A stretch of 32,634 nucleotides of DNA, taken from positions 1 through 32,634 of the forward strand of contig JAJQGF010000211.1 in NCBI GenBank assembly GCA_021200695.1, in the 5' to 3' direction. The notes below the pieces were generated by a model. That model had not been told where the DNA came from. It saw nothing but the letters and a program-made list of their open reading frames with translations, and searched no databases. Shown here in pieces: positions 1-32,634 of the stretch. This DNA comes from Lachnospiraceae bacterium. GTDB taxonomy: Bacteria; Bacillota; Clostridia; Lachnospirales; Lachnospiraceae. The number at the start of each line of letters is the position of its first letter. Position 1 is the stretch's first letter. A program made the translations under genes and the position numbers.

Positions 1-96
1 AATTTCTTTGTATTTAACAATGCAGAATCCGGACAGGTAAATGTGGTTTATAAGAGAAAGGGAGATACCTATGGGTTGATTGAGCCCGAATATTAA
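1..96 (+). CDS. hpf: Ribosome hibernation-promoting factor, C-terminal fragment (truncated by window start)
   Basis: Frame 1 reads NFFVFNNAESGQVNVVYKRKGDTYGLIEPEY*, matching the conserved C-terminus of long HPF/RaiA (FFVFxNAExGxVNVVYxRKDGxYGLIEP). Confidence 0.8.
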   Translation, partial: NFFVFNNAESGQVNVVYKRKGDTYGLIEPEY

Positions 97-124
97 AACG
101 GTTAATTCTGTCGTATTTATAAAT

Positions 125-166
125 AAAAATATCCTCTGGTATGATATATATTCAGGGGATATTTTT
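125..166 (+). terminator. Rho-independent terminator after hpf
   Basis: Inverted repeat AAAAATATCCTCTG (125-138) / CAGGGGATATTTTT (153-166), one G-U wobble, ending in a T-run. Confidence 0.75.
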
Positions 167-192
167 ATGGTATCGGGAAACGAGAGGTAAGT

Positions 193-690
193 ATGGGAGA
201 ATATCAGCATGTTAGTCACACCTTTGAACCGGTGTATGATGAGAAAAGCCGTATATTGATATTGGGAAGCCTGCCGTCAGTTAAGTCAAGGGAGCAGGGC
301 TTTTACTATGGACATCCGAGAAACCGGTTCTGGAAGCTTATATCCATACTGCTTAAAAGTGAGGAGCCTGTTACAACAGATGAAAAAAAGAGGCTTCTTT
401 TAGACAACAGGATTGCCCTGTGGGATGTTATAGACAGCTGTGATATAATTGCTTCAAGTGACAGCAGCATTAAAAATGTAACGGCGGCAGATATTCCTGC
501 AATATTGCAGGAGACCAATATAGAGAGGATATATGCAAACGGAAGGACGGCGGAGGCTTTATATAATAAGTATATTGTGGACAAGACCGGCATCGGCATT
601 ATGGCGCTGCCTTCCACAAGCCCCGCAAATGCGGCTTTTTCGATGCAAAGACTTATTGAGGGCTGGCATGTAATATTGGAGCAGCTGTAA
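193..690 (+). CDS. DNA-deoxyinosine (hypoxanthine) glycosylase, UDG superfamily
   Basis: ILGSLPSVKSREQGFYYGHPRNRFWKLI and C-terminal LPSTSPANA motifs typical of UDG-superfamily hypoxanthine-DNA glycosylases. Confidence 0.85.
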   Translation: MGEYQHVSHTFEPVYDEKSRILILGSLPSVKSREQGFYYGHPRNRFWKLISILLKSEEPVTTDEKKRLLLDNRIALWDVIDSCDIIASSDSSIKNVTAADIPAILQETNIERIYANGRTAEALYNKYIVDKTGIGIMALPSTSPANAAFSMQRLIEGWHVILEQL

Positions 691-726
691 ATCTGACTTA
701 GAGATGATAACAGGAGTGGGAGAATT

Positions 727-1386
727 ATGAAGGCTGTAGTGTTTGATATGGATGGTGTGATATTTGATTCCGAACGGCTGGTGCTTGAGTGCTGGGAGGA
801 GATTGCGGCAAGAAGAGGCATAGAAAATATAGAGCAGGCGATGCGTGAATGTCTTGGCGTTAATTCCGCGCAGACAAGAGAAAATATGCTCAGGCGTTAC
901 GGCAGCGATTTCCCATATGACGAGTTCAGAAGTGAAGCCTCTGCGATGTTCCATGAGAGATTTGACAATGGACGGCTCCCGATGAAAACCGGGGTAGTCG
1001 GGCTTCTTGCATATCTTAAAAATAAAAGCGTGAAAATTGCTCTTGCCAGCTCTACGAGAGAGGGTGTTGTCAGACAGGAGCTTTCCGATGCAGGGATAAT
1101 TGATTATTTTGAAGCGGTGGTCTGCGGAGATATGGTGGAGAAAAGTAAGCCGGCGCCTGATATTTATATTAAGGCCTGCGCCTGTCTTGGAGTGGATTCA
1201 CAGCACGCGTATGCAATAGAGGATTCATATAACGGAATACGTTCTGCACATGCGGCGGGGCTGTCGGCGATAATGGTGCCAGATATGTCTGAGCCGACGG
1301 AGGAGATGGAGAGACTTGCCGTTAAAATACTTCCGGATTTGTGTGAGGTGAAGAAATATTTTGAGCAAATCCGGCTGCAGCCCTGA
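727..1386 (+). CDS. HAD family hydrolase (beta-phosphoglucomutase-like)
   Basis: N-terminal VFDMDGVIFDSE (DxD motif), LASST motif, KPAPDIY and IEDSYNGIRSAHAAG motifs. Confidence 0.88.
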   Translation: MKAVVFDMDGVIFDSERLVLECWEEIAARRGIENIEQAMRECLGVNSAQTRENMLRRYGSDFPYDEFRSEASAMFHERFDNGRLPMKTGVVGLLAYLKNKSVKIALASSTREGVVRQELSDAGIIDYFEAVVCGDMVEKSKPAPDIYIKACACLGVDSQHAYAIEDSYNGIRSAHAAGLSAIMVPDMSEPTEEMERLAVKILPDLCEVKKYFEQIRLQP

Positions 1387-1449
1387 TGAATGCTGTATGA
1401 CGAGGCTGCATTAGTGTTTTGTCTGAAATAACATATAAAAAATTCAATA

Positions 1450-1467
1450 TTGTTATTTTTTTGTCAA
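1450..1467 (+). promoter_or_regulatory. Rex-like operator, upstream copy
   Basis: TTGTTATTTTTTTGTCAA against the Rex consensus TTGTTAANNNNTTAACAA: 3 mismatches over the defined positions. Confidence 0.5.
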
Positions 1468-1475
1468 TTTTCCCA

Positions 1476-1504
1476 TTGCAAAAGATATATCACTGTGCTA
1501 CAAT
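1476..1504 (+). promoter_or_regulatory. Sigma-A-type promoter for the butyryl-CoA operon
   Basis: TTGCAA (1476-1481), 17-nt spacer, TACAAT (1499-1504) with a TGTG extended -10 element. Confidence 0.7.
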
Positions 1505-1515
1505 GTCTGCATAGA

Positions 1516-1533
1516 ATGATAAAAAAATAACAA
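1516..1533 (-). promoter_or_regulatory. Rex-like operator, downstream copy
   Basis: Minus strand reads TTGTTATTTTTTTATCAT, 3 mismatches to TTGTTAANNNNTTAACAA. Positions 1521-1534 are the exact reverse complement of 1449-1462. Confidence 0.45.
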
Positions 1534-1601
1534 TCATTTAAATTTAGAAGAAAGTAATGCATAATGGTATAAGAATTTTATTAAAATCGGAGGAAAAGTA
1601 T

Positions 1602-2786
1602 ATGGCAAAGAAGGTTGTATTAGCAGGTGCATGTCGTACGGCAATAGGAACTATGGGCGGCGCGCTCAGCACAACACCCGCAGCAGAGCTCGGAGCGATT
1701 GTAATCAGAGAAGCATTGAAGAGGGCAGGAGTTTCTCCCGAGGCTGTAGACCAGGTATATATGGGATGTGTAATTCAGGCAGGTCAGGGACAGAATGTTG
1801 CGCGTCAGGCTTCAATTAAGGCGGGACTTCCTATTGAGGTGCCGGCGGTAACAATGAATGTAGTATGCGGTTCGGGTCTTAATTGTGTCAATCAGGCTGC
1901 ACAGATGATTATGGCCGGAGATGCCGATATAGTTGTGGCGGGAGGCATGGAGAATATGTCTATGGCACCGTATGCAATTCCTCAGGCGCGCTACGGTTAC
2001 AGAATGAATAACGGTACGCTCGTTGATACAATGATTAAGGATGCACTTTGGGATGCGTTTAATGATTATCATATGATTAAAACCGCGGACAACATCTGTG
2101 AGGAGTGGGGACTTACCAGAGAGGAGCTTGACGAATTTGCGCTTAAGAGCCAGCATAAGGCTGAGGCAGCGCAGAATAACGGTGCGTTTAAGGCGGAGAT
2201 AGTTCCCGTTGAGGTTAAGAAAAAGAAGGAGACCATTGTTTTCGATACTGACGAAGGCCCAAGACACGGCTCTACAATAGAGGTGCTTGCAAAGCTTCGT
2301 CCTATTAATCAGGGCGGCTTCGTAACGGCAGGCAATGCATCGGGCATCAACGATGGTGCGGCTGCTGTTGTTGTAATGAGCGAGGAGAAGGCTAAGGAGT
2401 TGGGAGTTAAGCCAATGGCAACCTTTGTTGCAGGCGCGCTTGCAGGCGTCCGTCCGGAGGTAATGGGTATTGGTCCTGTAGCCTCAACTAAGAAGGTTAT
2501 GGCTAAAACCGGCATGAAGATAGAAGACTTTGATATTATAGAGGCAAACGAGGCGTTTGCCGCACAGTCGGTTGCCGTTGGCAGGGAGCTTGGAATTGAT
2601 GTAGATAAGCAGTTGAATCCCAATGGAGGCGCTATCGCGCTCGGACATCCGGTTGGAGCCTCTGGCTGCCGTATACTTGTAACCCTGCTTCATGAAATGC
2701 AGGCAAGGGGCGCAAAGACAGGCCTGGCAACACTCTGCATCGGCGGAGGAATGGGCTGCTCAACAATTGTTAAAATTGAGGATTGA
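1602..2786 (+). CDS. thl: Acetyl-CoA acetyltransferase (thiolase)
   Basis: [20 protein letters not shown], active-site [12 protein letters not shown]-terminal [20 protein letters not shown] and CIGGGMG. Start set at 1602, after an AGGAGG-like RBS, rather than the ORF-track start 1557. Confidence 0.95.
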
Positions 2787-2840
2787 GATTTGGCGGATAA
2801 TTGCCTGATGTAATTTTCCGGGATGGAGGCAGAAATTATA

Positions 2841-3626
2841 ATGGAATATATATTATATGAACAGAAGGGCGAATATGCGATTCTGACAATTAATCGTGAG
2901 AAGGCGCTGAATGCGCTTAACTCACAGGTGCTTGAGGAGATTAGCACAGCTCTGGACGAAATAAATTCAGACGAGGTGCGTGTGCTTATTGTTACCGGCG
3001 CAGGTGCAAAAGCCTTTGTTGCAGGTGCTGATATCGGAGAGATGAGCACTCTTACAAAGGCGGAGGGTGAAGCCTTTGGCAAGAAGGGAAATGATGTATT
3101 CAGAAGGCTTGAGACCCTTCCGATTCCTGTAATTGCCGCTGTAAACGGTTTTGCGCTGGGCGGAGGCTGCGAGCTTGCTATGAGCTGTGACATAAGGCTT
3201 TGCTCTGACAATGCCGTGTTCGGTCAGCCGGAGGCGGGGCTTGGCATTACCCCCGGTTTCGGAGGGACGCAGAGGCTGGCTCGTCTTGTGGGTGCAGGTA
3301 TGGCAAAGCAGCTAATCTACACGGCACGTAATATCAAGGCGGAGGAAGCGTTAAGGATTGGGCTTGTAAACGCAGTATATGCTCAGGAGGAACTGCTTCC
3401 CGCCGCAGAAAAGATGGCCTCTGTCATAGCAAAGAATGCTCCCATTGCAGTGCGCAACTGCAAGAAGGCTATAAATGACGGTCTTGAGGCTTCCATGGAT
3501 GAGGCAATCGTTATAGAGGAGAAGCTTTTCGGGGACTGCTTTGAGACTGAGGACCAGAAGTACGGTATGGCCTTTTTCCTTGATAAAAATAAGGAAAAGG
3601 TTAAGGAGCCGTTTAAAAACTGCTGA
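2841..3626 (+). CDS. crt: Enoyl-CoA hydratase / 3-hydroxybutyryl-CoA dehydratase (crotonase)
   Basis: Crotonase motifs AFVAGADIGEM and NGFALGGGCELAMSCDIR. Start set at 2841 because GGATGGAGG precedes it. Confidence 0.93.
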   Translation: MEYILYEQKGEYAILTINREKALNALNSQVLEEISTALDEINSDEVRVLIVTGAGAKAFVAGADIGEMSTLTKAEGEAFGKKGNDVFRRLETLPIPVIAAVNGFALGGGCELAMSCDIRLCSDNAVFGQPEAGLGITPGFGGTQRLARLVGAGMAKQLIYTARNIKAEEALRIGLVNAVYAQEELLPAAEKMASVIAKNAPIAVRNCKKAINDGLEASMDEAIVIEEKLFGDCFETEDQKYGMAFFLDKNKEKVKEPFKNC

Positions 3627-3680
3627 GATTAATAATATAGAATTTTCACACCGCCATGAGCGGTAGAAAGCGAGGACAAA

Positions 3681-4559
3681 ATGAAGGTTGGCGTTATAGG
3701 CGCAGGTACCATGGGACAGGGAATAGCAAAGGCATTTGCGCAGGTTGACGGCTACGAGGTAGCCCTCTGCGATATTAAGCAGGAATGGGCAGAAGGCGGC
3801 AGGGAAAAAATTGCAAAGGGATATGCCAGACTTGTAGAGAAGGGTAAGCTTGAACAGACGGCAGTTGACAATATTCTTGCGAAGATTACACCGGGCCTCA
3901 AGGAGGATTTATGTGCAGACTGTGATTTGATAGTTGAGGCGGCATTTGAAGATATGGAAGTAAAAAAGACCACCTTCGGAGAGCTCGACAGGCTTGTAAA
4001 GCCCGAGTGCATTTTTGCTTCCAATACCTCCAGCCTCTCAATAACTGAGATTGGGAACGGTCTGAACCGTCCGATGATAGGTATGCATTTCTTCAATCCT
4101 GCGGACCGCATGAAGCTGGTAGAGGTAATAGCCGGGGTAAATACCCCTGCAGAGACGGTTGAAGCAATAAAAAGGATTTGCGGGGAAATCGGAAAAACTC
4201 CGGTACAGGTCAATGAGGCGGCAGGTTTTGTTGTAAACCGTATTCTTATTCCTATGATTAATGAAGCTGCTTTTATTAAAATGGAAGGCGTTTCAGATAT
4301 TGCAGGTATAGATGCAGCAATGAAGCTGGGAGCAAATCATCCTATGGGTCCCCTGGAATTAGGTGACTTTATCGGACTTGATATATGCCTTGCCATTATG
4401 GATGTACTTTATAAGGAGACAGGCGACAGCAAATACCGCGCATGCCCTATGCTTAGAAAGATGGTGCGCGGCGGCAATCTCGGAGTTAAGAGCGGAAAGG
4501 GCTTTTATGTGTACAATGCGGATCGCACTAAGACGCCATCTGATGCACAATGCGAATAG
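3681..4559 (+). CDS. hbd: 3-hydroxybutyryl-CoA dehydrogenase
   Basis: N-terminal GVIGAGTMGQGIA Rossmann motif; MHFFNPADRMKLVEVI; GFVVNRILIPMINEA; operon context. Confidence 0.94.
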   Translation: MKVGVIGAGTMGQGIAKAFAQVDGYEVALCDIKQEWAEGGREKIAKGYARLVEKGKLEQTAVDNILAKITPGLKEDLCADCDLIVEAAFEDMEVKKTTFGELDRLVKPECIFASNTSSLSITEIGNGLNRPMIGMHFFNPADRMKLVEVIAGVNTPAETVEAIKRICGEIGKTPVQVNEAAGFVVNRILIPMINEAAFIKMEGVSDIAGIDAAMKLGANHPMGPLELGDFIGLDICLAIMDVLYKETGDSKYRACPMLRKMVRGGNLGVKSGKGFYVYNADRTKTPSDAQCE

Positions 4560-4655
4560 AAGAATGCCAAAAGGAGGCATTTCTCACAGTATTAGATAAA
4601 TATCACGAATGTAGCTGGTGATATGTATAATTATAAACATGGAGGAAATATAATC

Positions 4656-5822
4656 ATGGATTTTTCTTTAAGCAAGGAACATGAAATGGCGCGTTCCCTT
4701 TTCAGGGAATTCGCCGAAAACGAAGCAAAGCCTCTTGCGATAGAGGTTGATGAGAATGAAAAATTCCCCAGAGAGACCGTTGATAAAATGGGCAGATACG
4801 GTTTCCTCGGAATTCCCGTTCCTAGGCAGTATGGAGGACAGGGCTGCGATATTCTTACTTATGTTATGTGTGTTGAGGAGCTCTCAAAGGTATGCGCTAC
4901 CACAGGTGTAATTGTGTCGGCTCACACATCGCTTTGCTGCGACCCTATTCAGACCTATGGCACTGAGGAACAGAAGCAGAAATATCTTGTTCCTCTTGCA
5001 AAGGGAGAAAAGCTTGGGGCTTTCGGGCTCACCGAGCCCGGCGCCGGAACCGACGCTCAGGGACAGCAGACAAAGGCAGTCCTTGACGGTGACGAGTGGG
5101 TATTAAACGGCTCAAAATGCTTTATTACAAACGGAAAGGAGGCAGATATTTATGTAATATTTGCCGTGACCGGAAAAATTGAGAAACGTGGAAAGATGAT
5201 TAAGGAAATTTCAGCTTTTATCGTTGAAAAGGGAACTCCCGGATTTACCTTCGGTACGAAAGAGAATAAGATGGGTATCCGCGGTTCTGCCACATATGAG
5301 CTGATTTTCACGGACTGCCGTATTCCAAAGGAAAATATGCTTGGACAGCAGGGCAAGGGCTTCAACATTGCAATGCATACGCTCGACGGCGGACGTATAG
5401 GCATCGCGGCGCAGGCTCTCGGTATTGCAGAGGGTGCTCTTGAGAGGACAATAGAGTATACTAAAGAGAGAAAACAGTTTGGAAAGTCTATTTCAGGCTT
5501 CCAGAATACGCAGTTCCAGCTTGCGGATATGGCCACAAAGGTTGAGGCTGCAAAGCTTCTGGTATACAAGGCTGCAATGAAGAAGGCTGAGTATGCAAAA
5601 AATCCCAAAATTTCTTATTCCTTCGAAGCTGCGCAGGCTAAGCTCTATGCCGCCGAGGTTGCAATGGAGGTTACTACCAAGGCCGTACAATTACATGGCG
5701 GATATGGTTACATCAGAGAGTACGAGGTTGAGCGCATGATGAGAGATGCAAAGATTACCGAGATTTATGAGGGAACATCAGAGGTTCAGCGCATGGTAAT
5801 CTCAGCCGGCTTATTAAAGTAA
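4656..5822 (+). CDS. bcd: Butyryl-CoA dehydrogenase (acyl-CoA dehydrogenase)
   Basis: MDFSLSKEHEMARSLFREFAENE, FGLTEPGAGTDA, C-terminal ITEIYEGTSEVQRMVIS. Start at 4656 after a GGAGG RBS. Confidence 0.93.
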   Translation: MDFSLSKEHEMARSLFREFAENEAKPLAIEVDENEKFPRETVDKMGRYGFLGIPVPRQYGGQGCDILTYVMCVEELSKVCATTGVIVSAHTSLCCDPIQTYGTEEQKQKYLVPLAKGEKLGAFGLTEPGAGTDAQGQQTKAVLDGDEWVLNGSKCFITNGKEADIYVIFAVTGKIEKRGKMIKEISAFIVEKGTPGFTFGTKENKMGIRGSATYELIFTDCRIPKENMLGQQGKGFNIAMHTLDGGRIGIAAQALGIAEGALERTIEYTKERKQFGKSISGFQNTQFQLADMATKVEAAKLLVYKAAMKKAEYAKNPKISYSFEAAQAKLYAAEVAMEVTTKAVQLHGGYGYIREYEVERMMRDAKITEIYEGTSEVQRMVISAGLLK

Positions 5823-5840
5823 ATATGGAGGTAATTTGAC

Positions 5841-6626
5841 GTGAAAGTTATCGTTTGTGTAAAACAGGTTCCGGATACAAAGGGCGGAGTAAAATTTAAT
5901 GCTGACGGAACACTTGACAGGGCAGCAATGCTCGCCATAATGAATCCTGATGACAAGGCAGGACTTGAGGCTGCCCTCAGATTAAAGGATGAGTATGGAG
6001 CAGAGGTTACGGTGCTTACCATGGGTCTCCCTAAGGCAGCAGATGTGCTTCGCGAAGCAATCGCAATGGGTGCCGACAAGGGTATACTCGTAACCGACAG
6101 AGTATTGGGAGGCGCAGACACATGGGCGACCTCTACAACAATCGCAGGCGCGATTAGAAATCTTGAATATGATTTAATCATCACAGGACGCCAGGCTATT
6201 GACGGAGATACTGCACAGGTTGGTCCACAGATTGCCGAGCATCTCGGAATTCCTGTTATCTCCTATGCGCAGGATATAAAGGTTGAGGGAGATAAGGTTA
6301 TTGTACAACGCCAGTATGACGACAGATATCATGTGCTTGAGGCAAAGCTGCCATGTCTGATTACAGCGCTGTCAGAGCTTAATGAGCCCCGTTATATGAC
6401 GCCCGGGGGAATCTTTGATGCCTGTGCCGCGGAAATTACCACATGGGGCAGAGCTGACCTTAAGGATGTGGAGGATTCTAATCTTGGACTCGCGGGTTCT
6501 CCCACAAAGATTGCAAAGGCATCTGATAAGGTGCGCAAGGGAGCCGGGGAGAAGGTTTCTCCTGAGTCTCCTGATGAGGCGGTAAGCTATATTGTGGATA
6601 AGCTTACGGAAAAGCATGTTATCTAA
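5841..6626 (+). CDS. etfB: Electron transfer flavoprotein subunit beta (GTG start)
   Basis: MKVIVCVKQVPDTKGGVKFNADGTLDR, GADTWATS, TGRQAIDGDTAQVGPQIAE; GGAGG RBS upstream. Confidence 0.94.
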   Translation: MKVIVCVKQVPDTKGGVKFNADGTLDRAAMLAIMNPDDKAGLEAALRLKDEYGAEVTVLTMGLPKAADVLREAIAMGADKGILVTDRVLGGADTWATSTTIAGAIRNLEYDLIITGRQAIDGDTAQVGPQIAEHLGIPVISYAQDIKVEGDKVIVQRQYDDRYHVLEAKLPCLITALSELNEPRYMTPGGIFDACAAEITTWGRADLKDVEDSNLGLAGSPTKIAKASDKVRKGAGEKVSPESPDEAVSYIVDKLTEKHVI

Positions 6627-6683
6627 GGCTCATTAAAGTAAAAATTTAAGCTTGAGCATAAGAATATAAAGGAGAATGATAAA

Positions 6684-7733
6684 ATGAGTTTGGAAGAATA
6701 TAAAGGCGTTTATGTCTTCGCTCAGCAGGTTGATAACCAAATCAGCGGTATTTCATTTGAACTGCTTGGTAAGGCAAAGGAGCTTGCGGGCACTTTAAAT
6801 GAAGAGGTTACGGCAGTGCTTATCGGTTCAGGAATAAGGGCTCTTGCGGATGAGCTTGCCGAGTACGGTGCGGACAGAGTAATTGTTGTGGATGACCCCG
6901 AGCTTGAGGTTTACAGAACAGAGCCATATGCGCATGCACTCGCTTCTGTTATCAATAAGTATAAGCCGGAAATTATGCTGGTGGGCGCTACTGCAATCGG
7001 ACGTGACCTTGGACCTACCGTTTCCGCAAGAGTTGCAACCGGACTTACCGCAGACTGCACAAAGCTTGAGATTGGAGATTTTCCCCTTAATGCAATTCCC
7101 GGAAGGGAGGCGGAGCAGAAGCATAATCAGCTTCTTATGACCCGTCCGGCTTTCGGAGGAAACACCATTGCAACCATTGCATGCCCTGACAATCGCCCTC
7201 AGATGGCAACAGTCCGTCCCGGTGTAATGCAGAAGCTTGAACCCATAAAGGGTGCTAAGGCGGTGATTGAGGACTACAATCCCGGATTTACCCCGAACAA
7301 CAGATATGTGACAATAAAAGAGGTAGTTAAGGCAGTAGCTGATGCAGCTGATATTATGGATGCCAAAATCCTTGTTTCCGGTGGACGCGGAGTTGGCTCA
7401 GCCGAGAACTTTAAAATGCTTGAAGAGCTGGCGGATGTTCTTGGAGGACAGGTAAGCTGTTCGAGAGCGGTTGTGGATTCCGGCTGGAAGCCGAAGGACC
7501 TTCAGGTGGGACAGACCGGCAAGACGGTAAGGCCTCAGGTTTATTTTGCAATAGGTATCTCAGGAGCAATACAGCATGTTGCAGGTATGGAGGAGTCAGA
7601 CCTTATCATTGCCATAAATAAGGATGAGGACGCACCTATATTTGATGTTGCTGATTATGGCATTGTAGGTGATTTGAACAAAATAGTTCCGCAGCTTACC
7701 GAGAAGCTTAAGGCTGTCATTGCGTCTAAATAG
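6684..7733 (+). CDS. etfA: Electron transfer flavoprotein subunit alpha
   Basis: ISGAIQHVAGMEESDLIIAINKDEDAPIFDVADYGIVGDL is the EtfA FAD-binding C-terminus; immediately downstream of etfB. Confidence 0.95.
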   Translation: MSLEEYKGVYVFAQQVDNQISGISFELLGKAKELAGTLNEEVTAVLIGSGIRALADELAEYGADRVIVVDDPELEVYRTEPYAHALASVINKYKPEIMLVGATAIGRDLGPTVSARVATGLTADCTKLEIGDFPLNAIPGREAEQKHNQLLMTRPAFGGNTIATIACPDNRPQMATVRPGVMQKLEPIKGAKAVIEDYNPGFTPNNRYVTIKEVVKAVADAADIMDAKILVSGGRGVGSAENFKMLEELADVLGGQVSCSRAVVDSGWKPKDLQVGQTGKTVRPQVYFAIGISGAIQHVAGMEESDLIIAINKDEDAPIFDVADYGIVGDLNKIVPQLTEKLKAVIASK

Positions 7734-7770
7734 ACTGACAATAATGAAAGCTGCTAATTAAAACAGCACA

Positions 7771-7797
7771 AAAGGGAGAGCGTCACTCTCCCTTTTT
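7771..7797 (+). terminator. Rho-independent terminator ending the butyryl-CoA operon
   Basis: AAAGGGAGAG-cgtca-CTCTCCCTTTTT: perfect 10-bp stem, 5-nt loop, T-run. Confidence 0.92.
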
Positions 7798-7831
7798 GTA
7801 TTATTAAATTTCCGACAGAGGAGAAATTCAC

Positions 7832-8338
7832 ATGTGTAATAAAGAATTTAATGTTTCTATTGAGGCAATCATGCGTGAGGCTGTGAAATATGATAATAAT
7901 GATATACGCAGAATAAATCATTTTCTGAAGGTTTATACATACGCAAAAATGATTGGGGAGGGAGAGAAGCTCCAGCCTGACGAGCAGTATATTCTTGAGA
8001 CTGCAGCCATACTGCATGACATAGGAATACACGAAAGCGAGCGCAAGTATAATAGCTGCGCCGGAAGCTATCAGGAGATAGAGGGGCCTGGTATTGCAGG
8101 AGATATACTGACGGGGCTAGGAGTAGATGAGAGAATAATTGACAGAGTGCGCTTTCTCGTAGGTCATCATCATACTTATGCAGGAGTGGATGGAAAGGAT
8201 TATCAGATACTTATCGAAGCGGACTTTTTTGTAAATGCAGATGAAGATAAAATGTCTCTGGATGCTGTTAAAAATTTTTATGATAAAATATTCAGAACGG
8301 AGACGGGTAAGAAGCTTTTTTCGGATATGTACTTTTAA
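7832..8338 (+). CDS. HD domain-containing phosphohydrolase-like protein
   Basis: AAILHDIGIHESE (HD pair) and LVGHHHTYAGVDGKDYQILIEADFFVN motifs. Confidence 0.8.
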   Translation: MCNKEFNVSIEAIMREAVKYDNNDIRRINHFLKVYTYAKMIGEGEKLQPDEQYILETAAILHDIGIHESERKYNSCAGSYQEIEGPGIAGDILTGLGVDERIIDRVRFLVGHHHTYAGVDGKDYQILIEADFFVNADEDKMSLDAVKNFYDKIFRTETGKKLFSDMYF

Positions 8339-8377
8339 TATATGCCGCAGACAAAGCTGGCTGAAAGGAACAGGATA

Positions 8378-8872
8378 ATGGCAAAAGCTAAGGAAGTAAA
8401 AACAAACGCGATGAGAATATTGGAGGCTATGAATATTCCCTTTAAATATTATACATATGAATGTGCGGAATTTGTGGACGGCATACAGATAGCGGACAAG
8501 CTGGGGCTTCCGTATGAAAAGGTATACAAGACCCTGGTAACCCGGGGGAGCAGCAGGAATTATTTTGTGTTTGTAATCCCAATTGCGGAAGAGCTTGATA
8601 TGAAGAAGGCGGCGAGGGCTGTCGGTGAAAAAAGTGTGGAAATGCTTCATGTGAAGGATATAAATGCCGTTACAGGATATGTAAGAGGCGGCTGTACGGC
8701 AATCGGAATGAAAAAGCAGTTTGTCACGCGCATAGATGAGGGTGCAAGGCTTCAGCCGGATATCTATGTCAGCGGAGGGCGCATAGGCTCGCAGATTAAT
8801 TTAAAGCCGGATGAGCTTGCAGCGGCGGCGAAGGCTGAATTTGCAGATTTAATTAAAAATAAGGAGCTTTAG
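8378..8872 (+). CDS. ybaK: Cys-tRNA(Pro)/Cys-tRNA(Cys) deacylase, YbaK/EbsC family
   Basis: KTLVTRGSSRNYFVFVIPIAEELDMKKAARA, GYVRGGCTAIGMKK, YVSGGRIGSQINLKPDEL. Likely start 8378; ORF track starts at 8342. Confidence 0.88.
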   Translation: MAKAKEVKTNAMRILEAMNIPFKYYTYECAEFVDGIQIADKLGLPYEKVYKTLVTRGSSRNYFVFVIPIAEELDMKKAARAVGEKSVEMLHVKDINAVTGYVRGGCTAIGMKKQFVTRIDEGARLQPDIYVSGGRIGSQINLKPDELAAAAKAEFADLIKNKEL

Positions 8873-8873
8873 T

Positions 8874-9974
8874 ATGGCGGCAAAAAGTATAATGGATTTT
8901 GACACGGTTGCACTTGACGATGAGGGTGATGCGGTGGTTATAATAGACCAGACTCTCCTTCCGGGGAGGATTGAGCTTATAAGCCTTCGCAGCGCTGAAG
9001 AAATATGGAATGCAATATATCTTTTAAAGGTGAGAGGCGCGCCGGCGATAGGCGTGACAGCGGCTTTGGGGATATATCTTCTTTCAAACCGTATACATAC
9101 GGAGGAATTGGATGAATTTTATCTGGAATTAAGGAGGCTCAGGGATTATCTTAATTCTGCGAGGCCTACAGCGATAAATCTGTCATGGGCGCTTAACAGG
9201 ATGGAAGAAACCGCGCTCAGAAAGGGCAGGTTGGAGGGATTGTCGGTTGACGGCATAAAAAAGGCTCTCCGCGATGAGGCGCTTATTATACGGAGTGAAG
9301 ATATAGAGACATGCCGGAGGATTGGCGAGAATGCCCTTACGCTTGTAAAGCCAGGAGACGGAATATTGACCCACTGTAATGCAGGAAAGCTTGCAACCAT
9401 TAAATATGGTACAGCTACGGCTCCGATATATCTTGGGCATGAGCGAGGCTACAATTTTAAGGTGTTTGCGGACGAAACAAGGCCTCTGCTTCAGGGGGCA
9501 AGGCTTACGGCCTTTGAGCTGTACTCCTCGGGAATTGATGTAACGCTTATATGTGATAATATGTCGGCATCAGTCATGTCAAAGGGACTTGTGCAGGCTG
9601 TATTTGTGGGCTGTGACAGAGTTGCGGCTAACGGTGACACAGCAAACAAGATTGGAACATCGGTTGTGGCGGCAGTAGCGGAGCACTATGGCGTACCTTT
9701 ATATGTGTGTGCGCCTACCTCCACGATAGACATTAACACACGGACGGGAGAGGATATCTGTATTGAACAGAGGCCGGCCGGAGAGGTTACCGAGATGTGG
9801 TATAAGGAGAGAATGGCGCCTGAGGGGATAAAGGTTTATAATCCCGCTTTTGATGTGACGGAACATGGGCTGATTGCCGGAATTGTGACAGAATATGGAA
9901 TAGCGCATGCCCCATACACGGAGAGCCTTAAGTCTATTATGGATAAAAAGGATGGAAAGACAGATGAAGCGTAA
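8874..9974 (+). CDS. mtnA: S-methyl-5-thioribose-1-phosphate isomerase
   Basis: KVRGAPAIGVTAALG, HCNAGKLATIKYGTATAPI, DETRPLLQGARLTAFEL, CDRVAANGDTANKIGT are signature MtnA motifs. Confidence 0.93.
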   Translation: MAAKSIMDFDTVALDDEGDAVVIIDQTLLPGRIELISLRSAEEIWNAIYLLKVRGAPAIGVTAALGIYLLSNRIHTEELDEFYLELRRLRDYLNSARPTAINLSWALNRMEETALRKGRLEGLSVDGIKKALRDEALIIRSEDIETCRRIGENALTLVKPGDGILTHCNAGKLATIKYGTATAPIYLGHERGYNFKVFADETRPLLQGARLTAFELYSSGIDVTLICDNMSASVMSKGLVQAVFVGCDRVAANGDTANKIGTSVVAAVAEHYGVPLYVCAPTSTIDINTRTGEDICIEQRPAGEVTEMWYKERMAPEGIKVYNPAFDVTEHGLIAGIVTEYGIAHAPYTESLKSIMDKKDGKTDEA

Positions 9975-10629
9975 TGTAACTCTGGAAGAAATATCGGACG
10001 GCAGATTATATGGATTTAATGATATGGTAAATGCGGATTGTCAGGACTGTGTGGGCTGCTCTGAATGCTGTCGCGATATGGTGGAGACTATAATACTTTC
10101 TCCGCTCGATATTTACAATTTGTCAGAGGGTCTGGGAAAAAGCCTTCAGGAGCTTCTTAACAGGGAGGCGGAGCTTAATGTGGTGAACGGTATTGTCCTG
10201 CCCAGACTTAAGCTGCTTGAGAATAAAAACTGCTGCGCCTTCCTTGATGATGACGGGAGATGCAGTGTGCATTCCTTCAGACCTGATTTGTGCAGGCTTT
10301 TTCCCTTAGGGAGAGTGTATGAAAATGGAGATTTCAAATATTTTCTGCAGGTTGGACAATGCGCGCATGAGAGAACCGGGATTAAGGTCGGAAAATGGAT
10401 AGATACGCCCAGACCATCGGAAAATAAGAAATATATTTTAAGATGGCATGACATTCTGGCAAGGGCTGAGGAGCTCTTATGCGACAGCAGGGACGAGGAG
10501 TTTAACAGGAGGCTGAATATGGCACTGCTCAATACCTTTTATATGACTCCATATGAGCATGGCAGGGATTTTTATCCGCAGTTTGCGTGTAGGGCGGAAA
10601 AGATGGAAGCAATAATTTTCAGCGATTAA
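9964..10629 (+). CDS. YkgJ-like cysteine cluster protein
   Basis: CQDCVGCSECCRDMV and CCAFLDDDGRCSVHSFRPDLCRLFPLGR cysteine clusters. Likely start 9964, overlapping the mtnA stop. Confidence 0.8.
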   Translation: MKRNVTLEEISDGRLYGFNDMVNADCQDCVGCSECCRDMVETIILSPLDIYNLSEGLGKSLQELLNREAELNVVNGIVLPRLKLLENKNCCAFLDDDGRCSVHSFRPDLCRLFPLGRVYENGDFKYFLQVGQCAHERTGIKVGKWIDTPRPSENKKYILRWHDILARAEELLCDSRDEEFNRRLNMALLNTFYMTPYEHGRDFYPQFACRAEKMEAIIFSD

Positions 10630-10649
10630 CTTATGATAAGGACAGCTAT

Positions 10650-12185
10650 ATGAAAAAAACGGGAAATATAGTAGAGAATATAAGCCAAAGGGCGGTTAAG
10701 CTTCTGATATTAGTTATAATCGCTGCATTTGTCATTGAGACGGCGGGATATACATACAGACTGGATTATGATTATTTGTCCGATATTGTTTATCGGTTCG
10801 GAATATCGCCCATGAAGCAAATACTGTATGCCATAGCTATTGCGCTTGCTTTATATATATTGCAGAGATTTATACTTAACGGAAACGAAGAAAAGCAGAA
10901 AAAAATTGTCAGATACATAGCTGTTGCCGACACTCTTCTTCTGGGAGTGCTGCTTTCGGTATACGTTACATTATCACATATTCCGCCGCATTGGGACCAG
11001 CTTCAGGTATTTTACTATGCGCAGGAGTTTATGGACGGGAACTACAGCGGAATGAATATGGCATATCTAAGGATATATATTCAGCAGTATGGACTGATTT
11101 TTCTTGAAGAGCTGCTGCTGCATGTCTGGAACGATTACAGGCTTTTTCAATATGTGAATGTTATTTTCATTATGATTACGGTCTATATGATTTATCTGAT
11201 TAGTGATGAAATCTTCCATAATCAGAGAATTAATATCTATGCCTTATTCGGAGTAACGCTGTTTCTGCCTTTACATATCTATGTAAATTATGTGTATGGG
11301 GATTTATGCTCTATAGCAATGACACTCATGGTAGTATGGGGGCTTCTTAAGTTTTGCAAAGCTCAAAGCCGTCGTTATGTTTTTATCGCCGTGTGTGCAG
11401 CAACAGTCGGCGTCCTGGCAAGAAAAAATACTCTGATACCGCTCATAGCCGTATTGCTGGTTTGTCTTATTTATGCGTGGAGGGAGAGTAATATAAAGGT
11501 TTTATTCTTCGGACTGATAATAATAATTATGCCTGTTATTGCAAACCGGGCCGTGCTTACATATTATGAGTATGTGTCTGAATATGAGATTGACGAGGGG
11601 ATTCCGGCAACGGCATGGATAGCAATGGGGTTAAGCGACGACGGCAGCGGCGGTATTGGCATTTTTAACGGTTATAATGAAGCAATATGGAATGCGGTGG
11701 GAGGAGATAACGATAGAGTCAGAGAGCTTGTCGCTGAAAACATAAGAGAGAGGCTTACTGAGCTGTCGTCTGACAAAAAGGTGTCATATGAATTTTTCCG
11801 GTATAAAATATTTGAGCAATGGGGCGAGCCAAGCTTCTCAAGTATAAATGAAACGGGAAAGGGTATAAACGAAAAGGAAGGAATAGTAGCATTTATATAT
11901 TCAGATAAAATATCCGATATGATTTATCGATATATGAATCATCATATGTTCCTGATTTATGTTTGTGTTTTGGCATTTGTGATATGTGCATTTAATAAAA
12001 AAAGTGATATAATAGAGCTTACATTGTTGATAGCAGTAATAGGAGGCTTTATATACAGTGTATTTTGGGAAGCAAAGGGAAAGTATGTTATGCCCTTTGT
12101 GATATTTATGATACCATATATGGCAGCAGGGCTTGAGAGCCTTACGGCCAGACTTAAAAAGCCGGGAAAACGGGCTGACAGATAA
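10650..12185 (+). CDS. Multi-pass membrane protein, GT-C/GT39-like glycosyltransferase-type
   Basis: About 10 hydrophobic segments; shares GIPxxAWIAMG and surrounding residues with the minus-strand ORF 13480-15063. Confidence 0.6.
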   Translation: MKKTGNIVENISQRAVKLLILVIIAAFVIETAGYTYRLDYDYLSDIVYRFGISPMKQILYAIAIALALYILQRFILNGNEEKQKKIVRYIAVADTLLLGVLLSVYVTLSHIPPHWDQLQVFYYAQEFMDGNYSGMNMAYLRIYIQQYGLIFLEELLLHVWNDYRLFQYVNVIFIMITVYMIYLISDEIFHNQRINIYALFGVTLFLPLHIYVNYVYGDLCSIAMTLMVVWGLLKFCKAQSRRYVFIAVCAATVGVLARKNTLIPLIAVLLVCLIYAWRESNIKVLFFGLIIIIMPVIANRAVLTYYEYVSEYEIDEGIPATAWIAMGLSDDGSGGIGIFNGYNEAIWNAVGGDNDRVRELVAENIRERLTELSSDKKVSYEFFRYKIFEQWGEPSFSSINETGKGINEKEGIVAFIYSDKISDMIYRYMNHHMFLIYVCVLAFVICAFNKKSDIIELTLLIAVIGGFIYSVFWEAKGKYVMPFVIFMIPYMAAGLESLTARLKKPGKRADR

Positions 12186-12209
12186 TATATCCTGGAGAAA
12201 TGAGGGAAA

Positions 12210-13475
12210 ATGGGAAAAAGTCTTTATTTGGAATGTAATGCGGGAATAAGCGGAGATATGACGGTTGGCGCGCTGCTTGATTTGGGGGCTGACGAGGCCG
12301 TACTGAGGAAGGCGCTGGAGTCTCTGCCAATAGAAGGTTTTGATATTGATATAAGCAGAGTGAAAAAGGCGGGAATAGACTGTTGTGATTTTAAGGTAAT
12401 ACTTGCCGCGGAGTATGAAAATCATGACCATGATATGGAATATCTTCACGGCCATGAGCATCACCATGAGCATAGGAGTGAGCACGGTCATGACCACGCA
12501 CATCACCATGACCACAGAGGCATTAATGAAATACGCAGTATTATTGCCAGCGCCGGATTGACCGGAAGAGCGAAGGAGCTTGCGGTAAGGATATTTGAAA
12601 TTCTGGCAGAGGCAGAGGCGGAGGCTCACGGTGTTTCCGTTGAGGAGGTACATTTCCATGAGATCGGGGCTGTAGATTCAATTGTTGACATTGTTGCCGC
12701 CGCAGTATGTATTGACAATTTAAATATTACTGAGGTTATAGTGCCAAAGCTGTGTGAGGGTACGGGAACCGTGCGTTGTCAGCATGGAATTCTTTCAATT
12801 CCGGTACCGGCAACGGCCAATATTCTTGCAAAATATAACATACCGCTGGAGATAATGGACATTAAGGGTGAATTTGTGACGCCTACCGGTGCGGCGATAG
12901 CAGCAGCGATAATGACATCTGACAGACCACCGAAGAATTTCAGGATAAAACAGCTCGGTCTGGGCGCGGGAAAAAGAGAGTATGAAAGAGCAGGTATTCT
13001 CCGTGCAATGATAATTGATTATGACCATGAAGAGCAGGATACGGTCTATAAGCTTGAAAGCAATATTGACGACTGCACCGGAGAGCAGTTAGGCTTTGTG
13101 CTGGACAGACTTTTTGCTGCGGGTGCGAGAGATGTTCACTATATCCCGGTTTATATGAAGAAAAACAGGCCTGCGTGGCAGCTTACAGTCATATGTAAGA
13201 AGGAGGATATTGAGACGCTTGAGAGTATTATCTTCAGGGAGACAACTACCATAGGAATAAGGCGTGTGGAGATGGAGAGAACCGTGTTAAAGCGTGAGCA
13301 GATTACATTACAGACCGCCTTCGGTTCTGCTGAGGTGAAGGTGTGTACTGTAGACGGTGAGAGAAGATATTATCCGGAATATGACAGCGTCGCAAAAATC
13401 TGCCATGAGCAGAAGGCATCCTACAATGAAGTGTACCAGATGCTTGTGCGCCAATGCATTGACAGCGCTGTATAG
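12210..13475 (+). CDS. larC: LarC, nickel insertion protein of the lactate racemase cofactor (Ni-pincer) pathway
   Basis: LYLECNAGISGDMTVGALLDLGAD, EEVHFHEIGAVDSIVDIV, TGAAIAAAI, ESNIDDCTGEQLGFVLDRLF; His-rich internal segment. Confidence 0.9.
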   Translation: MGKSLYLECNAGISGDMTVGALLDLGADEAVLRKALESLPIEGFDIDISRVKKAGIDCCDFKVILAAEYENHDHDMEYLHGHEHHHEHRSEHGHDHAHHHDHRGINEIRSIIASAGLTGRAKELAVRIFEILAEAEAEAHGVSVEEVHFHEIGAVDSIVDIVAAAVCIDNLNITEVIVPKLCEGTGTVRCQHGILSIPVPATANILAKYNIPLEIMDIKGEFVTPTGAAIAAAIMTSDRPPKNFRIKQLGLGAGKREYERAGILRAMIIDYDHEEQDTVYKLESNIDDCTGEQLGFVLDRLFAAGARDVHYIPVYMKKNRPAWQLTVICKKEDIETLESIIFRETTTIGIRRVEMERTVLKREQITLQTAFGSAEVKVCTVDGERRYYPEYDSVAKICHEQKASYNEVYQMLVRQCIDSAV

Positions 13476-13479
13476 AAAG

Positions 13480-15063
13480 TTAACTTACAACGAGGGAAGC
13501 TCTTATTTTGGATATCAGATTATTCCAGCCAATGCATGCAAGAGGAAGCATGATAATATAGTATGGCAGTATGAAGCGGGAATTGGCCTCCCACAGTATA
13601 CTGAACAAAAACCCTCCGAGAATGCACAGCTCGGGCAGCAGCATATATAAGCCGTGTTCCCTGATATTTTTATCAGTGTCGTAGGATGCGCTCATTACTG
13701 TATTGCTGTCGGTGCTCCTGCGGAAAATTAAATATAACAGTACCCCTGAGTAAGTGATGTTTTGAAATATCGACAGCGCGGTCATAATTTCACCGCTATG
13801 CTCAATTATAAATGCGGTGAGTCCGTGAGTCTCCTCTTCGTCGGTAAATATTATGTCATAAGAATGAAAAAAGGGGTCATTCCATTGAGTGCTTATTTTG
13901 CGTTTCCAGAAGCTTAAGGCATATATCGGGTCTTCGCGGAAATAGTTAAAGCGCTCTTTTATTTTCTCAATAGCCATTTCAGAGGCCTTGCGGCGGTCAT
14001 ATTCCGCTTCATAATAAGCGGGTACGGGGTAATTATTGAACCATCCGGGACTGCCCTCCTCCAACATACCCATGGCAATCCATGCGCTCGAGGGAATCCC
14101 GCCGGTCACCGTATATCCGCTTATATTGCTGTAATATGTATTGATAAGCCTAAGACTGCCAAATGGTGTTATGCACAGAGCTAAAAGCAGTATTATAAGC
14201 AAACGGCGTCGGGTGATAATAATGTGTATCATAAGGATAATGGCAGCCGCAATGAGCAGTATTATGGAATTTTTCTTGAAAAGCACGGCAAGCACAAGCT
14301 CAGGCACACTGAGAAGCAGATATTTAGGCTGGCGGCTTCTGAGACCTTTTATAAAGTGATTTATAAAAAGCAGCGAAAACAGCATTGATGGGATATCACC
14401 GTAAAGCAGACTTGCATGAATATAAAGCGGAAGAAGCGTAAGAACATAAAGTGTTCCGAGCAGCTGTACCACAGTGCTGTCTGTCAGACTCTCAATGAGC
14501 AGACATGCTGCAAACACTATTCCGGCTATGAACAGACAGTTTATAACCTGAACCATAAAGAAGGAGGTACTGCCCGTAATTTTGAACAGCAGCTGTAGAA
14601 ATGCAACATAGCCAAGCTGGTGCGGATACATGTCAAGGTATCCGCCGGGAGAAAGATTGATATAATTTCCGGTATTAAAATACATTGCAGCTCCGTATAC
14701 CTGAGCCTGGTCTCCGTAGGGAGTGCGGCTTCCGTCCGAGAGGATAAGATATGATATTAAAAATGCCAATACAGCAGCGGCAATTCTGTAAAAAGGCCTG
14801 CTTTTTGCAAGGAGGCCTTTAACGAAGGCTTTTTTGTCTGTCAGAGCCCTAAGCAGATATATAATCACACAGAATATAAGTATTGCTGCCAGATGCAGAA
14901 GTATATTATCGTGAAGCTTATATACAGGTACATTGGAAAGCTCGTCCGCATCAGGAGAAAAGCATGACTGTGTTACAAGCAGTGAAGATACGGTTAGAAA
15001 GGAAAATATAATTATAAGCGTAAATTTCAGAAAGCGGCTGCAAAATTTTAACATTGTTTTCAT
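13480..15063 (-). CDS. Multi-pass membrane protein, GT-C/GT39-like, paralogue of 10650-12185
   Basis: Multiple TM segments; GGIPSSAWIAMGMLEEGSPGWFNNY and KRKISTQWNDPFFHS align with GIPATAWIAMGLSDDGSGGIGIFNGY and RYKIFEQWGEPSFSS of the first protein. Confidence 0.6.
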   Translation of the reverse strand: MKTMLKFCSRFLKFTLIIIFSFLTVSSLLVTQSCFSPDADELSNVPVYKLHDNILLHLAAILIFCVIIYLLRALTDKKAFVKGLLAKSRPFYRIAAAVLAFLISYLILSDGSRTPYGDQAQVYGAAMYFNTGNYINLSPGGYLDMYPHQLGYVAFLQLLFKITGSTSFFMVQVINCLFIAGIVFAACLLIESLTDSTVVQLLGTLYVLTLLPLYIHASLLYGDIPSMLFSLLFINHFIKGLRSRQPKYLLLSVPELVLAVLFKKNSIILLIAAAIILMIHIIITRRRLLIILLLALCITPFGSLRLINTYYSNISGYTVTGGIPSSAWIAMGMLEEGSPGWFNNYPVPAYYEAEYDRRKASEMAIEKIKERFNYFREDPIYALSFWKRKISTQWNDPFFHSYDIIFTDEEETHGLTAFIIEHSGEIMTALSIFQNITYSGVLLYLIFRRSTDSNTVMSASYDTDKNIREHGLYMLLPELCILGGFLFSILWEANSRFILPYYIIMLPLACIGWNNLISKIRASLVVS

Positions 15064-15144
15064 TCCTGTATTTTTAATTAAATAATAACAGAATCCGATT
15101 TAAAACACAACTCTGCTTTACCGTACGCACCTGAGCTGTTCCGT

Positions 15145-15858
15145 CTATTTTCCTGCGTCTCTGATTGCAGCTATTATCCTGTCTCTGACTATCTTTGCAA
15201 TCTGAATTGAGTTTAAATCCTTGTAATCCTCATAGTAAAGCGGCTCCAAAAAATGCACCTGCGTGGTTACAGGCCTGATTGAGGTGAGTTCAAAGGGCTT
15301 GTAAGAATCTATAAGCGCAACAGGTATTATCGGGCTTTTGGACTTTATTGCGCATTTGAAGGCACCAGGCATGAATTCATGCACCTCATTTCTGTTGTGA
15401 CAGTATCCTCCCTCAGGGAAAATTATGTATCTGCGGCCTTCCTTTACCTCGGCAATAACATTGAGTACGGTCTGCATCTGGTTTTTCATATCTGTCTTGT
15501 CAAGACGGCTTCCCTTTAAAAGTGTAACAAACTGGTCTGTCAGAAAAAGATGTGAGCGCTTCTCATCTATCATAACCGTGCAGGGATTTTCATGTGCGGA
15601 AATAATTCCGAGCGAATCATATTTGCCCTGATGGTTTGCGTACATTACATAGCCGCCGTTCTTGGGCAGATTGTCCTTGCCGTATACATTGGTTTTTATC
15701 AGACCATTGTGCTTCATAATACCGACCATTCTGCGGGCTATTTTATAACGGTCCGATTCCGTGTATTTATCATCATGGCGGTCAATATATCCTGCCCTGA
15801 ACAGATAATAAAGGATAAAGGGCATGGAAACTGAACATACAAAAATAAGTCTTAACAT
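15145..15858 (-). CDS. plsC: 1-acyl-sn-glycerol-3-phosphate acyltransferase (PlsC-like)
   Basis: NHQGKYDSLG (HX4D), IIFPEGGYCHNR (EGG), PIIPVALIDSYKPF motifs; N-terminal membrane segment. Confidence 0.85.
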   Translation of the reverse strand: MLRLIFVCSVSMPFILYYLFRAGYIDRHDDKYTESDRYKIARRMVGIMKHNGLIKTNVYGKDNLPKNGGYVMYANHQGKYDSLGIISAHENPCTVMIDEKRSHLFLTDQFVTLLKGSRLDKTDMKNQMQTVLNVIAEVKEGRRYIIFPEGGYCHNRNEVHEFMPGAFKCAIKSKSPIIPVALIDSYKPFELTSIRPVTTQVHFLEPLYYEDYKDLNSIQIAKIVRDRIIAAIRDAGK

Positions 15859-15991
15859 TTGTAAATCCTCCGAATTGCATACTAAAATATATCATATAAC
15901 AATTTTTTTTTCAAATATTAATAAGCAATATTAATAAGATGAAGCTCCGTTCTTATTGTGTTCAGCAAAAAAATGTGTGGAAAATATAGAG

Positions 15992-16020
15992 TTGATAAAC
16001 ATGGAAGTAGATGATAAAAT
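15992..16020 (+). promoter_or_regulatory. Candidate promoter of proS
   Basis: TTGATA (15992-15997), 17-nt spacer, TAAAAT (16015-16020). Confidence 0.5.
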
Positions 16021-16077
16021 ATTTTTTGGAAAAATTTAATATTTTATTTATTATAAACGGAAAGGCAGAATTGAAAA

Positions 16078-17805
16078 ATGAGGATTAAAAAGCTGGTAAG
16101 TCAGAGATTTAAGGAAAGACCTGCGGACTGTGTTATCGACAGCCATGCGCTGATGATACGCGGAGGTTATATGAAGTATGTCGGCAATGGTATCTTTTCA
16201 GAATATCCGGTATTACGCCGTATAACAGCCAAGATAGAGAATATTATCAGGGAGGAAATGAATGCCATTGATGGACAGGAGGTATTGTTTCCTGTTGTCA
16301 TGCCGGCAGAGCTGTGGCAGGAATCAGGACGTTACGACAGCATCGGAAGTGAATTGGTGCGTTTTCAGGACAGAAATAAGTCGAAGATGGTGCTTGGAAT
16401 GACGCATGAGGAGGCTGCCGTTCAGTTGGTCAGGGAATATGGGCAGTCATATCAGCAGTATCCCTTTATGATTTATCAGATTCAGAGAAAATTCAGGGAT
16501 GAAGCAAGACCCAGGGCAGGAATGATACGTGTGCGCGAATTTACCATGAAGGACGCGTATTCCTTTCATACATCACAGGAGGATTTAGAGGAATATTATA
16601 AGAAATGCTATGATGCCTATAATCGTATATTTGAGCGTGTGGGAATACCGGAGGTTGTGACGGTTGCATCTGACAGCGGAATGATGGGCGGCAGCATGTC
16701 GCATGAGTATATGCTGTTAAACGAGGTAGGAGAGGATTCCATAGTATTATGCACGGAATGTGATTACAGGGCGAACATGGAGGCGGCTGAGAATATTGTT
16801 GAAAATACCGCAGCAGACAGCCTTAAGCCGCTTGAGTGCATTGAGACTCCTGACTGCAAGACGATAGAGGCGGTATGTGAATATTTAAAGAGCGATATAC
16901 TGTCCTCATGTAAGGCGGTTGTATATCAGAAGAATTCGGATGATGCCTTTGTGGTTGCCTTTGTGAGAGGCGACTATGAGGTAAATGAGACAAAGCTGCG
17001 TAATCTTGTCGGAGAGGAGCTTCACACCGCCGAGATTACGGAGGAATCTCCATTGGTTGCCGGATATATCGGACCTTACAATATCTCGGATAAGGTAAGC
17101 TATTATTGCGACTTATCCTTAAAGGGTATTGACAGTATTGTGGCAGGCGCAAATAAAGAGGGCTTCCATTATGTCAATCTTAATTTGGAAAGAGAGATTG
17201 GAAATGTGAAGTATGTTGATATTGCAAAGGTTAAGGAGGGAGGTATATGTCCGTGCTGCGGCAGACCGTCCCTGACAATCAAAAGAGGTATTGAGGTTGG
17301 AAATATTTTTCAGCTTGGTGAAAAGTATACTAAAAGCATGGGCATGCAGTATGCGGACAAGGATGGCTCTATGCATTATCCGATAATGGGCTGCTATGGT
17401 ATCGGTGTAGGCCGTCTGGCGGCATCGATATGTGAGGCCAGACATGATGAATATGGCCCAATCTGGCCTATAGCGATTGCACCGTGGGAGGTGCATATAT
17501 GCTGTCTTCGCCCGGATGATGAGGAGACAAGGCATGCGGCTGATGCTTTATATGAAAAGCTCAGTGCAGAAAGGATTGAGGTTATATATGATGACAGGGA
17601 TGGAATTCGTCCCGGTGAAATGTTTGCAGATGCCGACCTGCTTGGAGTTCCGGTACGCGCTATTATAAGTCCGAGAAATCTAAGGGAAAACATGATCGAA
17701 ATATCCACAAGAGACAAGTCTGTAAAGGCTTTGGTTGAGTCGGAGAAATGCGTGGAATATATAATAGAGCTGATAGCTAAGCTTAAGGGGAATTCCGAAC
17801 GATAA
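16078..17805 (+). CDS. proS: Prolyl-tRNA synthetase, bacterial type with editing-domain insertion
   Basis: Class II motifs: LGMTHEEAAVQLVREY, KFRDEARPRAGMIRVREFTMKDAYSFH, CYGIGVGRLAASICE; INS-like insertion between motifs 2 and 3. Confidence 0.93.
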   Translation: MRIKKLVSQRFKERPADCVIDSHALMIRGGYMKYVGNGIFSEYPVLRRITAKIENIIREEMNAIDGQEVLFPVVMPAELWQESGRYDSIGSELVRFQDRNKSKMVLGMTHEEAAVQLVREYGQSYQQYPFMIYQIQRKFRDEARPRAGMIRVREFTMKDAYSFHTSQEDLEEYYKKCYDAYNRIFERVGIPEVVTVASDSGMMGGSMSHEYMLLNEVGEDSIVLCTECDYRANMEAAENIVENTAADSLKPLECIETPDCKTIEAVCEYLKSDILSSCKAVVYQKNSDDAFVVAFVRGDYEVNETKLRNLVGEELHTAEITEESPLVAGYIGPYNISDKVSYYCDLSLKGIDSIVAGANKEGFHYVNLNLEREIGNVKYVDIAKVKEGGICPCCGRPSLTIKRGIEVGNIFQLGEKYTKSMGMQYADKDGSMHYPIMGCYGIGVGRLAASICEARHDEYGPIWPIAIAPWEVHICCLRPDDEETRHAADALYEKLSAERIEVIYDDRDGIRPGEMFADADLLGVPVRAIISPRNLRENMIEISTRDKSVKALVESEKCVEYIIELIAKLKGNSER

Positions 17806-17840
17806 AAATTAAGCGCGGGGAATGCCTGCATAAAAGGAAA

Positions 17841-17871
17841 CGGTGTAACCCCGTCATTGGTGGTTACACCG
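17841..17871. terminator. Hairpin between convergent proS and the DUF305 gene, probable bidirectional terminator
   Basis: CGGTGTAACC (17841-17850) / GGTTACACCG (17862-17871), perfect 10-bp stem with flanking A/T-rich sequence. Confidence 0.65.
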
Positions 17872-17892
17872 TAATGCTTTAAAAATACCACA

Positions 17893-18474
17893 TTATTTGC
17901 ATGATGCATTTGTAATATTACACAGCAGACACTCCATCTGCCTTATGCCCTTTTTCTGCGATTTTATGATGGCGTCAAGTATCGGCCTGAGCTGTGGACA
18001 TATAGTAAAGCAAAGCGCATTTTCTGACATTCTTACGGCACCCTGATGGTGCGGAATCATTTCACGCATGAAATTTTCATTTATATTGTTGGTGGATACT
18101 GCATTCTTCATTTCACAGAACATTTCTGTGGTTATTCTGTCATAATATTTATAGTATGTCTGAAGCTCCTTTCTGCTGTTTTGCAGTCCGCCGCAGCAGT
18201 CAAGCACCCGCTTCATATCATCAATGCTTTTTGTCTGCTCGGTAATTATATTGGAGGCTATCTCCTGCAGGGGTATGAAGGTGGTATACTTCAAAAGGTT
18301 GCGCGACATTTCGATAGCAGCCATATGATGAGGTATCATTTGTACAATAAAGTTGTGAGATATGCTGTCTGTCAATTCTGCGCAGGTCATTCCGTGAATC
18401 ATTTCCTCAAGTATTTCATAAAAGCGGGAAAGATATTTTTCTGTGACATTGCTTAGGGCTTGCTGATTATTCAT
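17893..18474 (-). CDS. DUF305 domain protein
   Basis: Two MIPHHxxAxxMS motifs (MIPHHMAAIEMSRNLL, MIPHHQGAVRMSENAL). Start placed at the internal Met, 18474. Confidence 0.8.
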   Translation of the reverse strand: MNNQQALSNVTEKYLSRFYEILEEMIHGMTCAELTDSISHNFIVQMIPHHMAAIEMSRNLLKYTTFIPLQEIASNIITEQTKSIDDMKRVLDCCGGLQNSRKELQTYYKYYDRITTEMFCEMKNAVSTNNINENFMREMIPHHQGAVRMSENALCFTICPQLRPILDAIIKSQKKGIRQMECLLCNITNASCK

Positions 18475-18663
18475 ATCTTCAGTCTCCTGGCTGTGTGTTT
18501 GTATATAATTATGTAAGTAAGGTGTAATTTGTGCAGACCTGTTAATGCTCCGCGTTTTTAACCGTGCGTCCTTCGGTTGACTAAACACAGGCCGGATGTT
18601 ACGATTATTATAAGAGCTTGCGGGCATTATTCAGACGTATATTGCTTGATGTGGGGTGTATGT

Positions 18664-20238
18664 ATGGAGGATTTAAAGGAAAAGCCTCTGCCTGTGGGAG
18701 GTATATTGAAAAACAGATACCGGATTATTTCAGTGCTTGGGATGGGCGGCTTTGGAATTACCTACCGTGCGGAGGACAGACTTTTAAACTGTTATGTGGC
18801 GGTTAAGGGCTCCTCTTTGGGATTTAAACGTGAGGCAGCTCTTCTGGAGGCGGTAAGGGATGTGCCGTACATTGCCCGGCTCAGGGATTATTTTGAGGAG
18901 GCCGGAACAGAGTATATAGTTCTTAATCTGATTGAGGGGAAGACTCTCTTGGAATATGCAAAGGAATGCGGAGGAACGCTTCCGGCGGCGGAGGCGCTCT
19001 CTCTGCTTAGAAACACCTTTGACACTTTATTGAAGCTGCACGATATTGGATATATACACAGGGATATAAGTCCGGGAAATCTCATGCTTTCCGAGGATAA
19101 CCGGGTTTATCTTATTGATTTTGGCGCTGCGGCTTCTTTTGGGGAAAATAACAAATCGGATGATAAACCCATATTCAGGCATAAGGGACTTGAGGCGCCT
19201 GAGCATTCGCAGCCTGACCTTCAGGGACCGTGGACTGATATTTTTTCATTATGCGCGACGATAGTATATCTGATTACGGGAGAGGGAATTGCAGAAGCAA
19301 GGGACAGGCAGCTTTTTGACAGGCTGCCCCGGCTTCTGACGCGGAGCGCTCTTTCCTCAAGGCAGCAGAATGCGCTTATTAAAGGATTGAACCCGGATAT
19401 AAGCCGACGTTTTGCAGATGCAGGGCAGATATATGAGGAGCTCTACGGCGAAGAGCTGACAGCGGGGGAGACTGCGGAGGAGTGGAGAGTCTTTTATCAT
19501 GCCAGAACCTATATTGGCTCGAGACAGCTGAATCAGGATAATTTTGCGGTGGATTCGCTTTTTTACTATAAGGGAGAGGACTGTGAACAGTCCGGAGTCT
19601 TAAGCTGCCGTCCGAAGGAGATACATGTGGCTGTCGTGTGCGATGGCGTAGGGGGCTCAAACCACGGAGAGCTTGCAGCAAAGGCTGCGGTGCAGGCAGT
19701 AATACATTTTGCGGAGGCACACCCCGAAGGAGATGCCCTGCCTGACAGACTGCTGGAGGAGCTGCTGGATCAGATAAATGAAAAAATATTGCAGCTGGGT
19801 GAAAAAATCGGTCGCACAGCGACCACCCTGTCGCTTCTTATGTGGAGGGGAGACCGCTGTTACGCGGTAAATATAGGAGACAGCCCGATTTATTTTCTGC
19901 GCGGGGGAAGACTTAAAAGAATCAGCACACCGCATACGAGGGCTGAGCTTAACATAATGCAGCAGAAGCCGCTTCAGCTGAGGGATTGTAATACATTGAT
20001 GAAGTATTTGGGCAAAAGCGGTGTGACTGGAAGCCAGATGGCGGATTTTTATTATGGGAGGCTTATGAAGGGCGACACCCTTCTGATTTGCTCGGACGGT
20101 GTTTCCAAAAAGCTTGAGGAGAGCCGCCTGAAAAGATATCTTGCCAAAAAGGAAGGCAAATCCATTCCGGCAATATTTAAAGCGATAGAAAAAAGTGAGC
20201 ATAACGATAACTGCACTGCGATTGTACTGAAATTTTAG
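18664..20238 (+). CDS. Serine/threonine protein kinase fused to PP2C-type protein phosphatase
   Basis: Kinase: LGMGGFGITYRAEDRLLNCYVAVKG, IHRDISPGNLML, LIDFGAA. PP2C: SRQLNQDNFAVD, VAVVCDGVGGSNHGELAAK, AVNIGDSPIYFLR, DTLLICSDGVSKKL, EHNDNCTAIVL. Start 18664 preferred over ORF-track 18577. Confidence 0.88.
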   Translation: MEDLKEKPLPVGGILKNRYRIISVLGMGGFGITYRAEDRLLNCYVAVKGSSLGFKREAALLEAVRDVPYIARLRDYFEEAGTEYIVLNLIEGKTLLEYAKECGGTLPAAEALSLLRNTFDTLLKLHDIGYIHRDISPGNLMLSEDNRVYLIDFGAAASFGENNKSDDKPIFRHKGLEAPEHSQPDLQGPWTDIFSLCATIVYLITGEGIAEARDRQLFDRLPRLLTRSALSSRQQNALIKGLNPDISRRFADAGQIYEELYGEELTAGETAEEWRVFYHARTYIGSRQLNQDNFAVDSLFYYKGEDCEQSGVLSCRPKEIHVAVVCDGVGGSNHGELAAKAAVQAVIHFAEAHPEGDALPDRLLEELLDQINEKILQLGEKIGRTATTLSLLMWRGDRCYAVNIGDSPIYFLRGGRLKRISTPHTRAELNIMQQKPLQLRDCNTLMKYLGKSGVTGSQMADFYYGRLMKGDTLLICSDGVSKKLEESRLKRYLAKKEGKSIPAIFKAIEKSEHNDNCTAIVLKF

Positions 20239-20336
20239 AAAAGGCGGAGCGGAAATTTTTTGAACATTGTAAATTTGCATGCATGCTTATATAATATAGC
20301 TGTAAATAATTATGCTTTAAGAGAGAGTCTGTATAT

Positions 20337-21548
20337 ATGAGAGTAAACAGGGATAACGGGATGCTTAACAAGGACGGTCCGACAGCGGTTATATTAAAGG
20401 AAAAAAACGGAAAGCCTGCCAGACTGGCAAACATGGAGCTGCTGCGCTGCATCGCAATGATGATGATTGTTGTGCTGCATTATTTGGGAAAGGGAGATAT
20501 TCTTGCGGATTTGTCACAGCCGCAGCTTACAGACTATGGTGCGGCGGCATGGATATTGGAGTGCTTCTGCATTGTTGCGGTAAATGTTTATATGCTTATA
20601 AGCGGGTATTTTTCGCGCGTATCCTCCTTCAGGCTTTCAAAGCTGCTGAAGCTGTATATACAGGTATGGCTTTATTCTGTGATAATTGGATTTGCTGCTT
20701 ACTTTTTAGGGATATATCCCGCAGAGGAATTTAGCTTTCATTATGTGCTTACACTTGTGCTTCCCATAACTATGGGGCATTATTGGTTTATGACCGCGTA
20801 CGTATTTATGTATATACTTATGCCTTTATGTGCAATGGCGATAAAATATATGAACAGGAGGCAGATGCAGGCGGCGATTGCACTGCTGCTTGTATTTAAC
20901 TGCTTATTGAAATCAGTTATTCCCGCAAGACTTGAAATGGACGGTCAGGGATATGATTTTATGTGGTATCTTTGTGTATTTATGGTGGCAGCATATATAG
21001 GGAGGTTTGCAGGAGGAGCTGTTGTACATTGGCTTCAGGGCATTATCATTTATTTCACAGGGGTTGTATTAATATTTGTCGAGCTTATGGCGCTTCATAT
21101 TGTGTATGTAAAAACGGGAAGCCTTGAGCATATTATAAAGATAAGCATAGAGTATAACCATATTTTCCCCCTGATAGCGGCAATAGGGCTGTTCATGGCA
21201 TTTTTAAAAATAAATATCCGTGGAAGGGCAGCGGCGATAATCACTAAAATATCACCATATACCCTGGGGGTTTATCTGCTGCATGAAAATATTGCACTGC
21301 GTTATAAATGGCAGAAATGGCTTTGGGCCGACAGGATTGACAGCGTAGGAAATATGCTTATGTTTACGGCTGCTGCAGTTGTGGTGGTATTTATTGTCGG
21401 GATTGCGGCGGATGTTCTCAGGGAGCGTCTGATGCGAGGACTGCATGCGGCATTTATGCATCTGAAGCCGTACAGATTTATTGTGGGCAGGATAAATGAC
21501 GTTGGTGAGCTTTTTTCAGGAGATTATTATGGACAGGGACACGATTAA
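20337..21548 (+). CDS. Acyltransferase family 3 (OafA/WecH-like) membrane protein
   Basis: ANMELLRCIAMMMIVVLHY signature, many TM segments, SPYTLGVYLLHEN near the C-terminus. Confidence 0.85.
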   Translation: MRVNRDNGMLNKDGPTAVILKEKNGKPARLANMELLRCIAMMMIVVLHYLGKGDILADLSQPQLTDYGAAAWILECFCIVAVNVYMLISGYFSRVSSFRLSKLLKLYIQVWLYSVIIGFAAYFLGIYPAEEFSFHYVLTLVLPITMGHYWFMTAYVFMYILMPLCAMAIKYMNRRQMQAAIALLLVFNCLLKSVIPARLEMDGQGYDFMWYLCVFMVAAYIGRFAGGAVVHWLQGIIIYFTGVVLIFVELMALHIVYVKTGSLEHIIKISIEYNHIFPLIAAIGLFMAFLKINIRGRAAAIITKISPYTLGVYLLHENIALRYKWQKWLWADRIDSVGNMLMFTAAAVVVVFIVGIAADVLRERLMRGLHAAFMHLKPYRFIVGRINDVGELFSGDYYGQGHD

Positions 21549-23463
21549 TAACGGGCTTATATCAAAAAGCTGCAGAATACAGGATGTTGTTTTTATTATA
21601 ATATTAGCCATATATCCGCTGAGGCATATTGCCTGTGGAATTGACCTGTGGGACACGGGCTATAATTATGCAAATTTTGAATATATGGGTTTGGAGCATA
21701 TGGATTCCATGTGGCTTTTTTCAACGTATCTGGCAAATGCAGTCGGGTATTTGATAACAAAGCTGCCTTTTGCCTTAAGTCTGCTTGGGATGAATCTATA
21801 TACAGGGCTGTTTGTCAGTGTACTTGCAGTATCTGGGTATTTTTTCTGTACAAGAAAGCTTGGAATAGTTAGATATATAGTATTTGCGGGAGAGCTTATT
21901 GCCATAAGCCTTTGCTGGTGTCCGACGGCACTGCTTTATAATTATCTTACATATGTATTACTTCTGGTGTGTGTGATTCTGCTGTATTGCGGGCTTACGG
22001 AGAATAAAAATTTATTCCTTTTCATTGCGGGGCTTTGTCTCGGCGCAAATGTGCTTGTGAGGTTTTCAAATCTTCCTGAGGCTGCGCTGATAGTCGCAGT
22101 GTGGGCTTACGGCATAATAGAATGGCTTGATGCCAAAAGGGCTGCGGACGGTCTGCTTCGTAAGACTGTATATCGTACATTGATATGTCTTGGAGGAGAG
22201 CTTACAGCCCTGTCTGTTTTGCTTCTATATATACATATACGTTACGGAATCGGACAGTATGCGGAGGGTATACGGAGGCTTTTTGCGATGACGGATAATG
22301 CCACGGATTACAGGGCCGATTCCATGTTATTTAGCATGCTTACGGATTACACGGAGAATCTGTATTGGGTTGTGCGGATACTTGCTATTATTGCCGTGGG
22401 GATGATTGTATTTTTTATTGCAGGGCTGTTTAAGGGAAGAAAAAGAAGGCTTTTTGTAAATGCGGCGCGTACGGTCAGCGTAATTTTGGCGGCGCTGATG
22501 GTGGCATGGCTTTATTACAGGGGCTTTTGTTCAGTTCAGTTTTTCACCTACGGACCCATACGCCGTCCGGCGATAGTTTTTCTTATGCTGTCCATGGCTG
22601 TTGGCATGGTGCGAATATTTGACATGAGGGCGCCTAAGGAGGAGAAGCTAATAAGCGGTCTTGTCATTCTGGTGATACTGATTACTTCAATTGGAAGCAA
22701 TAACAAGACATATCCCAGCATAAACAATCTGTTTGTGGCAGCGCCATATACTCTGTGGGAAATGTACAAATTTATTAAAAATGTAAGTGACAGGCGGCCG
22801 GGCGGACTTCTTATAAGCCTATGTCCGGCAAAATGTATTATTACTGCATTTCTTCTTATGTTTGCCGTACAGTGTGCGGGCTTTGGCATGGTATTTGTAT
22901 TCGCAGAGGCAACAGGTGCGCAGGATATGACTGCAGAGGTTACAAACAATGACATTCTTGCGGGTATTAAAATGAATCCCGAGAGAGCGGTCTGGATGAC
23001 TGAGCTCTCGGAATATGTTGATGAAAACAGCCTTACGGGAGAGGAGGTAATCCTTTTCGGACAGCTTCCCGCATTATCCTTTTATCTGCAGATGCCGTCA
23101 GCGTTCAATCCGTGGAGTGATTTGACCTCATACAGCGCTGAGACCTTCGGTAAGGAGCTGGGTGAGACGGCGGACAGAGTGGAATCGGATTCTGCCTATC
23201 AGCCGGTTATAATACTTGAAAATAAATACGCGGAGTGTCTGGAGGGGCTTCTGGATAAATCCGAAAACCTTCAGGAAGTAAACAGCGATGATATATTACA
23301 GAGCATTTTGGGTGAAAATGCTCAGAGTGCTTCGGTTCAGGAGAAAACTGCGGCGGAAAAATTTGTCATGCTGCTTAAATTTGTAGATAATTATGGATAT
23401 GATATAGGATTTAGAAATGATAAGTTTGCAGTGCTTACAATAACCTCCGGGCGAGATGCTTAA
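21529..23463 (+). CDS. Large multi-pass membrane protein, possible GT-C family
   Basis: About 11 hydrophobic helices; IDLWDTGYNYANFEYM resembles the first-loop acidic motif of GT-C proteins. Start 21529 overlaps the upstream gene by 20 nt. Confidence 0.5.
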   Translation: MDRDTINNGLISKSCRIQDVVFIIILAIYPLRHIACGIDLWDTGYNYANFEYMGLEHMDSMWLFSTYLANAVGYLITKLPFALSLLGMNLYTGLFVSVLAVSGYFFCTRKLGIVRYIVFAGELIAISLCWCPTALLYNYLTYVLLLVCVILLYCGLTENKNLFLFIAGLCLGANVLVRFSNLPEAALIVAVWAYGIIEWLDAKRAADGLLRKTVYRTLICLGGELTALSVLLLYIHIRYGIGQYAEGIRRLFAMTDNATDYRADSMLFSMLTDYTENLYWVVRILAIIAVGMIVFFIAGLFKGRKRRLFVNAARTVSVILAALMVAWLYYRGFCSVQFFTYGPIRRPAIVFLMLSMAVGMVRIFDMRAPKEEKLISGLVILVILITSIGSNNKTYPSINNLFVAAPYTLWEMYKFIKNVSDRRPGGLLISLCPAKCIITAFLLMFAVQCAGFGMVFVFAEATGAQDMTAEVTNNDILAGIKMNPERAVWMTELSEYVDENSLTGEEVILFGQLPALSFYLQMPSAFNPWSDLTSYSAETFGKELGETADRVESDSAYQPVIILENKYAECLEGLLDKSENLQEVNSDDILQSILGENAQSASVQEKTAAEKFVMLLKFVDNYGYDIGFRNDKFAVLTITSGRDA

Positions 23464-23527
23464 TCACGTAAATTATGCTCTGAGCACGGATAGTTACATA
23501 AGGCGTCAGTTTTTTATTCAACAGGTC

Positions 23528-23556
23528 TTGATAAATACGAACATATGTGCTACCAT
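23528..23556 (+). promoter_or_regulatory. Candidate promoter of the radical SAM/helicase operon
   Basis: TTGATA (23528-23533), 17-nt spacer, TACCAT (23551-23556). Confidence 0.45.
23538..23551 (+). promoter_or_regulatory. LexA-box-like site 1
   Basis: CGAACATATGTGCT against the Bacillus-type SOS box CGAACRNRYGTTYC; two mismatches at the 3' half (G for T, T for C). Lies between the candidate -35 and -10. Confidence 0.5.
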
Positions 23557-23560
23557 AAAG

Positions 23561-23576
23561 ACAAACAAATGTTTGT
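23561..23576 (+). promoter_or_regulatory. LexA-box-like site 2
   Basis: ACAAAC-AAAT-GTTTGT: perfect 6-bp inverted repeat with 4-bp spacer, SOS-box geometry; overlaps the inferred transcription start. Confidence 0.45.
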
Positions 23577-23590
23577 ATTGAGAGGGCAGA

Positions 23591-24943
23591 ATGGAATTTT
23601 TGACGGCAGGGCAGGATATGCCATTAATGGACAAGCTAGCGATACTTACCGGCGCAGCTAAATATGATGTTGCATGCACCTCCAGCGGTGTGGACAGAAG
23701 AGGTAGCGGTTCCTCTGTCGGAAGCTGTGTGGCATCGGGAATATGCCACAGCTTCAGCAGTGATGGGCGATGTATTTCTCTGCTGAAGATATTGATGACG
23801 AATGAGTGTATATATGACTGTAAGTATTGTATAAACAGACGTTCAAATGATACTCTGAGGACAATATTTACACCTGATGAGATATGTACGCTTACCATGG
23901 AGTTTTACAGGCGTAACTATATTGAAGGCTTATTCTTAAGCTCAGGCATAGTTAACAGCCCGACATATACAATGGAGCTTATTTTCCGCACATTGTTTTT
24001 GCTTCGCAGAAAATATCGCTTTAACGGATATATACATGTAAAGGCTATTCCCGGCGCGGCGCCTGAGTTAATAAGACAGACGGGCTTTCTGGCCGACAGA
24101 ATGAGCTGCAATCTGGAGCTTCCCACTGCTGATGGGCTTAAGGCGCTTGCACCTAATAAGCACAGAAAAAGTATTTTGACGCCGATGCGTCAGATTCAGG
24201 AGGAGATACATTCCAACCGGAATGAGCTTGTGCTCTACCGCAATGCGCCGAAGTTTGTAGCAGGAGGGCAGTCGACCCAGATGATTGTGGGTGCGACGGG
24301 AGAGAGCGATTATCAGATAATGTCGGTGGCACAGGGGCTTTATGAGCGCTTCGAGCTAAAGAGGGTATTTTACTCGGCATTTGTGCGGGTAAACGATGAT
24401 AAGAATCTGCCGGTACTTCCCGGAGGGCCGCCGCTCATGAGAGAGCATAGACTGTATCAGGCCGACTGGCTGTTGAGATTTTATGGCTTTAAGGCTGAAG
24501 AGCTGTTGAGTGAGGACAGACCCTTTTTTAATGTTCTGCTGGACCCAAAGGAGGATTGGGCAGTGAGACATCTTGAGCAGTTTCCTGTAGAGATAAACAG
24601 CGCTTCTTATGATATGCTTTTGAGAGTGCCGGGTATAGGAGTGAACAGCGCAAGGCGTATTGTGGCAGCCAGACGCAGCGGCAGGCTTAATTTTGATAAT
24701 CTAAGGAAGATGGGCATCGTGCTGAAGCGCGCGCTGTATTTTATAACCTGCAGTGGAAAAATGATGTATAACACAAAGCTTGACGAGGATTATATAGTGA
24801 GGAGGCTCACGGAGAGCAAGGACCGCATACGGCTTGGCAGTGACGCTATGACATTCAGACAGATGTCGCTTTTTGATGACGGAGCTTTTCAAGCGGATGT
24901 TAAGCAGGAGGAGAAAATTCATACCGTGGTCGGAGAGGTATAG
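23591..24943 (+). CDS. Putative DNA modification/repair radical SAM protein (TIGR03916-like) with C-terminal helix-hairpin-helix
   Basis: CIYDCKYC (CxxxCxxC) cluster motif, downstream partner typical of this family, HhH INSASYDMLLRVPGIGVNSARRIVAARR. Confidence 0.88.
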   Translation: MEFLTAGQDMPLMDKLAILTGAAKYDVACTSSGVDRRGSGSSVGSCVASGICHSFSSDGRCISLLKILMTNECIYDCKYCINRRSNDTLRTIFTPDEICTLTMEFYRRNYIEGLFLSSGIVNSPTYTMELIFRTLFLLRRKYRFNGYIHVKAIPGAAPELIRQTGFLADRMSCNLELPTADGLKALAPNKHRKSILTPMRQIQEEIHSNRNELVLYRNAPKFVAGGQSTQMIVGATGESDYQIMSVAQGLYERFELKRVFYSAFVRVNDDKNLPVLPGGPPLMREHRLYQADWLLRFYGFKAEELLSEDRPFFNVLLDPKEDWAVRHLEQFPVEINSASYDMLLRVPGIGVNSARRIVAARRSGRLNFDNLRKMGIVLKRALYFITCSGKMMYNTKLDEDYIVRRLTESKDRIRLGSDAMTFRQMSLFDDGAFQADVKQEEKIHTVVGEV

Positions 24944-24947
24944 CTTT

Positions 24948-25727
24948 ATGTATGTATACAGGTGCGAGGATACGCAGGAGAGCATTTTTACTGCGATTTA
25001 TAATGTATATGAAGAACACAGGCAGAGGGAGGAGGTAAGGCTTGAGATTACAGATGAACCGCTTCTTTTTGCCGAGGATATTTTTGTTGAGACTGACTAT
25101 GCAAAGGCCGGCAGAGTGGCGGAGACTATAATCAGAAGGTTCGGAAGGCAGGACTGCCATAGCATATCGTATGCGCTTGCCGCGGATAATCCTGATAAGG
25201 CGCAGGCGGTTTACAGAGTGATAATGATGGGACTTAAGGAGAATGTGCGTCACGGACATCTTCTCGATAATCTTGCAGATGATAATGTGCGACTTGTATT
25301 TTCTCTGGCAGGGTATACCGGAAGGGAGTACGACCATTTAAGAGGCTTTATGCGCTTTGAGGAGTTGGAGAATGGCGCGCTCTATGCGAGATTTGCACCC
25401 AGGAGCAATTTGCTTCCGTTTTTAATGGGGCATTTTGCGGACAGACTTCCAGCGGAAAATTTTGTTATATATGATGAGAAGCGCAAATGCATGGGTGTGC
25501 ATAAGGCTGGCTGCATTCAGTGGTATCTTATGATGTGTGATGAAAATACCGGTGAGCCAATCGAGCATAACCGGCTTAAGCTTTCTGAAGGCGAAGAGGA
25601 ATACAGCGAATTGTTTAAATGGTTTTGTGAAAAAATAGCAGTGAGAGAGAGACGCAGTCTGTCCCTACAGAGGAAGATGCTGCCTCTCAGATTCAGGGGG
25701 TACATGACGGAGTTTGGCAATAATTAG
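24948..25727 (+). CDS. Probable DNA metabolism protein (TIGR03915/DUF4130-like), no UDG domain evident
   Basis: MYVYRCEDTQESIFTAIYNVYEE start, RARFAPRSNLLPFLMGHFADRLPAENFVIYDEKR-like region, next to the radical SAM partner. Start 24948 preferred over ORF-track 24873. Confidence 0.82.
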   Translation: MYVYRCEDTQESIFTAIYNVYEEHRQREEVRLEITDEPLLFAEDIFVETDYAKAGRVAETIIRRFGRQDCHSISYALAADNPDKAQAVYRVIMMGLKENVRHGHLLDNLADDNVRLVFSLAGYTGREYDHLRGFMRFEELENGALYARFAPRSNLLPFLMGHFADRLPAENFVIYDEKRKCMGVHKAGCIQWYLMMCDENTGEPIEHNRLKLSEGEEEYSELFKWFCEKIAVRERRSLSLQRKMLPLRFRGYMTEFGNN

Positions 25728-25775
25728 CCTGTATTATATTTTGGGAAAATATCGGGAGAAACGGAGGCTCATGGA

Positions 25776-28382
25776 ATGCCGGATAAAGAAACAGAGCCGG
25801 TTATAACTGATAATATCGATACGCATATTGCTTTGCCAAAGGGGGAAATACGTGTATCGGTGCGTAATCTTGTGGAGTTTATCCTGCGTCATGGAGATAT
25901 AGACAGCCGCCGCGGTGCGGCACCCGAAAATGCAATGCAGGAGGGAAGCCGTATACACCGCATGATACAGAAGCGGATGGGCTCTGACTATAATGCGGAG
26001 GTCTTTCTGAGATATACCTGTCCGACAGACAGATATGTTCTGACTGTGGAGGGAAGGGCAGACGGTATTATAGATAACAGTGATGGTATTGTGATTGATG
26101 AGATAAAAGGTACATACAGAGACCTTGTTAAGGTTAATGAGCCTGCACCGCTGCACGTGGCGCAGGCCAAGTGTTATGCATATATGTATGGGCTGCGCAG
26201 GGATTGTACAGAAATAAGGGTGAGAATTACGTACTGTAATATAGAGTCGGAGGAGATAAAATATTTTTACCTTGATTATACTTTTGATGAGCTTGCAGAG
26301 TGGTTTGACAGGCTTATAGCCGACTACAGAAGGTGGGCTGATTATACGTGGGATTGGAAGGAATTAAGGCAGCGGACAATATCGGAATTGGAATTTCCCT
26401 TTGAGTACAGGGAAGGCCAGAGAGAGCTTGTAAGCCATGTATACAGCACGATATATCATAAGAAAAAACTGTTTTTGGAGGCGCCGACAGGAGTAGGAAA
26501 AACGATTTCCACAATATTTCCGGCAATAAAAGCTATGGGAATGGGGATGGGAGATAAAATATTTTATCTTACCGCAAAAACAATAACCCGTGAGGTTGCT
26601 GAGGATACACTTGGAATACTCAGAAGCAGAGGACTTAAATTCAAGAGCGTTATTCTGACAGCCAGGGAAAAGCTTTGCTTTATGGAGGAGACGGAATGTA
26701 ATCCCGAGGGCTGTCCGTATGCAAAGGGTCATTATGACAGAGTAAACACGGCAATGTATGAGCTGCTGACAGGGGAGGAGTGTTTTACAAGAGAGAGAAT
26801 AGAGGAATATGCAATAAAATATAAGGTCTGTCCTTTTGAACTCTGTCTGGATATGAGCCTGTTTGCCGATGGAGTAATATGCGATTATAATTATTTGTTT
26901 GACCCACATGTATATCTTAAAAGATTTTTTGGAGATGGAAGCAGCGGCGATTATCTGTTTCTGATAGACGAGGCGCACAATCTTTTGGAGAGGGGAAGAA
27001 AGATGTACAGCGCTTCTCTTGTCAGGGAGGAGTTTATGGAATTAAAGCGCCAGCTCAAACAGACAGTTGTGTCGGAACTGTCCGAAGGCAGGAAAAAATC
27101 GCAGATTGAAGGACAAATGACATTTGATATGACAAATATGTCATTGACTGAGTCGGAAATTGTTAAAACAGGAAATGCGGGAGGCAAAAGTCTGCTTGTT
27201 AGAGAAGGCTATGGCGAGCTTATGATACAACAGCTTGAGGCATGCAGCAGAGAGCTGCTGGCTCTTAAGCGTGAGAATGAGGGCTGCGTTCTGGCGGAGA
27301 GTATAGATGGATTCACAAACAGACTGCTAAGACTTTATGCTACAATGGGCGATTATCTTGGCGGGCAGGAGGAGGCAAAGCTCCCTGTAAGGGACGCTGT
27401 TTTGGACTTATATTTTGATGTCGCTCATTTTCTTGAGACCTACGAGACAGTTGACGAGAATTATGTCAAATACACACAGCTTAGAGAAGATGGTACATTT
27501 ATGCTTAAGCTTTTCTGTGTCAATCCGGCAAAAAGGCTTAGGGAATGCATGCTGCGCGGCAGAAGCACTATTCTTTTTTCGGCTACATTTTTGCCGATAC
27601 AGTATTATAAGGAGTTATTGGGCGGTGAGCCGGAGGATTATGAGGTTTATGCAAAATCAGTATTTAATCCCGAAAAGAGAGCATTGTTTATAGCAAATGA
27701 CGTTACCAGCAAATATACAAGGCGCTCTGAGGATGAATATTACAGGATTGCTAGATATATAGATGAAATTGTAAGCATGAGACAGGGAAATTACATGGTA
27801 TTTTGTCCATCATATTCTTTTCTTCACAGGGTATATAACATTTATATGGACTGTTTTGCCGGAGGGGACAGGGAATGTATAATACAGCAGGATAGCATGA
27901 GCGAGGAAGAGAGAGAAGCCTTTTTAAACCGTTTCAGGGGCAATGAGGACTGTCATCCGGAAAACCTTATCAACATGGAGATAGAAGAGGAGGATTACAC
28001 TCTGATAGGCTTCTGCGTTATGGGAGGAATTTTCGCAGAAGGAATAGACCTTAAGAACGACAGCCTTATAGGTGCGATTATTGTCGGTACGGGGCTTCCA
28101 CAGGTATGTAATGAGAGAGAAATACTTAAAGCCTATTTTGACCAAAGGGGCAGCAGCGGGTTTGATTACGCATACAGATATCCTGGCATGATTAAGGTGC
28201 TTCAGGCTGCAGGAAGAGTTATAAGAACTGCTGATGATGTCGGAATTGTAGCGTTGCTTGATGAACGCTTCCTTCAGTATTATTACAGAAAAATGCTTCC
28301 GCGGGAGTGGAATTATTTTGAAACGGTAAGTATTGACACCATTGCGGAAAGAGTAGAGAAATTTTGGGACTCATGGTCATAA
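25776..28382 (+). CDS. PD-(D/E)XK nuclease domain fused to XPD/DinG-like Fe-S superfamily 2 helicase
   Basis: N-terminal EGRADGI..IDEIKGT..QAKCYAYMY (D-ExK-QxxxY); Walker A EAPTGVGKT; DEAH box LIDEAHNLLE; four Cys between (LCFMEETEC, GCP, VCP) as in XPD Fe-S domains; motif VI QAAGRVIR. Confidence 0.87.
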   Translation: MPDKETEPVITDNIDTHIALPKGEIRVSVRNLVEFILRHGDIDSRRGAAPENAMQEGSRIHRMIQKRMGSDYNAEVFLRYTCPTDRYVLTVEGRADGIIDNSDGIVIDEIKGTYRDLVKVNEPAPLHVAQAKCYAYMYGLRRDCTEIRVRITYCNIESEEIKYFYLDYTFDELAEWFDRLIADYRRWADYTWDWKELRQRTISELEFPFEYREGQRELVSHVYSTIYHKKKLFLEAPTGVGKTISTIFPAIKAMGMGMGDKIFYLTAKTITREVAEDTLGILRSRGLKFKSVILTAREKLCFMEETECNPEGCPYAKGHYDRVNTAMYELLTGEECFTRERIEEYAIKYKVCPFELCLDMSLFADGVICDYNYLFDPHVYLKRFFGDGSSGDYLFLIDEAHNLLERGRKMYSASLVREEFMELKRQLKQTVVSELSEGRKKSQIEGQMTFDMTNMSLTESEIVKTGNAGGKSLLVREGYGELMIQQLEACSRELLALKRENEGCVLAESIDGFTNRLLRLYATMGDYLGGQEEAKLPVRDAVLDLYFDVAHFLETYETVDENYVKYTQLREDGTFMLKLFCVNPAKRLRECMLRGRSTILFSATFLPIQYYKELLGGEPEDYEVYAKSVFNPEKRALFIANDVTSKYTRRSEDEYYRIARYIDEIVSMRQGNYMVFCPSYSFLHRVYNIYMDCFAGGDRECIIQQDSMSEEEREAFLNRFRGNEDCHPENLINMEIEEEDYTLIGFCVMGGIFAEGIDLKNDSLIGAIIVGTGLPQVCNEREILKAYFDQRGSSGFDYAYRYPGMIKVLQAAGRVIRTADDVGIVALLDERFLQYYYRKMLPREWNYFETVSIDTIAERVEKFWDSWS

Positions 28383-28489
28383 TATTTATGTAACCCAAAC
28401 ATTTGTTTTTAATATTTAAAAATGAAGGAAACGACATCAAATTTTTGCAAAAATGACATTCAAAAACATGTAAATGACGTCATTGTTGC

Positions 28490-28519
28490 TGTGGATAACC
28501 TGGTGGATTTTGTGGATTA
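28490..28519. promoter_or_regulatory. Cluster of DnaA-box-like sequences
   Basis: TGTGGATAA (28490-28498) is the exact reverse complement of TTATCCACA; GGTGGATTT (28502) and TGTGGATTA (28511-28519) are near-matches in the same orientation. Confidence 0.4.
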
Positions 28520-28726
28520 AATAAATTTTAGCCCGATAAATTCCCATAAAAAAATGACACCGCATATTTTTTTAAATCTAAATTTAATATGAAGGAAATT
28601 CTGCAATAATACTGAAGTGGTCAATTATATTATGTAAAGTCGTTTGAGTATGCATTTGCGTCTTAACGATAAATGTTGTATACTATATTAAAAAGCTGAA
28701 GAATATTGGCAAAATGAGAGGAGATT

Positions 28727-30046
28727 GTGAATATGTGGGCGTATGAAAGCGTGTTTTATCAGGTATATCCGTTGGGCTTCTGCGGCGCACCCTATGAGAA
28801 CGACGGAGCTTTGGAGCACAGGATACTTAAGGTTATGGATTGGATTCCACAGATGAATAAGCTTGGAATAAATGCGGTATACTTCTCGCCGGTATTTGAG
28901 TCTGATACTCATGGCTACAATACAAGAGACTATCGCAAAATAGATGTGCGTCTCGGCACGAACGAGGATTTTAAAAGGGTTTGTGCTGCCCTCCATGAAA
29001 ACGGCATAAGAGTAGTGCTTGACGGGGTGTTTAACCATGTGGGAAGAGGCTTCGGAGCTTTTCAGGACGTTGTAAGAAACAGGGAAAGGTCGGAGTATCT
29101 TGATTGGTTTTACAGGATTGCTCTGGACGGAAATTCAAATTATAATGACGGATTATGGTACGAGGGCTGGGAAGGAAACTATGACCTTGTAAAGCTTAAT
29201 CTGAAGAATGAGAGGGTGGTGGAATACCTTCTTGACAGTGTTAAGCAGTGGATTGAGGAGTTTGATATTGACGGATTAAGGCTTGATGTGGCATACAGCC
29301 TTGATGAGGGTTTTGTGCGCAGACTGCATGATTTTACGGCAGCCCTTAAGCCTGATTTTTATCTTCTCGGCGAGATGCTGCATGGTGATTATAATCGACT
29401 GATGAATGATGAAATGCTTCATTCGGCAACAAATTATGAATGCTATAAGGGGCTGTACAGCAGCTTTAACAGTATGAATATGTTTGAAATAGTCCACTCG
29501 CTTTTAAGACAGTTCGGCTCTGAGAATTGGACTCTCTACAAAGGCAGACATCTTCTTTCTTTTGTGGACAACCATGATGTTACAAGGGTGGCAAGCATAT
29601 TAAATAATGAAAGGCATCTGCCGCTTATATATGCGATGATGTTCGGTATGCCCGGAATACCCTGTGTATATTACGGAAGTGAATGGGGCGCAAAAGCCAA
29701 AAAAGAGGAGGGCGACATGGCGCTCAGGGCATGCTTTGATAAGCCTGAATGGAATGAGCTCTCAGATTATATAAGCCGTCTGAGTGAGGCAAAGAAGAAT
29801 TCTGAAGCACTTAATTATGGAGGCTTCCGCTCGGTGCTGCTTACTAATAAGCAGTGTATTTTTGAGAGAAAATCTGAGCATGAGCGTGTGCTGGTTGCTG
29901 TTAATGCGGATGGAGAGGATTTTACCGCGCATTTTGACGCAGGGTGCGGAAGAGCGCTTGACCTTATAAGCGGGGCAGAACATGATTTTGGCGGAGGAAG
30001 TCTTATGCCGGCATACAGTGCGGCATTCTGGAAATGTGAAGTGTAA
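28727..30046 (+). CDS. Alpha-amylase family (GH13) glycoside hydrolase
   Basis: GH13 conserved regions: DGVFNHVG, GLRLDVAYSLD, LLGEMLHGDY, FVDNHDVTR. GTG (28727) or ATG (28733) start. Confidence 0.92.
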   Translation: MNMWAYESVFYQVYPLGFCGAPYENDGALEHRILKVMDWIPQMNKLGINAVYFSPVFESDTHGYNTRDYRKIDVRLGTNEDFKRVCAALHENGIRVVLDGVFNHVGRGFGAFQDVVRNRERSEYLDWFYRIALDGNSNYNDGLWYEGWEGNYDLVKLNLKNERVVEYLLDSVKQWIEEFDIDGLRLDVAYSLDEGFVRRLHDFTAALKPDFYLLGEMLHGDYNRLMNDEMLHSATNYECYKGLYSSFNSMNMFEIVHSLLRQFGSENWTLYKGRHLLSFVDNHDVTRVASILNNERHLPLIYAMMFGMPGIPCVYYGSEWGAKAKKEEGDMALRACFDKPEWNELSDYISRLSEAKKNSEALNYGGFRSVLLTNKQCIFERKSEHERVLVAVNADGEDFTAHFDAGCGRALDLISGAEHDFGGGSLMPAYSAAFWKCEV

Positions 30047-30063
30047 GAGCGGAGAAACGGAGT

Positions 30064-30891
30064 ATGGCGCATTTTATCAGAAAAGCGTTGACAGCCGCGC
30101 TTGTAGCAGGCGGAGTGTATGTATTGTATACCGGTCTTACCGGGTCAAATCCGGATTTTAATTTTAAAATAAGTGATTTGAGCATTGATACGCTTAAGGA
30201 AGCGGGAGAGGGTGTCAGTGAGAGTATAATTCAGGAAATTGGCAAAGCAGACTATGAGCTTGCAGAGGATGATATGTATGACGAAGACCATGATATTCTT
30301 GAGGGAGACATGGCGCTGCATGTGCTTGAGGGCATCTCGGAGAACATGAAGCTTGATGCTGTCATGGGAGGCTGCGTATTTAAGCTGTGCGTTTCAGATG
30401 ATGACAGTTTCATGGTGCAGGCTGAAAACATGGGCAGATTTCAATGCTTTGTTGAGGATTCTGAGCTTGTACTGAGAGGAAGCGGCGCAGTTACAGACTT
30501 GTCGGATATGAATATGCAGACGGGTGAAATGATATTATATGTTCCGGAGAATTATGTATTTTCTGAGGCCTGTCTTGAGCTTGGCGCCGGCAGCATGGAG
30601 ATTGAGAGTATCAGGGCATCGGAGCTTAAGCTTGAGTGTGGTGCGGGTATGCTGAGGGTGTATTATGCAGACACAGAGGACGGTGCTTTTAAGTGCTCGG
30701 CCGGAAGTATAAGCGCAAGGCTTTTTGGAGTGGAGAGCGACTATAATTATACGATTGAGAGCGCGGTGGGTATGGTACAGATAGGGGATGAGTCATACAG
30801 CGGGGTCACAGCATCCAGAGAAATCAGAAATGCTTCCGAAAAAAATATAGAGGTAGAATGTACAATGGGAAGCATCAAAATAGAATTCTGA
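30064..30891 (+). CDS. DUF4097-like beta-repeat protein with N-terminal membrane anchor
   Basis: N-terminal hydrophobic segment; repetitive LELGAGSMEIESIRASELKLECGAGMLRV-type beta repeats ending IEVECTMGSIKIEF. Confidence 0.6.
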   Translation: MAHFIRKALTAALVAGGVYVLYTGLTGSNPDFNFKISDLSIDTLKEAGEGVSESIIQEIGKADYELAEDDMYDEDHDILEGDMALHVLEGISENMKLDAVMGGCVFKLCVSDDDSFMVQAENMGRFQCFVEDSELVLRGSGAVTDLSDMNMQTGEMILYVPENYVFSEACLELGAGSMEIESIRASELKLECGAGMLRVYYADTEDGAFKCSAGSISARLFGVESDYNYTIESAVGMVQIGDESYSGVTASREIRNASEKNIEVECTMGSIKIEF

Positions 30892-30975
30892 CAAAAAGGA
30901 TGAAAGTCCTATATCATAACTTAGCTTGTTCCGGCTTTTAGAAATGACAAAGGAGCAAATCCTGAACAGTACACC

Positions 30976-31014
30976 GGGTAGGAGGCTAATCAACTAATGG
31001 TTAGCCTCCTGCCC
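30976..31014. terminator. Strong hairpin between convergent genes, putative terminator
   Basis: GGGTAGGAGGCTAA (30976-30989) / TTAGCCTCCTGCCC (31001-31014), 14-bp stem with one G-U, no clear T-run on either strand. Confidence 0.55.
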
Positions 31015-31021
31015 GATTCTG

Positions 31022-31975
31022 TTATTCTGCCTCGGGAGTGACCTGTACAAAGAGTCCCGCCTTTTTAAGTGCCGGTCTCAGTGCAAGGTAAAATATGGTG
31101 GCGGCTATTACAGCAATTACAGCGTTTACGGAGGTTGTAAGGAGATTTAGCTTTGCAAGCGTTGCTGCCAAATCCTGAGGCACTCCGAGAAGATAGGTTT
31201 TATAAAAATAACCTACCAGAGGGTCTGCAATTATGTTGAAGCCCATTCCGCACACCGCGGCAAGGATTGTAACCCTGGTAACATATGAGGCGGAATGCGG
31301 GCGGCTCAGCCTGAAAATTTTGTGTGCTACAAGGCCGACAATTAATCCGATTATAAGCTTTAGCAAAAAGGTCTTGGGGGCGCTGGTAACATATGAGGTG
31401 GTGAGGTCGCCGATTGTCATTCCGACGGCGCCCGCCATGCCGCCCCAGAAGCCGCCGAGCAGCAGAGCCGCAAGCACACAGAAAACATTGCCAAAGTGGA
31501 AGGCAGTCTTTTCAGTTCCCACAGGTATGTCTATTTTAAAGAAGGCAAATCCCACATAGCAGAGTGCAGCTAACAGACCTGCCTGTGCCAGCTTTTTAAT
31601 GTCTGTTTTCTGAGAGGGAAGCACACCGTATACCGCGTTATATATTCCCTTTGCCAGAAGCATTATTCCTAAAAACAGTACGGCAAGACTGTATGAATAA
31701 GGGCGCTGGCTGCTTAGCTGTTCATCGGACAGGGCAGCTTTGGAGGCATTCAGCGCGTCTAAATCTCCTGCTGCTGTACCGTCTTCAATGGCCGCAATCC
31801 GGCTTTTTATCCCGGTGAGCTCATTTCCAAGCTCGACTGATTTGGCATAGCTTGTGCCGTAACTGTAAATGGCAAATGCGAGCGCAGCAATCACGATAAC
31901 TGCGCTTATAATAAGCAGACCATAGCTTCTTTTACGGGAGGCATTCGTTTCGTAATTTTTCATAATGTTCCTCAT
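31022..31975 (-). CDS. ECF transporter S component with N-terminal TM/coiled extension
   Basis: Core GLLAALCYVGFAFFKIDIPVGTEKTAFHFGNVFCVLAALLLGGFWGGMAGAVGMTIGDLT is typical of ECF S components; substrate not determinable. Confidence 0.8.
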   Translation of the reverse strand: MRNIMKNYETNASRKRSYGLLIISAVIVIAALAFAIYSYGTSYAKSVELGNELTGIKSRIAAIEDGTAAGDLDALNASKAALSDEQLSSQRPYSYSLAVLFLGIMLLAKGIYNAVYGVLPSQKTDIKKLAQAGLLAALCYVGFAFFKIDIPVGTEKTAFHFGNVFCVLAALLLGGFWGGMAGAVGMTIGDLTTSYVTSAPKTFLLKLIIGLIVGLVAHKIFRLSRPHSASYVTRVTILAAVCGMGFNIIADPLVGYFYKTYLLGVPQDLAATLAKLNLLTTSVNAVIAVIAATIFYLALRPALKKAGLFVQVTPEAE

Positions 31976-32111
31976 TTCTACCGATTTACGGATTTTGTTT
32001 AATATTTACCATAAATTAATTTATATGTAGTGTATAGGATAAGTGGCTCGATAAAAAGTGCCAGAATAAGTTTTTTTTACCATACCAGTTTGACGCTTAT
32101 CTTATTTCTCC

Positions 32112-32141
32112 TTGACCAAACGCAAAGCCTTATACTATAAT
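32112..32141 (+). promoter_or_regulatory. Candidate valS promoter
   Basis: TTGACC (32112-32117), 18-nt spacer, TATAAT (32136-32141). Confidence 0.55.
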
Positions 32142-32176
32142 TTCATATGAAACTGCGAAAGGAGATAAGAGGATAG

Positions 32177-32634
32177 ATGAGCGGAGAATTGGCAAAGACC
32201 TATGACCCGAAGGGCATAGAGGACAGATTATATCAGAAATGGCTTGACAAAAAGTATTTTCATGCGGAGGTGGATTATTCCAAAACTCCTTTTACGATAG
32301 TCATTCCGCCTCCAAACATTACAGGGCAGCTTCATATGGGACATGCTCTTGACAATACAATGCAGGATATCCTCATACGCTTCAAGAGAATGCAGGGCTA
32401 CAATGCACTGTGGCAGCCGGGTACTGACCATGCCAGCATAGCGACTGAGGTGAAGATTATCCAGAAGCTGAAGGAGGAGGGCATTGACAAAAACGACCTT
32501 GGACGTGAAAAATTCCTTGAAAGAGCCTGGGATTGGAAAAAGGAGTATGGAGGAAGGATTATCTCCCAGCTGAAAAAGCTTGGCACATCATGTGATTGGG
32601 ACAGAGAACGCTTCACTATGGACGAGGGCTGCAA
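32177..32634 (+). CDS. valS: Valyl-tRNA synthetase, N-terminal part (truncated by window end)
   Basis: Open frame from ATG 32177 to window end: [28 protein letters not shown]...[52 protein letters not shown] (HIGH-type motif). Not in the ORF track because no stop lies in the window. Confidence 0.95.

Follow-up and report, generated by a model that had tools for sequence, protein, structure and literature searches.

The three genes described here form a predicted SOS repair operon of a known type, which in one clade of Lachnospiraceae has been extended by a helicase-nuclease of the EndoDinG type. We hypothesise that this is a LexA-repressed DNA-repair operon of anaerobic Lachnospiraceae, in which EndoDinG has been joined, in that clade, to a lesion-processing pathway; we consider the chances that this is correct to be evenly balanced. 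The placement of EndoDinG under the TIGR03916/DUF4130 promoter in one clade, and its co-occurrence with these genes elsewhere, provide a genetic handle on widespread families. If the hypothesis is true, the SOS response of gut anaerobes would gain an oxygen-independent repair route.

Organisation of the locus

The window (the whole stretch of 32,634 nucleotides that was analysed) comes from a Lachnospiraceae bacterium, and the named close homologues are mostly from Lachnospiraceae. The genes are as follows.

23591-24943, + strand: gene 1, TIGR03916 radical SAM protein of the COG4277 type, with HhH at the C-terminus, 450 aa, identified by family searches
24948-25727, + strand: gene 2, TIGR03915/DUF4130 partner, 259 aa, ATG start
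25776-28382, + strand: gene 3, EndoDinG-type PD-(D/E)XK nuclease and XPD/DinG helicase, 868 aa

Inspection of the open reading frames shows that all three genes share the + strand and that successive genes are separated by 4 and 48 nt, exactly as stated in a first-pass annotation of this DNA. The families named there (TIGR03916, TIGR03915/DUF4130, and an XPD/DinG helicase with a PD-(D/E)XK domain) are borne out by NCBIfam, Pfam and residue conservation. Its assignment of the genes to DNA repair also holds, and is strengthened by the LexA-type boxes described below. These boxes were absent from that annotation, as was a small HPr-like gene found in most of the relatives. The order radical SAM, DUF4130, EndoDinG recurs in 30 sampled loci, and a chance arrangement can therefore be set aside. 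A longer ORF call for gene 2 begins at a TTG upstream of the ATG start.

The radical SAM protein

Gene 1 matches the NCBIfam model TIGR03916 at 675.6 bits (cut-off 343.5) over model positions 1-415, and the Pfam HhH family PF12836 at 28.5 bits (cut-off 27). COG4277 is presumably the same radical SAM/HhH family. Of 399 genomes from the phylum, 94 have a TIGR03916 match that exceeds the cut-off. Two features stand out in the protein.

23807-23830, + strand: radical SAM cluster motif C73-x3-C77-x2-C80, invariant in 53 sequences
24584-24682, + strand: HhH DNA-binding motif, residues 332-364, PF12836 above its gathering score

Three further cysteines, C29, C52 and C61, are also invariant among the 53 radical SAM homologues, and C387 is conserved in about 90% of them; these four residues could be the ligands of a second cluster. 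The AlphaFold2 model (mean pLDDT 82.9) has as its best PDB folds HydE, viperin-like, MqnE, BioB, ThiH and LipA. The 50 top-ranking PDB folds include no spore photoproduct lyase, and the NCBIfam matches include no SPL model. The radical SAM core is thus not closest to spore photoproduct lyase, which disfavours a simple photolyase-like reversal; this had been considered as the main reading, and was lowered after the fold search. A literature search on TIGR03916, TIGR03915, DUF4130 and COG4277 found no biochemistry of TIGR03916 on DNA.

The DUF4130 partner

Gene 2 matches TIGR03915 at 186.4 bits (NCBIfam, cut-off 112.25) and PF13566, DUF4130, at 134.5 bits (Pfam, cut-off 27). This family adjoins TIGR03916 in most of the sampled loci. 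No UDG domain was found in gene 2 by Pfam.

An AlphaFold2 model was obtained with a mean pLDDT of 91.7. When it was compared with PDB and viral structure libraries, proteins of the DHH superfamily (RecJ, Cdc45, PAP phosphatase, NrnA) filled most of the top ranks, with weak matches (best E about 9e-4, TM up to 0.41). Profile comparison of DUF4130 with RecJ, NrnA-like and pyrophosphatase-like sets was negative, and the Pfam families listed for 62 DUF4130 members include no DHH or DHHA1 match. We see no DHH motif in the invariant residues of DUF4130 (E127, R166, D176, R235 and E255). Since the fold match is weak and has neither profile nor motif behind it, kinship with DHH proteins is treated here as a lead only.

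The helicase-nuclease

The helicase part of gene 3 is recognised by Pfam as Helicase_C_2 (PF13307, 130.5 bits) and DEAD_2 (PF06733, 48.3 bits), and the XPD/DinG-type helicase models of NCBIfam match it below their cut-offs in all cases. For the nuclease part, PDDEXK_1 scores 17.2 bits, below its cut-off of 22. The following features can be located.

25839-26390, + strand: N-terminal PD-(D/E)XK nuclease domain, limits approximate, aligning with PDB 9kqh from residue 2 onward
26676-26831, + strand: XPD-type FeS cysteines C301, C308, C313 and C352, invariant in 21 homologues

In the nuclease domain, residues H61, E75, D96, E109, K111 and Q130 are invariant among the 21 homologues. PDB 9kqh is the solved structure of a close homologue of gene 3. 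It reads VEGRAAGI where the window reads VEGRADGI, with an alanine at the position of D96, and we infer that it is perhaps an engineered nuclease-dead form.

The name EndoDinG was published in 2025 for a subgroup with an N-terminal PD-(D/E)XK domain carrying H, E, D, E and K, together with a CCCC FeS domain (PMC11981726, section 3.7); the activity data are noted there as unpublished. Gene 3 shares this architecture with the Bdellovibrio bacteriovorus type of DinG described in that work, and has all of the EndoDinG sequence signatures tested.

The control region

The region upstream of gene 1 contains a candidate promoter and two LexA-type boxes.

23528-23556, + strand: putative promoter TTGATA-17 nt-TACCAT of the extended -10 type (TG ahead of the -10), by consensus match only
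23538-23551, unstranded: LexA-type box 1, CGAACATATGTGCT, lying over the spacer and the -10
23562-23575, unstranded: LexA-type box 2, CAAACAAATGTTTG, with perfect palindromic half-sites

The promoter layout TTGnnA/GAACATATGTGCTA is also present in L035, L037, L051, L161 and other relatives, and box 1 is identical or nearly so in the congeners and in L051, L145, L161 and L166. The imperfect half of box 1 (GTGCTA) overlaps the extended -10 and is kept in the congeners and several other Lachnospiraceae, which is expected where operator and -10 have bases in common. In this genome, the promoter of lexA has boxes of the same type, CAAACATTCGTTCT and AGAACATATATTCT. No recA gene was found in the assembly holding the window, which is 79.6% complete, so the comparison was made with the lexA promoter only. 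The promoter of gene 1 shows the sequence features expected in a LexA regulon: predicted boxes that relatives retain and that match those of lexA in type.

Perfect RAAC-N4-GTTY sites were then counted between -200 and +30 of the gene start, with the expectation obtained by shuffling. They occur upstream of 114 of 141 homologous radical SAM genes, against an expected 1.7%, and 40 of these 114 starts have two or more. The corresponding counts are 2/133 for DUF4130, 2/63 for EndoDinG and 0/42 for the HPr-like gene. One of the two EndoDinG genes with a box, in L169, stands head-to-head with a radical SAM gene and so has the same upstream region. The difference between 114/141 and 2/63 implies that genes 1 and 2 form a predicted SOS operon, while EndoDinG alone does not. 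Because the two boxes cover the promoter of gene 1, DNA damage should induce the radical SAM and DUF4130 proteins.

A stricter definition of the regulon, CRAAC-N4-GTTYG, was rejected, as it gave 2 places genome-wide, fewer than the 6 in a reversed control. A LexA-type match with one mismatch downstream of EndoDinG (28396-28409) is read as chance, the one-mismatch scan having given no excess.

Distribution of the third gene

Among 295 genomes of the order, 105 contain TIGR03916 above the cut-off, 136 contain EndoDinG and 81 contain both, which gives a Fisher odds ratio of 8.3 with kinship ignored. In the remainder of the phylum sample both genes occur in 25 genomes (odds ratio 4.8, kinship again ignored). 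In the family of the window the two genes are adjacent in 11 of the 21 genomes that have both, and a twelfth, G274, has its HPr-like and EndoDinG genes at two contig ends. A comparison of coordinates in the rest of the order revealed no adjacency where both places were listed, and elsewhere in the phylum none of the 25 pairs is adjacent, the pair in G406 being about 15 kb apart.

The cluster was found in 30 sampled loci, including the window, and in the radical SAM tree all of them group in a single Lachnospiraceae clade of 39 rows, which has a branch support of 82. Two culturable bacteria with the cluster are Claveliimonas bilis c-25 (L176) and Faecalicatena contorta ET51 (L154). On this tree the cluster label requires 9 changes, compared with 24 when shuffled. 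The pattern fits a single gain followed by losses. The first-pass annotation had put forward the link to the third gene as potentially new, and had proposed to look for the adjacent helicase in related genomes: the link stands inside this clade (30 loci), but is absent outside it, and EndoDinG is unlinked in most genomes with both genes.

For pairs of clusters at 60-70% radical SAM identity, the upstream neighbour is common to 12/214 (6%) and the downstream neighbour to 44/214 (21%), which indicates that the radical SAM-DUF4130-EndoDinG core outlasts its flanks. A GH13 gene, with no link to repair, is nevertheless found downstream in 18 of the 30 loci, and its retention means that synteny within the clade proves little. 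An endonuclease IV gene (nfo, by sequence only) adjoins the cluster on the opposite strand in 4 loci.

No terminator was found between the DUF4130 and EndoDinG genes in the window. The congener G073/L035 has a strong intrinsic terminator there (-24.6 kcal/mol). Co-transcription of the three genes is therefore likely in the window, but not universal.

The HPr-like gene of the relatives

In most of the cluster loci, DUF4130 and EndoDinG are set apart by a gap of about 130-290 nt and by an HPr-like gene of about 75 aa, which leaves room for a separate promoter. This gene is present in 22 of the 30 loci and missing in 8, the window and three congeners having none at this place. In at least two distinct regions of the tree it is missing here, and EndoDinG follows directly behind DUF4130. 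The genome of the window has only distant HPr-like paralogues, at 37-38% identity. The HPr-like gene also lies directly upstream of EndoDinG where EndoDinG stands alone, so that the two form a module by themselves, appended to the SOS pair.

Its match to PTS-HPr is weak. When the copies were aligned with Bacillus subtilis HPr, the Ser46 region (KS) was kept, as in Crh and HPr. Unlike those proteins, the HPr-like protein lacks the His15 loop and is encoded beside a helicase-nuclease, and it is absent from the cluster in the window.

Possible function

The most likely reading is that the radical SAM-DUF4130 pair acts on a lesion, followed by unwinding and incision by EndoDinG. DNA damage would induce the pair from the LexA-controlled promoter, and in the window EndoDinG would be expressed by read-through across the 48-nt, terminator-free gap. 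The pair would bind DNA through its HhH motif, and its 5'-deoxyadenosyl-radical chemistry may act on a damaged or modified nucleotide. The FeS helicase of EndoDinG would then open the duplex around the site, and its PD-(D/E)XK domain would cut there, giving overall an oxygen-independent pathway of the excision type. EndoDinG would be a facultative module: elsewhere it follows an HPr-like gene and is not under SOS control, whereas in one clade it has come under the SOS promoter.

The main rival is that the locus consists of two functionally separate neighbours: an SOS-controlled radical SAM-DUF4130 pair, and a housekeeping or carbon-responsive (HPr-like)-EndoDinG unit that was placed downstream once, in an ancestor within Lachnospiraceae, and has been kept by inertia. 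We regard this as a serious alternative, though somewhat short of an even chance. It would explain why the cluster is limited to a single clade, why EndoDinG elsewhere has an HPr-like gene and no LexA box, and why G073 has a terminator between the units, and an unrelated GH13 neighbour has been retained just as well. It fits less easily with a core order that stayed while the flanks turned over, with the terminator-free 48-nt gap of the window, with the absence of the HPr-like gene between DUF4130 and EndoDinG in at least two parts of the tree, and with the co-occurrence of radical SAM and EndoDinG genes even where they are unlinked.

Two other explanations are considerably less probable. An enzyme similar to spore photoproduct lyase might reverse the damage directly, leaving EndoDinG as a mere back-up. 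Like gene 1, SplB is a radical SAM protein, and it is a DNA-repair enzyme under SOS regulation in several groups (literature); the SplB-like label used in PMC3765255, the combination of radical SAM with HhH, and the SOS control all agree with this suggestion. It is nevertheless improbable, given that gene 1 has other nearest folds and three extra invariant cysteines ahead of the cluster motif. The HhH tail is a further difference from SplB. A role in defence against phage or mobile elements, combining a helicase-nuclease with a modification enzyme, has a precedent in the DinG-like helicases with added nuclease domains of CRISPR type IV variants (PMC11981726). The predicted LexA control, the clade-restricted and vertical-looking pattern, and the chromosomal housekeeping genes nearby make it the most improbable of the explanations considered.

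A more elaborate version of the lesion-processing pathway can be proposed, in which one LexA promoter in Lachnospiraceae drives a four-part anaerobic, SOS-induced excision machine made up of the radical SAM protein, a degenerate DHH/RecJ-like DUF4130, a Crh-like HPr and EndoDinG. The radical SAM protein would possibly carry an auxiliary FeS cluster, and the HPr may tie repair to carbon status. We think this unlikely. The window would represent its three-gene form, without the HPr-like part.

Relation to known systems

The closest precedent is the CAC3343-CAC3344 pair of Clostridium acetobutylicum, which like genes 1 and 2 comprises a radical SAM protein of the TIGR03916 description and a neighbour of unknown function under predicted LexA control (PMC3828012). 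No EndoDinG is reported there, whereas the window adds one. Conversely, the window places EndoDinG in a predicted SOS operon, unlike the published EndoDinG, for which the section on EndoDinG in PMC11981726 describes none. An association of DUF4130, radical SAM and UDG has also been described (PMC3765255). In Bacteroidetes, Verrucomicrobia and Alphaproteobacteria, a two-gene operon of COG1573 (UDG) and COG4277 is SOS-regulated (PMC8565304); in the window the partner is instead a DUF4130 protein without a UDG domain, and a helicase-nuclease has been added.

An HPr-like gene in the SOS cluster of relatives

In most Lachnospiraceae, a gene of about 75 codons encoding an HPr-like protein lies directly 5' of EndoDinG, whether or not EndoDinG is inside the SOS cluster. 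It is missing from the cluster in the window. The sampled loci, in their own coordinates, include:

L037:6127-6348, HPr-like gene
L166:10413-10631, HPr-like gene (about 40 further loci carry one)
L152:10887-11102, HPr-like gene directly 3' of radical SAM-DUF4130
L158:10230-10448, HPr-like gene directly 3' of radical SAM-DUF4130

The His15 loop is missing from the protein and the Ser46 region is kept. It is possible that it acts as a Crh-like partner of the DNA helicase-nuclease EndoDinG. At L152 and L158, no EndoDinG was found within >6.5 kb 3' of the radical SAM-DUF4130-HPr-like genes.

Other arrangements of EndoDinG

EndoDinG is also found with radical SAM genes in other orientations:

L115:5107-8486, shorter radical SAM paralogue convergent with EndoDinG
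L116:4822-11718, the same
L117:4694-8958, the same
L169:5409-9392, EndoDinG and radical SAM gene, head-to-head

The convergent pairs come from three genomes of a family other than that of the window. The shorter paralogue scores about 250–270 bits against P0001, and its TIGR03916 match begins only at about position 55. Of 11 paralogues of this kind, 4 carry a perfect LexA-type box. At L169, the two genes share a LexA-boxed intergenic region.

The EndoDinG-like structure PDB 9kqh_A has Ala at the position of the nuclease Asp96 (motif VEGRAAGI), and is perhaps an engineered inactive form.

Other genes in the window

18577-20238, single ORF with two fused domains, Ser/Thr protein kinase (residues 41-290) and PP2C phosphatase (345-551)
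1557-7733, same-strand gene run including thiolase (1557) and acyl-CoA dehydrogenase (4623)

Judging by the thiolase and acyl-CoA dehydrogenase genes, the run may encode a butyrate-type pathway.
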